The translations under genes and the position numbers were made by a program. From Anaerolinea sp. (lineage in GTDB: Bacteria; Chloroflexota; Anaerolineae; Anaerolineales; Anaerolineaceae), in the NCBI GenBank assembly GCA_020725865.1, contig DYEC01000012.1, positions 124,001-188,000 on the forward strand: 64,000 nucleotides of DNA. Direction: 5' to 3'. Shown in pieces: positions 1 to 64,000 of the stretch (within the stretch, counting starts at the first letter, position 1; each line of letters opens with the position of its first letter). The notes beneath the pieces are model-generated. The model worked only from the letters and a program-made list of their open reading frames with translations. It had not been told where the DNA came from and did not search any database.

Positions 1-2
1 GC

Positions 3-1175
3 GTGCAAAATCTATTGTTTTACCTGGCAACTCCTCCGGAAAACTACCTAGAGGTGATTCGCAATATTGGCACCAGCGGCTTAAATCAAGGTTGTGGTGG
101 GTGGACACGTATTGTGGTCGAGAAGCCTTACGGAAGAGACCTGGAGTCCGCCAATGAGCTGGAAAAAGAAATTCATCAGGTATTTACAGAGAAACAGGTG
201 TACCGGATTGATCATTATTTAGGCAAAGAAACGGTACAAAATATCCTTGTTTTTCGTTTCGCCAATGGTATTTTCGAACCCTTGTGGAATCATAAGTATG
301 TAGATCATGTGCAAATCACCGTCTCGGAGACGCAAGGGATTGGGACGCGCGCCGGATATTATGAATCGGCAGGCGTCATAAGGGATGTATTCCAGAATCA
401 TTTATTGCAATTGCTGACGCTAACCGCCATGGAGTCCCCGGTAACTTTTACTGCCGATGCTGTCCGCGACGAGAAAGTTAAGGTACTTCATGCTTTGCGT
501 CCCTTGACTGGAGCAGAAGCTATAGCCAACACTTATCGTGCGCAATACGTGTCTGGGATGGTGGATGGAAAACGCGTGGTTGGTTATAAAGATGAGCCGG
601 GTGTAAGAAGCGACTCGATTACAGAGACATATATGGCCGCTCGTGTGTTTGTGGATAACTGGCGCTGGGCGGGGGTGCCCTTTTATGTTCGTTCTGGTAA
701 ACGATTGGCAGCCAGAGTGACCGAGATCGCTATTCAATTCAAGCAGGCGCCCTTATCACTGTTTAACCGGCACGATATGGCAGGCGATGCGCCGAATATT
801 TTGGTTTTAAATATTCAGCCGGACGAGGGGATAACCCTGACTTTTGGCGCAAAGAAACCAGGATTTCAGAACCAGGTTTTACCAGTGATGATGAAATTTA
901 ATTATGCGGAGTCATTTGGAAGTGAGCCCCCAGAGGCATATGTCCGCTTACTTCAAGATTGTCTGGTCGGGGATGCCACGCTCTTTACGCGCAGTGATGA
1001 GGTTCGTGCACAGTGGGCTTTTACAGATGGTATTTTGAATGCATGGAAATCGCAAAACCTGCGCAACTTACCTGTATATGAAGCCGGAACATGGGGACCT
1101 CCCGGTGCGGATGAATTTATTGGTAGAGATGGCCATTGCTGGCGCAATCCAACGGATGAGATTACGCCTCAATAG
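3..1175 (+). CDS. zwf: Glucose-6-phosphate 1-dehydrogenase, 5'-truncated by window edge
   Basis: Oxidises glucose-6-phosphate to 6-phosphogluconolactone with NAD(P)+, the entry step of the oxidative pentose phosphate pathway. The visible 390 residues hold the substrate-binding motif RIDHYLGKE near residue 68, preceded by VVEKPYGRDLESA and followed by the C-terminal dimerisation domain (DNWRWAGVPFYVRSGKRL, PEAYVRLLQDCLVGD). The family is about 480-510 residues long, so roughly the first 100 residues with the Rossmann GxSGDL loop lie outside the window. The GTG at position 3 is an internal codon (the LFYLATPP strand follows), not a start. The gene converges on the minus-strand zinc-ribbon gene 8 nt downstream, and no terminator hairpin is evident between them. 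Confidence 0.96.
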   Translation: MQNLLFYLATPPENYLEVIRNIGTSGLNQGCGGWTRIVVEKPYGRDLESANELEKEIHQVFTEKQVYRIDHYLGKETVQNILVFRFANGIFEPLWNHKYVDHVQITVSETQGIGTRAGYYESAGVIRDVFQNHLLQLLTLTAMESPVTFTADAVRDEKVKVLHALRPLTGAEAIANTYRAQYVSGMVDGKRVVGYKDEPGVRSDSITETYMAARVFVDNWRWAGVPFYVRSGKRLAARVTEIAIQFKQAPLSLFNRHDMAGDAPNILVLNIQPDEGITLTFGAKKPGFQNQVLPVMMKFNYAESFGSEPPEAYVRLLQDCLVGDATLFTRSDEVRAQWAFTDGILNAWKSQNLRNLPVYEAGTWGPPGADEFIGRDGHCWRNPTDEITPQ

Positions 1176-1183
1176 ATTGGCAT

Positions 1184-1768
1184 TCACAAAGGTTGACCAC
1201 AGTTTGGACAGGCGCCCTCGCCTTTTTTAATGACGAAGCCACATTTTTTGCAGGTATCAGGCTGTTCACTACCCAGTGGCGCTCCACAAGCAATACAGCT
1301 TGGGCTTCCAATTGGGTTGGCAGTGCCGCAATAGCTGCAAGCGACTCTTTTCAGTCTTTCTGATAGCTCTTGCGTAATTCCAAGCGAACGGGCAGTACCA
1401 TCAACAACCTGCCAGACTTTTTCGGAAAGTTGCAAGGATTCAATATCTTGTGCTAAATCGTCCAGACGTCCTAGAAGGCTCAGAGGATTACGGAGTGCAG
1501 CGAGAGCAGTCATTCCTAAGCTCGCAGCTACGCCAAACCAGGCTTGTTGCCCTAGCCGCACAGAGACCCCATCTTCCATACTTTGGATATGGACAGTCAG
1601 AGCGGTATGTCCCCCAGAGTGGGCCATTTGAGAAGTAGTGATTTGAACAACAATTTTCTCGCCTTCGCCAATTTGTTGGGCGCGCAAATTGCCACGATTG
1701 AAATGGGCGATTAGGTCTGTGGCAAGGTCATGCGGCTTAATCTGCCCGTGATAGATTCGTTCTTCCAT
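1184..1768 (-). CDS. Double zinc-ribbon protein of unknown function
   Basis: A 194-residue protein. The N-terminal 75 residues look like an alpha/beta domain with no catalytic motif that I recognise. A hydrophobic stretch follows at about residues 78-100 (FGVAASLGMTALAAL). The C-terminus carries two zinc ribbons, C144/C147 with C158/C161 and C173/C176 with C187/C190. I chose ATG 1768 (MEERIYHG) over the ATG nine codons upstream because a TATAAT ends exactly 7 nt before it, on the minus strand, and the upstream codons would overlap that -10 element. There is no Shine-Dalgarno sequence, so translation is probably leaderless. The gene is divergent from the SH3b gene with only 46 nt between starts. 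Function is unknown; double zinc ribbons often mediate protein or nucleic-acid contacts. Confidence 0.75.
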   Translation of the reverse strand: MEERIYHGQIKPHDLATDLIAHFNRGNLRAQQIGEGEKIVVQITTSQMAHSGGHTALTVHIQSMEDGVSVRLGQQAWFGVAASLGMTALAALRNPLSLLGRLDDLAQDIESLQLSEKVWQVVDGTARSLGITQELSERLKRVACSYCGTANPIGSPSCIACGAPLGSEQPDTCKKCGFVIKKGEGACPNCGQPL

Positions 1769-1774
1769 AGTTTC

Positions 1775-1784
1775 GATTATAATC
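1775..1784. promoter_or_regulatory. Palindromic bidirectional -10 element
   Basis: GATTATAATC is a perfect 10-bp palindrome, so it presents a TATAAT hexamer on both strands (minus 1781-1776, plus 1778-1783). It sits in the 46-nt gap between the divergent zinc-ribbon and SH3b genes. On the minus strand it ends 7 nt before ATG 1768. On the plus strand it lies 31 nt before ATG 1815. I see no good -35 box in either direction. Confidence 0.55.
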
Positions 1785-1814
1785 ACAAAACGCATGAATG
1801 AGAGAGGTTTTTCG

Positions 1815-2441
1815 ATGATTCGAAGGCTAAGTTTTATCCTTATGATGGTTCTGGCAGGTGGGGTTGCTTTAACGCTTGGAGTGGTTTATCCAATTCGTGC
1901 AGATGTGATGGCGCAAGCGCCAACCGTGGATATCCCAACGGTTACAAGTTCACCAAGCGGACCAATGATAACGGTTCGTCCGGACGCTGATCAACAGCAA
2001 ATTAATGTTCGTTCTGGTCCTGGTACGTTTTATGATAAAGTGGGTGTTCTTTTGGTTGGTCAACAGGCACCGGCAAAGGGGCGGTCAGCAGGTGGAGAAT
2101 GGATATTGATTGAGTATCCTGGGGTTCCTTCAGGTACTGCATGGGTCTATGCTCCTTTAGTTAATTTGACGCCTGGAGAGTTACCTATTGTTGAGGCACC
2201 TCCGACACCGACACCGCTATTAACTTCAACTATTGATCCGACGTTAGCGGCTCAATTTATTGTAACCGTTGCACCGACCCGATTGCCAACGTTCACCGAG
2301 CCTCCACCGCTGTCCATACCGACATTTCCACCTAATCCAACTGCGGGAACAGCTGGTGGAATACCGATGGGATTGATAATCGTCAGTATTGCAGCGGTTG
2401 GTATCATTATTGGCATCTTTACATTTGCTCAGAGCCGCTGA
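1815..2441 (+). CDS. Secreted SH3b-domain protein with C-terminal membrane anchor
   Basis: A 208-residue envelope protein. It has an N-terminal signal/anchor helix (about residues 6-25) and a bacterial SH3 domain at about residues 45-105 with the typical INVRSGPGTFYDKVG start and WVYAPLVNL end. A Pro/Thr-rich linker (PPTPTPLL, PPLSIPTFPPNP) leads to a C-terminal transmembrane helix (about residues 180-203) ending in a short FAQSR tail. SH3b domains of this kind usually bind cell-wall or peptide ligands outside the membrane. ATG 1815 is preferred over ATG 1794 because GAGAGAGG lies about 7 nt before it. The gene is divergent from the zinc-ribbon gene and convergent with the small membrane protein that follows. 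Confidence 0.8.
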   Translation: MIRRLSFILMMVLAGGVALTLGVVYPIRADVMAQAPTVDIPTVTSSPSGPMITVRPDADQQQINVRSGPGTFYDKVGVLLVGQQAPAKGRSAGGEWILIEYPGVPSGTAWVYAPLVNLTPGELPIVEAPPTPTPLLTSTIDPTLAAQFIVTVAPTRLPTFTEPPPLSIPTFPPNPTAGTAGGIPMGLIIVSIAAVGIIIGIFTFAQSR

Positions 2442-2478
2442 GGATTTCAGGGTTTTCCATGTCAGCCATACTTTGGAA

Positions 2479-2706
2479 TCATTCTGATCGGGCGCGGCGA
2501 GTAACCCAATCAAGCAAAGCGAGAACGCAGATAACCAATATTGGCGGTATTAGACCGATTCCAATACAGATCAGCCCAGATATAGCTGCACCAGGACCAT
2601 AGATTAAATAGATTAACCCATCTCCAACCAGAATCAGTAAAATCAATCCTCCTGCAATCAGACGGACTGTAGTTTGTCGAGCATATTGCCTGAGGTCGCG
2701 ACTCAT
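2479..2706 (-). CDS. Small two-helix membrane protein
   Basis: A 75-residue protein with two predicted transmembrane helices (about residues 15-35 and 40-65), a basic N-terminus (MSRDLRQYARQT) and a basic C-terminal tail (WVTRRARSE), so both ends are probably cytoplasmic. Its ATG overlaps the stop codon of the patatin gene (ATGA), indicating translational coupling. I recognise no family. The coupling suggests it could anchor or assist the patatin-like lipase, but that is inference. Confidence 0.6.
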   Translation of the reverse strand: MSRDLRQYARQTTVRLIAGGLILLILVGDGLIYLIYGPGAAISGLICIGIGLIPPILVICVLALLDWVTRRARSE

Positions 2707-3644
2707 CTTAGCTTTACAATGAGGTTATTTGCCATGCCCCGGCTGGTTTTTGTTATTCCTAAAGCAAGTTTGATTTGTCGCCAGACGCGCTGTATTGGGG
2801 CGAGGCAATACTCAATTTGAGGTATGGCCGCTGAAGCTGTGGTTTCCCCAATTCGAATGAGTTCATCGGGGTCAACGCGGTCAAGAAAGCTGGAATGCTC
2901 CACATCTGGGCGGATCAAGACATCTGGCTGATCCACCTGCATTCGCAATTCAGCCAGCATTCTAGATGTGGTATCCATAGACTTTAGGAAGATTTGAAAA
3001 GCCTTGCCAATACGTAATTGCTGAAATGTTTTCAAAAATGGTGTAGCGAAAGGATTGATTGGCGGTAGCGCTATATTGGGGATATGTTTCCACTTTTCAG
3101 GTGGTGCCGAAAGGCAAACCGCTATGACAGGCAGGGCGGGAGCGAGCCATCTTGCCACAGACACCGGGACCGGGTCCAAAACTCCACCATCTACGAGCAA
3201 GGCTTCGCCATACTCGCGAGGAGGAAAAATTCCTGGTACAGCAATAGTTGCTAGGACAGCATCAAGAACAGGGCCCCGGCTAAGGACATATTCTTGAGCG
3301 GTAATCACATCAACTGCTGTACATGCAAATCGAATCTTAAGCTGATCAAAGGTCCTGGAACCAAGTAAAGGCAACAGGATTTGGGTAACACCATGTAATC
3401 CTAGCAGGGCAGGACCCTCATGAGAGTCTCGTTTGAAAAGGTTGCTCTGGTCAACATTTCGGATGATTTGTTCCATGTCGGAGGGTGTATATCCTGCCGC
3501 GTATAATGCACCGACTAATCCACCTGCGCTGGTTCCAGCGATTGCTTGAATGCTGAAACCAGCTTGCTCAAGACAGCGTAGGACTCCGATATGTGTAAAT
3601 CCCCTTGTACCACCACCCCCAAGTGCCACAGCTATTGCTTTCAT
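2703..3644 (-). CDS. Patatin-like phospholipase (RssA/YchK type)
   Basis: A predicted cytoplasmic serine acyl hydrolase of 313 residues. It has the oxyanion motif GGGGTRGFTHIG (residues 9-20), the nucleophile elbow GTSAG (about residues 38-42) and the catalytic Asp in VDGGVLDPVPV (about residue 152). This Ser-Asp dyad defines the patatin family, which cleaves acyl esters of phospholipids or related lipids. The substrate cannot be read from the sequence. The start has a Shine-Dalgarno AGGAGC 8 nt upstream. The gene is coupled by ATGA to a two-helix membrane protein. Confidence 0.9.
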   Translation of the reverse strand: MKAIAVALGGGGTRGFTHIGVLRCLEQAGFSIQAIAGTSAGGLVGALYAAGYTPSDMEQIIRNVDQSNLFKRDSHEGPALLGLHGVTQILLPLLGSRTFDQLKIRFACTAVDVITAQEYVLSRGPVLDAVLATIAVPGIFPPREYGEALLVDGGVLDPVPVSVARWLAPALPVIAVCLSAPPEKWKHIPNIALPPINPFATPFLKTFQQLRIGKAFQIFLKSMDTTSRMLAELRMQVDQPDVLIRPDVEHSSFLDRVDPDELIRIGETTASAAIPQIEYCLAPIQRVWRQIKLALGITKTSRGMANNLIVKLR

Positions 3645-3681
3645 GAGACTGCTCCTGGACGACTTTTTCTGATGTAAAGTG

Positions 3682-3690
3682 ATTATAGCA
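3682..3690 (-). promoter_or_regulatory. Extended -10 promoter of the patatin gene
   Basis: TGCTATAAT on the minus strand, a perfect extended -10 element, 37 nt upstream of ATG 3644. The leader carries a Shine-Dalgarno site. The -35 region is poor, as expected for an extended -10 promoter. Confidence 0.5.
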
Positions 3691-3769
3691 AATTACCCTG
3701 TAGGCAAGGGTCATTGTTAAATTTTGGTGGAGATGATTGCTTAAATCAAGTGTCTAAGGATAAGGATTA

Positions 3770-3778
3770 TGTTAAAAT
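3770..3778 (+). promoter_or_regulatory. Extended -10 promoter directly before smpB
   Basis: TGTTAAAAT (extended -10 type) ends 7 nt before ATG 3786. The usual transcription start would fall on or next to the start codon, which fits a leaderless smpB mRNA. No strong Shine-Dalgarno sequence is present. Confidence 0.4.
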
Positions 3779-3785
3779 TCAGGCA

Positions 3786-4235
3786 ATGACAATCAAAGTT
3801 GTAGCCACAAATCGAAAAGCCAATTTTGAATATTTCTTGCTTGAGCGCTTCGAAGCCGGTATTGCTTTACAGGGGAGCGAGATTAAGTCAATCCGCAAAG
3901 GGCAGGTAAGTCTCTCAGAGGCTTATGTTCGTGTAGATGGACAAGAAGCTTGGTTGGTTAACGCTCATATTGCCCCATATGATCCTGCTAGCTATACCAA
4001 TCATGATCCAAAACGCCCTAGGCGACTATTGTTGCATCGGCGCGAGATTCGACAACTATGGAACGCTGTGCGTCAGAAAGGTGTCACAGTTATCCCAGTG
4101 CGTATATATCTTAAGGACTCACTTGCAAAGATAGAGATTGCAATCGCAAAAGGTAAAAAGCTCTATGATAAAAGATCGGAAATTGCCCGACGTGATGTCG
4201 AGCGCGAAATTGAAAGAGAGCAACGTGCCCGCTAG
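3786..4235 (+). CDS. smpB: SsrA-binding protein SmpB
   Basis: A 149-residue protein that binds tmRNA and delivers it to stalled ribosomes in trans-translation. Family hallmarks are present: ATNRKANFEY at the N-terminus, QGSEIKSIRKG, DPKRPRRLLLHRREI, and the basic C-terminal tail from KGKKLYDKR onward that inserts into the ribosomal mRNA channel. ATG 3786 matches the family N-terminus; an in-frame start 24 codons upstream would add sequence unrelated to SmpB. No tmRNA gene was seen in the window. The gene is followed 22 nt later by a polyprenol-kinase-like gene with its own strong Shine-Dalgarno site. Confidence 0.97.
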   Translation: MTIKVVATNRKANFEYFLLERFEAGIALQGSEIKSIRKGQVSLSEAYVRVDGQEAWLVNAHIAPYDPASYTNHDPKRPRRLLLHRREIRQLWNAVRQKGVTVIPVRIYLKDSLAKIEIAIAKGKKLYDKRSEIARRDVEREIEREQRAR

Positions 4236-4257
4236 CGGATTAACCTGAGGAGGAACC

Positions 4258-4968
4258 ATGGTAAATATCTGGTTGGCTTTTATCATTACCCTTGCACTGG
4301 CGTTATCATGGCTTCGGTTGAATGATTTTCTTGCCAGCAGGGGGTGGATTAGTCCAACGCTGTCTAGAAAAATTATACACATGGGCACCGGACCAATTTT
4401 TGTCCTGTGCTGGCTTTTATTTCCCGAAACTCAGTCTTCCAGATATCTGGCAGCATTAATTCCTTTCGGTATTACTGCTCAGTTCGTGCTGGTTGGCTTG
4501 GGGATTATTAAGGATCAAGCGGCGGTGGATGCGATGTCCAGGACCGGCGATCGTCGTGAGATTCTACGGGGTCCTCTCTACTATGGGATAGTGTTTGTTG
4601 TTTTGACGATCGTTTATTGGCGGGATAGTTTGATCGGCATCGTTGCTTTGATGTTAATGTGTGGTGGAGATGCCTTAGCAGATATTTTGGGGCGTCGTGT
4701 TCAATCAAGTGGAAAGCTGCCCTGGTCTAAACGTAAGAGCTGGCTGGGGTCATTTGGTATGTTGCTGGGTGGCTGGGTTTTTGCAATTGTGGTGGCGGTT
4801 ATCTATCTGGCCGCAGGTCATTTTTCCGGTCCATTTGGAGGTTATCTGCTCCGCATCACCATTATTGCTTTTATTGGCACTTTGATTGAGTCTTTGCCAT
4901 TTCAGGATATTGATAATATCACTGTGACGGTAGCGGCGGTACTGACTGGTCACCTGCTTGGACTATAA
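4258..4968 (+). CDS. CTP-dependent phytol/dolichol kinase-like membrane protein
   Basis: A 236-residue polytopic protein with about six to seven transmembrane helices. The cytoplasmic signature GGDALADILGRR followed by the basic block PWSKRKSWLGSFG (about residues 140-170) is typical of the CDP-alcohol/dolichol kinase and phytol kinase superfamily, which phosphorylate isoprenoid alcohols with CTP. SRKIIHMGTG near residue 37 also fits. A Shine-Dalgarno AGGAGG lies 6 nt before the ATG. It could salvage phytol or phosphorylate another polyprenol; the exact alcohol cannot be told. Phosphatidate cytidylyltransferase (CdsA) is a less likely alternative. Confidence 0.75.
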   Translation: MVNIWLAFIITLALALSWLRLNDFLASRGWISPTLSRKIIHMGTGPIFVLCWLLFPETQSSRYLAALIPFGITAQFVLVGLGIIKDQAAVDAMSRTGDRREILRGPLYYGIVFVVLTIVYWRDSLIGIVALMLMCGGDALADILGRRVQSSGKLPWSKRKSWLGSFGMLLGGWVFAIVVAVIYLAAGHFSGPFGGYLLRITIIAFIGTLIESLPFQDIDNITVTVAAVLTGHLLGL

Positions 4969-5018
4969 ACAGGATCACAATATAATCACACAAGAACTAT
5001 CCAATTATGGGTTGATAT

Positions 5019-6089
5019 ATGATTTCTAGACGAGATTTCTTAAAACTTGGAGTTTTCAGTGTTGGGGCATTGTTAATCCGACCGTGGTTGAATTGGGGCT
5101 GGTTAATATCCGATTGGCCAGATGCTGAGCGTTTGGGGAGAAATTGTACCGGTGGCTGGATCGAAATGAAGCTTAGACCGACATCCAATAGCCCAACGGT
5201 AAAAAAGGTGTATGAAGACACCGTTGTGGTCTGGCTGCGTGAGGTAGTTGGCGAGGCGAGGAGTGTCAGTCGTAGATGGGTTGAAACACCAGAGGGATAT
5301 CTCTACGCGCCCTATATTCAACCTGTGTATAATCATCCGAACCACCCCGTTAGGTCCCTGCCAGAAACCAGTTTAGGTCGGGGAATGTGGGCTGAAGTAA
5401 CAGTTCCGTATGTGGATATTTATCCAGAAAAACCGCCATGTTCAGAATGGCTTCGCTCTGTGCCCCACCCACGATTATATTATAGTCAGGTACTTTGGAT
5501 TGATGATATTCGCACAAATGCCGCGGGTCAGGTCTTGTATCGCGTGAATGAAAAATATGGGAATTGTGGTGACACTTACTGGGCATTGGCTGAAGCGTTT
5601 CGCCCAATTACACAGGAGGAGCTGAGCCCCATTCATCCAGATGCAATGGATAAACGAATTGTTGTGGATTTGAATTATCAAACCCTATCGTGTTTCGAGG
5701 GTAACAAAGAGGTTTATTTTTGCCGCATTTCTTCAGGGGGAAAGTATGATTATCAAGGTAACCCAGTGGATAAATATGCGACGCCTGTTGGTGAGCATCT
5801 ACCATGGAGAAAGTCCATTTCTATCCACATGGCTGGTGGATCAACTGGAGCAGGATGGGATACACCGGGAATTGCCTGGACTACACTTTTCGATCCGAAT
5901 GGCGCAGCCATCCATTCGACTTTCTGGCATAATGATTTTGGCGTACCCCGTTCACATGGGTGTGTGAATGCCACACCCGAAGATGCAAAATGGGTTTTTC
6001 GCTGGGCATTGCCCCATGTGCCCTATGACCCAGGTAATGTTGATCTTTCTGGACCAGGGGGAACGGTGGTCAGCGTGATTGCTTCATAA
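5019..6089 (+). CDS. L,D-transpeptidase (YkuD family) with Tat-like signal
   Basis: A 356-residue exported enzyme. The N-terminus MISRRDFLKLGVFSVGALL is a Tat-type (SRRxFLK) signal. The middle 180 residues hold no catalytic motif that I can name; SH3-like strands are possible. The C-terminal catalytic domain carries the YkuD signature with His in AAIHSTFWHN (about residue 294) and the nucleophile Cys in RSHGCVNATPEDAKWVF (about residue 313). Such enzymes make 3-3 peptide cross-links in peptidoglycan or attach proteins to it. A TATAAT lies about 32 nt upstream of the start. ccdA follows 11 nt downstream on the same strand, so both may be co-transcribed. Confidence 0.9.
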   Translation: MISRRDFLKLGVFSVGALLIRPWLNWGWLISDWPDAERLGRNCTGGWIEMKLRPTSNSPTVKKVYEDTVVVWLREVVGEARSVSRRWVETPEGYLYAPYIQPVYNHPNHPVRSLPETSLGRGMWAEVTVPYVDIYPEKPPCSEWLRSVPHPRLYYSQVLWIDDIRTNAAGQVLYRVNEKYGNCGDTYWALAEAFRPITQEELSPIHPDAMDKRIVVDLNYQTLSCFEGNKEVYFCRISSGGKYDYQGNPVDKYATPVGEHLPWRKSISIHMAGGSTGAGWDTPGIAWTTLFDPNGAAIHSTFWHNDFGVPRSHGCVNATPEDAKWVFRWALPHVPYDPGNVDLSGPGGTVVSVIAS

Positions 6090-6100
6090 AAGGATAGAGG

Positions 6101-6820
6101 ATGATCGAATTGAGCGTTGGTATGGCTTTTCTCGCCGGGCTGGCATCTTTCCTATCGCCATGTGTGTTACCCCTGGTTCCGGCGTATATTGGTTATCTGA
6201 GCGGACGTTCTGTTAAATCTGAAGGTGTTGACAGAATGTCTCGCTGGGGAACGTTTCTGCACGGATTAGCCTTTGTGATTGGTTTTAGTATTATCTTCGT
6301 GATGTTTGGAGTGGCAGCCTCGTCGCTGGGTGGTTTTCTGTATTCTTTTCGTAGTGTGGTCGCAAAAATTGGGGGGATGATCGTCATACTTTTTGGCCTT
6401 CACATGACTGGATTATTACACATTCCGTATTTGGATTATGATTTGCGCCCCCATTCTTCAAACAAACGGCACAGTTATTTGACTTCTTCATTGCTAATGG
6501 GGATTTTTTTCTCGGCAGGCTGGTCGCCTTGTGTAGGACCCATATTGGGCGCTATTCTAATGCTGGCTATAAATGGTGGGAGTATTCATTTGGGCATTTG
6601 GTTATTATCAGCATACTCAGCAGGGTTGGCAATCCCATTTCTGGTTGCAGCTTTGGGGCTTGACTGGATTACCGCTCATTTACTGCGCCGTTATCAATCT
6701 GTTGCTCACACTGTTGAAGTGATGATGGGGGTACTGTTAATCGTCGTCGGAATGATGCTCACCCTTGGAGCGTTTCAAAAGCTGGCGACTCTTGGAGCTT
6801 TTGTTGATTTTGGTCTTTGA
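6101..6820 (+). CDS. ccdA: Thiol:disulfide transporter CcdA (DsbD-core family)
   Basis: A six-helix integral membrane protein of 239 residues that carries electrons from cytoplasmic thioredoxin across the membrane, for cytochrome c maturation or extracytoplasmic thiol reduction. Two conserved cysteine loops are visible: FLSPCVLPLVPAYIGYLSG (Cys about residue 21) and SAGWSPCVGPILG (Cys about residue 141). Length matches the family. Directly downstream are an in-frame micro-ORF and a thioredoxin-fold/DUF2085 fusion, a context that suggests a dedicated redox relay. No cytochrome c maturation genes are nearby. Confidence 0.92.
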   Translation: MIELSVGMAFLAGLASFLSPCVLPLVPAYIGYLSGRSVKSEGVDRMSRWGTFLHGLAFVIGFSIIFVMFGVAASSLGGFLYSFRSVVAKIGGMIVILFGLHMTGLLHIPYLDYDLRPHSSNKRHSYLTSSLLMGIFFSAGWSPCVGPILGAILMLAINGGSIHLGIWLLSAYSAGLAIPFLVAALGLDWITAHLLRRYQSVAHTVEVMMGVLLIVVGMMLTLGAFQKLATLGAFVDFGL

Positions 6821-6829
6821 GCTGCTACT

Positions 6830-6913
6830 TTGGAGAAAATATTTTATCTGGTTAGTGGGTTGTTGGTAGGTATTGGACAATTTATCTTGTTGGCAAGGAC
6901 AGGAATTCTTTAA
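6830..6913 (+). CDS. Putative 27-residue membrane microprotein
   Basis: A TTG-initiated ORF of 27 codons starting 9 nt after the ccdA stop, in the same frame as ccdA. It ends in TAATG, so its stop overlaps the ATG of the next gene. The product is a single hydrophobic helix (YLVSGLLVGIGQFILLARTG) with a charged MEK start. The Shine-Dalgarno site is weak (a GAG about 9 nt upstream). The stop/start overlap on one side and the tight spacing on the other argue for real translation. The alternative is chance, or occasional readthrough adding a seventh helix to CcdA. Confidence 0.4.
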   Translation: MEKIFYLVSGLLVGIGQFILLARTGIL

Positions 6914-7926
6914 TGATTACCGTTACACTTTTTTGCAAGAACGATGATGAGGTTGCCCGACAAGTTCTTGGGGATTTACAATCGCTCAGAGAGATCGTAC
7001 CTCATCAAGTGGTTGTGTTGGATATAGAGGATTATTCCAGTATGCAATCGGTTTCGCAGGAAGGTCCGATCGTTGAGATTGGTCCTTACCGCCTGGAGGG
7101 CTCAATTAAGCGCGTGGATTTGCAAGTCGCTCTAATGGCTGCCCAGGATCGTGCGATTCAGCTCGAACAAACTGGAGATAAGCAATATCAACGTCGAGTA
7201 GAAAGAGGCGCGGTGTTTAGTCGGACAGACCGTTTTTCCCTTTGGTTTACTAAGCATTACATGTTGCTGATTAACTTTTTGGTGTTTTTATATGTTGGCA
7301 TACCTTTTTTGGCTCCAGTCCTGATGAAAGTAGGGGCTGAAGTTCCGGCAAGAGCAATTTACACCGTTTATAGCCCTCTTTGTCATCAACTTGCCTTCCG
7401 TTCCTTTTTTCTGTTTGGGGAACAGTTGTATTATCCGCGTGAACTTGCTCATGTTCCTCATGTCTTAACCTATGAACAGATTACTGGAAGTCAGCCCATT
7501 AATCTTGTGGAGGCACGCCGGTTTATTGGAAATGAAAGATTAGGTTACAAAGTGGCTTTATGTCAGCGCGATGTGGCAATTTATGGGGCGATATTACTCT
7601 TTGGTCTGTTATTTTCTGCATTGGGCAGGAAAGTCAAGCAGATTCCGTGGTATTTGTGGATCGCGGGATTGGTTCCTATTGGCTTAGATGGTCTCTCCCA
7701 GCTTCCGGGTTTGATGCGCAGTATCATGCCAAACTGGATTGTCATCCGAGAAAGCACCCCTATACTGCGCCTGGTGACTGGCGGTATTTTCGGTTGGATG
7801 ACTGCCTGGTATCTTTTTCCTCTAATTGAAGAATCTATGTTGGAGACTCATCAAATGTTGAAGCGAAAGTTTGAAAAAATTAAACAAACCACTGGTATAT
7901 CGAGGGAGATTACTGATGCCCTTTAG
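6913..7926 (+). CDS. Glutaredoxin-fold / DUF2085 membrane fusion protein
   Basis: A 337-residue protein. The first ~75 residues form a thioredoxin/glutaredoxin-like fold (ITVTLFCKNDDEV, later GPIVEIGPYRLEG). The CxxC position reads C8-K-N-D11, so the second cysteine is lost. After a charged linker come about four to five transmembrane helices with the DUF2085 signature YSPLCHQLAFRSFFLFG (about residues 153-169), whose Cys-His pair is the family's most conserved feature. Function of DUF2085 is unknown. Placement right after ccdA, with the start overlapping the microprotein stop, suggests a membrane redox or metal role. Confidence 0.75.
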   Translation: MITVTLFCKNDDEVARQVLGDLQSLREIVPHQVVVLDIEDYSSMQSVSQEGPIVEIGPYRLEGSIKRVDLQVALMAAQDRAIQLEQTGDKQYQRRVERGAVFSRTDRFSLWFTKHYMLLINFLVFLYVGIPFLAPVLMKVGAEVPARAIYTVYSPLCHQLAFRSFFLFGEQLYYPRELAHVPHVLTYEQITGSQPINLVEARRFIGNERLGYKVALCQRDVAIYGAILLFGLLFSALGRKVKQIPWYLWIAGLVPIGLDGLSQLPGLMRSIMPNWIVIRESTPILRLVTGGIFGWMTAWYLFPLIEESMLETHQMLKRKFEKIKQTTGISREITDAL

Positions 7927-8698
7927 AGAGGTTGATAGACTTCGCTATTATTATTTTGAAGTTCTTGACTCTGAGAATCTGATTCAGGCTATTTTTACCC
8001 GCCGCGGCGGCGTCAGCCCATCCCCCTGGAACACATTGAATTTGGGCGGTAGCCTTGGCGATAGTCGAGAAAATGTGATAGAAAACCGAGAACGGATTTT
8101 CAGGGTCATTAATCGTCCAGTGTCTTCTTTGTTTGATGTATGGCAGGTACACAGCAGAGATGTTATTTGTACCCATGAACCTCGTCAGCTGGATGCCCCG
8201 CACAAAAAAGCGGATGCAATTATTACGGATCGTTCTGAGGTTACTCTTTTAATGCGGTTTGCGGATTGTGTACCGATTTTTCTTTATGATCCGAAATGCC
8301 GCGTCGTTGGTATTGTTCACGCGGGATGGCAGGGAACCGTGAGGAAGATTGCGTCTGTTGCAGTGGAGACGATGTGCCGGAAATACGGCTCAGATCCTGA
8401 AAATATTCTGGCTGGTGTTGGGCCATCCATCGGGCCAGATCATTACGAAATTGGGACAGATGTCATCAATGCGGTCCAGCGCTCCTTTTGTTCTGATGCC
8501 TCGGCAGTACTTATTCATCGGGATTCTCGTGTATACTTTGACTTGTGGCAGGCAAATCGCATGATTTTGGAAGAGAGCGGCGTGAAACATATCGAAGTAG
8601 CGGGTATTTGTACAGCTTGTCATACTGATGACTGGTACTCACATCGAGGCGAGAATGGTAAAACAGGACGGTTTGGTGCTGTCATTGCGTTGCTGTGA
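7916..8698 (+). CDS. pgeF: Laccase-domain protein / peptidoglycan editing factor PgeF
   Basis: A 260-residue member of the YfiH/PgeF (Cu-oxidase_4, 'multicopper polyphenol oxidase') family. Members have been reported as purine-nucleoside phosphorylase/deaminase enzymes and as factors that remove mis-incorporated Ser from muropeptides. The metal-binding set is visible: VWQVHSRDV, ADCVPIFLYDPK, GIVHAGWQGT, GPSIGPDHYEIG and the terminal CTACHTDDWYSHRGE. ATG 7916 with GGGAGA upstream is preferred over an in-frame TTG 15 codons earlier. It overlaps the end of the DUF2085 gene by 11 nt and precedes yggS, a common arrangement. Confidence 0.93.
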   Translation: MPFREVDRLRYYYFEVLDSENLIQAIFTRRGGVSPSPWNTLNLGGSLGDSRENVIENRERIFRVINRPVSSLFDVWQVHSRDVICTHEPRQLDAPHKKADAIITDRSEVTLLMRFADCVPIFLYDPKCRVVGIVHAGWQGTVRKIASVAVETMCRKYGSDPENILAGVGPSIGPDHYEIGTDVINAVQRSFCSDASAVLIHRDSRVYFDLWQANRMILEESGVKHIEVAGICTACHTDDWYSHRGENGKTGRFGAVIALL

Positions 8699-8703
8699 GC
8701 TTT

Positions 8704-9456
8704 ATGATTGATCTGGTAGCAATTATTCGCGAAAAAATGGATCGTTTCAGGGAGAATGTTTCCCGCATTGCAACGCGATGCGGGAGAAATCCCCAGGAGA
8801 TCACCATTGTCATTGTGACCAAGGCGCAGCCAATCGAGGTGGTGCAAGCAGCAATTGGTGCCGGTGCAACATGTCTTGGTGAAAACTATCCAGAGGAAGC
8901 ACAAGAAAAAATTCGGGCAATTAAAGCAGACAATGTCGAATGGCACATGATCGGTCATTTGCAAAGTAGAAAGTCCAAAATCGTTGTGGAACTTTTTGAT
9001 ATGTTGCATTCACTAGATAGTGTACATCTGGCGCAAAAGCTGTCCTTACTATGCCAGCAGGTTAATAGAGTATTACCGGTTTTGTTACAGTTTAATGTGA
9101 GCGGCGAAGAGAGCAAATATGGATGGCATGCCTGGGACGAATCGGGATGGGACACCTTGCTTCCAGAGCTGGAGAGGATTATTGCCTTGCCGGGACTTCA
9201 GATAAAGGGGCTGATGACTATGCCTCCGTTATTTGAAAACCCAGAGCAGGTTAGGCCTTATTTTTCCCGTTTGCGAGTGTTGAGAGATTACCTTTCTCGT
9301 CATTTTCCTAATGTTATCTGGGATGATTTATCAATGGGGACCAGTGTAGATTATCCAATCGCGATTCAAGAAGGCGCAACGTATATCCGCATTGGAGAAG
9401 CTATTCTTGGTCCGCGACCAACCAAATTTCACCATAGACAGGGAAGTGATAAATGA
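8704..9456 (+). CDS. yggS: YggS-family PLP homeostasis protein
   Basis: A 250-residue single-domain, alanine-racemase-fold PLP-binding protein (PLPBP/YggS/YlmE) that buffers cellular pyridoxal phosphate; it has no known enzymatic reaction. The PLP lysine is in IVIVTKAQPIEVV (about residue 39). WHMIGHLQSRKSK and SMGTSVDYPIAI match the family. ATG 8704 is chosen; a GTG at 8695 would overlap the pgeF stop and is possible. It is coupled to yggT by an ATGA overlap, as in the classical ylm/ygg cluster, but sepF is missing here. Confidence 0.95.
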   Translation: MIDLVAIIREKMDRFRENVSRIATRCGRNPQEITIVIVTKAQPIEVVQAAIGAGATCLGENYPEEAQEKIRAIKADNVEWHMIGHLQSRKSKIVVELFDMLHSLDSVHLAQKLSLLCQQVNRVLPVLLQFNVSGEESKYGWHAWDESGWDTLLPELERIIALPGLQIKGLMTMPPLFENPEQVRPYFSRLRVLRDYLSRHFPNVIWDDLSMGTSVDYPIAIQEGATYIRIGEAILGPRPTKFHHRQGSDK

Positions 9457-9716
9457 TTGATAGCTTAATAACGTTTATCCAATTAATTTCTCAGTTGATG
9501 ACCATTCTGGTAATAGCCAGCGCGGTATTGTCTTTCTTTATGTCGCCATTTCATCCTGTTCGGAATGCATTGGATCGTATAGTCAATCCTCTGTTAGCGC
9601 CTATTCGCAAAGTTGTCCCACCTGTTCAAAATATTGATTTCAGTCCTTTGATATTTATTGTGCTCCTTGAGATCATTACATCGCTGGTTGTTCGACTTCT
9701 TGTGGCTTTGAGGTGA
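9453..9716 (+). CDS. yggT: YggT-family membrane protein
   Basis: An 87-residue protein with two transmembrane helices (about residues 7-28 and 62-85) around a cytoplasmic loop with the conserved segment NPLLAPIRKVVPP (residues about 45-57). YggT/YlmG/CCB3 proteins are linked to membrane organisation, division and cytochrome b6 assembly in chloroplasts; the bacterial role is not settled. It overlaps yggS by 4 nt and is followed 3 nt later by a DUF167 gene. Confidence 0.92.
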   Translation: MIDSLITFIQLISQLMTILVIASAVLSFFMSPFHPVRNALDRIVNPLLAPIRKVVPPVQNIDFSPLIFIVLLEIITSLVVRLLVALR

Positions 9717-9719
9717 AAA

Positions 9720-10046
9720 ATGACCAATAGCCGAAATTATGTTTTTCACAACGGGAAATCTGGTGCGGCGATCACAGTGCATGTGATAGTGCGTGCAGCA
9801 AAAGATGAGATTGCTGGATTACTGGATGATGGAACTCTCAAGATTCGTTTGAAAACAACTGCCACAAAAACCGATGTCAACCCAGTGCTTATCGGGTTTC
9901 TGGCAAAAATTCTAAACGTGTCACCTGATCAAATTGAGGTTGTTGCTGGAATTGATGGTTCTGATAAGTTGGTTGCAGTAGTGGGGCTTGAGCCAAAGAT
10001 AGTCCAGGAGCGCATTTTACGATGTTTTAATCAGTCAGGGGGCTAG
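9720..10046 (+). CDS. yggU: DUF167 / YggU-family protein
   Basis: A 108-residue basic protein of the UPF0235 (DUF167, YggU) family. The core is ITVHVIVRAAKDEIAG at the N-terminus, LKIRLKTTATKTDVNPVLIGFLAK in the middle, and the helix with VSPDQIEVVAGIDGSDKLVAV. No biochemical function is established. It completes the yggS-yggT-yggU run. The last 12 nt overlap the 3' end of the convergent NACHT/HEAT gene. Confidence 0.9.
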   Translation: MTNSRNYVFHNGKSGAAITVHVIVRAAKDEIAGLLDDGTLKIRLKTTATKTDVNPVLIGFLAKILNVSPDQIEVVAGIDGSDKLVAVVGLEPKIVQERILRCFNQSGG

Positions 10047-12539
10047 GGCGATAGATGTGTCCGTAGCTGTAAGATACCAGCAAGCATTGTAAGCTGCTTC
10101 CTGCAGGATACCCGTTTCCAAAGAAACGGTTTCATATAAAGCGAGCATAGTATCCTTTGAGGGAACCTTTTTCAGATATTCCATTGCCGCCAGTTTTTCT
10201 TCGGGAGTCCCCTCCTTTAGAGCCGTTAACAGTACTTCAGTTGCTGGTTGGCTGACAGAAAGCCCAATACCCAATTTGCTTGCGAATGCAATTAACCAAG
10301 GGGATTCATGGGGGGGCGGTAGCAGGATAAATGCTTTAGCTGGTGGTTGTTGTAGTTTTTCCAGTGCTCTTATAGCAGCGTTGCGGACTACCCATTGACC
10401 ATCTTCTACAGAAATTTTTTCCAGTAAAGGTGGTACCCACTCATCTCTAATCAGGGATAGACCGTAGACGGCCGCCCACCGTGTCATTAAGTCTTCTGAT
10501 TTGACCGCTTCTTTTAGATATTCGTGTCCTTCTGGAGGTGTTGCAGCCAGCGTTTCTGCTGCTATCTGCCTCAGACTTTCTTCGCCACTCATCAATGCAG
10601 TAACAATTGCCTGTTGTGTGGAGGGTGTTCCAATGGCGCTCAAGGCAAGACATGCTGCATTGCGTACGCCCTCTGAAGAATCGGCCATTAGGCTGGATAA
10701 TTCTGGTACAGCTTTTCCATCCTGCAGTGCACCACAACCCAAGACTGCCAGTTGGCGTACGGTTGCAGAGTTTGAACGCAATAATTGTCGCATAAGTGTG
10801 GCAACCAGCGGATCATTGGAATTAATCATTCCTGCCAGCATACGGGATTTTGCAAGCAGCGGGAGTCTCTCATCATGCAATAATTCCACCAGGCGACGCA
10901 TGATCGCGGTTTTCCATTCATACTCTCCGGAGACATCCTTGACTGCTCTCACACAAAGGATGAAATTTTTGTGCAAGGGGAAATCTTGTTGGGTAACCGT
11001 TTTTTTTGCCCATTGGGTTGCCTGCCCCCGACTGACCATAAACTGTGCGGCAAGTATCTTCGCACTCCAGAATTGATGGTGCAGGATATTTTCATCTTCG
11101 TTCTCGGCTGCGCAGCCTGCCAGATACCCTATGATCAGTGGGTGGCCAAAGCGAATCTCTTCTTCTGCGTGTTCGGTGAATATTCCTAACTCCAGAAGTG
11201 AATTAATTGCCCGACCACTGGAAGATACTTTGACGGGTTGCTTTTTGCTCACCTCTTGTGTTCTGTTGGCAATTTCTTCTTCAGGATGTTGTTGTGCTTG
11301 TATGTCTGGAGTGTATTTTGCAAAAAACTTTTCTATTTCATCATAACGATAACTGATACGCTGGTTGTAACACATATTCAGAGCCAGTTTTTCAAGTGCC
11401 TGCCTGGGAAGCAATGATCCAGTAAACCGTTGCAAATAAACGTCAAGAGCCTCATGCAACTTTATTTCTGTGATATCCCCAGCGTAAATTGCCCATAAGA
11501 GTAAAGTCCACTCCAGAGGAGTGTAGTAACGGTTTTCACCGAGCAACCAATTTGTTATTAGATGCGGGTTGAGTGGTTCCAGAGAATATTTTCTCTCGAT
11601 TTCTGGCGCGAGGTGAGTATTCCATTGCTTCCCCCACTGAGAGAAATATTGACGACACTCTTCTCGATTCCAGGCGGCGACACCCACAAAATGTATTGGA
11701 AGAACGCCCAGCCCATCTATGTCATGTGGTGAGATTGTTGTGATGAACCTGATGGCAGGATACCTTTCAAGTAATAGCTTGAGAAACAAAGCGGCTTCCT
11801 TAAGGCTCGCAGGTGGTAGTTCATCCAACCCATCCAGCAAGAATAAGACTCTACCTTCTGATACGGCATTTTGAAGGAAGCGGGAAAATCTTGATTGTAT
11901 GGTGAGGGGCAGGAAACCTTTATATGCTTCACTAATTAAAGCCAAGGGATCATCAGCTTCCTGCGCTTTTTCGTAATTGATATCAAGGATGTGTAGAAAA
12001 ATAGGCACAAATGAAGCAATTGTTTCAGTTTCGGGATTACTTTTAGCTATCAAGGTAGCGATATATGCCAGAGTTACTGTTTTACCACTGCCTGCGTTCC
12101 CTATTAGGGCTATGTTTGCCTTGCTTTCAATAAGATGTTGCGGAGAGATTGTGCTAGTGCTGTATTGAGCGCTGAGCTCTGGGCAATCTGGGAAATAAGG
12201 TATGGTTTGGTCAATCAGGCTGTTTGGTTTGCTGTCTTGATCTGGATCAAATGGGATGGGTGGTGGAATGAGCCTTGGCGGGACAAGGATTTCCTCGAGA
12301 GAGAACAAAGAATGTGCGAGGTGTTGGTACTGAGAACGGCGCAGGGTCTCCTGACGAATAGCAATTTCTACGCTGGAAAGACTTTTTTTCTGCGCAGCTT
12401 CTTTTCTCTGACGAAAGTATTCTTGAAATACGGGAAAATACCCTTTTAATCTTGAGATGAACCACCAGAATAGAGAGGCTGTGAGAAAGCCAAGCCAGAA
12501 AGAAATTTGATCCACCTGAATATTGGGAAAGCCGGGCAT
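10035..12539 (-). CDS. Membrane-anchored NACHT-type STAND NTPase with HEAT repeats
   Basis: An 834-residue protein. An N-terminal transmembrane helix (about residues 9-30) is followed by a charged, probably cytoplasmic helix. A P-loop NTPase of NACHT/STAND type follows, with Walker A GNAGSGKTVT near residue 150 and Walker B RVLFLLDGLDELPP near residue 236. The C-terminal third (about residues 560-834) is a run of HEAT/PBS-lyase-like repeats (for example AVLGCGALQDGKAVPELSSL and ACLALSAIGTPSTQQAIVTA). Such proteins act as ligand-triggered switches; bacterial NACHT proteins include antiphage sensors and regulators. No nuclease, TIR or protease effector domain is visible. ATG 12539 lies 2 nt after the upstream zinc-ribbon gene and has AGGAT upstream. 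An in-frame start 37 codons earlier would lie within that gene. Confidence 0.85.
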   Translation of the reverse strand: MPGFPNIQVDQISFWLGFLTASLFWWFISRLKGYFPVFQEYFRQRKEAAQKKSLSSVEIAIRQETLRRSQYQHLAHSLFSLEEILVPPRLIPPPIPFDPDQDSKPNSLIDQTIPYFPDCPELSAQYSTSTISPQHLIESKANIALIGNAGSGKTVTLAYIATLIAKSNPETETIASFVPIFLHILDINYEKAQEADDPLALISEAYKGFLPLTIQSRFSRFLQNAVSEGRVLFLLDGLDELPPASLKEAALFLKLLLERYPAIRFITTISPHDIDGLGVLPIHFVGVAAWNREECRQYFSQWGKQWNTHLAPEIERKYSLEPLNPHLITNWLLGENRYYTPLEWTLLLWAIYAGDITEIKLHEALDVYLQRFTGSLLPRQALEKLALNMCYNQRISYRYDEIEKFFAKYTPDIQAQQHPEEEIANRTQEVSKKQPVKVSSSGRAINSLLELGIFTEHAEEEIRFGHPLIIGYLAGCAAENEDENILHHQFWSAKILAAQFMVSRGQATQWAKKTVTQQDFPLHKNFILCVRAVKDVSGEYEWKTAIMRRLVELLHDERLPLLAKSRMLAGMINSNDPLVATLMRQLLRSNSATVRQLAVLGCGALQDGKAVPELSSLMADSSEGVRNAACLALSAIGTPSTQQAIVTALMSGEESLRQIAAETLAATPPEGHEYLKEAVKSEDLMTRWAAVYGLSLIRDEWVPPLLEKISVEDGQWVVRNAAIRALEKLQQPPAKAFILLPPPHESPWLIAFASKLGIGLSVSQPATEVLLTALKEGTPEEKLAAMEYLKKVPSKDTMLALYETVSLETGILQEAAYNACWYLTATDTSIALAP

Positions 12540-12541
12540 GG

Positions 12542-13243
12542 TTATCCTGCAAAAAGTACTCTGCCACACGAGGAACAAAACACAATTGTTGATGATGCGC
12601 GAATGTTTTGCAATTCGGCGGGTCGGATGGTGGCGCCACAGGCTTTGCAAGCATTATCCTCAACTTTGGTGACAGCAACGCCGCGTTTCCGTTGCCTGAG
12701 TTGCTCATACGTTGCTAAATTATCTGCAGAAATTGAACCAAGGATTGCTTTCCTTTTCTCGCTTAGACTTTTGATCCTGGACAATAAACGGTTTTTTTCT
12801 TCCAAGAGTTTAGATTGGACTTGGTTATGATCTAGTTGTGCTTGTGAGAAATCCTGCTGCGCTACGGTAAGCATTTGTTCAGCCTGCTCTAATGTTAACA
12901 TTGCCTCAAGTTGTTCGTCTTCCAATGTAGATAATCTGCGTTTCAGGGATGCAATTTCGGATTGCAAATCCTGAAGCTCTTTGGGGTTGCGAATTTTTCC
13001 ACTATAGAGAGAAGATTCACTGGTTTCGATTTTCAAGCGGATGCTTTGGACATTGCTTTCAATTTGTTTCAATGCCTGCTGGGCAAGCAGCAGACTCTGT
13101 TTTGCTTCTCTTAAACGCGCTTCGTATTGACGCAAATGCTCATCGTTTATCAATCGCTTGTTAATCTCCTCAATTTGCAGGTTGATTTGATCATTTTCTG
13201 TATCAATCTGTTGCAATTGGAAGAGGTGAAGAGATTGATTCAT
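12542..13243 (-). CDS. Coiled-coil zinc-ribbon protein (CT398-like, C4 type)
   Basis: A 233-residue protein whose first ~180 residues form a long antiparallel coiled coil rich in Q, E, L and K. It ends in a C4 zinc ribbon, CKACGATIRPAE then CSSCGRVLF (about residues 203-231). This architecture is shared with Chlamydia CT398 and H. pylori HP0958/FlgZ, which bind sigma-54 or RNA, but the exact role here is unknown. It is the first gene of a two-gene unit with the NACHT/HEAT gene, separated by 2 nt. A good promoter ends 7 nt before the ATG, so the transcript is probably leaderless. Confidence 0.88.
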   Translation of the reverse strand: MNQSLHLFQLQQIDTENDQINLQIEEINKRLINDEHLRQYEARLREAKQSLLLAQQALKQIESNVQSIRLKIETSESSLYSGKIRNPKELQDLQSEIASLKRRLSTLEDEQLEAMLTLEQAEQMLTVAQQDFSQAQLDHNQVQSKLLEEKNRLLSRIKSLSEKRKAILGSISADNLATYEQLRQRKRGVAVTKVEDNACKACGATIRPAELQNIRASSTIVFCSSCGRVLFAG

Positions 13244-13250
13244 AGTAGTT

Positions 13251-13279
13251 ATTATAGAGTCACTGAAAAGTTATGACAA
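13251..13279 (-). promoter_or_regulatory. Sigma-70 promoter of the zinc-ribbon/NACHT unit
   Basis: On the minus strand TTGTCA (13279-13274), a 17-nt spacer and TATAAT (13256-13251). The -10 box ends 7 nt before ATG 13243, so the expected start site is at or beside the start codon. This is the best-formed promoter of the leaderless type in the window. Confidence 0.7.
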
Positions 13280-13376
13280 GTTTTGTCGGGCAACGATTTC
13301 AGCCCTTTGACAGCAAACTGTTTTGTTGGGTTCACTGTGCTACATTTTTTGTGTTGTTAACCGCCGCATGTTTGTA

Positions 13377-14525
13377 TTATATCGGAATATCCCAAGGGGC
13401 GGTTCCAATATTTTCCGCCCTTTGTAATGAATGTTGGATAGGTTCACATAATTCTGGCATCACGTCTGCAACAGCTGCAAGCAATCCAAAGCATCCAGCG
13501 ATCATCATGTCTCCAAAGGGTACAGCGAAGTAAGGTTTGAGGCTTGAGCCGCGAAGCAGGTTGCGTCGAGGTCCGGTAACCACAACATTGTAATCAGGAT
13601 GATTGAGTACAAGTGGTTCTTGGTTGTAAATTAACGCCCCATGACCATGATGCCCAAAGACTTGCTCGTGGGTAAGCGTACCATCAGCTAGGGCTTGAAT
13701 CAGGTTTTCTAGATCTGATGCAGTCAGTAGCCCGGTATGATGTTCAAATACGCCCTCGATGCCGTTTCTACTAAGGCGAAAGGCGAGGGTGTGAAAATTG
13801 CCTATATTGACGATGAGCTGGCGTGGGCGAGCGGCAACAACTGGATCAAACATTGCTCCGAGTATGGCAGCTGGAGCAGTGTCCATCACAACCAGGGGAA
13901 CTGGTAGATGACCAGCAGAGTCAACCACTGCCTGAAGACGTGTCATAATGGTGGGAATCTGATCGCTGCGGTAAGCAAAAGCGCTTAAGCGGTTTTCAGC
14001 CCTTATACGTGCATCTAGATAATCAAAACGGAATTGTCGGTCAGAGACGTTCACTGGGGCATTACCGTGATCAAATACTGCCACAGCGATAGCCGCCAAG
14101 TCTTTTAGAGAAACCCCAAAACGCTCAAAGGTGCTCCTAATGGCTTCAAAATCAAAATCGCGCAATTCAAGGCGGGTAATGGATGGAGGTAAAGCTTGTG
14201 CTTCATCTTCGCTAACCAGTTTTATGCCCATTGCAGCAACTGCTTCCAGGTCATCATTGAAAGAACGCGCAGCTTGCAGGGTGGCGTAAATGGGCAATCC
14301 TGCTTTGGCGTGATCCTCAGCAGCCCAAGCACTTGGGCCACCACCCATGATGAATCCAGTTAGTAGAACCGCTTCACCTTTTTGTGTCGCCTGCCGTAGT
14401 CGGTGATTGACCATCATGGTTGGAGAGGGCAGGATCATCTTAAATCCATTTTCGATATCCAAACGAGAGTCGTAAAGGTATATATCTTGAGTACCGGTTC
14501 CAACATCAACGGTTAAGATTTTCAT
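13377..14525 (-). CDS. DUF1786 protein (ASKHA-like, annotated as PFL-activating-like)
   Basis: A 382-residue protein whose N-terminus MKILTVDVGTGTQDIYLYD matches the phosphate-1 loop of the actin/hexokinase (ASKHA) fold. Further motifs are LLTGFIMGGGPSAW, AIAVFDHGNAP and IVNIGNFHTLAFRLSRNGIEG. It matches the DUF1786 family, often annotated 'pyruvate formate-lyase activating-like', though there is no radical-SAM cysteine motif and no PFL gene nearby. True function unknown. It stands alone between the convergent-oriented zinc-ribbon unit and the divergent mutase gene. Confidence 0.75.
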   Translation of the reverse strand: MKILTVDVGTGTQDIYLYDSRLDIENGFKMILPSPTMMVNHRLRQATQKGEAVLLTGFIMGGGPSAWAAEDHAKAGLPIYATLQAARSFNDDLEAVAAMGIKLVSEDEAQALPPSITRLELRDFDFEAIRSTFERFGVSLKDLAAIAVAVFDHGNAPVNVSDRQFRFDYLDARIRAENRLSAFAYRSDQIPTIMTRLQAVVDSAGHLPVPLVVMDTAPAAILGAMFDPVVAARPRQLIVNIGNFHTLAFRLSRNGIEGVFEHHTGLLTASDLENLIQALADGTLTHEQVFGHHGHGALIYNQEPLVLNHPDYNVVVTGPRRNLLRGSSLKPYFAVPFGDMMIAGCFGLLAAVADVMPELCEPIQHSLQRAENIGTAPWDIPI

Positions 14526-14636
14526 AGCTAGGCTGCTCTTTTGTGGATTACAAGGCTAAAGTTTACCATAAACGGACTTAATTTCCACTGGTTTCGAGTA
14601 TACTCTTAATAGCCTTTGAGATGCTAGAGGTGCATA

Positions 14637-16286
14637 ATGACACTTGAAAAAGAATATAAACGCTGGGAAGAAGAGCTCTTAAAACCAGTTGTTGATCGTT
14701 TCCCAGAGCGGAAGGTGAAGTTTGAGACTTCTTCTGGCATACCCGTACCACGTGTGGCTTTACCATACGCGATAGATTATATGGAAAAACTTGGATTTCC
14801 TGGGGACTATCCGTTTACACGTGGTATTCAGCCGACTATGTATCGTGGACGATTCTGGACAATGCGTCAGTATGCTGGCTATGCAACTGCAGAGGAGTCC
14901 AACCGGCGTTATCGTTACTTGCTAGAGCAGGGACAAACGGGCTTGTCAGTTGCCTTTGATTTGCCAACACAAGTTGGATATGACGCAGATGACCCAATTG
15001 CTTCTGGGGAAGTGGGCAAAGTGGGGGTTTCGATCTGCTCCCTGCGTGATATGGAAATTCTGTTCCACGAGATTCCACTGGATAGGGTTTCAACAAGCAT
15101 GACCATTAATGCCCCGGCGGCGATTCTGTTGGCGATGTACATTGCGGTGGCACGGCGGCAGGGGATAGAGGAGAAAAAACTTCGCGGCACAATCCAAAAT
15201 GATATTTTGAAGGAGTATGTTGCGCGCGGAACTTACATTTTCCCGCCTAAGCCCTCAATGCGTCTGATCACCGATGTATTTAAGTATTGCAAGCAGATGG
15301 TTCCGAATTGGAATACGATCAGTATTTCCGGATATCACATCCGAGAGGCGGGTTCAACCGCTGTGCAGGAAGTGGCCTTCACATTGGCAAACGCTATTGC
15401 CTATGTGGAAGCTGCTCTTGAGGTGGGTTTGAAAGTGGATGAGTTTGCGCCGCAACTTTCTTTCTTTTTCAATGCTCATAATCAGTTTTTGGAAGAAATT
15501 GCCAAGTATCGCGCGGCAAGGCGTTTGTGGGCGCAAATCATGAAAGAAAGGTTTGGCGCTAAAAATCCCCAATCCATGATGTTGCGTTTTCATACGCAAA
15601 CAGCAGGCTCAACATTAACAGCGCAACAGCCAGAGAATAATATTGTGCGCGTGACCATTCAAGCGCTTGCAGCAGTACTGGGAGGTACGCAATCGCTTCA
15701 TACAAACAGCATGGATGAAGCTTTGTGGTTACCCACCGAGAAATCTGTACGGGTAGCGTTGCGAACACAGCAGATTATCGCAAATGAATCGGGGGTCGCA
15801 GATACAATTGATCCTCTAGCTGGCTCTTATTTGATTGAATACTTGACTGATGAAATTGCACAGCGAGCGATGACATATATTCAAAAAATCGATGAAATGG
15901 GGGGAGCTTTGGCTGCAATTGAAAGTGGTTATATGCAAAATGAGATTCAGGAAGCAGCCTATCGTTATCAACGGGAAGTGGAAAGAAAAGCGCAGATTGT
16001 TGTCGGGGTAAATGCGTTTCAGATAGATGAAACACCGGAATTGGAACAATTGGCGGTGGATCCTTCCATTGAGGAGAGTCAAAAAAAGCGACTGTCAAAC
16101 GTTCGCGCTGAGCGCGATCATAATCGCGTCAGTGAGCTATTGAGTTACTTGGAGACGGCGGCGCGAGGTGAAGAGAATCTGATGCCCATCTTTATCGAGT
16201 GTGTTGAAAATATGGTTACTCTTGGAGAGATTTGTCATGTGCTGCGACAGGTATGGGGAGAATATCAACCTCCTGCCTGGATATGA
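14637..16286 (+). CDS. mcmA: Methylmalonyl-CoA mutase, large (catalytic) subunit
   Basis: A 549-residue adenosylcobalamin-dependent mutase chain that interconverts methylmalonyl-CoA and succinyl-CoA. It has the TIM-barrel catalytic domain but no C-terminal B12-binding DxHxxG domain, so it needs a separate small subunit. That subunit is not in this window. Visible motifs include [59 protein letters not shown] and [12 protein letters not shown]. The Tyr in TMY and the Arg in PSMR fit methylmalonyl- rather than isobutyryl-CoA specificity, judged by eye. The epimerase gene follows 23 nt later. Confidence 0.9.
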
Positions 16287-16309
16287 TGGCGTAAGGATTT
16301 GGAGGAGAA

Positions 16310-16717
16310 ATGGCAAGAATTAAAAAGATTAACCACGTTGCAATTGCTGTCACAGACATTGAACAGGCACTTGTATTCTGGCGTGATGCACTGGGATTGG
16401 ATCTTCATCACGTGGAGGACGTTCCCAGTCAGAAGTCTATGGTGGCTTTCATGCCCGTCGGCGAAAGCGAGGTGGAATTGGTTAAACCCACAGCCGAAGA
16501 TACGGGAGTGGCAAAATTTATTGCTGAACGGGGTGGTGGAATCCACCACCTTTGTTTTGAGGTTGATAATATTGAAGAGATGATCACAGCTTTGAAAGCC
16601 AAAGGTATACGCCTTATCAATGAGTATCCTCTCGAGCTGCCGGGTCGCAAGATGGCTTTTATTCACCCTAAGAGTACTGGCGGCGTGTTGGTAGAGTTAT
16701 ACGAGGTCATCGCTTGA
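16310..16717 (+). CDS. mce: Methylmalonyl-CoA epimerase
   Basis: A 135-residue vicinal-oxygen-chelate protein that interconverts (2R)- and (2S)-methylmalonyl-CoA. Two beta-alpha-beta-beta-beta modules carry the metal ligands: KINHVAIAVTDIEQAL (His about 8), GGGIHHLCFEVDNIEE (His about 82) and a Glu in VLVELYEV near the C-terminus. A Shine-Dalgarno GGAGGAG precedes the ATG. Linked to the mutase large subunit, it forms a propionyl-CoA/succinyl-CoA interconversion unit. Confidence 0.95.
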   Translation: MARIKKINHVAIAVTDIEQALVFWRDALGLDLHHVEDVPSQKSMVAFMPVGESEVELVKPTAEDTGVAKFIAERGGGIHHLCFEVDNIEEMITALKAKGIRLINEYPLELPGRKMAFIHPKSTGGVLVELYEVIA

Positions 16718-16816
16718 GGTTTTTGTTATGAGGATGAAACAATGGCGATGGATAGAGGCGGTTGTCCCTTATCCGTCGCTATTAATCGTCTCGTGATCAT
16801 AACGCGCGGGTGAAAC

Positions 16817-16845
16817 TGGACAATCCATGTGCTTTCAGGTATGAT
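16817..16845 (+). promoter_or_regulatory. Sigma-70 promoter of the atpAGDC operon
   Basis: TGGACA (16817-16822), a 17-nt spacer and TATGAT (16840-16845), about 48 nt before the atpA start. It lies in the 176-nt gap after the epimerase gene. The gap holds no other ORF that I can support, and this promoter would let atpAGDC be expressed apart from any Fo genes. Confidence 0.6.
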
Positions 16846-16893
16846 TCAGCCGTTATGGACATAGGAAGTTTTATTGGGCGGGCTGGAGGTTAA

Positions 16894-18567
16894 ATGACAG
16901 AGCCGATTCTCAAACAAATTACCGAAGAGCTGCAACAAAAGATTGAATCGTACACCCCACGATACGAAATTCAGGACGTTGGGGTGGTACTTGAGGCTGG
17001 TGATGGTATTGCGCGTGTGAGTGGTTTACAAGGCGTTCGCTCACAGGAACTGGTGTCTTTTGAAAACGGTGTAATGGGAATTGCCTTCAATCTGGAAAAA
17101 GACCGCGTCGGTGTGATTGTGCTGGGTGATTATTCGGGGATTACTGAGGGGATGATGGTGCGAACGACCGGTCGTATTGCTTCGGTTCCGGTTGGAGATG
17201 CCTTGCTTGGTCGCGTCGTGGATGCACTTGGTCGCCCGGTGGATGGAAAGGGGCCGATAGCAGCTAAGTCTTATCGTCCGATTGAGCGAATTGCGCCGGG
17301 CGTTGTTTCCAGACAGGATGTTGACACCCCTGTCCAGACTGGTATCAAAGCGATTGACTCGATGATCCCAATTGGGAGAGGACAGCGCGAACTGATCATT
17401 GGTGATCGTCAGACTGGAAAGACGGCTATTGCGATTGATACGATTATTAATCAAAAGGGTAAAGATTTATATTGTATTTATGTGGCAATTGGACAAAAAA
17501 AAGCGGCAGTGGCACGCACGGTAGCACTGCTTGAACGTTATGGAGCGATGGATCACACAATCGTTGTTGTGGCTTCTGCGGATGAGTCGGCAGCCATGCA
17601 ATATATTGCACCTTATGCGGGGTGTGCAATTGGTGAAGAGTTTATGGAAACCGGACGAGATGCGCTGGTGATTTATGACGATCTATCCAAACACGCTTGG
17701 GCATATCGTCAGGTTTCGTTGCTCTTACGGCGTCCTCCAGGCCGTGAGGCTTATCCAGGTGATGTGTTTTACCTGCACTCTCGTTTGCTGGAACGCGCTG
17801 CCCGGTTAGCTAATCAATATGTAATTGTCCATAAGAATTTTAAGGGCTCGGTGGCTACTGCAACAGATAGTGTTAATGGCGAGATCTATAGTGGGCCTCG
17901 CTCGCTTCATGATGCGGTGATTGCACTCAAGTCTATGCCGAATCCAGAGGATTACAAGATTGTAAAGTTGGCTGGCAGCGGGGGGTCTTTGACTGCCCTG
18001 CCAATTATTGAGACGTTGCTGGGTGATGTATCAGCCTATATCCCAACCAATGTCATCTCGATTACAGATGGACAGATTTATCTGGAAAGCAGCCTTTTTA
18101 ATGCTGGTATCCGCCCGGCGATTAACGTGGGTATTTCGGTTTCCCGTGTGGGTGGTGCGGCACAAACGAAAGCGATGAAACAGGTGGCGGCTCGTTTGCG
18201 TCTGGATATGGCTGCTTTTCGCGAGTTAGCAGCTTTTGCCCAGTTTGGTTCTGACCTTGACAAAGCTACGCAGGCGCAATTGAATCGCGGACAACGATTG
18301 CAGGAGATTCTAAAACAACCTCAATATGCACCGATGTCGCTTGAAAATCAGGTAATCATTTTGTTTGCTGGAACAAATGGCTATGCAGACCAGATACCGT
18401 TGGACAAAATGGCGCAGTGGGAGGCTGATTTATTGCGTACGATTGAGACCAGTTACCCGGAGATTGGAAAGGATATTGCTGCACGCAGGCAAATCACTGA
18501 TGAGACTGCCGAGGTATTGAGAAAGGCGATCGAGGCATTCAATACAGCCTGGTTGACAGCAGAGTAG
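16894..18567 (+). CDS. atpA: F1-ATPase subunit alpha
   Basis: The 557-residue non-catalytic nucleotide-binding subunit of F1. It has Walker [12 protein letters not shown] (about residue 170), [16 protein letters not shown], and the arginine-finger region VSRVGGAAQ (about residue 413). Between [10 protein letters not shown] and [12 protein letters not shown] is an insertion of about 40 residues compared with the E. coli protein, a feature I associate with Chloroflexi alpha subunits. A Shine-Dalgarno CTGGAGG precedes the ATG. It is the first gene of an F1-only operon: no atpB, E, F or H lies upstream. Confidence 0.97.
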
Positions 18568-18583
18568 TGAAGAGAGAAGTGCG

Positions 18584-20910
<2,327 letters not shown>

Positions 20911-20920
20911 AGGTGTTTTT

Positions 20921-21346
20921 ATGCCAATCCGCTGTGAGATCGTTTCACAAGATAGAATCGTTTATCAGGGCCCAGCTGATATTGTCGTTTTGCCTGGAGC
21001 GGATGGCATGATGGGTATTCTTCCCAATCATTCACCCGTCTTGGCGACACTGCAGTTTGGTGTAATTACAGTGCGGCATCGGGGCAAAGAACAATATTTC
21101 ACGGTAGCTGGTGGTGTGGTAGAAGTTCAACCGGATCAGGTTACTGTTTTGGCGGACGCAGCCGAGAACGTTGAAGAAATCAATTTACAACGAGCTGAAG
21201 AGGCAAAACGTCGCGCAGAGGAGATGATGTCAAAAACTCCTCCTACGGATGCAGATGAATATCTTAGGTTGCAAGCTGCCTTACGGCGCTCCAATTTATG
21301 GGTTGAGGCAGCTCGTCGTTATCGTCAACGGCGTTCTAAATCATAA
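20921..21346 (+). CDS. atpC: F1-ATPase subunit epsilon
   Basis: A 141-residue regulatory/rotor subunit with the N-terminal beta-sandwich (IVSQDRIVYQGPADIVVLPGADG, GILPNHSPVLATLQFG, FTVAGGVVEVQPDQVTVLAD) and a C-terminal helical pair (RAEEAKRRAEEMM, YLRLQAALRRSNLWVEAARRY) that can inhibit ATP hydrolysis. It is the last gene of atpAGDC, 10 nt after atpD. An mreB-like gene follows 36 nt later on the same strand. Confidence 0.95.
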   Translation: MPIRCEIVSQDRIVYQGPADIVVLPGADGMMGILPNHSPVLATLQFGVITVRHRGKEQYFTVAGGVVEVQPDQVTVLADAAENVEEINLQRAEEAKRRAEEMMSKTPPTDADEYLRLQAALRRSNLWVEAARRYRQRRSKS

Positions 21347-21382
21347 GCGTTTTAAACTTTCTCAGGGAGATATTAGAAAATC

Positions 21383-22390
21383 ATGCCTCTCTTTTCACGT
21401 GAATTTGGGGTCGATCTAGGAACAACCACAACAGTTATCGCTGAGGACAGTCAGATTCTGCTTCAGGAACCAACCGTTGTGGCGGTGATTGTGGATGAGC
21501 AGAAAATGGTGGAATGGGGGCAGGCAGCCAAGGATATGTATGGTCGGGTACCAGAGTCAATTGAGGTTGTACGTCCCTTACAATACGGTGTGATCGCCGA
21601 ATATGAGATCACCGAAAATCTCTTAAGTTTTCTTATCAAAAAGGTGTCTGGTCCGATGTTGTTTTTCCGTCCCCGGTTGATGATCACGGTTCCCTATGGC
21701 ATTACAAGTGTTGAAAGTCGTGCAGTGCATGAGGCGGGGTTGGGTTCAGGGGCGCGGGAGGTGTTTCTGATCCAGCAGCCACTTGCGGCAGCAATCGGGG
21801 TTGATCTGCCAATTTCGACTCCTTCTGGAAATATGGTTTTTTTGCTAGGTGGGGGTACATCGCAGGCGGCAGTTCTTGCAATGAATGGAATTGTTACTGC
21901 AGAGACGACTCGTACAGGCGGTTTGAAGCTGGACGAAGCGATCATTTCTTACGTCCGAAAAAAATATGGCATTATTATTGGGCAACCGACTGCTGAACAG
22001 CTGAAGATTCGCATAGGCTCTGCAATTCCTATGGAGCAACAACAAGAGATGGAGGTGCAGGGTCAAGATCAGGTATCTGGTCTTCCCAGACCGCTCGTCC
22101 TGACTTCAGAAGATATTGTTGAGGCTTTGCAAGAACCCTTAAGTGACATTGTTAACACCGCCAGACGAACGCTGGAGAAAACTCCCCCAGAATTGCTTTC
22201 AGATATTATTGATCGTGGTATGGCATTGTGCGGCGGCGGAGCGTTATTACGTGGGATGGATAAGTTTCTAACGAAATCTTTAGGTATTCCCGCTTATCTG
22301 GTGGATGAACCGCTAACCTGCACGGCTATCGGTGCTGCCAGGGCAATGGGAATGCGTGATATCTTGCGCCGTAGCTTGTTGCCGACTTGA
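21383..22390 (+). CDS. Divergent MreB-like actin homologue
   Basis: A 335-residue MreB/Mbl family protein. Phosphate-1 is present (FGVDLGTTTTVIAED), and so are TVPYGITSVESRAVHEAG, QPLAAAIGVDLPI, and the adenosine motif LCGGGALLRGMDKFL. The phosphate-2 loop reads MVFLLGGGTSQAAV, with Leu154 where MreB proteins have Asp (usual DIGGGTT), so a nucleotide/Mg2+ ligand is lost. No mreC/mreD/rodA genes follow, so this is probably a paralogue rather than the main rod-shape MreB. It may assemble without normal ATP turnover; that is inference. Confidence 0.85.
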   Translation: MPLFSREFGVDLGTTTTVIAEDSQILLQEPTVVAVIVDEQKMVEWGQAAKDMYGRVPESIEVVRPLQYGVIAEYEITENLLSFLIKKVSGPMLFFRPRLMITVPYGITSVESRAVHEAGLGSGAREVFLIQQPLAAAIGVDLPISTPSGNMVFLLGGGTSQAAVLAMNGIVTAETTRTGGLKLDEAIISYVRKKYGIIIGQPTAEQLKIRIGSAIPMEQQQEMEVQGQDQVSGLPRPLVLTSEDIVEALQEPLSDIVNTARRTLEKTPPELLSDIIDRGMALCGGGALLRGMDKFLTKSLGIPAYLVDEPLTCTAIGAARAMGMRDILRRSLLPT

Positions 22391-22409
22391 GTGCTTCAGG
22401 ATGTTTTTG

Positions 22410-23033
22410 TTACTTTGCCAGATAATAGGTCATGTGTTGTAGCTGGATAAGAGGATCCAGGTATTGAACAAGGATATTGGGGGGTAGTTTTAGAGGTGTT
22501 GGGGCATAGTTCAGGATGGCTTTGATACCTGCTTGCACAACTTCTTCGGCGACAGTTTGTGCTACTGAGGCTGGCACAGTTAGCATTGCAATTTCAATGC
22601 CGGCTTTTCTGATTAGCTCTCTCGCAAGTGCAAAGTCCTGAATTTCAAGTTGGCCAATTTTATCCCCAATCTTTTGAGGATCGTTATCTAGAATCAGAGC
22701 AATACGGAAACCCCGATTGGTAAAACCCTGATAATTTGCAATAGCATGCCCCAGATCGCCAGCTCCAACAAGGACGATGTCCCAAATTCGATCAATATTC
22801 AAAATGGATTGAAGTTGTTTTGATAAATAGGAGATGGAATATCCTGTACCCTGCTTACCAAATTCACCAAACTGAGAAAGGTCTTTTCGCACTTGAGCGG
22901 CAGAAAAACCAAGGCGTTCCCCTAATTCTTGCGAAGAAGTGGTTTGTTTACCCTCTAATTTCATGAGGTTCAAGGCCTGTAAATATTGCGGTAATCTGCT
23001 AACAACAATATCTGGAATCGCTCCGATTTTCAT
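22410..23033 (-). CDS. rex: Redox-sensing transcriptional repressor Rex
   Basis: A 207-residue repressor that senses NADH/NAD+ and controls fermentation and respiration genes. The winged-helix domain (about residues 8-75) contains SSQELGERLGFSAAQVRKDLSQFGEFGKQGTGY, given here as the start and end of the family block. The Rossmann domain begins IVLVGAGDLGHAIANY (about residue 87) and carries LDNDPQKIG. Shine-Dalgarno GGGAG. The gene converges on the mreB-like gene and sits alone. A weakly palindromic TTG..CAA element lies upstream but is not convincing as an operator. Confidence 0.95.
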   Translation of the reverse strand: MKIGAIPDIVVSRLPQYLQALNLMKLEGKQTTSSQELGERLGFSAAQVRKDLSQFGEFGKQGTGYSISYLSKQLQSILNIDRIWDIVLVGAGDLGHAIANYQGFTNRGFRIALILDNDPQKIGDKIGQLEIQDFALARELIRKAGIEIAMLTVPASVAQTVAEEVVQAGIKAILNYAPTPLKLPPNILVQYLDPLIQLQHMTYYLAK

Positions 23034-23098
23034 GATCGTATGCTCCCGGTTTATGATTGTGTAGATAATTTATCAAAGAATGTGGATTTATTCAACAC

Positions 23099-23130
23099 CT
23101 AAAAACGCCGAGTTATTGCGGGGTTTTTAG
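23099..23130 (-). terminator. Bidirectional-type hairpin terminator
   Basis: CTAAAAAC pairs with GTTTTTAG over 8 bp. After one mismatch three more pairs (CCG/CGG) close an 8-nt loop. Read on the minus strand the hairpin has an A-rich 5' arm and a T-run at the end, the classic intrinsic terminator layout. It straddles the stop codon of the large lipoprotein gene, which sits in the loop, and separates that gene from rex. Confidence 0.65.
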
Positions 23131-25398
23131 GGATATTTCAAATCTGCCTTCTGATTGAATTATCAGTAAATCCAAGCCAAAAGGAAGATAATGACCAGGC
23201 GGGTACTCAAAACTGGGATTTTCGGGTCTCTGCATTAATTGGTAAGAGTCAAAAAATGCCTGCGAAGTTATTGAAGCTCCGGAAATATCAATGGTTGGCA
23301 ATTGCTTACAGGATAGATTTTGGAGATTGTTCGTGGTAATTTGGCAATTTTCCCAATCATATGTATTGCCCGATATAAATTTGATGATAAACGGTATCTG
23401 GGTCTGGATAGCTTGATCAGACTGAACAAAGATGGACAAGCCATCGTTGCCAATCCTGAATATTTTTTGTTGTGAATAATCCGGTGCAATCAGGTTCAAT
23501 TCATTGATTGCGGTAGTGGGAACAAAGGACGGATAAGGCGGTAGGGTCGTTATCAGTGCTCCTGGTACTTCAGCCGGATCACTGGCTTCTCCATATTGTA
23601 GCTGCCATTCAGTTGGATCACTTAAACCAATAGCCAGTTGGGAGGTTGGACCGACCCATTGCATCAATCCGTCTTGTGTAAAAGCGAAAACAAACATCAA
23701 TCTGCCTCCATCCAGTTCGTAGGAGCTAAAAAGAGTGGTCGAGGCAAGTACGCATTCTGGATAGCCATCCCAATCCAGGTCAAAAGTACATTCGTTGATA
23801 GGCTGCGGCTGTTCTGCCCAGCGCGCGGCAGTGATCAGATGTCCTATCTGACCAAGATGGTTCGCTTGTAACTGGCTGAGCAAAGCGCTGTCGGTTGGCC
23901 GCGTTAGCAGGAAATACATATCCCATGCAAGGTTGCTGAGAGGGTTTTTGGGAAGTGAGTATAGCTTTTGTCGGATTGTGTCCTGCAGCTGTTTTTGGTC
24001 AAAGACGGATTGCTTTCCCCACGTAGTAAAAGGTTTGTGGGGTGGCAATCCAGGTGAGCATAGCAGATCAGGGCATGGGAGAGTAGTAGAAGAAGCTGTA
24101 ATAGGAAAGGTCAACAACTCGTTTTCGTTCAGCACGTGTATCCATGGATGAGTTGAGATATATCTGAAGACCAAGTGTGCTATGCTGGCATCAGCCCAAA
24201 GATTGTCAGGCAGGCTTCCGCCAAGAACAATGAGATCTTCTTGTCCACTGGAAAGTGCCGTATCAAGGATGGCTTTTTTCGTTTGCAGGGTCAAGCCGCC
24301 TTCATCCAATTGAACCAGGTGTGTTTTCTGCAAGGGTAGCGGGATGAGCCGATATCCCATATTGCCGGATATGTGATTTGGGTCGGGTAAGTTAGCAAAT
24401 GCTGCTGGATAATTTCCCGGAGGTAAATGCTGGAAAGGCGCATAGGCGATCTGGCTGGCTTTGATGCCGAAGGCTAAGCTTCTCTGGCGATTGTTTTGCA
24501 GGCCAACTTCTATTGCTTGTGAATCTCCGTTGGCTGTATCCGGCAAAATCAGCAGTTTATTTGCTTGTAGTTGCCTGATCGTTTCCAGATTGTTCATATA
24601 TGCCAGCACTGCAAGACTGGTTGGTTTTTTCAAGTCCAATAAGACGACTGGTATTTGGTATCTGGCTACTGCATCAAGAAGCCAGAACAACCCATGCCGT
24701 GAGCCCAGTGGTCCGGTATGCGCTCCATTCCAACGGCGTAAAGCCTGCGCGGGGGTTTGCACATTGAAGACGTTCCAAAACGTTAAAAGTAATGGCGCAG
24801 ATGACTTGGAAGGATTTTGCGGGTTTTTTAAAGTGTTGGCAGTATCTGAAATGGTATAGGTGTCTGGATGTGTGATAACTACTTCTAAATGGGCATTAGA
24901 GTTTGAAAGTTTCTTAAGAGAGATAACGCTGATGTCAAGTTCGGCATCATGAATTATGTTTTGTAACAATCCGCTGAGTTCTTTACCATTTGAATTTAAA
25001 ACCCTGGCGGGGGAATTCTGGGGGATGATAATGAGCCAATCCCAATTGAGTTTAAGCGGGTGTCCCCATGGGAGCGTTTTTATACCACCAGGGCGATCAT
25101 CCAGAGCGATGTATATATCTCCTTCAGGGTGTTTTGCACTCAGTTCAAGCCAATCTATTCGAATCTGGAGAACATCTTGATTTTGACGCTTATATAATGC
25201 AATTATGTCCTGGGCGGGATTCTCTGCATCTGTTGGTTCTAGCAATTGTAAGTCAGAAAGACGCCAGCCGGCTGTTGGTTCAGCCGGCGGGCTTAGAGTT
25301 CCTGCTGGAATACAGGAAAACAGCAGAAATGTGCATATCAATAAAATAAAGACAGGTTTATGTTTATTCGTCGCGGCGTCCCAGCAACAGAAAGGCAT
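23113..25398 (-). CDS. Large lipoprotein of unknown function
   Basis: A 761-residue exported protein. ATG 25398 gives a basic N-terminus, a hydrophobic helix (PVFILLICTFLLFSC) and a lipobox Cys. This start overlaps the upstream metallopeptidase gene by 35 nt. The body is rich in aromatic, Pro and Asp residues. One segment (SRHGLFWLLDAVARYQIPVV) and the long alpha/beta stretch around it resemble a TIM-barrel or polysaccharide-deacetylase-like domain, and the C-terminal part (about residues 540-761) looks all-beta with ECTFDLDWDGYPECV. I cannot assign a family. A surface sugar-active protein is possible but unproven. Confidence 0.65.
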   Translation of the reverse strand: MPFCCWDAATNKHKPVFILLICTFLLFSCIPAGTLSPPAEPTAGWRLSDLQLLEPTDAENPAQDIIALYKRQNQDVLQIRIDWLELSAKHPEGDIYIALDDRPGGIKTLPWGHPLKLNWDWLIIIPQNSPARVLNSNGKELSGLLQNIIHDAELDISVISLKKLSNSNAHLEVVITHPDTYTISDTANTLKNPQNPSKSSAPLLLTFWNVFNVQTPAQALRRWNGAHTGPLGSRHGLFWLLDAVARYQIPVVLLDLKKPTSLAVLAYMNNLETIRQLQANKLLILPDTANGDSQAIEVGLQNNRQRSLAFGIKASQIAYAPFQHLPPGNYPAAFANLPDPNHISGNMGYRLIPLPLQKTHLVQLDEGGLTLQTKKAILDTALSSGQEDLIVLGGSLPDNLWADASIAHLVFRYISTHPWIHVLNENELLTFPITASSTTLPCPDLLCSPGLPPHKPFTTWGKQSVFDQKQLQDTIRQKLYSLPKNPLSNLAWDMYFLLTRPTDSALLSQLQANHLGQIGHLITAARWAEQPQPINECTFDLDWDGYPECVLASTTLFSSYELDGGRLMFVFAFTQDGLMQWVGPTSQLAIGLSDPTEWQLQYGEASDPAEVPGALITTLPPYPSFVPTTAINELNLIAPDYSQQKIFRIGNDGLSIFVQSDQAIQTQIPFIIKFISGNTYDWENCQITTNNLQNLSCKQLPTIDISGASITSQAFFDSYQLMQRPENPSFEYPPGHYLPFGLDLLIIQSEGRFEISLKTPQ

Positions 25399-26071
25399 AG
25401 TAAAGCACGGTTGAAATGGCTTGAATAGCTGCTGCAACATAGGTCAGGGCAGCGGCATCCAGAACGCTGTTAACCCCGCTGATCTCCTGACTGTAGACAA
25501 CCCCAGATGTAGTCAGCCAGGCTTTAGCACGCCGGCTGGCGTCCAGTTCAACCGGCAGTGTGACTATCGCAAAGAGCGCGGTCAGCGAAAAGAGCAACAG
25601 ACCAAACCAAGCTAATTGAGTGCCAAAGCTGGAGGCAATGAACAAGCCAATCATAAAAATGATTGGTCCTAGCCAGCTACCGATTTGTACGGTCGGCACC
25701 ATTGCAGTACGGAGTCTAAGAGGCGTATAGCCAACTCCATCTTGCAGGGCGTGGCCGGCTTCATGTGCCGCGATGCCCGCAGCAGCCAAACTATTGCTAC
25801 GGTACACCTGAGGACTAAGGCGCAAAACTTTATGTGCCGGATCGTAATGATCACTTAAAAAGCCGTGGGTTTCTTCTACACGAACATCGTTTAGACCATT
25901 GCTATCCAGCATGCGGCGTGCAACCTGCGCGCCAGTTAATCCAACGTAACTCCGGATACGCGAAAATTTATTAAAAGCTGACTGCACTTTAAGCTGTGCC
26001 CAAAGCCCAAGAAGCAAAGCCGGTAAGCTAAACAGAATATACAATCCATAGCCGCCAAAAATGGGGAACAT
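25364..26071 (-). CDS. Membrane zinc metallopeptidase (YugP, Zn_peptidase_2)
   Basis: A 235-residue integral membrane protein. The zinc site is AGIAAHEAGHALQD (HExxH, about residues 94-98). GLTGAQVARRMLDSNGL in the N-terminal part and LPVELDASRRAKAWL after the third helix are typical of the YugP/DUF2268-like Zn_peptidase_2 family. About four transmembrane helices are predicted. Substrates are unknown. Shine-Dalgarno AGGAGTGA. The 3' end overlaps the start of the lipoprotein gene, which suggests co-expression. Confidence 0.88.
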   Translation of the reverse strand: MFPIFGGYGLYILFSLPALLLGLWAQLKVQSAFNKFSRIRSYVGLTGAQVARRMLDSNGLNDVRVEETHGFLSDHYDPAHKVLRLSPQVYRSNSLAAAGIAAHEAGHALQDGVGYTPLRLRTAMVPTVQIGSWLGPIIFMIGLFIASSFGTQLAWFGLLLFSLTALFAIVTLPVELDASRRAKAWLTTSGVVYSQEISGVNSVLDAAALTYVAAAIQAISTVLYYAFLLLGRRDE

Positions 26072-26186
26072 AGTTCACTCCTCATTACCTGTTTTTGTTT
26101 TTTATTCATGTTCACTAGTTTATTCTATGTTGAAAACATTAAAATAAGTTCAGAATAATCATAGAAACCTGTAAGAGCGCATAACA

Positions 26187-26209
26187 GAATACCCCTGACC
26201 GGGGTATTC
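26187..26209 (-). terminator. Hairpin downstream of tRNA-Arg
   Basis: GAATACCCC, a 5-nt loop and GGGGTATTC form a perfect 9-bp stem just 3' of the tRNA gene on the minus strand. The following minus-strand bases (TGTTATGCG) hold only a weak U-tract, so it may act as a terminator or a processing signal. Confidence 0.5.
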
Positions 26210-26216
26210 AATTGAG

Positions 26217-26288
26217 CGCGCCCGCCGAGACTCGAACTCGGGCTTCTGCCTCCGGAGGGCAACGTGATATCCACTTCACTACGGGCGC
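26217..26288 (-). tRNA. tRNA-Arg (anticodon CCG)
   Basis: The minus strand folds into a full cloverleaf. The acceptor is GCGCCCG/CGGGCGC and the D stem is GTGA/TCAC. The anticodon stem TTGCC/GGCAG holds the loop CTCCGGA (anticodon CCG, reading CGG). The T stem CCGAG/CTCGG carries the loop TTCGAGT. The discriminator base is G and the 3' CCA is not encoded. It stands alone between the metallopeptidase gene and iorB. There is no sign of an integrated element using it as an attachment site. Confidence 0.93.
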
Positions 26289-26426
26289 AGGTGAATTAAT
26301 TTGATTTTACCATGAGTATCCGGGGTTGAAAAGTTGTCGTTTTGTGCTGAAAACCAGTTAATGAAAGAGAAGAGAGCCAATACTGACAGAAGCCCCGGCT
26401 TATCCAGAAGACCCTTTATCATTCGC

Positions 26427-27044
26427 TCAGTTCCGCAAAGCCTGACGACCTGTCTGGAAGGCTTTCAAATTTATTTCAATCACCTTGGCGGACAAGCGAG
26501 CCTGTATAACGGTTGCCCAATCAGTTGGATCAATTGTCATCAAGGAAGATAGAGCGCCTAGTAGAACCACATTGGCTGTGCGAGTGTTCCCAAGCTCTTC
26601 AGCGATCTTCAACCCGTTAATCCAGTATATATGACCGGTTACGTGGTTTAGGATACCCTGGATTTGAGCATGGTCGGGATACTCTACCAGACCTGCGCTT
26701 ACAGTCATGGGATTGATGCTGTGGTCATTAATAAGCGCAATGCCTCCTGGCCGCAAATGGTCACTAAAACGGGCTGCTTCCAGTTTTTCAAATGCAAGCA
26801 AGATGTCCGCTTCGCCGGGCGGAATGATCGGAGAAAAAACTTTTTCTCCCCAGCGAAGGTGGGAGACCACGCTACCACCCCGCTGGGACATGCCATGAAT
26901 TTCGGCCTGCTTGACATCCAATCCCAATCGTAACCCAAGCTCTGCAAGTATATTGCTTGCCAGAATAGTCCCCTGCCCCCCTACGCCGACCAGCAGGATA
27001 TTCACCGGCTGTTTCAGGGGATTGATTAGCGGAAAGTTCATCAT
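26427..27044 (-). CDS. iorB: Indolepyruvate:ferredoxin oxidoreductase, beta subunit
   Basis: A 205-residue gamma-type (POR_N/gamma) subunit of the 2-oxoacid:ferredoxin oxidoreductase family. With IorA it oxidatively decarboxylates aryl pyruvates from aromatic amino acids to aryl-acetyl-CoA, reducing ferredoxin. Motifs are NILLVGVGGQGTILASNILAE at the N-terminus and AEIHGMSQRGGSVVSHLRWG (about residues 46-65), both family hallmarks. GGAGTAAC precedes the ATG. It lies 4 nt after iorA, in one operon. Confidence 0.93.
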   Translation of the reverse strand: MMNFPLINPLKQPVNILLVGVGGQGTILASNILAELGLRLGLDVKQAEIHGMSQRGGSVVSHLRWGEKVFSPIIPPGEADILLAFEKLEAARFSDHLRPGGIALINDHSINPMTVSAGLVEYPDHAQIQGILNHVTGHIYWINGLKIAEELGNTRTANVVLLGALSSLMTIDPTDWATVIQARLSAKVIEINLKAFQTGRQALRN

Positions 27045-27048
27045 AATG

Positions 27049-28896
27049 TTACTCCGAGAAGACAGGTTCTTGTGCTATTGGTTTGATTTGGTTACGGAAC
27101 AGAATTGCGTCGCGTGGACATACTTGAGCGCAAATTTCGCAACCAGTACAAAGCAGGGGATCAATTTTCGCTAGAGGACGGTTGTACTTGGGGTCTAATT
27201 CATCTGATTTCAGAATAGCTGGACAGCCAATGCGGAAACAAACTGTGCAACCATTACATTTGTCGGTCACCGCAAGAGGCATCCATCGCTGACGAGCTGA
27301 GGGAAGTAAAGCACATTCTTCTTGGGTGATCAGGACAGCAGGTTCCTCAGTTTTTAGCCATTCTTTGAGCGTTTTTTCGATGGTATCCACATCATAAGCT
27401 TCTACTGTACGCACTTTCTCGATTCCCAAAGCTCTGACCAGTTGTTCGATATTGACTTCTGTTGTCTCTTTTTGTTGAAGGGTGCGTCCTGTGCCAGGAT
27501 TTTCTTGATGACCGGTCATGCCGGTGACCCGATTATCCATGATGATGGTAATCACATTGCTTTTGTTATATGCCACATTCATCAGTGCTGGGATCCCAGT
27601 ATGGAAGAAGGTTGAGTCGCCAATCACGGCGATATGACGCTCTTGATCGCCGGCAATTGCGGCACCATGAGCTACGCCGATTCCCTCGCCCATACATCCG
27701 CAGGTGTCTATTGCATTGAGCGGTGGTGTAATGCCAAGTGTGTAGCATCCGATATCTCCGTTGATAGGTAACCCAAGTTTGTGCAACACATAGAACGTGC
27801 CCCGATGAGGGCAACCCGGGCAAAGCACGGGTGGACGAGCAGGTAAATCCAAAGCAGTTTGAGACATAGAAGCTTTCTGTGAAGCAGGGGGCAACAAATT
27901 GGCTTTTTCTGCGCTAAGGCGCACAATTGCAGGATTCAACTCACCTGTGACTGGGAAAATGGTTTTGGTATTAGGGTAAGAAATGGCTGCGTCTAACGGT
28001 TTGTATAATTCAATTCCCATTAAACGCACCTGATCTTCAATAAACGGGTCAAGTTCTTCTAAAACGATGAGTTTTTCCACCTGTTCTGCAAAGCGACGGA
28101 TTAATTTTACTGGTAGCGGATATACCATTCCCAGTTTTAGCACACTGGCATCCGGAAATACTTCACGGGCGTATTGATATGCAATACCGCCCGTGATAAT
28201 GCCAAGTTCTCTGGAGCGCATTTCAACTTGATTGCCGGAAAATGCTTCGGCAAATTGTGCCAACTCTTGAATACGTGTTTCAATGATGACATGACGCTTC
28301 CGCGCGTTTGCCGGCATCATGACATACTTTGGTGGGTTGCGCGGGAATTTGATGGTCGGACGGGGTTGTAAACGCTGCTCATTAACCTCAACGGGTGAAG
28401 TTGTATGACAGACGCGTGTTGTCATCCGAAAAAGAACCGGGGTATCAAACTGCTCACTGATGTTATATGCAACAAGTGCGAAATCGTGAGCTTCCTGGCT
28501 ATCGGCTGGATCAAGACAGGGGATGCGTGCAAATCTAGCGTATTGACGATTGTCCTGCTCATTCTGCGAGGAGTGCATGCCTGGATCGTCAGCCGAGACA
28601 ATTACCAGTCCACCCTCAACCCCTGTCATGGCAGCCGCAAACAGGGCGTCAGCCGCCACGTTTAAGCCTACATGTTTCATCGTACAAAACGCACGCTGAC
28701 CAGCATATGCGGCGCCAATGGCAGTGTCGAGAGCTACTTTTTCGTTTGGCGCCCATTCTGCATAGACGCCAGGAAATTTTGCGAATGTCTCGGTAATTTC
28801 TGTGCTGGGAGTACCCGGGTAGCCTGATGCAACTGTTACCCCGGCTTCCCATGAACCGCGTGCAAAAGCCTCATTACCGGAGAGTAATCGTTTCAT
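27049..28896 (-). CDS. iorA: Indolepyruvate:ferredoxin oxidoreductase, alpha subunit
   Basis: A 615-residue thiamine-diphosphate iron-sulfur protein. The N-terminal pyrimidine-binding domain starts MKRLLSGNEAFARGSWEAG and contains GYPGTPSTEI. The TPP-binding domain has CPGCPHRGTFYVLHKLG and GDIGCYTLG (about residues 350-385), then GDSTFFHTGIPAL. The C-terminus carries two [4Fe-4S] ferredoxin motifs, CNGCTVCFRIGCP and CTGCEICAQVCP. Shine-Dalgarno AGGAGA. It indicates fermentative peptide and amino-acid use, consistent with an anaerobic Anaerolineae lifestyle. Confidence 0.96.
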   Translation of the reverse strand: MKRLLSGNEAFARGSWEAGVTVASGYPGTPSTEITETFAKFPGVYAEWAPNEKVALDTAIGAAYAGQRAFCTMKHVGLNVAADALFAAAMTGVEGGLVIVSADDPGMHSSQNEQDNRQYARFARIPCLDPADSQEAHDFALVAYNISEQFDTPVLFRMTTRVCHTTSPVEVNEQRLQPRPTIKFPRNPPKYVMMPANARKRHVIIETRIQELAQFAEAFSGNQVEMRSRELGIITGGIAYQYAREVFPDASVLKLGMVYPLPVKLIRRFAEQVEKLIVLEELDPFIEDQVRLMGIELYKPLDAAISYPNTKTIFPVTGELNPAIVRLSAEKANLLPPASQKASMSQTALDLPARPPVLCPGCPHRGTFYVLHKLGLPINGDIGCYTLGITPPLNAIDTCGCMGEGIGVAHGAAIAGDQERHIAVIGDSTFFHTGIPALMNVAYNKSNVITIIMDNRVTGMTGHQENPGTGRTLQQKETTEVNIEQLVRALGIEKVRTVEAYDVDTIEKTLKEWLKTEEPAVLITQEECALLPSARQRWMPLAVTDKCNGCTVCFRIGCPAILKSDELDPKYNRPLAKIDPLLCTGCEICAQVCPRDAILFRNQIKPIAQEPVFSE

Positions 28897-28942
28897 TCGT
28901 AAAATTCTCCTTTTTTCTTTATAAAATGCCCTAATATGTATC

Positions 28943-30448
28943 TCATGTGTCTTTTTTACTTATTGCAGTTGGGTTGAAGTAATTGTATATCACTGTGGAC
29001 AGATTTGCCATGAGCTGATTTCCCTGATCAAAAATCAAGTGTTCAGGATGGTACATGTAAATAGTCAAAACGTAATTTCCCCCCTGCGTATAGACAATTG
29101 CAGCATCGCTCATAGTGTGTAGCAATCCATCAGCTTCTTCAATCCAACCATGTTTATGCCCGATTCTGGTACCTTCCGGCAAGCCAGCCGTTATCAAATA
29201 TGGCAGCTTATCACTGATAAGCAGGTCAATCATTTTACGGCATTCATCTTGGGTGATTTCTCCTTTGAATGTCTCAACCAGACTTCCCGTATTGTTTTCA
29301 GCGCATTGATAAATTGCTTCCAGTAAAGTGCCCATCTCTGCTGGGGTAGTTTGGTTGTAGATATCTGGTTTGAGGTCTATATCCGTTCGACTGTTGGCGG
29401 GCGTTTGATAGCGCTCTAATAAGGGAGCTCCCATATAAAAATATCCTGCCAGGAAAGTATTCTTTAACCCAAGTGCCCGCATATCTTCAGTCACCATCAG
29501 AGGGCCACGCGCAGGGTTGATGACGGTTTCCATTAGTTTATCAGAGGCTTCATTTTTTGATTCGGAGATCATTAAGTTGAGCAAGGCTTGAGTGTCATCG
29601 CGAATTGGTGGCTCTAACCTGCGAAAGACAGAAACCATAATAGGGATTTTAATGGTGCTGGCAGCTGTGAAAGCGATATCTGCAGGTGGGTTTTTGCCAG
29701 TTTGATAAGCAAAATGTAGTTTTTCACCACTTTGAAGATTGGAAAGATAAATTTCTACCAGCCCATCAAACGCAGCGCGATCAATGATGGTTTGGAGAAA
29801 GAGTTGCAGTTTTTCCGGGTCGGGCGGTGGCGGCGGTTCCTGGACAAGGAATAATGTGACCTTGCGTTGATCGAGGGTGAACAAGGCGTTTTCAATATCT
29901 GCAATAGCCCGCTGCACGTCAAAGCTAACGCCGGGTTGTCCGGCAGTCCAGCTCAGGCTTTCCAATGCGGGTTGAGGTGGAATGGGGGGGGTGGTGTAGC
30001 GGGACGCAATCACATCCATTAGATAATTTTGAATAGCCGCTTTATCCACGCTGGCTCTTAGTGGAATTTCTGAGGCTATTTTTAGATCAGATTGGTGCCA
30101 CAGATATTTCCAGAATCCAGTTAATTTTGCTAACGTATCTTGCTGAGTTCCTGCAGCAGAAATCATGGCATCAATATCTAGTTGGAATCCTAGATCTTGA
30201 GGTAAAACCTGGATCGTGGATTTGCCGTAATGAATTTCTATCGGAGTTCCATATGCTTGACGTAAGCGGTCAGCAGCGGTTCGCCGGTCAATACCACCAA
30301 CCGGAACACCAGCAATGGTTTGATCCGGTGGGAAATTTTGCATCAGTTTCTGGTATTGAATCCACTGAAGAAAAGTAAGACTGATAGAGGCAATGATCAG
30401 TCCTAGCGAAGTGCCGCGTAGAAGGTACATCCATGTCCTTGATGCCAT
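28943..30448 (-). CDS. Membrane-anchored PG-binding / class A beta-lactamase-like serine hydrolase
   Basis: A 501-residue protein. After an N-terminal helix comes a VanW/YoaR-type PG_binding_4 domain (AGVPVGGIDRRTAADRLRQA, about residues 40-130). The C-terminal half has the serine beta-lactamase/DD-peptidase fold with SxxK in AASTIKIPIMVSVF (about residue 262) and an SxN-like motif in SESKNEASDKL. The third motif reads KHG (GHKHGWIEE) instead of KTG. It could be a beta-lactamase or a peptidoglycan-bound peptidase. ATG 30448, with GTGAGGAAC upstream, is preferred over an in-frame GTG four codons earlier. Confidence 0.85.
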   Translation of the reverse strand: MASRTWMYLLRGTSLGLIIASISLTFLQWIQYQKLMQNFPPDQTIAGVPVGGIDRRTAADRLRQAYGTPIEIHYGKSTIQVLPQDLGFQLDIDAMISAAGTQQDTLAKLTGFWKYLWHQSDLKIASEIPLRASVDKAAIQNYLMDVIASRYTTPPIPPQPALESLSWTAGQPGVSFDVQRAIADIENALFTLDQRKVTLFLVQEPPPPPDPEKLQLFLQTIIDRAAFDGLVEIYLSNLQSGEKLHFAYQTGKNPPADIAFTAASTIKIPIMVSVFRRLEPPIRDDTQALLNLMISESKNEASDKLMETVINPARGPLMVTEDMRALGLKNTFLAGYFYMGAPLLERYQTPANSRTDIDLKPDIYNQTTPAEMGTLLEAIYQCAENNTGSLVETFKGEITQDECRKMIDLLISDKLPYLITAGLPEGTRIGHKHGWIEEADGLLHTMSDAAIVYTQGGNYVLTIYMYHPEHLIFDQGNQLMANLSTVIYNYFNPTAISKKDT

Positions 30449-30638
30449 GTAGTTCCTCACGGAGCGATTCTACCAGATTCCGTGATATCTAAATTTGGGT
30501 TGAGATTCTTAACTTCTTCCCTCTATCATCAAGTTCCTCTTTGTTCTATAATATACAAAAGGTTCGTCTATGGTATGGAGTTTGGGCGGAGTTGATGTTC
30601 TAAATTAGCCGCTTAACAGTTTGGGGAGGATTTGGCCC

Positions 30639-31781
30639 ATGAAAAAGTTGGCTTTTTTCGGGCAACGGATTTTTGTGTTTACCGGTTTTATTTTTTTGTT
30701 AATTCTGGCTTGCAATGTTCCAGGAATTGGGGGCGCAGTTTCAAGACTGGATAACGCTGAACAGACAGCTCAAGCCTTGGAAACTTCTATTGAACAGACA
30801 CAGGCAGCTATGCTTAACAGTCCTATAGTTCAGACCGTTCAGATAGGCACATCAACCCCCCAGCCTGTAACACCACCATCACCGGAAGAAACAACAAATT
30901 TTCCTGATACAACAGCAACCCCGACAATTGAACACAAGATTGTGCCGGGCGAACCCGGAAAAGTGAAAGCAGAAATTAAGGATGCAAATACAGCGCCTTC
31001 TGGTAGCTCAAAACACGCCATGGAAGGGGATATTTACCAGCAGAATTTGTTTGAGCGTCCGTTTGATGCGGATATGTTATATCGTCCAGATTTGGATATA
31101 CAAAAGGCAGAACTTGCGGAAGACGATAATTTTTTCTATGTAACAATCTATCTGGCAGATGTTTATCCGGATAGCAAAACCTTACAAGCAAATTATGGGA
31201 TTGAGTTAGACACTGATTTTGATGGTCGCGGTGATTATCTGATTTTGATTACCCCTCCATTTGAAGCACAGTGGACAACGAGCAATGCATCTGCTTTTGG
31301 CGACTCGAATAATGATGTTGGTCGTAAGCAGGCGTTAATAATGGATATTCCATCCAGTGGGGATGGCTATGATGTGGTTATTTTTACAATTCAAAACAAT
31401 CGTGACCCTGATCTAGTGTGGGGGCGAAAAGCACCAGATAAACCCTCTGTAGTTCAGGTTGCCTTCAAGAAATCTATGCTGGATCATCCTTCCTCGTTCT
31501 TGTTTGGTGTCTGGGCAGACGATGGTCCAAAGGATGTCCGAATGTTTGACTACAATGATAATTTTAGTGAAGCTGATGCCGGATCGCCACTGGAGAAAAA
31601 TCCAAATTACCCTCTTAAGGAATTGTTTGCTGTGGATAATACCTGTCGTATGAGCTTTGGGCGTGCCCTTTTGGTGACTGATCCAGGTATATGCGGCGAG
31701 CAGAAACCTCTAATTCCTACTTTGCGCGTACCCACTGCTCAGGTTACCCTGCCTTCCGGTTTTCCGGGAAGCGGAAATTAG
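30639..31781 (+). CDS. Lipoprotein, likely partner of the FHA-ABC transporter
   Basis: A 380-residue exported protein with a signal ending in the lipobox LILAC. A short coiled-coil segment follows (NAEQTAQALETSIEQTQAAM), then a Pro/Thr-rich stretch (STPQPVTPPSPEE). A larger all-beta-looking domain (about residues 130-360) includes an Asp-rich, calcium-loop-like YGIELDTDFDGRGDYLI. I recognise no family. ATG 30639 is preferred because GGGGAGGA lies 9 nt upstream; an in-frame TTG at 30621 is weaker. The next gene begins 24 nt later, so the two are probably one operon. A TATAAT lies at 30547-30552. Confidence 0.75.
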   Translation: MKKLAFFGQRIFVFTGFIFLLILACNVPGIGGAVSRLDNAEQTAQALETSIEQTQAAMLNSPIVQTVQIGTSTPQPVTPPSPEETTNFPDTTATPTIEHKIVPGEPGKVKAEIKDANTAPSGSSKHAMEGDIYQQNLFERPFDADMLYRPDLDIQKAELAEDDNFFYVTIYLADVYPDSKTLQANYGIELDTDFDGRGDYLILITPPFEAQWTTSNASAFGDSNNDVGRKQALIMDIPSSGDGYDVVIFTIQNNRDPDLVWGRKAPDKPSVVQVAFKKSMLDHPSSFLFGVWADDGPKDVRMFDYNDNFSEADAGSPLEKNPNYPLKELFAVDNTCRMSFGRALLVTDPGICGEQKPLIPTLRVPTAQVTLPSGFPGSGN

Positions 31782-31805
31782 AGTTCTCTCTTACAGGAGT
31801 ATGTT

Positions 31806-34800
31806 ATGAAAAGCTCTCCGACTGGAAATAAAAAATTTATATTACATTTGGCCGTTGGTGATGGTGAATGGGTAGAACGCTCGTTAGATGAGGGGGTCTA
31901 TATCCTGGGTCGAGCATCGGATTGCCAGATTATCCTGCCCGGAAACGAGGTTTCACGGCGTCATGCGCAAGTTGAAATTGCACAAGATGGCATGTGGATA
32001 ATGGATTTAGGGTCAGCAAATGGTACGCAGTTGGATGGAAATCCTCTCTCGCCGCGTCGACGTACTATTCTTCAGCCGCATCAGGTAGTTGCCATTTCCT
32101 GCTATCGTCTTAGAATTGAGCCGGCAAAAGGCGAAGAAGTACCAGTGCCAATTCCTTCCACCGAAGAGCAGCTCCAAACGATTGCTGCAGGACAGTTTGC
32201 TTTTAGTCATGAGTTTTCTGCATCAGCAGTCCGAACATTGGCAGAAGGTGGTGAACAAGCCGCTGTGGTTACAAGGCCGGGGGAAGTACAACCTCCGCCA
32301 CCGCCTCCTACTCCATTGGTTCCTGCGCGTCAGGTTGTATTACAGTATCGGCAGGGACAAGGTAACTGGATTTCATACACCTTGAACGAAGGTGACCAAT
32401 TTATCGGTCGTGAAGCTGGTAACCATATTGTATTGGATTCGACCAGTGTATCCCGCCGACACGCGCGGGTGACGTTAATCAGCGGGATGGTTTCGATCAC
32501 AGATTTGGGATCCAAAAACGGTGTCTATAAGAATGGGCAACGGCTGAATCCTCATCAATCTTACCCGCTTGAGCCGGGAGAGAATTTCCAGATTGATGAG
32601 TTCTTCTTTGAGTTGAAATCCTCCGGTATTCCGCAGAAGCAGCCAGCTCGAACACCTCCTGCCCCGCCACCGACACCGTTCCAAGCTCCATGTGGTGAAG
32701 TTTCCACAGTTGTTGCTCTTGATCTGGGCGAAGCTGCTGTGCCCATGCCCAGCGGCCGCTTAAACCTTTTAGGTCAAGATCGTGTTTCAATTGGTCGCGC
32801 TCCAGATAACCAGATTGTTCTTGATCATCCAATGGTTAGCCGCTATCATGCGGTTATTGAGAGGTTAGGTACCCGTTCACGTATTATCAATACCCACAGT
32901 GCCAACGGGGTTTTTGTTAATGGACAACAGGTCGAGCATATGACATGGCTTACGCCAGGTGACGCGATCAAAATTGGACCTTATCAGTTTCAATTTTCCG
33001 GCAATGAGTTGCAGCGTTCTGCTACTTTAGAGGGGTATGAAATTGATGTCATAGGCATCAACAAATGGGTATCAAAGACGGTCAATCTACTGAAAGACAT
33101 TAGCTTGCACATTGGGCAGAATGAGTTTGTGGCACTAGTGGGGATGAGCGGGGCGGGTAAGAGCACGCTTATGGATGCCATCAATGGATTTCGTCCCGGT
33201 ACGAGTGGACAGGTTTTGGTTAACGGTGTGGATTTATACCGCAATTATGAGTCTTTCCGGGATGATATTGGCAATGTGCCACAAAAAGATATTGTGCACA
33301 TGGAACTGACGCCGGAGCAGGCATTAGATTATGCAGCGAGATTACGAATGCCATCAGATACGACCGCTGCCGAGCGAAAAGCGGCAGTGAATGCAACTTT
33401 GAATGATTTAGGTTTGACTTTTAAGAAAGATGTCCCCATCTCGCGGCTTTCGGGCGGCCAATTAAAACGCGTCTCAATTGGTGTTGAACTGTTAACGAGA
33501 CCCAGGCTATTCTTTTTGGACGAGCCAACTAGTGGCTTAGACCCTGGTACCGAATACGAGATGATGAAGTTGTTGCGTCATCTCGCGGATCAGGGTCGCA
33601 CAATCATGCTAATTACACATGCCACCAAGAATGTCATGTTTTGTGATAAGACAATCATCCTCGCTCGCGGCGGGATTCTGGCTTTTTATGGTCCACCGGA
33701 AGAAGCTCTCGAATATTTTGATCAGTTCCGTACCCCGCGCGAACGGCTGGAAAAAGACATGGAATTTGATGATATTTATCGCATTCTCCAGGATGATTCG
33801 CGTGGAAAGCCGGAAGATTGGCGCGAACGTTATCTCACTAGCAAGTATGCAAAATATTGTCAGCCCAAATTTTCCCCTGTACAAGCCGCACAAAAGGCAG
33901 TACCGGCTGCCAAACGACGACATCGAATATCCGCATTGAAGCAATTTTTTGTCCTTTCCGCCCGGACAATGCGTTGCATGATTCAAGACCGCGCTTCTCT
34001 TGGGTTGACGTTAGCGTTGGCACCAGTGTTGGGTTTGATGAATTTTATTTGGGGGACCAAACTCTTTGATCCAGTTCAAGGCGACAGTACCAAAGCCCTT
34101 GGTTTGTGGTTTGTCACGGCGGTGATCGCCATATTGGTCGGGTCTATGGGGAGCGTGCGAGAGATTGTTAAGGAAAATGAAATTTACAAACGCGAACGAG
34201 CTGTAGGTTTACGAATATTGCCGTATATCCTATCCAAAGTTTGGATTGGAATGGCACTTTCAATCTATCAGGGGATTATCATTTTGTTCTTTGTGTTTAT
34301 CCTGGCACGTCCGGTGGTGAATAGTGCGCTTGCCTATCCTGCTATGATGATTACGATGATCCTGATGATTATTTGCGGTTACCTGATGGGATTGATGATC
34401 TCGGCAATTGCTCCTAACCAGAATGCAGCTCAATTGCTATTGATAGCTGCTTTTGTTCCCCAACTTTTATTTGCTGGGTTGCTGATGCCAATTCAGCGTA
34501 TTCCATTAGGTGAAATCATCAGCCCACTCATGTCAACACGTTGGGGATTTGAGGCGTTTGTCAATGCCAGCGGGATGGGTGATATGCTGGTCAAAGATCC
34601 CTGCTGGTCGCTTTCAAAAGAACATCGTATTAAGTTAAGTCCAACGCAGAAAGAAGCCTGCCTTTGCCTGGGCGCAAATATATTTAAGAACTGTGCAAAT
34701 TTTCCGGGTATTCTTTCACCAGATTTTTATGACGAGGATGCAAAAATAGCTTTGTCGCAAGGTGAACCACAGAAACCGCCTCAACCAACTCGTTACCCTT

Positions 34801-35468
34801 CACCTACGCCGCGTCATACGCCAACACAGTATCCAACGCCAACTTTGTTGCCTACTCCTACATTTCTCCCGACACCTAGTCCTTACCCCACACCCACGCG
34901 TTTGCCTATTCACCTGGGTGGCAGTCCAGAGAGACGGGCTACGGATTATGCAGGGTTGTCTCCAGAAGAAATTCAGACGCGCGCAGTTGGTGAAGCCGCG
35001 TGGCGTGCAGCGCAGTATCAGTCGGATACTGAAAAACAATTTGAAGAATATCGCCAGACGCGAGAAGCCCAATTCAGTGATTATCAGAATCAGACCATTG
35101 GTCAGATGGGGGAATACAAAGAGCAGGTTGAAGGGCAGTTTGATGAATATCAAGAGCAAGTTAAGGATCAAATTGAACAGCACATTGATCTGGAAGTTCA
35201 GTCAATGGAAGAATATGGCAATCAGGTCGAGGGACAATTTGAAGAATACCGGTTGGAAATGGAAAAATATGGTGAGAGACTCGAAGATTGGGAGCGCAAT
35301 CGCCAGGAAGCCATCGGTGCCGCAGAGACCATTCTGGGAATTGTTTTCGATAATTATGGTCGGATGTTCCATGGTTCGGTGCTGTCCCGCTGGATTTATA
35401 TCACCTTGATTTCGCTGGCACAGTTTATTGCCATTCTGGTTTTTCAGAAACGAAAGGATGTTATATAA
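31806..35468 (+). CDS. Triple-FHA ABCG-type ABC transporter with coiled-coil extracytoplasmic loop
   Basis: A 1220-residue single-chain transporter. Three forkhead-associated domains come first, each with the phosphothreonine-binding GR..S.RH core: GRASDCQIILP..SRRH near residue 35, GREAGNHIVLD..SRRH near 200, and GRAPDNQIVLD..SRYH near 330. The ABCG-like ATPase has Walker A GMSGAGKST (about 446), signature LSGGQLKRVSIG (about 547) and Walker B LFFLDEPTSGLD (about 567). About five transmembrane helices run from 728 to 915. The last extracytoplasmic loop is greatly enlarged: Cys-containing segment, Pro/Thr-rich linker (about 986-1036), then a coiled coil (about 1056-1175) with repeated GQFEEY-like units, before the final helix and tail. 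Substrate unknown. The FHA domains imply control by Thr phosphorylation. Confidence 0.9.
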   Translation: MKSSPTGNKKFILHLAVGDGEWVERSLDEGVYILGRASDCQIILPGNEVSRRHAQVEIAQDGMWIMDLGSANGTQLDGNPLSPRRRTILQPHQVVAISCYRLRIEPAKGEEVPVPIPSTEEQLQTIAAGQFAFSHEFSASAVRTLAEGGEQAAVVTRPGEVQPPPPPPTPLVPARQVVLQYRQGQGNWISYTLNEGDQFIGREAGNHIVLDSTSVSRRHARVTLISGMVSITDLGSKNGVYKNGQRLNPHQSYPLEPGENFQIDEFFFELKSSGIPQKQPARTPPAPPPTPFQAPCGEVSTVVALDLGEAAVPMPSGRLNLLGQDRVSIGRAPDNQIVLDHPMVSRYHAVIERLGTRSRIINTHSANGVFVNGQQVEHMTWLTPGDAIKIGPYQFQFSGNELQRSATLEGYEIDVIGINKWVSKTVNLLKDISLHIGQNEFVALVGMSGAGKSTLMDAINGFRPGTSGQVLVNGVDLYRNYESFRDDIGNVPQKDIVHMELTPEQALDYAARLRMPSDTTAAERKAAVNATLNDLGLTFKKDVPISRLSGGQLKRVSIGVELLTRPRLFFLDEPTSGLDPGTEYEMMKLLRHLADQGRTIMLITHATKNVMFCDKTIILARGGILAFYGPPEEALEYFDQFRTPRERLEKDMEFDDIYRILQDDSRGKPEDWRERYLTSKYAKYCQPKFSPVQAAQKAVPAAKRRHRISALKQFFVLSARTMRCMIQDRASLGLTLALAPVLGLMNFIWGTKLFDPVQGDSTKALGLWFVTAVIAILVGSMGSVREIVKENEIYKRERAVGLRILPYILSKVWIGMALSIYQGIIILFFVFILARPVVNSALAYPAMMITMILMIICGYLMGLMISAIAPNQNAAQLLLIAAFVPQLLFAGLLMPIQRIPLGEIISPLMSTRWGFEAFVNASGMGDMLVKDPCWSLSKEHRIKLSPTQKEACLCLGANIFKNCANFPGILSPDFYDEDAKIALSQGEPQKPPQPTRYPSPTPRHTPTQYPTPTLLPTPTFLPTPSPYPTPTRLPIHLGGSPERRATDYAGLSPEEIQTRAVGEAAWRAAQYQSDTEKQFEEYRQTREAQFSDYQNQTIGQMGEYKEQVEGQFDEYQEQVKDQIEQHIDLEVQSMEEYGNQVEGQFEEYRLEMEKYGERLEDWERNRQEAIGAAETILGIVFDNYGRMFHGSVLSRWIYITLISLAQFIAILVFQKRKDVI

Positions 35469-35492
35469 TCCTAACGAGTTCTAGTTTAGAGT

Positions 35493-35528
35493 GAGGGGCT
35501 GTGCTAAGCAGGCAGCCCCTCGATTTTT
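35493..35528 (+). terminator. Intrinsic terminator after the FHA-ABC gene
   Basis: GAGGGGCTG pairs with CAGCCCCTC over 9 bp around an 11-nt loop (with a possible inner TGC/GCA pairing) and is followed by GATTTTT. It closes the lipoprotein/ABC operon. Confidence 0.85.
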
Positions 35529-35571
35529 GGCAATTCAAGCATGTTGGATGTCAAAATGAATTGATTTGGAC

Positions 35572-35577
35572 TATAAT
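35572..35577 (+). promoter_or_regulatory. -10 element of the small unknown gene
   Basis: TATAAT located after the terminator and 63 nt before the TTG start at 35641. A weak -35 (TGTCAA) sits 17 nt upstream. It marks a separate transcription unit. Confidence 0.4.
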
Positions 35578-35640
35578 CTACCCCGTTTGCTTGATAGAAA
35601 ATATACGGGTAAGAACAGTCTTAATTCATGGGAGGTTCGT

Positions 35641-36054
35641 TTGAGTCGAATTTATGATCCCGATAACGCTGGTAAACAACGAGCTCGCCTATCCAAAGAG
35701 GTAGTTCTGGCATTACAGGAGCTAATGAGGCAAAGTTCTCCGGATGATATTAGCCGCGACCTAGCTGCTTTTGTTTCTATTGCATTGTTTCAAATTTACC
35801 AGACAGTAGAACAATCCGTTGTTGCTTGGGAGAAGCGCGGCTATTGGTTGAAAGCTGATCGCTTTCGGTTGGATTGGGAGTGGAGCACCTTGCTCGGGGA
35901 AAAGATGCGCGTTGCGATTTTGAACGATGATTGGCCAACAGTTGCTTCAACCGCAGTTCAAATTGGTCAAAGACTGATGAAAGTTAAGATCCCTGAGCAC
36001 CACCGACTGGGAAAACCCTGGGTGGGTGCCTGGAAACAATTGGCCAAGATGTGA
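35641..36054 (+). CDS. Conserved-looking 137-residue protein of unknown function
   Basis: A soluble, mostly helical protein of 137 residues with many Trp and Arg in the second half (WEKRGYWLKADRFRLDWEW, GKPWVGAWKQLAKM). I recognise no family. The TTG start at 35641 is chosen because GGGAGG lies 6 nt upstream; an in-frame TTG at 35566 lies within the promoter. It has its own promoter and sits between the terminator of the FHA-ABC operon and the convergent mscL gene. Confidence 0.65.
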   Translation: MSRIYDPDNAGKQRARLSKEVVLALQELMRQSSPDDISRDLAAFVSIALFQIYQTVEQSVVAWEKRGYWLKADRFRLDWEWSTLLGEKMRVAILNDDWPTVASTAVQIGQRLMKVKIPEHHRLGKPWVGAWKQLAKM

Positions 36055-36078
36055 GGCTACACCAGTCTGAAAAAGATG

Positions 36079-36510
36079 TTACTGTAGTTCAGAAGTGCAA
36101 TGTGCACAGCGAGTGGCGTTGATTGGGATGGTGGAAAGGCAATAGGGACATTCCTTAGAATTTGGTTCAATGGGTACAGGTTCTTTCCTGAAGCGGTTTA
36201 TGGCGCGCACAACAAAGTAGAGCGCGAGAGCCACGAGCAGGAAATTGATCACCGTGTTGATGAAAAGCCCATAATTTATGGTGGGTGCGCCGGCAGCCTG
36301 AGCCTCTTTTAGAGATGCGTAGGTTGTCCCGGATAGACTGATAAACAGGTTGGAAAAGTCCACGTTGCCCAGGAGCAAACCAATGGGTGGCATTAAGATG
36401 TCATTGACCAGAGAGGAAACGATATTCCCAAAAGCGGCCCCGATCATTAGTCCAACAGCTAAATCAACAACATTCCCTTTTAACGCAAACTCTTTAAACT
36501 CTCGCAACAT
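36079..36510 (-). CDS. mscL: Large-conductance mechanosensitive channel with C-terminal zinc ribbon
   Basis: A 143-residue MscL. The N-terminal amphipathic helix and pore helix [34 protein letters not shown] are clear, and the second helix is near residues 70-100. Channel function is release of solutes under hypo-osmotic shock. Instead of the usual cytoplasmic helix bundle the C-terminus ends in a zinc ribbon, [18 protein letters not shown] (about residues 122-139). Shine-Dalgarno AGGAGG. Monocistronic, convergent with the small unknown gene. Confidence 0.95.
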
Positions 36511-36666
36511 TTTTCCTCCTTAGGAAAGCTTTGAAAGTGCAATAAGTTAATATTTTGGAGCAACCAGAACAAGTTAATTCTTAAGACCATTTTAATCCCA
36601 TTAGGGAAAAATTTTTATGTGTATGATGATACAATCTGGCCATTTCGCAAACCATAGCAGGATGCT

Positions 36667-38427
36667 ATGAGTAATAATCTCTCGGAATTTACGCTTGAAA
36701 AGACCCTCCAAACTAACCAGCGCAGTGTAGTGGGTTGGATTGTTTCCCATGCTGCTCGTCATTGGTTCTTTTTATTTTTGGCGGTAATGGGCGCGGTTGG
36801 CAATGCTGTTTTGGCAGGAGTTCAGCCACTCTTAATTGGGCGGGCTTTCAACGTGATCACCGATATTATGCCAGATCGGACACGCCTTTTGCAATTAGCG
36901 TTATGGCTCGCGGTGACACAGGCAGTGCGCTCTTTATTACAATTTGCTCGAAATGGCGGATTTGAAATGGTAGCACAACGTGTAGAACGTGATATTCGTC
37001 ATGAGTTATACACTTGCTTGCTGGGCAAGAGTATGACATTCCACAGCTTGCAGCCGGTGGGAGACACGATGGCGCGTGCGACCAATGATGTGCGCGAGGT
37101 GAACTTCTTGTTTAGCCCGGGTTTGAGCCTGGTCATTGGTTCAATTAATTTTTTGATCGTTCCCGTTTTTGTTGCACCGTCCTATCACCTGTCATTGATA
37201 TTGACGCCCCTCATATTTATCCTTATGTATGTAATTTCTTTGCGCCGCTATCTGAAAAGACTGGGGCCGGTAACCGATGAAGTGCGGGTATCTTTTGGGG
37301 TGTTAAATGCGCGTCTAGCGGAGGTCTTAGACGGCATTGAAACGGTTAAGGGGGCGGCGCAGGAATCCATGGAGCTTGAGCGTTTTGGGCAAAATATTGC
37401 CCGTTATCGGATGACGATGATCCGGCAAGGGAATATTGAGGCAAGATATATGCCGCTCTTGTGGATGCAAATTACTTTAGCTGTTGGGCTATTTCATGCA
37501 TTATTCCTTTACTGGTTGGGCGTCTTGAATTTAGGGCAGGTCGTGGGTTATTTTGAACTGCTCTTGATGTTAGATTTTCCAACTTTTGTTTCACTTTGGG
37601 CATATTCGCAGATATCGCTCGGTCTTGCTGGAGCTCGCCGCATACTTGAGCTGATGAAACGCGAGAATAATCTTGATCAGAATATCTTGGGTTATGACAG
37701 GGATATGCGGGGGGAAATTGAATTTCGCAATGTCTGTTTTTCATATGATGGTAGTGATGACTGCAGCCTTGAAGACATCACGTTTAAGGTTAAGGCAGGG
37801 CAAAAAGTTGCTATTGTCGGTCAAACCGGCTCAGGTAAGACTTCGTTGATTAAATTAATAAATCGAACATATGATGTCACACAAGGGCAGGTACTTATTG
37901 ATGGCGTGGATGTACGTGAATGGAATCTAGAATCTTTGCGGCGCAATATTTCGATTATTGAGCAGGATATTTTCCTATTTTCACGCTCAATTCTTAATAA
38001 TATTGCTTTTGGTAAACCAGATGCCAGCCGTGAAAAGATTGAAAAAGTTAGCCGAGCTGCGCAGGTCGATGAATTTGTTACTGCACTCAGCAATGGTTAT
38101 AACACGGTGATTGGTGAGCGCGGGGTGACACTTTCAGGAGGTCAGCGGCAACGGATTGCTCTGGCACGCGCCCTTTTAACAGATCCCAGAATTCTTATTT
38201 TAGATGACTCCACTAGCGCGATTGACAGCCAGACGGAAGACAAAATCCAGCGTGCAATTTATGCTGCGGCGCGTGGCAGAACAACTCTGATGATCACTCA
38301 CCGGCTATCTCAGATCCGCTGGGCAGATTTGATTATTGTCTTGCGCAAGGGGCGCATAGCAGCAATGGGAACTCATGAGGAATTAATGCGCACTTCAGAG
38401 GTTTACCGGCGAATTTTTAGCGAATGA
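36667..38427 (+). CDS. ABC exporter half-transporter with degenerate Walker B
   Basis: A 586-residue type IV exporter half: six transmembrane helices (about residues 30-330) then an ATPase. Walker A is GQTGSGKTSL (about 386), and the signature is a canonical LSGGQRQRIALARAL. Walker B reads ILILDDSTSAID, with Asp in place of the catalytic Glu. The H-loop MITHRLS is intact. The change is typical of the degenerate-site subunit of heterodimeric exporters (TM287/288, BmrCD type). The partner gene follows 10 nt later. Probable drug, lipid or peptide export. Confidence 0.93.
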   Translation: MSNNLSEFTLEKTLQTNQRSVVGWIVSHAARHWFFLFLAVMGAVGNAVLAGVQPLLIGRAFNVITDIMPDRTRLLQLALWLAVTQAVRSLLQFARNGGFEMVAQRVERDIRHELYTCLLGKSMTFHSLQPVGDTMARATNDVREVNFLFSPGLSLVIGSINFLIVPVFVAPSYHLSLILTPLIFILMYVISLRRYLKRLGPVTDEVRVSFGVLNARLAEVLDGIETVKGAAQESMELERFGQNIARYRMTMIRQGNIEARYMPLLWMQITLAVGLFHALFLYWLGVLNLGQVVGYFELLLMLDFPTFVSLWAYSQISLGLAGARRILELMKRENNLDQNILGYDRDMRGEIEFRNVCFSYDGSDDCSLEDITFKVKAGQKVAIVGQTGSGKTSLIKLINRTYDVTQGQVLIDGVDVREWNLESLRRNISIIEQDIFLFSRSILNNIAFGKPDASREKIEKVSRAAQVDEFVTALSNGYNTVIGERGVTLSGGQRQRIALARALLTDPRILILDDSTSAIDSQTEDKIQRAIYAAARGRTTLMITHRLSQIRWADLIIVLRKGRIAAMGTHEELMRTSEVYRRIFSE

Positions 38428-38437
38428 GGGTAAAGCA

Positions 38438-40264
38438 ATGAGTTTCTTTGAAGGATTGGATGCTGAGAAATACGATCGAATGTATTCAGACAAGGATTTA
38501 TTTCAGCGGATCTGGGGGCTGTTTCGTCCGCACTGGGGTAGACTGGTGTTGATTTCTTTGCTGGTGTTTCTGGTAGGAGCCGCATGGGCGATAATGCCAG
38601 TGGTGCTTGGTCGTGGACTTGACTGGTTCCAACAGAAAACAACCCTTGAATTGATAGGGTTGATTTCAGGCGTTGTTTTGATTGTGGGGATAATGCGGTG
38701 GTTCTTGAATTGGCTGCATCGCCGGTTGCTTGCCAGACTGGTTGCAGATATTCTTGTTGGACTTGCTCATCGCGCTTTTCAAGCGGCAGTTCGGCACGAT
38801 TTATCGTTTTACGATGAGTTTTCTTCTGGCAAGGTGCTATCGCGTATTACGACTGATACGCGCGATTTTGGCAACTTCATCACAGTAGTAACTGATTTGT
38901 TCTCGCAAGTTGCAGAAGCTGCCATCTTGGCTGTGATTTTGTTAACGATTAATGCCAGATTGTCATTGGTTATCTTCGCTTTGATACCATTTGTATTTCT
39001 GATGGCACTGGCGTACCGCCGGTTGGCGAGGCGTGTTACCCAGCAAGGTATGCGTGCAATGGCAGATGTCAACGCAACAATAAAAGAGACTATTAGTGGG
39101 ATAGCTGTGGCGAAAAATTTTCGGCAGGAGCGTAGCATTTATGAAGAATTCGCGCGTGCCAATTCTTTGTCCTACCGCCTGAATGTACAGCGTGGTCTGG
39201 TCTTGGCAATGGTTTTTCCATCGTTAAATGCTGTGGGTGGGCTTGCAACAGGGATTCTTGTTTATGTGGGTGGATTAAACGTTATAGAGGGGGTTGTAAC
39301 GGCGGGTGCCTGGTACTTGTTTTTGCTCAGCTTATATAGTTTTCTTTATCCGGTAATGAACTTGTCCTCATTGACAACGACAGTTCAAACTGGCTTGGCA
39401 GCGGCAGAACGTGTCTTTGCATTGATAGATGCTGAGCCGGCCGTTCAGCAAATTGGGTGTGAAGCTGCACCAAGGTTACGTGGTGAAATTGAATTTGTCC
39501 ACTTGAATTTCCGCTACCGCACCGGCGAGCCGGTGCTGAAAGACTTCAACCTTCATATTCGGGCGGGTGAAAATCTGGCAATTGTGGGTCATACAGGGGC
39601 TGGAAAAACTTCAATTGCAAGGTTGATCGCGCGTTTTTATGAGTTTCAGGAGGGACAATTGTTGGTTGATGGGCATGATATCCGAACCTTTGATCTGGAT
39701 TCTTATCGGCGCCAATTGGGTATCGTATCTCAAGTACCGTTTTTATTTTCCGGGACAGTGATAGAAAATATTCGTTATGGCAGACCTGAGGCGACCGATA
39801 AAGAGATTGTTGAGATTGCGAATCAAATTGGCGATGGGGAATGGATTGAGACTTTGCCGCGCGGTCTCAATACAGAAGTAGGAGAACGCGGCGCATTGCT
39901 TTCAATGGGACAACGGCAACTTGTGGTGATGATGCGTGTACTGGTACAGCGCCCGGCAATTTTTATTTTAGATGAAGCAACTGCTAGTATTGATCCGTTT
40001 ACCGAGCGGCAGATTCAGCAGGCTTTGAGTTTGATTCTTTCTTCTGCCACCAGCATTTTAATCGCACATCGTTTATCTACGGTAAAATCTGCGGATCGTA
40101 TTATTGTGATACATAAGGGGAAAATTATTGAAGAAGGCAACCATAATACCCTGATAGCAAAGGGAGGACGCTACGCCGAGCTATATAATATCTATTTTCG
40201 TCATCAGAGTCTGGCGTATGTTGAGCAAGCGAAGATGATGATGGGCATAGAGGGTCTTTCATAA
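38438..40264 (+). CDS. ABC exporter half-transporter with degenerate signature motif
   Basis: A 608-residue partner of the preceding exporter half: six transmembrane helices, Walker A GHTGAGKTSI (about 388), and Walker B IFILDEATASID with the catalytic Glu kept. Its signature is LSMGQRQLVVMMRVL instead of LSGGQ. In the heterodimer this degenerate signature faces the degenerate Walker B of the first subunit. One ATP site is then inactive and one consensus, which supports obligate pairing of the two products. Confidence 0.93.
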   Translation: MSFFEGLDAEKYDRMYSDKDLFQRIWGLFRPHWGRLVLISLLVFLVGAAWAIMPVVLGRGLDWFQQKTTLELIGLISGVVLIVGIMRWFLNWLHRRLLARLVADILVGLAHRAFQAAVRHDLSFYDEFSSGKVLSRITTDTRDFGNFITVVTDLFSQVAEAAILAVILLTINARLSLVIFALIPFVFLMALAYRRLARRVTQQGMRAMADVNATIKETISGIAVAKNFRQERSIYEEFARANSLSYRLNVQRGLVLAMVFPSLNAVGGLATGILVYVGGLNVIEGVVTAGAWYLFLLSLYSFLYPVMNLSSLTTTVQTGLAAAERVFALIDAEPAVQQIGCEAAPRLRGEIEFVHLNFRYRTGEPVLKDFNLHIRAGENLAIVGHTGAGKTSIARLIARFYEFQEGQLLVDGHDIRTFDLDSYRRQLGIVSQVPFLFSGTVIENIRYGRPEATDKEIVEIANQIGDGEWIETLPRGLNTEVGERGALLSMGQRQLVVMMRVLVQRPAIFILDEATASIDPFTERQIQQALSLILSSATSILIAHRLSTVKSADRIIVIHKGKIIEEGNHNTLIAKGGRYAELYNIYFRHQSLAYVEQAKMMMGIEGLS

Positions 40265-40280
40265 AGCAAAACCTGTGTCG

Positions 40281-40727
40281 TTAGAACCTCCCGACTGTTT
40301 CCGACCTGTACCGTTCTCGATAATGACTTAAATTTTCCCTGGTGATCATGGTCAGGTTTTCCGGGATTTTTTCTGGGGCAAACCAGCCGATTTCGCTACA
40401 CTTTCCTGGTTCGCGAATCATAGGTTCCCCGGATAGAATTCGGCATATAAATGTCGGCGAGACCCAATGCTGCTTCTCATCAGGTAAAATATGGTCAACA
40501 ACATCCAGCAGTTCACCAACCTCAATCTCGATGCCATATTCCTCGTACATCTCGCGTTTCAAGGCATCCGCTAACCTTTCGCCGAATTCAACAGACCCGC
40601 CGGGAAATTCCCATAATCCGCGCTCGTTTTTTGCTAGAGGTCCACGGCGAGATAAAAACAACCGTCCCTGTTCATCTATGATGATTGCGCCGACACCAAC
40701 GCCAATGTAATCAATACCGCGCTTCAT
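40281..40727 (-). CDS. NUDIX hydrolase
   Basis: A 148-residue hydrolase with a complete Nudix box, GGSVEFGERLADALKREMYEEYGIEI read by its key residues G..E..REMYEE.G (about residues 43-65). It is similar in length and layout to MutT/NudG-type dinucleoside or 8-oxo-dGTP phosphatases, but the substrate cannot be read. It starts 20 nt from the divergent yigZ gene. TACAAT ends 7 nt before its ATG with no Shine-Dalgarno sequence, so it is a likely leaderless gene. Confidence 0.92.
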   Translation of the reverse strand: MKRGIDYIGVGVGAIIIDEQGRLFLSRRGPLAKNERGLWEFPGGSVEFGERLADALKREMYEEYGIEIEVGELLDVVDHILPDEKQHWVSPTFICRILSGEPMIREPGKCSEIGWFAPEKIPENLTMITRENLSHYRERYRSETVGRF

Positions 40728-40734
40728 GGAGGCA

Positions 40735-40740
40735 ATTGTA
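40735..40740 (-). promoter_or_regulatory. -10 element abutting the NUDIX gene start
   Basis: TACAAT on the minus strand, 7 nt before ATG 40727, in the 20-nt gap to the divergent yigZ gene. The -35 region is weak and lies inside yigZ. Confidence 0.35.
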
Positions 40741-40747
40741 CCTGAAA

Positions 40748-41386
40748 ATGAAAGAATCTTACATTGTTCCGGCAGGTAAAGCCAGAGCGGAAATTGTAGT
40801 GCAAAAGTCGCGATTCATTGCAAGCGCAACAGCGGCTTTTTCGGTGGATGAGGCGCGCGCTTTTCTGAATAGCATTCGTGCAGAATTTCCTGATGCTACG
40901 CATCATGTGCCTGCTTTTATTGTTGGTCATGGCGATTCAATGATTGCGCATTGCTCCGATGCTGGCGAGCCGTCTGGTACAGCGGGGCGTCCGGCATTGA
41001 CGGTTTTACAAGGAAGCGGTCTGGGCGATGTGGCTGTGGTGGTTACCCGCTATTTTGGCGGTGTAAAACTGGGCACTGGAGGGTTGTCGCGTGCCTATCG
41101 TGATGCAGTGAAGGCTGTGCTGGCAGTATTGCCGCGTGCCCAGAAGTGTCAAGTGTACACGGCGATGGTCATTTTGCCGTACTCGCTTTTTGGGCGTGTG
41201 CGCTTAATCGTGGCTGAGCATCATGGAACAATTGCAGACGAGGTTTTTGCAGGTGATGTGACCATGACAGTTCGGTTTCGGACCGAGGATTTTGGTTCCT
41301 TTCAAGACGCATTGTGCGAGGTGTCTTCTGGAAACCTGGCTCACATGGAAATTATTGAGGTCGGAGAAATGTTATTTCCACTCTGA
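40748..41386 (+). CDS. yigZ: YigZ/IMPACT-family protein
   Basis: A 212-residue protein of the IMPACT (UPF0029) family. The N-terminal domain holds KSRFIASATAAFSVDEAR, the signature THHVPAFIVG, CSDAGEPSGTAGRPAL, and VVVTRYFGGVKLGTGGLSRAY (about residues 98-118). A DUF1949 domain closes the C-terminus. The eukaryotic IMPACT relative regulates the Gcn2 kinase; the bacterial role is unclear. ATG 40748 is preferred over an in-frame ATG at 40685 that lies inside the divergent NUDIX gene. Confidence 0.92.
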   Translation: MKESYIVPAGKARAEIVVQKSRFIASATAAFSVDEARAFLNSIRAEFPDATHHVPAFIVGHGDSMIAHCSDAGEPSGTAGRPALTVLQGSGLGDVAVVVTRYFGGVKLGTGGLSRAYRDAVKAVLAVLPRAQKCQVYTAMVILPYSLFGRVRLIVAEHHGTIADEVFAGDVTMTVRFRTEDFGSFQDALCEVSSGNLAHMEIIEVGEMLFPL

Positions 41387-41393
41387 ATAGGCT

Positions 41394-41933
41394 TCATTTT
41401 CGGTTTTTAGTTAGCCAGTCGGATTCAAGGATTGCCATCAGATAACTGCTCCAATAGACTTCACCAACTTTGCGATAATCACGCAAGTGCCCTTCAATCT
41501 CAAAGCCTACTTTTTTGTAACAGGCAATTGCCGGTTGATTGAAGTCAAAAACGTACAAACTAACGCGATGAAGACGCAATTCATCAAAGGCGATTCTGAG
41601 TAACTGCTGTACCATCTGAGTGCCGTATCCCTGTCCGCGCCAGTTAGCCTCTCCGATTAAAACCTTTGAGACCGTAGCCGACAGGTTACGCCAGTCAATG
41701 TTGTTTAATTCGATATGACCGATGACTTCATGCGTTTTAGCATCTACCGCCTTAAATATTTTTCGCAATGGCGGGTTGATTAACCCGGATTGATAATATT
41801 CTTCCAATTGTTTGACATCCAATGGAAAGGTAAAAAAAGGTCCACACCACATCATCATTGCTTCTGCATCGGGTATCCATCTAATCAGACGACCAAAATC
41901 TGAGCGATCAAATGGCTTGAGTTCAACAGACAT
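41394..41933 (-). CDS. GNAT N-acetyltransferase (RimJ/RimL-like)
   Basis: A 179-residue acetyltransferase. The acetyl-CoA loop is in LIGEANWRGQGYGTQMVQQLL (Q/RxxGxG/A, about residues 92-112), followed by the beta-bulge segment LHRVSLYVFDFNQPAIACYKKVGFEIEGHLRD, typical of ribosomal-protein and amino-acid N-acetyltransferases. Substrate unknown. Converges on yigZ with 7 nt between stops. Confidence 0.9.
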   Translation of the reverse strand: MSVELKPFDRSDFGRLIRWIPDAEAMMMWCGPFFTFPLDVKQLEEYYQSGLINPPLRKIFKAVDAKTHEVIGHIELNNIDWRNLSATVSKVLIGEANWRGQGYGTQMVQQLLRIAFDELRLHRVSLYVFDFNQPAIACYKKVGFEIEGHLRDYRKVGEVYWSSYLMAILESDWLTKNRK

Positions 41934-41969
41934 CTTTATTTACTCATCTAGCGTTTTAAGTTTGGTTGA

Positions 41970-43076
41970 TTAATCCACTTTTGGCAATAGGAGGGATTGC
42001 AAATATAGGGCGACTTGATCAGCCCCGTTAGGAGATGAGCGTTCGATGTGGGGTAAGTTGATCAACTGCGGAATTGCTTTTACCCAATTGCCATTTTGGA
42101 ATGTAGAAGACGGTATCTTAAGCCCTATCATTCGGTGCTGGATGAAAGCGGTCAATACCGATGATTCGCGAAAGTTTGGGCGGCTGATAAACCCGAAAGG
42201 CACCCCTGCGAAATAAGCCTCGGCAATGGTGCTGTATCCTGCTTTGCCAATTACTGCATCGCTGGCAAAAACGAGATCAGGATGATAAAAGTTAGAATGA
42301 TGAGGTAGCAATACCATGTGGTTTGTAAACTCTGTTTGGTGGCTGCCGCCGGGAATGACTAGACTGATTCCATCCAGGTTGGGAAGATCACGTAACATGT
42401 CGAAACGCTCGGGTATGCCGCCCATTGTCACCAGCACCATATGGTGATTGTCTGGGATTTTTAATTGCCGGCGGATTTCATGGGTTGGTGTTTTGGGTTT
42501 GCGGCTTACCGGAAAGGTAGTCAGACTTGCGGTTTTCTTAGGGTTGCAAACAGGTTCTGTTTGAATATGGTGATCGGTACTGTTGAAAACTTTGCGCAGG
42601 TATTCAATGTGAGAGCGAAAGCGAGGATACTCTATCGTATAAAGTTCGTAAATCCAATCCCAGGTAAAGTTTTCGATCAGAACAGAGGGGATTCCGACGG
42701 TATGGGCGACAGCGATACCCAGTGGCGCTATGTCACAAAGCACAAGATGGCACTTTGCCTTACTGATTTGTTTTGCGAGATTGCTAACCAGCGCCTGATC
42801 AAATGGCAAAAATGCATCCAATTCATTGAGTGTTTGTTCAACATTTTCCTCAAGCGGGTTTTGTTGGACCAGTCCGATATCAGTCTTGACGAGGTGCAAG
42901 TTAAAAGGAGCTCGAAGCGATTCCTCAAAGAACCATGGTGGAGTGAGGGTAAATATTTCAAAACGTGCAGTTGGTAATCTTTCATAAATGGCGTTCATGA
43001 CCGCCACTGCACGCGCAGCGTGACCGAATCCATGAGAGGAGATAAAATAAGCGAGAGGGACAGGTGAGGTTGACAT
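41970..43076 (-). CDS. MurG-like GT-B glycosyltransferase
   Basis: A 368-residue GT-B fold protein. The N-terminal half starts PLAYFISSHGFGHAARAVAVM (acceptor-side GxxGHxxR motif). The C-terminal half has VLVTMGGIPERFDML and the donor-binding block VIGKAGYSTIAEAYFAGVPFG (about residues 275-295). It resembles MurG/UGT relatives and the glycosyltransferase-like domain found in L-arabinokinases. The acceptor may be a lipid, given the FA2H-like, lyso-lipid-type and GT-C genes beside it. ATG 43076 is chosen over TTG 43109, which would run into an upstream hairpin. Confidence 0.8.
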   Translation of the reverse strand: MSTSPVPLAYFISSHGFGHAARAVAVMNAIYERLPTARFEIFTLTPPWFFEESLRAPFNLHLVKTDIGLVQQNPLEENVEQTLNELDAFLPFDQALVSNLAKQISKAKCHLVLCDIAPLGIAVAHTVGIPSVLIENFTWDWIYELYTIEYPRFRSHIEYLRKVFNSTDHHIQTEPVCNPKKTASLTTFPVSRKPKTPTHEIRRQLKIPDNHHMVLVTMGGIPERFDMLRDLPNLDGISLVIPGGSHQTEFTNHMVLLPHHSNFYHPDLVFASDAVIGKAGYSTIAEAYFAGVPFGFISRPNFRESSVLTAFIQHRMIGLKIPSSTFQNGNWVKAIPQLINLPHIERSSPNGADQVALYLQSLLLPKVD

Positions 43077-43104
43077 AAAATATTCAATGGTTTGCAAAGA
43101 AATT

Positions 43105-43133
43105 GACAAGCTCTACTTTTGTCAGAGCTTGTC
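43105..43133 (-). terminator. 10-bp inverted repeat between hydroxylase and glycosyltransferase genes
   Basis: GACAAGCTCT and AGAGCTTGTC are separated by 9 nt, and the bases after the hairpin on the minus strand (AATTTCTTT) are U-rich. It could end the hydroxylase transcript or act in the leader of the glycosyltransferase gene, whose start is 29 nt away. Confidence 0.45.
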
Positions 43134-43305
43134 TTGGGTGTTCTCGTTTGATAAAGATAGCGCAATTACTTACTCCCGAACCAATTGATACTTCATCAGG
43201 CTAAAAAATTGATTCATTCGCCAGGATTCGAACGAGTTGGGGTAATCTAAATAGTGAAACCGCGCCAGGCAGGTAGCCGGTCAATCCAATTCTCAATCAC
43301 TCAGT

Positions 43306-43938
43306 TTAATTTGGCGTTGTTAATTTGGTGTTGAAAACATAATCCCAAATGGGTGAGCTGACTCCAAACAACTTATCAGGTGCTTTGTAGTGATGCTGCA
43401 TATGGTACCGCTTGAGGAACTTGAGGTAACCAGAGCGCATTGGGAAATGGTGTGTTGCATAATGGGTTATATCGTATATCAGATAGCCTGTGATGAAGCC
43501 CGAAAAAAGCGGTTCGAGCCAGTTAACCCTCAACAATATGTTTAAAGTTAAGTAAAACAGCCCATAAAAAGCCAGCGCCAGTGGAATGCTAACTGGTAAT
43601 GGCATCACCAGTCGAGTCTTGCATTGTGGTTGGGCATGGTGTACTCCATGAAAGAGAAAGCTGATTCGCTCCTGAAATGTGTTGCTTGGTTTGAAGTGGA
43701 AGACGAAGCGGTGCATCGTATATTCTGTGAAAGTCCAGATGAATAATCCAATAATGAAAGCCAGAGGGATATAGGGTTGAAAACCACTTGACTGGACTAT
43801 TGAGCTTGCTAGAAAATAAACAGCAATGGGTAACCAGATGATAATAATGGTCACCGGGCTGATGTGGGTGAAAAATTCTAGAAAATCGGATTTAAACAGG
43901 CGTATAGGAACATCGCTGTGGTCAATTTTGTGTACCAT
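43306..43938 (-). CDS. FA2H/Scs7-like fatty acid 2-hydroxylase (membrane di-iron)
   Basis: A 210-residue membrane protein of the sterol desaturase/fatty acid hydroxylase superfamily with about four helices. The His clusters read HRFVFHF, FHGVHHAQP, YDITHYATHH and LKRYHMQHHYK, followed by FGVSSPIWDYVFNT. Their order and spacing match eukaryotic fatty-acid 2-hydroxylase (FA2H/Scs7p) much better than CrtZ. The cytochrome b5 domain of eukaryotic FA2H is absent. The likely reaction is O2-dependent 2-hydroxylation of a lipid acyl chain. ATG 43938 has GGAGG 5 nt upstream. Confidence 0.85.
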   Translation of the reverse strand: MVHKIDHSDVPIRLFKSDFLEFFTHISPVTIIIIWLPIAVYFLASSIVQSSGFQPYIPLAFIIGLFIWTFTEYTMHRFVFHFKPSNTFQERISFLFHGVHHAQPQCKTRLVMPLPVSIPLALAFYGLFYLTLNILLRVNWLEPLFSGFITGYLIYDITHYATHHFPMRSGYLKFLKRYHMQHHYKAPDKLFGVSSPIWDYVFNTKLTTPN

Positions 43939-43972
43939 TATTACCTCCATGGTTTTTTGAATTAATTGAACC

Positions 43973-44869
43973 TTAGACCTGATTGAGAAAGATTTCGATT
44001 TGTCTTTTATATTCTACTTGATCTTGCCAGTAAGCTTCGGCGTGATTTGCGCCTGATGCCAGGTACAACATTCGCTTGCCCTGCGTTTTGGCTTCATACA
44101 GGTCTATTGTCATTTGAGGTGGGATATATGTATCATTTTTACTATGAATCAACAAAACTGGACATTCAACTTTGGGGATCGCACGAATTGGGGAAGCGTC
44201 CCGAAAGTGCATTCCAGTTAACAGATAAACGTAAAAGTTCATTATTGTTAGAAAAGGGAAAGCGGGCAGATGAGCATCTTTCTTAAGGCGGATACGAATC
44301 AAATCGTACAAGTCAGAAAAGGAACTATCGGCAATGACAAATGATATGCGCTGGTCTATAGCTGCATGTTGAAGAGCGATAGCGGCACCAAGAGAAACGC
44401 CAAATGTTCCAACAATTCCATTGCCTTGCAGTTGCTGAAACGCCCAATCTGTAACGGCTTTTAGATCGGCTTTCTCGTAGTATCCAAAAGTTGTATTGTG
44501 ACCACCGCTGCGTCCGTGATTGCGTAAATCGAAAGCAAGCACATTGTAACCAAGTTCGTGAAAGACAGGGACATATTGGAACACTCCATAAAGATTGTGG
44601 GTTATTCCATGCACCAGTATTACAGTGCGTTCTGAGTTACTGTGCGGAAAATAGATCCCATGTAATGAGTAGCCATTTGTTGAAGGGATGTATATCTCCT
44701 TCTTTTTTAGAAGGTTGAAATATTCTTCGTCTAGCCTTCCCTTTTGTACTTGAACTTGATACATTTTTTCGGATGAAAAGGTGCGTGGTAAAACCACAAT
44801 CATTGCCATGTAAAAAATAAGCGCAAAAAACAGCAGAGTTAATCCAACAAGAAGTGCAGCAAAAATCAC
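43973..44869 (-). CDS. Membrane-anchored alpha/beta hydrolase
   Basis: A 298-residue protein with an N-terminal transmembrane helix and a serine hydrolase fold: VILVHGITHNLYGV, nucleophile elbow GTFGVSLGAAIAL, Asp in VLLIHSKNDTYIPP, and His in SGANHAEAYW. It resembles BEM46/YqkD-type esterases. I chose GTG 44869 because GGGAGG lies 7 nt upstream and the stop of a small ORF ends 2 nt before it. ATG 44905 or 44911 are alternatives. It is 34 nt upstream of the hydroxylase gene on the same strand. It may act on membrane lipids. Confidence 0.85.
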   Translation of the reverse strand: MIFAALLVGLTLLFFALIFYMAMIVVLPRTFSSEKMYQVQVQKGRLDEEYFNLLKKKEIYIPSTNGYSLHGIYFPHSNSERTVILVHGITHNLYGVFQYVPVFHELGYNVLAFDLRNHGRSGGHNTTFGYYEKADLKAVTDWAFQQLQGNGIVGTFGVSLGAAIALQHAAIDQRISFVIADSSFSDLYDLIRIRLKKDAHLPAFPFLTIMNFYVYLLTGMHFRDASPIRAIPKVECPVLLIHSKNDTYIPPQMTIDLYEAKTQGKRMLYLASGANHAEAYWQDQVEYKRQIEIFLNQV

Positions 44870-44871
44870 TC

Positions 44872-45059
44872 TTATTCCTCCCGGATTCGTTGAATGCGCT
44901 TCCATTGCCATAGCCACCTGAGAGAAAATGGTGGCGATTGTTGATAGGTACTCAATAAAAACAAAACAATCCCGACTGACAAGATTATTGGTATCAATAA
45001 AGCAATAAGCCGAGCATAAACGTAAAAATGGTTGCAACAGTGAAAAAGTCCCGTCCCAT
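44872..45059 (-). pseudogene. Frame-split small two-helix membrane protein
   Basis: From ATG 45059 one frame encodes MGRDFFTVATIFTFMLGLLLY and stops at 44994. A neighbouring frame continues with a second helix (IPIILSVGIVLFLLSTYQQ) and a basic tail (LRWLWQWKRIQRIREE). It ends with TAA at 44872, 2 nt before the GTG of the alpha/beta hydrolase. Joining both by one base would give about 62 residues with two helices. The coupling of its end to the next gene argues that it was a real gene. The break near 44997-45010 may be a sequencing error, a mutation or recoding. Confidence 0.45.
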
Positions 45060-45151
45060 TGCCAGCCTTTCTGCTAAGATGCCAGGCGGATCCCAGCGAG
45101 GTAATTATAACTGCCTTAGAAGATCCAGACTGATAATCGAATTCCGCATTG

Positions 45152-47218
45152 TTATTGTAGGCATTCCAGCGCATTGATTACTTCTGGAAAAACCTCTTGA
45201 TTTTCGGGGATTGGTGCTGTTTCGTTCTGGAGCGTGTTCCAAAGGTTGCATAACAAAAGTTGATAGTTGTGGTCGGTAGCGTAGCTCTGCAGGGTGAGTT
45301 CTTTCGCCTTTTGCCAATGTCCCGTACGGGCATATGCTTCAATAAACGGCAACCACTCATGTGGTGAATTAGATTGTGAGCGCGTGGGAGTATAGCCGAG
45401 CTGTAATGCTGTATCTGCCAATGTGGCAATATCGTCCCATTCACCGTACTGTTGCAATAAATCAGCTTTTTCGTAGAAATAACACCATTCATGTGGCGGC
45501 TCGCTGCCGAAAATTTCTTTGGGTGGTAACTGGTTGGAATCAATTCTAATTCGCGAAAGATCTGAAAGCGGCAATGCTGCGCGTATTGTGTCAGTCAGGT
45601 AGGGGTCGTGAAAATCATCCTGATTCAGCACCCAAAGACAATTGGCATGCTGCCCGGTTTCTTGAAAAAGCACCAGACTTCTATAAGAATGCCCGTGAAA
45701 TGAGAAGCCGCGGAAGTGTTCTTCAATTGGCTTACCCGCCAGCCAGTTATCGGTATCTGAAGCAAAACTTCGCCCGAAATAGTAAAACCAGAAATGCAAA
45801 TTTGCTGGATCATTTACCTGTGGATAGAGGGTATTAAAGGCGAAAGTTGGAAAAACATAGGGGAACAATTCAGCATCAGATAGCAAAACTGTACCAGGTT
45901 CAATTTTCGGAGCACGCCAAAAAAGTTGCCAGTAGGTTCGCTGTTGCTTGACCCAGGACCAACGATATTCGTTGGCAGTGCGCAGATTGAGAGCTATACC
46001 TAACAACAATAAAACGCAGAGAACAAAGGTTTTGCGATTTTTCTGAATGAACCACTCAATAAGCAACACAGTCAGGATACTGGCGCCAAACATGGAAGCC
46101 AGGGCGAATCGGTCTGCAAACATACCCTCAATGCTTGCCTGACGCCCTGTTGTCCAGATTGGTAAAAGCCCAAATAGAGTAGCCGTTATTCCAAAAACAA
46201 AACATTTTTGAAACCAGTGATCAGCTTTCTTTGTGCTAGTGTCTATGGTATCAGGATAAATTTTTAACAAGTATAGAAAAATGAATCCCGCAAGTATCGC
46301 AGCAATTCCAAACGAAAATATACTGAAGGGCTGAGAAAAACTGAAATTGGTAGGCTTAACCGTCTTGTACCAGCTTGCAAAAAGGACATAAACCAGGTCC
46401 TGTACGGCCATTTGAGATAGTTTTTTGAGTGCTCCCCAGGGCCGTTCAAGAAAACTCAACAAAAAGACTGGGCGGTTGGGGTCGTCTGTTATCTGGCTGG
46501 AAAATTGGAGTCGCCAGAAGACGTAAACACCCAACGTGATTAGATAAGGCAGCCAGTGCAATAGTGTTTTCTTAAATTGTTTTTGTTGGGATGATTGCTT
46601 GAGTAGATAGTACAGGATCAGTGGTCTGATAAGCTCCAGTCCAACAAAGTATTCCATAACACTCAAATGAAGAAGCAAGGTAATAAGTGCCAGAGTGGTC
46701 CAGAAAACAAAGCGCTGGGGATGACGTAACGCTTTGATCATGGCTAATATAGATATGAAGTACAGCAAAAATGCCAGCCAATGATGATAGTAGGAGACTG
46801 CAAGGGGTTGTTGGACAAAGATTGGGTAAATACAAAATAATAAAGCAATAAAAAGATTTTCACGCTGGTGGCTTTGCCATAGATTATTAAGTGTCCATAG
46901 AGCAGTAACAACGGTCAACCAACGTAGCAAAAGTGCCAGGATGTGCCAGCCGATCGGGTGAATTCCCAACAGGGGACCGAATAAGTAATAGACCCAGATA
47001 GAAGTTGGGCGATAGGTGCGCACATAATCCTGGAATGCTGAAAGTTGGTTTGTTTTCAGAATCAGTATTGGTTCCCAATCATCCCAATAGAAGCCTAACT
47101 GGGGCAAAAACCATCCGAAGGTGACCATGCACACCACAAGAAGTGATAACGGGGTTGTCCACCCAGCGATGCAGAGCGAACTTAATCGAGTGCGCAATTT
47201 TGAGAGAGTTTGCATCAT
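45152..47218 (-). CDS. GT-C-like polytopic membrane protein
   Basis: A 688-residue protein with about ten to twelve transmembrane helices in the first 430 residues and a soluble C-terminal domain. The first extracytoplasmic loop has the double acid FYWDDWEP (Asp46/Asp47) expected of GT-C glycosyltransferases (PMT/ArnT/AglB type), which use lipid-linked sugars outside the membrane. No closer family can be named. It follows the lycopene cyclase gene by 7 nt, so the two are co-transcribed. Confidence 0.7.
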   Translation of the reverse strand: MMQTLSKLRTRLSSLCIAGWTTPLSLLVVCMVTFGWFLPQLGFYWDDWEPILILKTNQLSAFQDYVRTYRPTSIWVYYLFGPLLGIHPIGWHILALLLRWLTVVTALWTLNNLWQSHQRENLFIALLFCIYPIFVQQPLAVSYYHHWLAFLLYFISILAMIKALRHPQRFVFWTTLALITLLLHLSVMEYFVGLELIRPLILYYLLKQSSQQKQFKKTLLHWLPYLITLGVYVFWRLQFSSQITDDPNRPVFLLSFLERPWGALKKLSQMAVQDLVYVLFASWYKTVKPTNFSFSQPFSIFSFGIAAILAGFIFLYLLKIYPDTIDTSTKKADHWFQKCFVFGITATLFGLLPIWTTGRQASIEGMFADRFALASMFGASILTVLLIEWFIQKNRKTFVLCVLLLLGIALNLRTANEYRWSWVKQQRTYWQLFWRAPKIEPGTVLLSDAELFPYVFPTFAFNTLYPQVNDPANLHFWFYYFGRSFASDTDNWLAGKPIEEHFRGFSFHGHSYRSLVLFQETGQHANCLWVLNQDDFHDPYLTDTIRAALPLSDLSRIRIDSNQLPPKEIFGSEPPHEWCYFYEKADLLQQYGEWDDIATLADTALQLGYTPTRSQSNSPHEWLPFIEAYARTGHWQKAKELTLQSYATDHNYQLLLCNLWNTLQNETAPIPENQEVFPEVINALECLQ

Positions 47219-47225
47219 TTTGTTC

Positions 47226-48380
47226 TTATGTGCGGCGAAGAATGACCAGTTTAAGCAGAGCTTGGATGAAAGGGAGCGGAGAAAGCGAAGTCATCAGTAA
47301 GATCGTATCAATTGGAGAGGCTGTTTCATCCAGAAACCGAAAGATGCGGTGGATTGGGTTGTTTTGGAAAAGCTGGGTGAAAATGGGTTTCATGAGATTG
47401 CCGCGACGATGCATCAACTGTAGCATGACCGAATCGGACATTTTGAATACCCAGGGGCTATCTGGAAGGTGGAAGGGGTGACCGTATTTTAGTAGAGACT
47501 GTACAATTGCCGCTGAATCTTGCTGAATGCGTAGAAATGCATAGCCTGTCGAAGGCTTGACGCGGCCGCCTTTTGTACCCGTGAACAGGATTCTTTTACC
47601 TCCGCATCGTGGGAAAGGTTGATCGGTCATAGGAATAATCCCTTTTTCTTCTGCCAGGATTCGATATTCCTTAAGCCCCAGAATGTTCTGAATATAATTG
47701 CTTAATCCTTCAGCGTACTCTTCTTCGGTTAGCAATCTTGCAGAGAAAAGCGTATATTCGACCAAAGCGCGGCGTGACGAGAAAGGCAGTATATAGATAA
47801 ACCGCATGGACCCTTTTTGAGGCGTGCGAAAATCAAACAGTGTCATGACCCGCGGATCAAAGGCATCCTGGTTGGTTTCGATTTCCCAGCCTTTGAAGTG
47901 TTGTTTGACATCGTGATAACGGCTGGTATCTACATGGAACTCAGAGGGAGAAAAAAGGCTATCAAACACCCACTTACCATAATAAGAGGTTCCACCGACG
48001 ACCACTTCAGCTATATCCTCACCGTCTTTGATTTGTTCGACTGCACCATGAGCAAAGTGGACATTATGCTTGGAAAGCACTTGCGTGGTTTTTTCGTAAA
48101 AATCAATTCCTCTGATCATGTGGTATTGATAAGGAAATAGGGTAAAACTCCGTTCAAAGTCATCACTGATAAATTTGAGATGATCCCAAGAGCGATAGAC
48201 TATCGTATCCAGTAGGGTGGTTTGATCAGTCCAATAACACCAGGTACGATCATTTTTATTTTTGACCTCTTTGTCAATGATAAGAATGGAACAATCCCTG
48301 AGTGGACTGTTCACCATATGATATGCCAATCCCAATCCCGCTGCCCCACTGCCGGCAAGGATAAAGTCAAAATGATCCAT
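47226..48380 (-). CDS. crtY: Lycopene cyclase (CrtY/CrtL family)
   Basis: A 384-residue FAD-dependent cyclase that forms beta-ionone rings on lycopene. The dinucleotide-binding motif DFILAGSGAAGLGLAYHM is N-terminal. Also seen are NDRTWCYWTD, RVMTLFDFRTPQ, FIYILPFSSRRALVEYTLFS and GGRVKPSTGYAFLRIQQDS, all family blocks. The usual FLEETSL block reads LVEYTLFS. No crtB, crtI or crtE lies in the window, so the pathway is dispersed. A TGCTATAAT extended -10 element ends 7 nt before the ATG, without a Shine-Dalgarno sequence. Confidence 0.88.
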   Translation of the reverse strand: MDHFDFILAGSGAAGLGLAYHMVNSPLRDCSILIIDKEVKNKNDRTWCYWTDQTTLLDTIVYRSWDHLKFISDDFERSFTLFPYQYHMIRGIDFYEKTTQVLSKHNVHFAHGAVEQIKDGEDIAEVVVGGTSYYGKWVFDSLFSPSEFHVDTSRYHDVKQHFKGWEIETNQDAFDPRVMTLFDFRTPQKGSMRFIYILPFSSRRALVEYTLFSARLLTEEEYAEGLSNYIQNILGLKEYRILAEEKGIIPMTDQPFPRCGGKRILFTGTKGGRVKPSTGYAFLRIQQDSAAIVQSLLKYGHPFHLPDSPWVFKMSDSVMLQLMHRRGNLMKPIFTQLFQNNPIHRIFRFLDETASPIDTILLMTSLSPLPFIQALLKLVILRRT

Positions 48381-48387
48381 AGGGTTG

Positions 48388-48396
48388 ATTATAGCA
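48388..48396 (-). promoter_or_regulatory. Extended -10 promoter abutting crtY
   Basis: TGCTATAAT on the minus strand ends 7 nt before ATG 48380, so the transcript is expected to be leaderless. It drives crtY and the GT-C gene. Confidence 0.5.
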
Positions 48397-48471
48397 TCCT
48401 ACAAAAGTGCACAGAGTGTAAAATTATAAAATTACACCATTACTTTATTGTCCTGAGGAGACAAACTGAAA

Positions 48472-49494
48472 ATGTTATCTGCAAGCACCGTTGAACTACA
48501 TCTTTCTACTAACTTTGCGATTTTTCTCAGTCTTCTTGCTGCGTTTATGTGGGGGACGTGGTTCATTTCGCTCAAATATCTTGGTGATTACCCATTGGAT
48601 GGTTTCTTCTTAACCGTGTATCTGGCTTCTTTGATACTAGTTTGGAGCGTGGGGATTTGTATGGAGGGTTCTGCTTTGTTTGCAAATATCCGCGAGGTTT
48701 ACCGGCTTGATCCCAGGAGAATAGCGGTTACCTTTCTGTGTGGTGCATTGTATGTGCTTGGTTTACGTGTTTCCCTATATGTGTTTCAGCTCATTGGTCT
48801 TTCTGTTGCTCAGCCGATACAATCTTCTGTCAATATCTTAATGGGAACATTTATCTCGGCAGTGGTGGGTGGAACACCGGCAAGTTTATCGTTGGTTAGA
48901 TTAGTATTGGCTTGCACTATGCTTCTTGCCGCTGTGGCTTTTTCTGTTTTAGCGGGTAAATTCCGCACAGAAAGTTTATCTAACAATAAGAAATTGGTAA
49001 ACTTTCGCTATACCATGCGCGATTTATGGCGCTCACTTGTTTTGCTGTTCTTGGCATCCTTTTTGATACCAATGTATACACTGGGATTATCGTTCGGTTT
49101 GCGTTCGACATTACAATCGCAAGGATTAGCGGTGTTACCTTTCATGGCTGTACTTTCTGCCGGCTCGTTTATGGGTATGATGCTAAGTAGCGGCTTATTA
49201 TTGACCTTGCGAAAACAGTGGGGAATTGTGCTGCACGCATCGCTGGCAATTCACAAATTCGGCATTTTTTCTGCGATTTTTCACTATGGGGGAAACATTA
49301 TTCATACTTTCGCGACATCTTCACTGAGCCCAGTCATTTCTTGGCCTTTGGGTGTTACCTTCGGTTTGTGGACGCAGTTTTGGGGAATTGTGTATGGTGA
49401 GTTTAAAGGTGCAGGCAGGCGGGCTTATATTGTTTTGGGGCTGGCAGTGGTTTTTTATTTACTCGGCGCCTGGTTAATTGCGGCTCAGGCATAA
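48472..49494 (+). CDS. DMT-superfamily (GRP/RhaT-like) membrane transporter
   Basis: A 340-residue protein with about ten transmembrane helices. The start of the first helix, LLAAFMWGTWFISLKYLGDYPLD, resembles the W-G/K-Y loop of the glucose/ribose porter and RhaT branches of the drug/metabolite transporter superfamily. Substrate unknown. Shine-Dalgarno GAGGAG. It is divergent from crtY and followed 19 nt later by a second polytopic carrier. Confidence 0.75.
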   Translation: MLSASTVELHLSTNFAIFLSLLAAFMWGTWFISLKYLGDYPLDGFFLTVYLASLILVWSVGICMEGSALFANIREVYRLDPRRIAVTFLCGALYVLGLRVSLYVFQLIGLSVAQPIQSSVNILMGTFISAVVGGTPASLSLVRLVLACTMLLAAVAFSVLAGKFRTESLSNNKKLVNFRYTMRDLWRSLVLLFLASFLIPMYTLGLSFGLRSTLQSQGLAVLPFMAVLSAGSFMGMMLSSGLLLTLRKQWGIVLHASLAIHKFGIFSAIFHYGGNIIHTFATSSLSPVISWPLGVTFGLWTQFWGIVYGEFKGAGRRAYIVLGLAVVFYLLGAWLIAAQA

Positions 49495-49513
49495 AGCATC
49501 AAAAGGGGTATCA

Positions 49514-50860
49514 GTGGATTCAGTTACTCACACGGACTTGTCTTTGAAACAAATACTGAAAACATGGTGGCCTCTAGCTGCCAGTTGGTTGTTGATGGGG
49601 ATCGAAGGTCCAGCCTTAAGTGCTGTTATGGCGCGTCTTGCCGAGCCAGAGATCAATCTAGCGGCTTACGGGGGTGTGGTTTTTCCGCTGTCCCTTATTA
49701 TTGAATCGCCAATTATCATGCTGCTGGCGGCCTCGACGGCGTTGAGCAGGGACCGTGATTCCTACCGCTGGCTACATCGTTTCATGATGATAAGCGGGGC
49801 GGTTTTAACTGCTATTCATGTTTTGGTTGCCTTCACTCCGACCTATTACTTGATCGTGCGCAATTTGCTGGCGGTACCCGAGGAAATTGTTCAACCCGCC
49901 CGTATCGGTTTGATGATCATGACACCCTGGACTTGGTCAATTGCTTACCGCCGCTTTCAGCAAGGAGTTATGATCCGTTTTGGACACTCCCGAGCGGTTG
50001 GGCTTGGCACAATGGTTAGGTTGTTGAGCGGGGGAATGGTGTTACTGCTCGGGTATTGGTTAGGCACAGTGGATGGGATTATTGTTGCTTGTACGGCGCA
50101 AGCGTTAGGAGTGGTCAGTGAAGCAACTTATGCCGGGCTTCGCGTGCGCCCGATCTTAAAATATCAGGTTAGATACACTGGCCCAACTGATCGAATCACA
50201 TGGCGATTGTTTGCTGGCTTTTATCTTCCATTAGCAATGACCTCTTTGCTGGCACTGGCATGGCAGCCGATTGGCAGTGCTGCTTTGAGCCGGATGGGCA
50301 GGCCATTGGAGTCGTTGGCGGTCTGGCCTGTGGTAAGTGGTCTCGTTTTTATGTTGCGCACTTTTGGTATGGCGTACAACGAAGTAGTGGTAGCTTTATT
50401 GGATCGAACAGGCTCTTTTGGGAAGTTGCAACGATTTTCTGTGTTGTTATTATTGGGTTCTGCGCTGCTGCATTTATTGATTGCTGCAACACCTTTATCT
50501 ATACTGTGGTTTGCGGGTGTTTCTGCGTTACCATTCTCTTTAGTGGAGATTGCACGCACAGGTTTCTGGATAGCTTTACCTATTGCACCTCTGACGGTCT
50601 TGCAGAGCTGGTATCAAGGGACAATTGTAGCGGGCAAGAAAACGCGCGGTATTCCAGAAGCAATGGCAATTTTTTTGGCTGTAGTATTATCTGTGATGAT
50701 TGCTGGGGTTATATGGTTTAGGGTGATTGGGTTATATGTAGGTATGACGGCGTTTAGCGTTGCCAATCTAGCCCAAACGCTCTGGCTCTGGTTGCGCAGC
50801 CGCCCGATCATGCGAGAAATGGAAATGCGCGATCGGCCGTTACTTGCGCATGCAGGATGA
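49514..50860 (+). CDS. MATE/ANK-like polytopic membrane protein
   Basis: A 448-residue protein with about twelve helices. The N-terminal segment WWPLAASWLLMGIEGPALSA and the paired, inverted layout resemble the MOP (MATE/Wzx) superfamily and the progressive-ankylosis (ANKH) branch. The cargo is unknown; lipid-linked sugar flipping, pyrophosphate or cation export are all possible. GTG 49514 is chosen because AGGGG lies 5 nt upstream; a TTG at 49478 lies within the preceding gene. Confidence 0.65.
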   Translation: MDSVTHTDLSLKQILKTWWPLAASWLLMGIEGPALSAVMARLAEPEINLAAYGGVVFPLSLIIESPIIMLLAASTALSRDRDSYRWLHRFMMISGAVLTAIHVLVAFTPTYYLIVRNLLAVPEEIVQPARIGLMIMTPWTWSIAYRRFQQGVMIRFGHSRAVGLGTMVRLLSGGMVLLLGYWLGTVDGIIVACTAQALGVVSEATYAGLRVRPILKYQVRYTGPTDRITWRLFAGFYLPLAMTSLLALAWQPIGSAALSRMGRPLESLAVWPVVSGLVFMLRTFGMAYNEVVVALLDRTGSFGKLQRFSVLLLLGSALLHLLIAATPLSILWFAGVSALPFSLVEIARTGFWIALPIAPLTVLQSWYQGTIVAGKKTRGIPEAMAIFLAVVLSVMIAGVIWFRVIGLYVGMTAFSVANLAQTLWLWLRSRPIMREMEMRDRPLLAHAG

Positions 50861-50901
50861 TTGGAGTTCAACGAGCGGTTTGCGCATAGACAATTGTCTC
50901 A

Positions 50902-51435
50902 TCAAAGGTATAGAGCCAGGTTTTTGAACGGCACTAGAGCTAGTATGACGGCGTGTTCGTATAATCCTTTTCGGTCAATAGCGTTATCGGTCAGTAAGCC
51001 AATGGCTCCGTTATCTTGTTTTGAGTTTTTTCGATCAAACACAATATCATCAGCTTCTCCCAGTTCTTTGCCTTGACGGATCAAATTACGAATGGGGGGT
51101 GGAAGGAAGAAGGTGCCACTTTTACCTTTGCCGATGATGTCTTGTCCAATGATGACCACCCAGGCAAAAGCAGCCATTTCGCCTTCGTTGGTTTCCTCAA
51201 CCCCTCCTTCAATTCCAACCCAAAAGTCGGCTTTTGCGATGATGGTTGCGGCATTTTGTGCCCGATTCATTGCTCCAGTCAGCGTTTCCGAGCTTGTCAT
51301 GGGTTGCGCGTTGACACCTGAAGGCACACTAACTGTATGTATTTGGAATGTTTCTCCCGGAAACATTTTTTGAAAGCCGTTCAGCACTGCTTGAATTTTG
51401 ACTGGATTTTCAGAGGCAAGAACAATTGTCTTCAT
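50902..51435 (-). CDS. yjjX: Inosine/xanthosine triphosphatase (YjjX, DUF84)
   Basis: A 177-residue house-cleaning NTPase that hydrolyses ITP/XTP and keeps deaminated purines out of nucleic acids. The motifs are IVLASENPVKIQAVLNGF at the N-terminus, the ITPase-like GVNAQPMTSSETLTGAMNRA, and the metal-binding WVGIEGGVEE (about residue 72). The start overlaps the ycgN stop by 4 nt (ATGA). Converges with the MATE-like gene. Confidence 0.9.
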   Translation of the reverse strand: MKTIVLASENPVKIQAVLNGFQKMFPGETFQIHTVSVPSGVNAQPMTSSETLTGAMNRAQNAATIIAKADFWVGIEGGVEETNEGEMAAFAWVVIIGQDIIGKGKSGTFFLPPPIRNLIRQGKELGEADDIVFDRKNSKQDNGAIGLLTDNAIDRKGLYEHAVILALVPFKNLALYL

Positions 51436-51902
51436 CGTTTGCTTTTCCGAATATATTGTTTGATTTGATCAACAATATAGTTTTCCAAATCTCGCATGTC
51501 AATATCTTGTTCAGGAATAGCTTTGTTTCGAATAGAAATCCCTGCTAGATGTACAGTTTGCGGATCTTTTGATGCAAGAGGGTGCCATTTAGGCAGGTTT
51601 TTTCCTTCTGCAATCAGCCGATAGGCGCAGGTATCTGGCAACCATTTCAATTGTGATATACGCGTTGGGCTGAGAATGACACAACCGGGCATCTTTTCTT
51701 TTCTTTCGGAGTAAACAGTGCATCGGCATGTTTCTAAATCCAAGAAACGGCAAGCCACATTGGTATAGAAATATTCATGGGTATTTACATCTTCAAACTT
51801 GTAAAGACAACAGCGACCACATCCATCACAAAGGGATTCCCATTGCGCCGGCGTCATTTGATCAAAAGACATTGTTTTCCAAAATGGTCGTTTTTTTGAC
51901 AT
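51432..51902 (-). CDS. ycgN: YcgN/UPF0260 cysteine-cluster protein
   Basis: A 156-residue member of the YcgN (UPF0260, CxxCxxCC) family. It has the metal/cluster motif WESLCDGCGRCCLYKFED (about residues 21-38), later FTNVACRFLD-type Cys, CRCTVY, and the C-terminal WLPDTCAYRLIAEGKNLPKWHPL, very close to the E. coli protein. Function is unknown; the Cys pattern suggests Fe-S or zinc binding. The family is best known from Proteobacteria. It sits between the GTPase gene (8 nt) and yjjX (overlap). Confidence 0.92.
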   Translation of the reverse strand: MSKKRPFWKTMSFDQMTPAQWESLCDGCGRCCLYKFEDVNTHEYFYTNVACRFLDLETCRCTVYSERKEKMPGCVILSPTRISQLKWLPDTCAYRLIAEGKNLPKWHPLASKDPQTVHLAGISIRNKAIPEQDIDMRDLENYIVDQIKQYIRKSKR

Positions 51903-51910
51903 GGAAAATG

Positions 51911-53191
51911 TTATGACGCTTTGCCAGTTGGGGTTTGATGATTACCTTCACCTCTAGCTTGCTGATCAAGAATTGTCCGGTCTCTGCTGAGCGGTGATTG
52001 TTCCAGTGCTTCCGCAATACGCTGGCGCAGATCTTTTTCGGTGGGTTTGCGTTTTCCCAGGTTTCGCAAGATTTCCAGCAAGTATTGTGTCATCTCAGAA
52101 GTAATTTTTCTCAAAGTTTTCGTTGATAGCTTTTGGCCGCTTTCAAACCAGACAGAAGCGGCATACCCCATTGCAATCGTAGTTGAAGAGGCGACAGTGG
52201 CTGCCAATAGCCAGCCCGGTATGCCACCCAATTTGCTTAACTCATAGAAAAGCGAGCGCCCAAGAAAACCCATGCCAAAGGTGACAATTAGCTCGCGTGC
52301 CCGTGCCAGTGAAATTTTATAATTGTAAATTCGTGCAATACCAAGCACCATGACTGATTGCGTAACGATCAGTGGTGCAAAGTCAATGATAGGCAGGGGG
52401 GTCAATGCGATTACAGCCGAGAGCGAAGCAGCACTTACGATAGCGCGCCAGGCAAGCTGCCAGCGAAAGTGAGGTAGTGCTTCTCCCAAAGCCACCACAA
52501 TTTCCGGTTCTGAGATGGCAATTGCCATAATCACCTGATCCAAGTTCTCTCCTGTTTTTGCAACGATCGGGATCACTTCTTCAACAGGCACATCCAAGCT
52601 TGCCGCTACACGTTCTAAAACCATTCTGGTTTGTTTGCGAACCAGGTCTATCTTGTTTAACACAATAGTATGAGGTTTTCTGAGGGCTTTTAGCTCCCAA
52701 TAGAGGTCTAATTCGGTTTTCTTTACACCCTGAATAGCATCGAACATAATTACTAGAAAGTCAGCCTGTCTTGCGGCGCTGAGTGCTTCCTCTTGCTCCT
52801 TTTCGCCTGTGTATCCCACTGCATCTGCTCCAGGGGTATCAACAATGGTAAATAATCCTACGTCAGCTGTTTGATTATGACGAGTTGTGCCTGGCAGGGG
52901 GCTAACTTCTGCGTTATCCTCTTTTCGCAGAATAAGCTGGTTATACAGTGTTGATTTACCGACATTGGCTGGTCCTACGATGGCAACATTATTTTTACTT
53001 CCAAAGGTAATCTTAAACTGGGTTGCAGAAAGGCGTAGCAATCTGCGAATAAGATTGATTTCTGATGGAAAGCTGCTCAAAATGGATAGCAGACTCTGGC
53101 GCTCGGAAGGGGTTAGATTATTCCATAGAATATCGAAAACTTCACGCGTTTCAGGTGGTAGTTTCTTTTTGAATGATTCGGTTTCGCTCAT
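51911..53191 (-). CDS. Membrane-associated Era-like GTPase with DUF697-type domain
   Basis: A 426-residue protein. The G domain has G1 GPANVGKSTLYNQ (about residue 76), switch/G2 PGTTRHN, G3 DTPG, and G4 NKIDLV (about residue 188). The C-terminal part has about three hydrophobic helices (residues 240-350) of the DUF697/YcjF type. Its role is unknown; similar GTPases are linked to stress and envelope functions. It heads a three-gene unit with ycgN and yjjX. Confidence 0.85.
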   Translation of the reverse strand: MSETESFKKKLPPETREVFDILWNNLTPSERQSLLSILSSFPSEINLIRRLLRLSATQFKITFGSKNNVAIVGPANVGKSTLYNQLILRKEDNAEVSPLPGTTRHNQTADVGLFTIVDTPGADAVGYTGEKEQEEALSAARQADFLVIMFDAIQGVKKTELDLYWELKALRKPHTIVLNKIDLVRKQTRMVLERVAASLDVPVEEVIPIVAKTGENLDQVIMAIAISEPEIVVALGEALPHFRWQLAWRAIVSAASLSAVIALTPLPIIDFAPLIVTQSVMVLGIARIYNYKISLARARELIVTFGMGFLGRSLFYELSKLGGIPGWLLAATVASSTTIAMGYAASVWFESGQKLSTKTLRKITSEMTQYLLEILRNLGKRKPTEKDLRQRIAEALEQSPLSRDRTILDQQARGEGNHQTPTGKAS

Positions 53192-53290
53192 AGACGTTTT
53201 CCTATCCCCGTTGATTGTACCGTTATTTTGTTGAAATAGAGTATGATTGGGATATCATTTGTTGAGTTGCAAAATAGGAGAGGAAGGCTG

Positions 53291-53653
53291 ATGAACACAA
53301 GGCTGGATGAATTTGTCAGGTACCGCTCTGTGATGAATGAGCGCATTGCCCAAATCGAGCATTTGGGGATTAAGCGCTTTTTCAACCTGGATACGAACGC
53401 GTACCACGATGGGGCATTGTCAGGCAAAACCAAAGAATTACTCGGCTTGGTTGCTTCAATGGTTTTACGCTGCAATGACTGTGTTGATTATCATATCTTA
53501 CAATGCGTGGATGGGGGGTGGAGCGATGAGGAATTGTATGATGCTTTCAATGTAGCTCTGGTGGTGGGCGGGAGTATTGTGATTCCTCACCTGCGTCATG
53601 CAGTGGAAACGCTGGATTTATGCAGAAGAATGAAAGCCGAAAATCGACAATAA
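53291..53653 (+). CDS. AhpD-like carboxymuconolactone-decarboxylase family protein
   Basis: A 120-residue protein with the peroxidase-type redox motif RCNDCVDYHI (CxxCxxxH, about residues 61-68) preceded by KTKELLGLVASMVL. This points to alkylhydroperoxidase-like thiol chemistry rather than decarboxylation. ATG 53291 has GGAGAGGAAG upstream and is preferred over an in-frame start 16 codons earlier. The last 58 nt overlap, tail to tail, the gene on the other strand. Confidence 0.9.
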   Translation: MNTRLDEFVRYRSVMNERIAQIEHLGIKRFFNLDTNAYHDGALSGKTKELLGLVASMVLRCNDCVDYHILQCVDGGWSDEELYDAFNVALVVGGSIVIPHLRHAVETLDLCRRMKAENRQ

Positions 53654-54372
53654 GTCTGCAAATTTGTCAGCGGCCAGCAAACCGTTGATTCGCGAGCACT
53701 TGTTTGAAAAAGAGTCGTTAGGCTCGAGAGAAAAGCATTGATTGTTATAGCCGCACAGACAACGCACGCTAAAACCAGCAAGGCAATGCCAATGCCAATT
53801 ATTAGACGGCGTTTCTGGCTAGCTCGTTTCTGTTCGTCAATTTTTTGAATTTCTTCAACTGCCCTTTGGATATCATTGGGCAACAGATTTTCGCTTCGCT
53901 CAAGGGCGATTTTGATTTGTTCCGGCGTATTACCTAACTCATATAGCTTTTTTGCGCGTTTTAAAGCTTCCGATTCCTGAGGAAGAAGCTCTGACTTGTT
54001 TCCGGTAAACGGCTGGACTGCCGAGACGGGTGAACTGGAGTCTGCTGATTCTACAGAATGAGGTGACAGGCGTTCTTGAGCCAGTCTACGTACATGAGAC
54101 TGGATTTCCGCAATTGTCATCCATTGTCCTCGCAAATGGGAAAGTAAGGATGGCACTTGGATGAAAAAAAGGCGCGTGCCACCTTGCTCAATTTCAAAAG
54201 CAGTCCCACAACGCTTACATGCCAGTTGATCCTTCGCTTTTGGAGATCGAACCAGTTGCATGGGAGCTGTCCGACAGACTGGACAACGCGCTTTTTGTGC
54301 CCATTCTTCAGGGATTTTTGAACGTGAAACTGGCATAATTTCACTCGCTTTTAGAGCATGTTTCTTATGCAT
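53596..54372 (-). CDS. Zinc-ribbon protein with a C-terminal membrane helix
   Basis: A 258-residue protein. The N-terminal zinc ribbon reads CPVCRTAP then CKRCGTAFEIEQGG (about residues 30-66). The middle is charged and helical with an ALKRAKKLYELGNTPEQIKIAL segment. A single transmembrane helix lies at about residues 192-215, followed by about 40 outside residues. No family assigned. An alternative start at ATG 54336 would give 246 residues. The 3' end overlaps the AhpD-like gene antisense by 58 nt. Confidence 0.65.
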   Translation of the reverse strand: MHKKHALKASEIMPVSRSKIPEEWAQKARCPVCRTAPMQLVRSPKAKDQLACKRCGTAFEIEQGGTRLFFIQVPSLLSHLRGQWMTIAEIQSHVRRLAQERLSPHSVESADSSSPVSAVQPFTGNKSELLPQESEALKRAKKLYELGNTPEQIKIALERSENLLPNDIQRAVEEIQKIDEQKRASQKRRLIIGIGIALLVLACVVCAAITINAFLSSLTTLFQTSARESTVCWPLTNLQTYCRFSAFILLHKSSVSTA

Positions 54373-54456
54373 GATGAATTTGCTTAATTGCTTATAGTAC
54401 CAGCACTATATATACTGTATACCCAGGTGGTGAAAAAGGCAACAGTAATTTTGAAA

Positions 54457-55449
54457 TTAAGCTCGATGGCATGCTCGCTCCATAATATCATTCAGACAAG
54501 ATATGAACTGGGGTAAGCCAATTGTTGTTAGGAGTTGTTTTCGTTCCTCTCTGGTGATAAGGTAGGGCTGAAGGTATTGAACGGCATGTTTACGAAAAAG
54601 AATCAACCCGCGCGGCATTCCATAAAAAGCGACCATGCGCTCAAGGTGCTCGCACATGATTTGATATACATCTAATGGGGCAACTTGTGATATTTCACGA
54701 CGAGAAAAAATCCATGGATTGCCAATGGCAGCATGTCCTATCATGACTGCATTGCACTGGGTGATAGTTTTCATGCGCTCAATGTCGCTTGGTGTACGAA
54801 CATTTCCATTTCCTATCACAGGAATTCGCACTATTTGTTTAATTTCAGCGATTGCTTCCCAATCAGCTTGTCCTTCGTGTCGTTGCTCTCGCGTTCTGCC
54901 ATGGACTGTGATCAATTTTGCGCCATTGTCTTCAAGGATTTTGGCAATTTTCAGGTAGTTTCGTTGTATCCGACTCTTTTCGTCCCAGCCTAAGCGAATT
55001 TTAGCCGTTATGGGAATATCCAGAGTCTTTGTCAGACTTGAGCATATTTTAGCAATCGTTTGCGGCGAGCGCAGTAATGCTGCCCCAGCACCTCGATTGA
55101 CCACTGATTTTGCTGAGCAACCAAGGTTGATGTCAATACCATCTGGATTATATTGGCGTAAAAACAGCGCACATTCAACCATTCTTTGTGGATCATTGTC
55201 TAGTAGCTGAAAGAGGATAGGGCGTTCTTGTTCCGAGAATTTAAGTCGCTCGTCAAGGTATGGGTGTTGGTTAGTAATATCAAGCCCATTGATGAACTCC
55301 GTGTAACTCATAGCAGAACCGAACTGTCTGGCGATTGAGCGGAAAGGTGAATCGGTGATTCCATCCATAGGTGCCAGTACCAGGTCCCCATAAATAGGAA
55401 GGTCACCAATATAAAAAGACGGGGTGATTGTTCGGACAGCCAATGTCAT
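54457..55449 (-). CDS. dus: tRNA-dihydrouridine synthase
   Basis: A 330-residue FMN enzyme that reduces uridines in the tRNA D-loop. The TIM-barrel motifs are VLAPMDGITDSPFRSIARQ, DINLGCSAKSVVNRGAGAALL with the catalytic Cys (about residue 103), ITVHGRTREQRHEG, and VIGNGNVRTPSD. The ATG overlaps the stop of the upstream hydrolase gene (ATGA), so they are translationally coupled. Confidence 0.95.
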   Translation of the reverse strand: MTLAVRTITPSFYIGDLPIYGDLVLAPMDGITDSPFRSIARQFGSAMSYTEFINGLDITNQHPYLDERLKFSEQERPILFQLLDNDPQRMVECALFLRQYNPDGIDINLGCSAKSVVNRGAGAALLRSPQTIAKICSSLTKTLDIPITAKIRLGWDEKSRIQRNYLKIAKILEDNGAKLITVHGRTREQRHEGQADWEAIAEIKQIVRIPVIGNGNVRTPSDIERMKTITQCNAVMIGHAAIGNPWIFSRREISQVAPLDVYQIMCEHLERMVAFYGMPRGLILFRKHAVQYLQPYLITREERKQLLTTIGLPQFISCLNDIMERACHRA

Positions 55450-57461
55450 GAGAACACGAACAGCATTTGCCAGGATGCTAGTATGATGACCGCGACAACA
55501 GATGTAAGCACCAGAGCAGTAAAATATATTCGCTCCCAAATTGTCCAGTACCGGGAAATCCAGACCTTTACGCTTCCCGCCGACAATATAATTGTCAATA
55601 AAGCGACCAGGATTGGCAGTAAGAATAATGAGCGGTATTTTGACGGTAGGCCGAAAAAGATGACATAGTTATTATCGAATGCCAGATATAACGTGATAAT
55701 GGTAATTGCTGTAAAAAATATGATCATTGCTGGTCCATTCAAAAGGCTCAGCCATTTGAGTACATACCCTAAACGTGGGGTAGGATGTGTCGATGGTTTG
55801 GTGATTCTGCGGGCAAGCCAGATAAGGAGCCAAATCCCCCAAGGGGTTAACAGGAATAGAGTGGCAGAAAGAAAGAAAAAAATTTGAATTGTTGCCCCCA
55901 TTTCCAGATTAATAAGACGGTTAAGGCTGGGAATAGGGATAACCCTTTGTGGTGTAAAAAACTCCGGTGGTTGGAGTTCAGCGAAACAAGAAGCAATGGG
56001 TGGCTGTTGTGGATTTTCGAGAAATTCAAGAATAATTTTATCCGGACATTCACCACTTAATGCAGCCCCGTGTCCTGTATTTGGAAAAGTGAAGGTGTAA
56101 CTCTGGGGTAATGTGGCGGCTGCAATGGCACCGAAGTCTGGCGGGGTGATTGGATCAAACGCTCCGGATAAAATGAGCGTGGGGATATCGCTAAGAACTG
56201 GCTCGTCAGCCAGCTTTCCAAGTTCTTTTATGTCCCAGCTTTTGCAAATGGAGATAAAGCTCGCGGCGCTTATCTCTTCGTCTTTCGCAATTGCAGGACG
56301 AACGCCTTCTAACCTCACTTGTTTTGGATCGAAATCGGCATCCTCGGCACAAAGGACAGAGTAGTACATGCCGTAACTCATGGAACGATCAAAGGTCACC
56401 CATCCCAGGAAGCGTTGCAAAAAATCATATTTACCCGCTCGAATATCGTAGATGGTAGCTGGGATCGCGGGGATCGCCTCTGTCACATAAAGCATTTGAA
56501 ATAGGGTGTTGATCAATCCCTCACCATTCAACACTGCCAGATATTCCTGGCCGGTTTCATCATCCTTAATAGTAATCTGGGCAGGGGTTTGATCTAATTT
56601 TGAAACCAGTTCAAAGAACACCTTTTCAAGCTCTGGGTAGTTTTGATTGCAATTTTCATCTTGTATGCAAGCGTCAAAGAGGTGGGTGAACGCTTGATTC
56701 TGAGTACGCGGGGCTTCAAGGATAAAATTGACCTGTGGCGGGACGACTCCATCCAGAATTACACTACGAATTCCTTCTGGATGGAAGCGCATGACATGCA
56801 AAGCCAGCAATGTGCCATATGATACTCCATATAAATTGATTACAGGATAGTTAAGAGCGGCTTGCAGGTCGGCTACGTCGGCAGCATTTTCAAAGCTGTT
56901 ATAAGCAGAGAGGTTTATTCCACCAGTAATAAGTCTTTCTCGGCAAGCCAGGATGGCTTTTTCATATAACCGCAGGCTTTCTTGAGTTGAAAGGTTTTGG
57001 TTTAGTGTTCTGATGGTTAATTCGAAAATTTCAGGGCAGGTCAGGGCGGGCTGTGAATATAATGTGCCGCGCTGGTCAAATAGAATGATGTCACGGTCTG
57101 CCAACAAACGACTGCCACTAAGCAAGCGTTCTGCGTAGGTTTCAATCGTTGAGCCGCCTGGGCCGCCTTGCATCATTATCAGGGGATCGGGGCGTGGGTG
57201 AGCCGAAATACTCTTAAGGATGACGACAGCCAATCGAATGGTTTTTCCTTGCGGCTGGCTGTGAATTTCCGGAACAACCAGATAGCCGCACTCGACCCTT
57301 TCACCCTCATAACCGGCTGGTAAATCTATCATGCAGGCTGTTGGTTCGAAGTATGGCGGTTGCTTTGAGGGTGTACCAGTGACCAAAAAGGGAAAAACTG
57401 GTATCCACGAAAGGGCAATTGTGACTGCCAGATTGATAAGGCGGAAAAGTAATTGAATCAT
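55446..57461 (-). CDS. Exported alpha/beta hydrolase (TAP-like peptidase) with C-terminal membrane domain
   Basis: A 671-residue protein. An N-terminal signal/anchor is followed by a proline-iminopeptidase/tripeptidyl-peptidase-like alpha/beta hydrolase: MMQGGPGGSTIETYAERLL (oxyanion), nucleophile GVSYGTLLALHVM, Asp in LSGAFDPITPP, and His in NTGHGAALSG. The last ~140 residues form about four transmembrane helices, an unusual addition. The hydrolase domain would face outside. A TATAAT lies about 43 nt upstream of the start. It is coupled to dus by ATGA. Confidence 0.85.
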   Translation of the reverse strand: MIQLLFRLINLAVTIALSWIPVFPFLVTGTPSKQPPYFEPTACMIDLPAGYEGERVECGYLVVPEIHSQPQGKTIRLAVVILKSISAHPRPDPLIMMQGGPGGSTIETYAERLLSGSRLLADRDIILFDQRGTLYSQPALTCPEIFELTIRTLNQNLSTQESLRLYEKAILACRERLITGGINLSAYNSFENAADVADLQAALNYPVINLYGVSYGTLLALHVMRFHPEGIRSVILDGVVPPQVNFILEAPRTQNQAFTHLFDACIQDENCNQNYPELEKVFFELVSKLDQTPAQITIKDDETGQEYLAVLNGEGLINTLFQMLYVTEAIPAIPATIYDIRAGKYDFLQRFLGWVTFDRSMSYGMYYSVLCAEDADFDPKQVRLEGVRPAIAKDEEISAASFISICKSWDIKELGKLADEPVLSDIPTLILSGAFDPITPPDFGAIAAATLPQSYTFTFPNTGHGAALSGECPDKIILEFLENPQQPPIASCFAELQPPEFFTPQRVIPIPSLNRLINLEMGATIQIFFFLSATLFLLTPWGIWLLIWLARRITKPSTHPTPRLGYVLKWLSLLNGPAMIIFFTAITIITLYLAFDNNYVIFFGLPSKYRSLFLLPILVALLTIILSAGSVKVWISRYWTIWERIYFTALVLTSVVAVIILASWQMLFVFS

Positions 57462-57537
57462 CGATTAATTTTTGTCAATCGTTTTTGGGCTTCTTTTCTG
57501 CATTATACCTTGTCAATAATAGACGCGATAGCCTATT

Positions 57538-58419
57538 CTATCGAGGATACAGTCCAATGATTAATATTCCCGAGGTAGTTAATAGAGAACCCAAAATGGT
57601 TTTACGGGTTAACATTTCTTTTTTAAACAAAACGGCGAGCAACAAAACAAACAAGGGCGATGAGTCAGCAATGGCTTTGACAATGGCGGGATCCCCAATT
57701 GCTATTGCGTATAGTAATAATATCCACTGGGCAAGTACGCAGAATGCTCGCCACCAGGTAATTTGGAGATTTTTAGGTTTCACCCACTCATAGTTAGGCT
57801 TTAATACAAGATGTGTAATCAATGCAATAATCAACACTCGGATCAGGTAGTAAGAATAGGGATTAGTGTATTGATGGTCAAAGAGATACTTAATCAAATA
57901 TATATTGGCACCAAAGACAAGAGCTGTCGAAATCGGGAAAATCTTCCACTTTAGTTGATCTTTTACTGATGTGGTAATGGAATTTGCATGGGTCGAATGA
58001 GGACTCAAAAGCGTGATCCCGGCAACGATGATGACCACGCCTAGTATTTGTTGGAATTGCAGTTTAGTGCCGTGCGGTAAAAGTATCGGAGCAAGAAGGA
58101 GCGTAAACATTGGTGAGAGCCCAATCAGTGTACTGGCTGTGACGACATTGTTGAGTTCAAAAGATTTAAAGAATAAGTAATTTCCCAATGCGTCTATCAT
58201 CGCCGCCAGCGTAATGAATACTATTGCTCCCGGTTTCCAGCTAATTTGAAACCCAAAAGGCGCAAAAGGTAAGAGAGTGGCAAATAGCAATAGAAAATTG
58301 ATTGTGAGAAAGTCACGCGCCTTCACTACGGTCATGATTTGTCTTGCCAGAAAACTGGTGAGTGCGCCAAAAAATGCTGAACCAAGACTAAACAGGATGG
58401 ATAATGAAAATAGCGACAT
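57538..58419 (-). CDS. EamA/DMT-family transporter
   Basis: A 293-residue ten-helix protein with two EamA repeats (about residues 1-140 and 150-290). The first repeat has GSAFFGALTSFLARQ and the end of the first half ILGVVIIVAGITLLS. The second repeat ends with ILGSLLTTSGILIIGLYPR. The substrate is not readable. It is the last gene of the overlapping run starting with the C39 lipoprotein, 30 nt after the aminotransferase gene. Confidence 0.88.
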   Translation of the reverse strand: MSLFSLSILFSLGSAFFGALTSFLARQIMTVVKARDFLTINFLLLFATLLPFAPFGFQISWKPGAIVFITLAAMIDALGNYLFFKSFELNNVVTASTLIGLSPMFTLLLAPILLPHGTKLQFQQILGVVIIVAGITLLSPHSTHANSITTSVKDQLKWKIFPISTALVFGANIYLIKYLFDHQYTNPYSYYLIRVLIIALITHLVLKPNYEWVKPKNLQITWWRAFCVLAQWILLLYAIAIGDPAIVKAIADSSPLFVLLLAVLFKKEMLTRKTILGSLLTTSGILIIGLYPR

Positions 58420-58449
58420 GATGAACGTGTCTTTGGGGGAGGCTCTAAT

Positions 58450-59544
58450 TCAGCGAATTTCACCCAATATGTCTTTGAGCACGTTCAGCGCCTGATCAAC
58501 AAGTTCCCGGTTGGCTTGGGTACCCATATGCCCCAAACGAAAGACTTTACCAGCCAATGGTCCGTAACTGCCACCGACCGCCAGACCACGCTGGCGAAGT
58601 TTGCGGTCAAATTCTTCCCAGGTGATACCATCAGGCACATAGACTGCTGTCACGGTGGGCGAAGGGATTGCGCTAGGTGCGGGAAATAGCTGATAGCCGA
58701 TCTCAGTCAATCTCTGACGGCAATATTCAGCAATCGTTGTGTGGCGCTCAAAGCAGGCTTGTAATCCTTCATGTAAAACGAGTTCTGCTCCTGCGTTTAG
58801 TGCAGCGATCCCGTGCCAATAGGGAGTGTATGGAAAGTAAAAATTTTGTTGAGCTGTACGGAAAGGTTTCAGGGCTTCATAACCCATGTAGTTAACCTGG
58901 TCAATAACTTCCCAAGCGGACTCGCTAATGGCAAGGAATGATAACGATGGAGGCACAGAGAGCGCTTTTTGTGATCCTCCTAGAGCAAGATCAATTTTCC
59001 AGTCGTCAACTAGCACCGCTGTGCCTCCAACACTGGCAACAGCATCTACATACAATAGCGGTACCTCATACTGCTTTTTCAAATGCCCAAGTTCCGCCAG
59101 CGGGTTAAGTGTACCAGAAGGTGTTTCACAATGGACGACCGTAATCATCTTGGGGCGAAATTCGGCAATTGCCTGCTCAATCTCCTGCCAGTTAGAAATC
59201 GTCTGATCGTAAGGCAGATTAACGGTTCGCACTGTTGCACCAATGGATTGTGCCATTTCGCTGATGCCATATCCAAAAACACCACTGGCAATTGACAGGA
59301 CGCGATCACCTGGCAATAGACAGCTTTTGAGTGCTGCCCACAAAGCAAGCATCCCCTCACCAGTCTGGATCACAATATGATTTTGGGTGGCGAAAAGTTT
59401 TTGCAAATTCGTTTCTGTGCGGTTGTACAGTTCCAGAAATTCGATTTCAAGGTCACCGGAACCGTAGTCGATACAATAAGCCTCAAAAACCTGTGGTGGG
59501 ACCCGTACTGGGCCAGGTACCATTGGGATTGGATAGGTTTTCAT
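58450..59544 (-). CDS. Class V PLP aminotransferase (alanine/serine-glyoxylate type)
   Basis: A 364-residue aminotransferase. N-terminal MVPGPVRVPPQV is typical of the alanine-glyoxylate/serine-pyruvate group. TPSGTLNPLAEL and LYVDAVASVGG precede the PLP lysine in ALGGSQKALSVPP (about residue 196). FPYTPYWHGIAALNAG is the substrate region. The exact amino donor cannot be told. It overlaps the M50-TPR gene by 4 nt (ATGA). Confidence 0.9.
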   Translation of the reverse strand: MKTYPIPMVPGPVRVPPQVFEAYCIDYGSGDLEIEFLELYNRTETNLQKLFATQNHIVIQTGEGMLALWAALKSCLLPGDRVLSIASGVFGYGISEMAQSIGATVRTVNLPYDQTISNWQEIEQAIAEFRPKMITVVHCETPSGTLNPLAELGHLKKQYEVPLLYVDAVASVGGTAVLVDDWKIDLALGGSQKALSVPPSLSFLAISESAWEVIDQVNYMGYEALKPFRTAQQNFYFPYTPYWHGIAALNAGAELVLHEGLQACFERHTTIAEYCRQRLTEIGYQLFPAPSAIPSPTVTAVYVPDGITWEEFDRKLRQRGLAVGGSYGPLAGKVFRLGHMGTQANRELVDQALNVLKDILGEIR

Positions 59545-61151
59545 GTGAGGGTGTTTCCTCCTTCCAGCAGGGATTGGCTTTTCTGATTCTCCATGATCTG
59601 TATGAGATCGGTCAGCCGGCGCTGGAGATGAGATTGGGTAGCAAGCTGATAAGCCGCCTTGAAGTCCGCTAATGCCTGTTCCAGTTGGCCCAGCGCCTGA
59701 TGAGCTAATCCGCGCCCAAGGAACGAAAGCGGCGAGGTTGGAGAAAGCTCAATGGCTTTTGTATAGTCAGCGATTGCAAGTTCATATTGTTTGTTGATTC
59801 GTAACACATCCGCGCGTCCCTGATAGGGGAGGGAAGACGAGGGCATTTTTTCGCTGAGGCGGGCGTAATAACTCAAAGCCCAGTCCAATTGGCCGACAAA
59901 GTTGCGCAGAAAGATTTCTGGGAAGGTGATGATATCCTGAGATAGTTGTAATGCTCGATCCTCGTCCACGTGCGCCTCTTCGCGATTGCCGAGTTCAAAC
60001 TTGAGCATAGCGCGCAACAAGTAAAGGACAGCAAAATCTGGGGCAAGTTCAATTGCTTTATTGAGATCACTCATTGCCTGTTGCAGGTTGCCATGTCGAC
60101 GGTGGATTCCAGCACGGTCTGCGTATGGTAATCCCCATTCGGGTTTTAGACGAATGGCGCGCTCATAGTAATCCAAAGCCCGATCGTATTCTTCACTAAT
60201 TTCATATAATTCCCCGCGTATCAACCAACACATCGGATTATCTGCATCAAGTTGTAGAGCGCGTTCCAGGTCGGCGCGACTGCTTTGCAAATCTTCCAGA
60301 TACAGGTAGAGCAAACCGCGCGCTAGGTATAGATTCGCAATGTTTGGCTTTTTTTGTAACAGGTACGTATAATACTGGATTGCACGATCATAATCGCCGC
60401 GCAATTGATAATATGCCCCGCGGTTGAACAGGTAAGTCAGTCCCAAGTTGCCCCAGCGCCGCAGGGAGATATTCAGTGTACTACTGCCAAGGATCAGCAT
60501 CAGACTGACCAATCCAAAGAGCCAGTCTCTGCTCCAAATCGCGATGATCAAAAGGAGCATCGCCAGTGGCAAACTTATCCAAAAGAGGATTTTATTAGAT
60601 CGCTGTTCGCCAAAGACCATGTGTAGGATGTTCTGAGCTACTCGTCCACCATCCAATGGGAAAACAGGAATCAAGTTAAATAAAAACAGGCTCAGGTTGG
60701 CGATTGTCAGCCCATTGAGAAAAAATTGTAGTTGGTAATACCAAGAATCTTTCGTGAGCCAGAAATCTAATTGCTGAACGTAGAGACCTCCGCGAAGGAT
60801 ATTCAATCCAAAGCCAAGTGCCAGAAAAAGATTAACCAGAGGTCCACAAAGGGCAATGATCAGATTCTGCCAGGGTTTGTTAGGCGTGTTTTTCATCAGT
60901 GCGATTCCGCCCATCATCCAGAGGGTGATACTGGTAACCTCAGCACCAAACAACCGCGCCGCCAAAGTATGCCCGATTTCATGAAGTGCCACACTGACAA
61001 ATACTCCGATCACTAGTGCCAGTGACCAGAATAAATCACTTAGACTTTTCAGCCCAACTTGCCACACGATATAGAGGAGTAGAAGAAGCAGAGAAACATG
61101 AAGGCGAATCTGGGTTTCTCCTATTCGTCCAATTGTCCATTCCCATTTCAT
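59541..61151 (-). CDS. Site-2-type M50 metalloprotease fused to TPR repeats
   Basis: A 536-residue protein. The membrane protease domain has HExxH in VALHEIGHTLAARLFG (about residues 54-58) and the third ligand in FNLIPVFPLDGGRVAQN (about residue 165), with about six helices. From about residue 240 to 530 there are eight to nine TPR units (for example ADLERALQLDADNPMCWLIR and DYTKAIELSPTSPLSFLGR), probably in the cytoplasm. M50 enzymes cut within membranes, often on anti-sigma factors. The TPRs may recruit substrates. Overlaps both neighbours by 4 nt. Confidence 0.92.
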   Translation of the reverse strand: MKWEWTIGRIGETQIRLHVSLLLLLLYIVWQVGLKSLSDLFWSLALVIGVFVSVALHEIGHTLAARLFGAEVTSITLWMMGGIALMKNTPNKPWQNLIIALCGPLVNLFLALGFGLNILRGGLYVQQLDFWLTKDSWYYQLQFFLNGLTIANLSLFLFNLIPVFPLDGGRVAQNILHMVFGEQRSNKILFWISLPLAMLLLIIAIWSRDWLFGLVSLMLILGSSTLNISLRRWGNLGLTYLFNRGAYYQLRGDYDRAIQYYTYLLQKKPNIANLYLARGLLYLYLEDLQSSRADLERALQLDADNPMCWLIRGELYEISEEYDRALDYYERAIRLKPEWGLPYADRAGIHRRHGNLQQAMSDLNKAIELAPDFAVLYLLRAMLKFELGNREEAHVDEDRALQLSQDIITFPEIFLRNFVGQLDWALSYYARLSEKMPSSSLPYQGRADVLRINKQYELAIADYTKAIELSPTSPLSFLGRGLAHQALGQLEQALADFKAAYQLATQSHLQRRLTDLIQIMENQKSQSLLEGGNTLT

Positions 61152-61966
61152 GGGTTTTCTGTTTCCTCCAGATAGACTACCATATTACCCAAGACGCCCC
61201 AGGAATTCAGGAAGATTTCTACGGGCACTTCATAGAAAGCGCCGTTGTTTATATAGCGAATCGTTTTTTCATTATACCCTGTTACAATGATGACATGCTC
61301 ATAAGCGGCGACGATTGTTTTATTGCCATTTTTATCGGTGTATTCATATGGAATACCGCCCACCACGTTGCCAATGACCCAGGCGATAACTGGCTGATCT
61401 TTGGCAATCTGTTCTTTGAGTTGGTCAAGTGTGAATTTTTTGACTCCGCGTGCTGGTACGCCATACTGACGAAGCAATGCGGCAATTGGGGCAGCATGCA
61501 CTCCATACGAGTAAGGTGGAACCTGTCCCCAAGGTCCCATCACTCCGCCGACAAATCCCAAATCTGGGTTGTCTGATTGCGGTAGGTTGAATTGAAATTC
61601 AAACTCATTGATTGTTACCCCAAAATATTGAGCCCAGTCGGTTGCGGCGCTGGATTCACAACCAAGTGGGAAATATTGTCTATGCCCTTGTATATTACGA
61701 ATGTAGTGGCTCGATGGATAGAATGGTTGTGGTGTGAGTGTCATGGTAGGGGATGGCGAGGATGTTGGGCTGACTGTCGGTGTGTGAGCAGGCGGCATGC
61801 TGGAGATCAGCGTTGCAGTGAAAGAAGGTCTTGGGGTGGTACGGCTTTCCTGTGCATTAACAACTATGTCCTGACTGCAGCCAGTAAGCAGCGTGCTGAA
61901 GCTGAAACAGGCAAGCATGAGACCATACCAGAATTCGTTTGAGATTATTCTAGATATATTCCGCAT
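61148..61966 (-). CDS. C39-like cysteine peptidase lipoprotein
   Basis: A 272-residue lipoprotein. The signal ends in LLTGC, followed by a Ser/Thr/Pro linker (HTPTVSPTSSPSPTMT). The Peptidase_C39_2 domain holds the nucleophile in PLGCESSAATDWAQYFG (about residue 103) and His in VAAYEHVIIVTGYN (about residue 231), then the closing NNGAFYEVPVEIFLNSW. Probably an extracytoplasmic papain-like protease. TATAAT ends 8 nt before the ATG with no Shine-Dalgarno sequence. It heads an operon with M50-TPR, the aminotransferase and EamA. Confidence 0.88.
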   Translation of the reverse strand: MRNISRIISNEFWYGLMLACFSFSTLLTGCSQDIVVNAQESRTTPRPSFTATLISSMPPAHTPTVSPTSSPSPTMTLTPQPFYPSSHYIRNIQGHRQYFPLGCESSAATDWAQYFGVTINEFEFQFNLPQSDNPDLGFVGGVMGPWGQVPPYSYGVHAAPIAALLRQYGVPARGVKKFTLDQLKEQIAKDQPVIAWVIGNVVGGIPYEYTDKNGNKTIVAAYEHVIIVTGYNEKTIRYINNGAFYEVPVEIFLNSWGVLGNMVVYLEETENP

Positions 61967-62323
61967 AAAGGCTGATTATAATCGTACGGATATTTTTCGC
62001 GTACCGCCAAATTGCACCCGTTCAGGTAGCAATGAGGTATTCATCTGATGGCGTCGTCTGATTGTGGAAAAAACTTTTCAGCAATCCGTCTACAATGGTG
62101 AAGACACTGGGAGAAGGGACAGCGGGGCGTCTAAAGTTATGTTTTACATTTTTTGAGGCAGAAACAACGAGGGCATTCATCGATAGGAAAATCGGATCAG
62201 ATGGAGAAAGACGATAAGACATGAAGCAGTTGATCCTCTTTTTATGGGTTGGGGAGCGTGAGTGTTGTTGAAAGTAAAACGTGTTATGATTGTAAACATT
62301 CAAAAACCTATTTGGAGAGTTCT
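61967..62323. other. Intergenic region between the C39 and MBL genes
   Basis: This 357-nt stretch separates two divergent genes. On the minus strand TATAAT at 61980-61975 serves the C39 operon. On the plus strand TATGAT at 62285-62290 lies about 33 nt before the MBL gene start, without a clear -35 box. I see no gene, RNA structure or repeat in the middle that I can support. Confidence 0.5.
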
Positions 62324-63319
62324 ATGAAGGAAATATTGCCAGACATCTATTGCATCAGAACACCAATGCCTGGTGATGGCCTTGATTTTGTGAATTCCTA
62401 TTTAATTAGAGCACAGGGTGAATGCATACTAGTTGACACCGGGTGGAAATCGGACGAGGCGCTACAAGCCTTGACGATCCAACTGACCGACGCAGGTGTT
62501 CGTTTTACTGATTTGCGCCATATTATCATTACCCATGCACATCCAGATCATTATGGACTAGTTGAGTTTTTATCTCATCGGACATCTGGCGAGCTGGTGA
62601 TTCACGAACGTGAAAATGCAATTCTACAAATGCGTGCCACTGATTACGGCAAAATGGTTGAACAAATGGCAAGCTGGCTCCAATCGCATGACATGCCGGG
62701 TGATCCTCATAGGCTGTTCGAGCGTTCTGCGCTTTCCGCTCTGGGTATACTGCCGGTAGAAATGCCAGTGCGAATTGTATATGGTGGTGAGAAGATTGCG
62801 ACTGGAGATTATCAGTTTGAGGTGATCTGGACACCGGGGCATTCTCCAGGGCATATTTGTCTGTATGAACCAAAAGAACGTGTGTTGATAGCAGGTGACC
62901 ATGTGTTGCCAGATACGACACCGAATGTCAGTATGTTCGTTGGGACAATGCAAAATCCTCTGCAGGATTATTTAGAGGCACTGAATTATGTTGCCCGTCT
63001 GGAGGTTGAACTTGTCCTGCCTGCTCACGGAGAGGTGTTTGGAGATTTAGTCGGTCGCGTGGATGAAATTTTGCAGCATCATGAAGTGCGTCTTGAAGCC
63101 ATTCGGGCTGCTCTGAATGGCGGGTTAAAAACAGCGCGTCAGGTAGCCGAAAGTATTCCATGGACAGAGGCTGCTCTTCGCTGGCAGGATTTGAATACTT
63201 TACAGAAGCGTATGGCGCTAACAGAAACGATCGCTCATCTTGAACTTTTAATAGCACAAGGAAAAGCGAAGAAAAGCCAGCAAAATGGATTGTTTTGGTA
63301 CGGCTTGTTGGCTAAGTAG
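62324..63319 (+). CDS. Metallo-beta-lactamase-fold hydrolase
   Basis: A 331-residue MBL-superfamily protein with the metal motif IITHAHPDHYGLVEF (HxHxDH, about residues 70-84), further ligands in WTPGHSPGHICLYEP and IAGDHVLPD, and His in LPAHGEVFGDL. The C-terminal ~90 residues form a helical domain like that of LACTB2/beta-lactamase-like proteins. The substrate is unknown; thioesters and RNA are reported for relatives. ATG 62324 has TTGGAGAG upstream. Confidence 0.92.
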   Translation: MKEILPDIYCIRTPMPGDGLDFVNSYLIRAQGECILVDTGWKSDEALQALTIQLTDAGVRFTDLRHIIITHAHPDHYGLVEFLSHRTSGELVIHERENAILQMRATDYGKMVEQMASWLQSHDMPGDPHRLFERSALSALGILPVEMPVRIVYGGEKIATGDYQFEVIWTPGHSPGHICLYEPKERVLIAGDHVLPDTTPNVSMFVGTMQNPLQDYLEALNYVARLEVELVLPAHGEVFGDLVGRVDEILQHHEVRLEAIRAALNGGLKTARQVAESIPWTEAALRWQDLNTLQKRMALTETIAHLELLIAQGKAKKSQQNGLFWYGLLAK

Positions 63320-63324
63320 CGGAT

Positions 63325-64000
63325 TCAGGCTTCATGCCAAGTGGTCACCCGGTTGCGTCCCGCTTGCTTGGCTTGATACATAGCCTGATCGGCACAGCTT
63401 ATTAGGTCTTCAAGCCGAAAATTTTTTTTGATCCAGTTGTGCCACGCCAATGCTGACGGTTGCTCCCAGTTTGCCTTGGGGAAGACTTATTTTCGTGGTT
63501 TCTACCTGTTTGCGAAGGCGTTCTGCTACAAGTGAAGCAGCATCAATGCTGGTTTCTGTTAAGAGAATTATAAATTCCTCGCCGCCAAAGCGGCTGGCTA
63601 AATCGATATCCCGTATCCCGTTTCGAAGGTTCTGAGCGACTGATCTTAAAAGCCAATCGCCAGCAGTATGTCCATATTGATCATTGAACTGCTTGAAATG
63701 GTCTATATCAATAAAAAGTGCACAGAGTGGGCGTTGGAAACGTCTTGCTCGGTCCACCTCGCGTTTTCCAAGCTCCATCAGTGCTCTTCGGTTATACAAA
63801 CCGGTGAGCTCATCTACAATTGCCTGATGTTCAAGTCTGGCATATAGCTGAGCGTTTTCCACCGCTATCGCTGCCTGATCAGCAAAAAGCGTTAGCAGGC
63901 GGATTTCTTCCATACTAAACGGGTTAGTATTTTTTTTGTCGGCGACATTTATGACACCAATGATATGCTCCTTCACTTTCAACGGAACCGCAAGCACACG
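63325..64000 (-). CDS. GAF-GGDEF diguanylate cyclase, partial, with frameshift near its 3' end
   Basis: The visible part has the end of a GAF domain (VPLKVKEHIIGVINVADKK, FADQAAIAVENAQLYARLE), then a GGDEF domain with DELTGLYNRRALMEL, FIDIDHFKQFNDQYGHTAGD and the active-site SRFGGEEFIIL. It should make c-di-GMP. As written, the frame stops at 63410 after VAQLDQKKFSA. Removing one A from the minus-strand A8 run (63429-63422) restores a normal GGDEF ending, ADQAMYQAKQAGRNRVTTW, with a stop at 63325. The N-terminus lies beyond the window. Confidence 0.88.

Follow-up and report, generated by a model that had tools for sequence, protein, structure and literature searches.

The 64-kb stretch of Anaerolinea sp. 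DNA that we analyzed (hereafter, the window) contains two co-directional ORFs separated by 24 bp. The upstream ORF (30639–31781, +), which has an ATG start, encodes a lipoprotein, LIPA, composed from N to C terminus of a signal peptide, the lipobox LILAC, a variable stem, a Thr/Pro linker, a conserved unclassified domain, and a Pro/Thr tail. The downstream ORF (31806–35468, +) encodes a 1220-aa transporter with an FHA-FHA-FHA-ABCG architecture. Both ORFs lie where the first-pass annotation had placed them, and its overall observation, including a lipoprotein gene preceding the transporter gene, is borne out. The transporter is the sole full-length match to its own sequence in the 3.1-Mb genome, and no further match to LIPA was found in that genome at E ≤ 0.001. 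Upstream of the lipoprotein gene lies a divergent gene of the beta-lactamase family, a homologue of which is found five genes away in one relative. On the other side, 3′ of the transporter gene, a small uncharacterized protein is encoded at 35566–36054 (+), followed by a 143-residue gene at 36079–36510; the two are kept together near the transporter in the relatives L071 and L072.

Pfam identifies three FHA stretches in the transporter (4.9e-54, whole protein) at 31899–32096, 32403–32594, and 32784–32978, followed by ABC_tran (33090–33533, residues 429–576), corresponding to the ATPase core, and ABC2_membrane (33942–34562, residues 713–919), which covers TM1–TM5 of an ABCG-type membrane domain, all on the forward strand. 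TM6 is encoded at 35379–35462 (+). The ATPase displays the full set of motifs (Walker A and B, signature, and H-switch), and GR, SRRH or SRYH, and NG motifs are found in each of the three FHA domains; we take these motifs to have their customary meaning. FHA domains with intact phosphothreonine-site motifs are thus fused to a transporter, as expected of an FHA-controlled ABC transporter of the Rv1747 type, and the N-terminal ATPase precedes an ABC2 membrane domain of six helices, as in ABCG proteins. We modeled residues 651–1220 with AF2 (29 sequences, mean pLDDT of 80.3, and pTM of 0.61), and a Foldseek search with the membrane-domain model returned 56 matches at E ≤ 0.001, the best being ABCG5/G8 (E 1.2e-05). 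Among the 50 of these 56 matches that were listed, ABCG appears in the title of 48, and the remaining two (6ffc and 5njg, both ABCG2 entries) are titled only "ABC transporter"; many of the alignments extend over ~220 columns at 2.1–3.5 Å. Pfam, motifs, and Foldseek therefore agree on what had been noticed at first sight, namely that three FHA domains, an ABCG-type ATPase, and a membrane domain are joined in one chain. A rough motif count in 95 proteins gave 0 to 5 FHA motifs, with three in 31 of them; because the motif pattern is crude, we regard three FHA domains as a family trait no further than the close relatives. In L074, two transporter copies stand in tandem (11001–14936 and 15029–19735, +) behind one LIPA gene, and this count gives them 4 and 5 FHA-like motifs.

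Hydropathy analysis printed six cores before the loop described below, and because the AF2 model shows a single helix at 804–834, we merged the overlapping pair at 808–826 and 824–842 into one. Both methods then yield five TM helices N-terminal of the loop and one C-terminal of it. Since the N-terminal ATPase is cytoplasmic, this count places the loop outside, in keeping with the extracytoplasmic location that the first-pass annotation presumed. In MacB and FtsX, the fold has four TM helices, and a large outer domain separates TM1 from TM2. The window protein departs from this type VII design, with six TM helices, an insert between TM5 and TM6, and an ABCG fold.

Between TM5 and TM6, the outer loop (34494–35375, +) is expanded to 294 residues (897–1190), in which four parts can be recognized. 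At its base (34602–34694, +) are four cysteines (Cys 933, 952, 954, and 963), the first three of which occupy invariant columns in both 25- and 29-row alignments and which are surrounded by short helices in the AF2 model. Next comes a Pro/Thr-rich strap (34767–34907, +, residues 988–1034), with a six-residue period over much of its length, which is modeled as coil (pLDDT per ten-residue block of 83, 52, 65, 68, and 64). It is followed by a single long helix (34962–35369, +, residues 1053–1188), which would measure about 20 nm if straight. In the model, this 136-residue helix is unbroken, with block mean pLDDT values of 74–93, and terminates three residues ahead of TM6. Finally, within the helix are seven 11-residue GQFEEY-type repeats (35034–35264, +, residues 1077–1153), in agreement with the repeated units pointed out earlier. 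These repeats are beyond chance, since the hydrophobic autocorrelation of the helix peaks at lag 11 and this peak was reached in 0 of 5000 shuffles. The original description of the loop as a Pro/Thr-rich stalk plus a coiled coil holds insofar as it is Pro-rich, helical, outside, and conserved, but the "stalk" is better read as a strap running along the helix.

We examined helix periodicity in 14 chosen proteins. The hydrophobic period of the window helix is 3.64, near 11/3, and with all hydrophobic residues considered it is 3.62–3.66 in five tested proteins of the close clade, against 3.52–3.58 in five sister or cyanobacterial proteins. For aromatic residues alone, we obtained p values of 0.152 in L070 and 0.06 in L074. 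In the 88 homologues that we could parse, the strap is 36% Pro, while Gln, Glu, and Ala abound in the helix, which has 7.1% Tyr and only 4.3% Leu. Extra loop cysteines are present in both limbs in L130, L131, L132, and L136, where disulfides could join the strap to the helix. A search of PDB sequences with the window arm returned 28 matches, and the streptococcal antigen I/II stalk A3VP1 (3IOX) was not among them.

How widespread is this loop? The membrane domain finds matches at E ≤ 1e-6 in 25 of 101 related genomes, at 33 places, of which 28 were read and 5 (E 1.7e-9 to 7.4e-7) were not. At 25 of the places read, the extracted loop, which takes in a few residues of TM6, is 211–307 residues long; at the other 3 it is 58–70. 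A search of named genomes gave 349 relatives, 80 of which were kept; Anaerolineae and Cyanobacteria account for most of these, a single record being titled Dehalococcoidia and another Methylotetracoccus, and those that are neither cut nor broken all bear a loop of 154–307 residues. When 301 genomes of the phylum were searched, a match was found in 60. We picked 20 homologues across the phylum, 18 of which are loopless, and the 2 with a loop both come from the window's order. The idea that homologues might consistently lack the loop is therefore contradicted among close relatives but holds for most of those sampled farther out. A tree based on 202 membrane-domain columns (eight cut, broken, or partial loci and the HlyD fusion L197 were omitted) separates 90 loop-bearing from 20 loopless proteins with no misplaced tip and a split support of 0.999. 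Within it, the close clade of the window has 7 tips (support 0.972) and its sister clade 27 (support 0.986). Judging by these sequence comparisons, the loop marks a clade found mainly in Anaerolineae and Cyanobacteria. L197 (1728–5639, +), a homologue of FHA-ABCG type that comes from a different Chloroflexota lineage and lacks the loop, continues at its C terminus as an HlyD-type adaptor (PF16576, E 1.5e-12 and PF13437, E 5.9e-10), so that exporter and adaptor are one chain. In the literature, we found no title or abstract start describing a family of FHA-ABCG proteins with a strap-helix loop.

We then compared the lengths of the two limbs. The parsing reported here is a third, alignment-anchored one, from which exact duplicates and 8 loci whose proteins are cut, broken, or incomplete had been excluded beforehand and in which 3 loopless proteins went unparsed, leaving 88 homologues. 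The first parsing (26 rows, Spearman 0.34, and Pearson −0.25) had bad anchors, and the second (86 rows, rho 0.81) failed for 13 proteins and visibly misparsed some others. As parsed, lengths range from a strap of about 10–22 residues with a helix of 30 in the shortest cases to 54 plus 131 in the window. Across these 88 non-independent sequences, and with a strap definition picked after two poorer ones, strap and helix lengths are correlated with a Spearman coefficient of 0.92 and a Pearson coefficient of 0.90, and regression of helix on strap length (OLS) gives a slope of 2.12 with an intercept of 1.4 and a median ratio of 2.23. Clustering at 60% identity (24 groups) gives a rho of 0.93 and a slope of 2.11, while the corresponding values are 0.98 and 2.95 at 50% (8 groups) and 0.90 and 2.84 at 45% (5 groups). 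With independent contrasts (n = 87), the sign is kept but the relation is weaker (r 0.47, slope only 0.75, and sign-flip p 0.027). We also varied the strap definition. Rho is 0.86–0.93 in 13 of 15 definitions, with a slope of 2.0–2.2 in eight and 1.82 in one, whereas four loose definitions give slopes of 1.0–1.1, yet median ratios of 2.1–2.2, and two strict ones give slopes of 0.75 and 1.42 with rho of 0.22 and 0.66.

Each strap residue is thus matched by about 2.1 residues of helix, with a slope that varies with the strap definition. A polyproline-II (PPII) strand rises by about 3.1 Å per residue and an alpha helix by 1.5 Å, a ratio of 2.07, which is near the observed value. This is most simply explained by a strap that runs the full length of the helix, base to tip, and may be packed against it in PPII form. 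A long helix accompanied by a Pro-rich strand of matching length is what an antigen I/II-like stalk would exhibit, and this is what we found, with a slope sensitive to settings.

Next, we turned to the lipoproteins. No Pfam or NCBIfam family was found for window LIPA, its 23 relatives gave only scattered single matches to these databases, and the PDB contains no sequence relative at E ≤ 1. An AF2 model built from 4 sequences (pLDDT 39.7) was too poor for a fold search. The conserved part of the protein is the later domain, about residues 100–350, while the N-terminal stem is short and poorly conserved. LIPA lies upstream of the transporter in the window, Ch132, Ch10, and Ch9 and is missing at the locus of a fourth relative, i.e., it is present in 4 of 5 close-clade genomes with a readable upstream side, the contig of another relative ending there. 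The survey of homologous loci proposed at the outset therefore found a lipoprotein neighbor that is frequent in the close clade but not constant. LIPA relatives were matched in 34 of 101 genomes, also away from transporters, and in several related genomes they form tandem arrays (L097–L100), with no Pfam family matching the whole. The "own coiled coil" ascribed to the lipoprotein proved to be the stem. Since this stem is variable and is also present in relatives that are not beside a transporter, and since a profile of the transporter loop misses LIPA (see below), we rejected docking via the stem of the window lipoprotein.

A second type of lipoprotein, LIPB, is often encoded 3′ of the transporter in the sister clade, as seen at 10 of the 15 sister loci among the 28 and at 11 of 13 named loci, two of the named LIPB loci being on the same contigs as earlier loci. 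In 4 of 8 LIPBs scanned with a threshold of 0.01 or 0.05, there is weak similarity to the ConA-like PF06439 (E 0.00047–0.0095, below the cut-off), and a ninth scanned at 1e-5 gave no PF06439 match. Among 19 distinct LIPBs, 14 have an insert of at least 60 residues, 4 have none, and 1 is N-masked; the insert combines a Pro-rich segment with what is probably a helix. A profile that we derived from 23 sister-clade transporter loops matches 13 of the 14 insert-bearing LIPBs (it misses L089), always within the insert and with E values down to 7e-14. Against 3493 ORFs, it produced 15 matches at E < 0.01, corresponding to these 13 LIPBs and two transporter loops, and it produced no match against five shuffled sets and a reversed set. 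With window LIPA the E value is 8.4, and the strap-helix element is therefore absent from it. By these comparisons, most sister-clade LIPBs carry a strap-helix element similar to that of the neighboring transporter, whether through common descent or convergence. Docking of two coiled coils outside the membrane, which the first-pass annotation envisaged for the window pair, accordingly finds a hint in the sister clade alone, through the LIPB insert. Thr/Pro-rich linkers occur in other lipoproteins of the homologous loci too.

Genes labeled as kinase-like by BLAST lie within four genes of the transporter at 32 of the 80 named loci, and a catalytic-loop motif is present at 29 of these 32 loci. 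The only one scanned with Pfam has a kinase domain and a Peripla_BP_6 domain. In the window genome, none of the 12 Pkinase matches lies inside the 64-kb window. The proposed kinase control, for which a linked Ser/Thr kinase had been sought, is therefore plausible in view of the homologous loci, but the window itself lends it no such neighbor. In L115, L120, L123, and L128, a gene of 148–184 residues lies 3′ of the transporter and precedes a kinase-like gene; in L123 the small protein has, by Pfam, a clear FHA domain and a weak zinc ribbon, and the other three look similar by eye. PKS/NRPS-like genes were found within six genes of the transporter at 8 of 28 loci, and Pfam confirmed all four that were scanned. 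Three of these have AMP-binding and ketosynthase domains, while the fourth, six genes from the transporter of a relative close to the window, has ketosynthase and acyltransferase domains. One further scanned neighbor is a phosphopantetheinyl transferase. The window genome has one match to PF16197 (KAsynt_C_assoc, ketosynthase-associated), on a different contig.

With moderate confidence, we propose that the protein is an ABCG exporter under kinase control, with an alpha/PPII arm that spans the envelope. The transporter would work as a homodimer, by analogy with ABCG-type exporters, and a kinase, presumably also in Anaerolinea sp., would phosphorylate threonines on itself, the transporter, or a partner. 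Binding of these phosphothreonines by the three cytoplasmic FHA domains may alter ATPase activity or clustering. Outside, the Pro/Thr strap would climb in PPII form along the single Tyr/Phe-rich helix above the cysteine-bearing base. Since the helix re-enters the membrane almost into TM6, the arm would be coupled to the transport cycle via TM6, shifting with it as ATP is cycled. Such an arm may guide the exported molecule, or hold a lipoprotein, across the cell wall, and cargo would exit between the two arms of the dimer, or along them, and so reach the surface or a lipoprotein. The order of these steps is one that we infer from Rv1747–PknF and ABCG transporters, and it is the parts themselves (domains, single long helix, topology, length relation, conservation, and sister lipoprotein insert) that sequence or model supports. 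Export is the most likely, still putative, function, and the neighboring genes suggest a PKS/NRPS product as cargo at some sister loci. Counting against this reading are the 4 insert-less sister LIPBs and the 18 loopless homologues elsewhere in the phylum, together with the modest strap pLDDT and pTM, a slope that changes with the strap definition and drops in the contrasts, the lack of a Pkinase match in the window, and the placement of the PF16197 match on another contig.

The first-pass annotation envisaged kinase-controlled export or mechanotransmission in place of classical transport. In mechanotransmission, as in FtsEX or MacB, the ATPase would move the arm on an outside lipoprotein or wall enzyme without pumping cargo, a notion to which the position of the helix just before TM6, the lipoproteins encoded next door, and the beta-lactamase-family gene all lend weight. 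The Foldseek matches, however, are to ABCG transporters rather than MacB/FtsX, the four large neighbors scanned, in clusters that are annotated in part, are all PKS/NRPS proteins, and in L197 the homologue is fused to an HlyD-type adaptor. The linked PKS/NRPS genes and the HlyD-type fusion favor export, and we consider mechanotransmission without transport unlikely.

The arm might instead take no part in transport and serve as a passive spacer or an adhesive stalk, its Pro/Thr stretch being a wall-crossing linker like those of other lipoproteins at these loci and its helix a dimerization element. While the highly variable loop length and the existence of loopless homologues are consistent with this, a mere spacer accounts poorly for a loop that is clade specific, with cysteines and anchors conserved at both ends, for the relation between strap and helix lengths, and for a similar element in a linked sister-clade lipoprotein, and we find it improbable. 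It would be more surprising still if the 11-residue repeats formed an apolipoprotein-like amphipathic helix that binds lipid cargo directly. The window arm does resemble apolipoproteins weakly (E 0.013 in Pfam, below the cut-off, and E 0.039 for apolipoprotein A-IV in the PDB), and PKS genes are found at some sister loci, but V-ATPase subunit G (E 0.19) and lamin (E 0.64) figure in the same list of PDB matches, and the five sister or cyanobacterial helices depart from a period of 11/3.

Returning to the kinase-controlled exporter, what is new here is the loop-defined clade, the length covariation, the LIPB insert, and the kinase-like genes near 32 of 80 loci. The family ties FHA-ABC transporters to a defined outer arm and often to kinases, strap-to-helix length offers a quantitative, testable rule, and the putative rod, ~20 nm long in the window protein and shared by relatives from two bacterial groups, may be an unrecognized route through the cell envelope. 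A bolder proposal, which we put forward only tentatively, is that the polyproline-strapped arm is a new transporter part, whose limbs would evolve in register and whose length would fit the envelope of each lineage, driven via TM6 by a kinase-gated ATPase and in some cases paired with a lipoprotein element to form a lipid or lipopeptide relay.

To our knowledge, FHA-ABC transporters are familiar mainly through a single mycobacterial case, with a cargo that is still unsettled. Rv1747 of Mycobacterium tuberculosis is about 865 aa long, and so without room for the loop. Like the window protein, it joins FHA domains to an ABC exporter, and it is reported to lie in an operon with the Ser/Thr kinase PknF, a positive modulator (PMC3908365), whereas no kinase is linked in the window; it has two FHA domains (PMC5549992), versus three in the window protein. 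Eukaryotic ABCG half-transporters (ABCG2, ABCG5/G8, and ABCG25) have a membrane-domain fold in common with the window protein, over Foldseek alignments of 216–349 of 570 columns, too few to include both the membrane domain and the whole arm. These half-transporters are not known to have FHA domains.

MmpS5–MmpL5 is a mycobacterial RND exporter, whereas the window protein is an ABCG-type ABC transporter. It is not known to have an ATPase, FHA domain, or Pro strap, and the present family could be an ABC counterpart to such mycobacterial coiled-coil exporters. In the streptococcal antigen I/II stalk A3VP1, a long alpha helix is intertwined with a PPII strand to form a fiber of 155 Å, as reported in two accounts (PMC3707005 and PMC7732690). 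Antigen I/II is a wall-anchored adhesin, whereas the window element is a transporter loop whose packing we infer; it is a candidate for a second natural alpha/PPII stalk. Export of PDIM involves DrrABC, MmpL7, and the lipoprotein LppX, so that an ABC transporter and a lipoprotein move a lipid, and DrrABC is a Type V ABC exporter of three subunits, with no FHA domain or outer arm named in the abstract (PMC11539658). The pairing of an ABC transporter with a lipoprotein in the PDIM system nevertheless resembles the gene content of the sister clade, where some loci also have natural-product genes and a lipoprotein whose insert resembles the arm.
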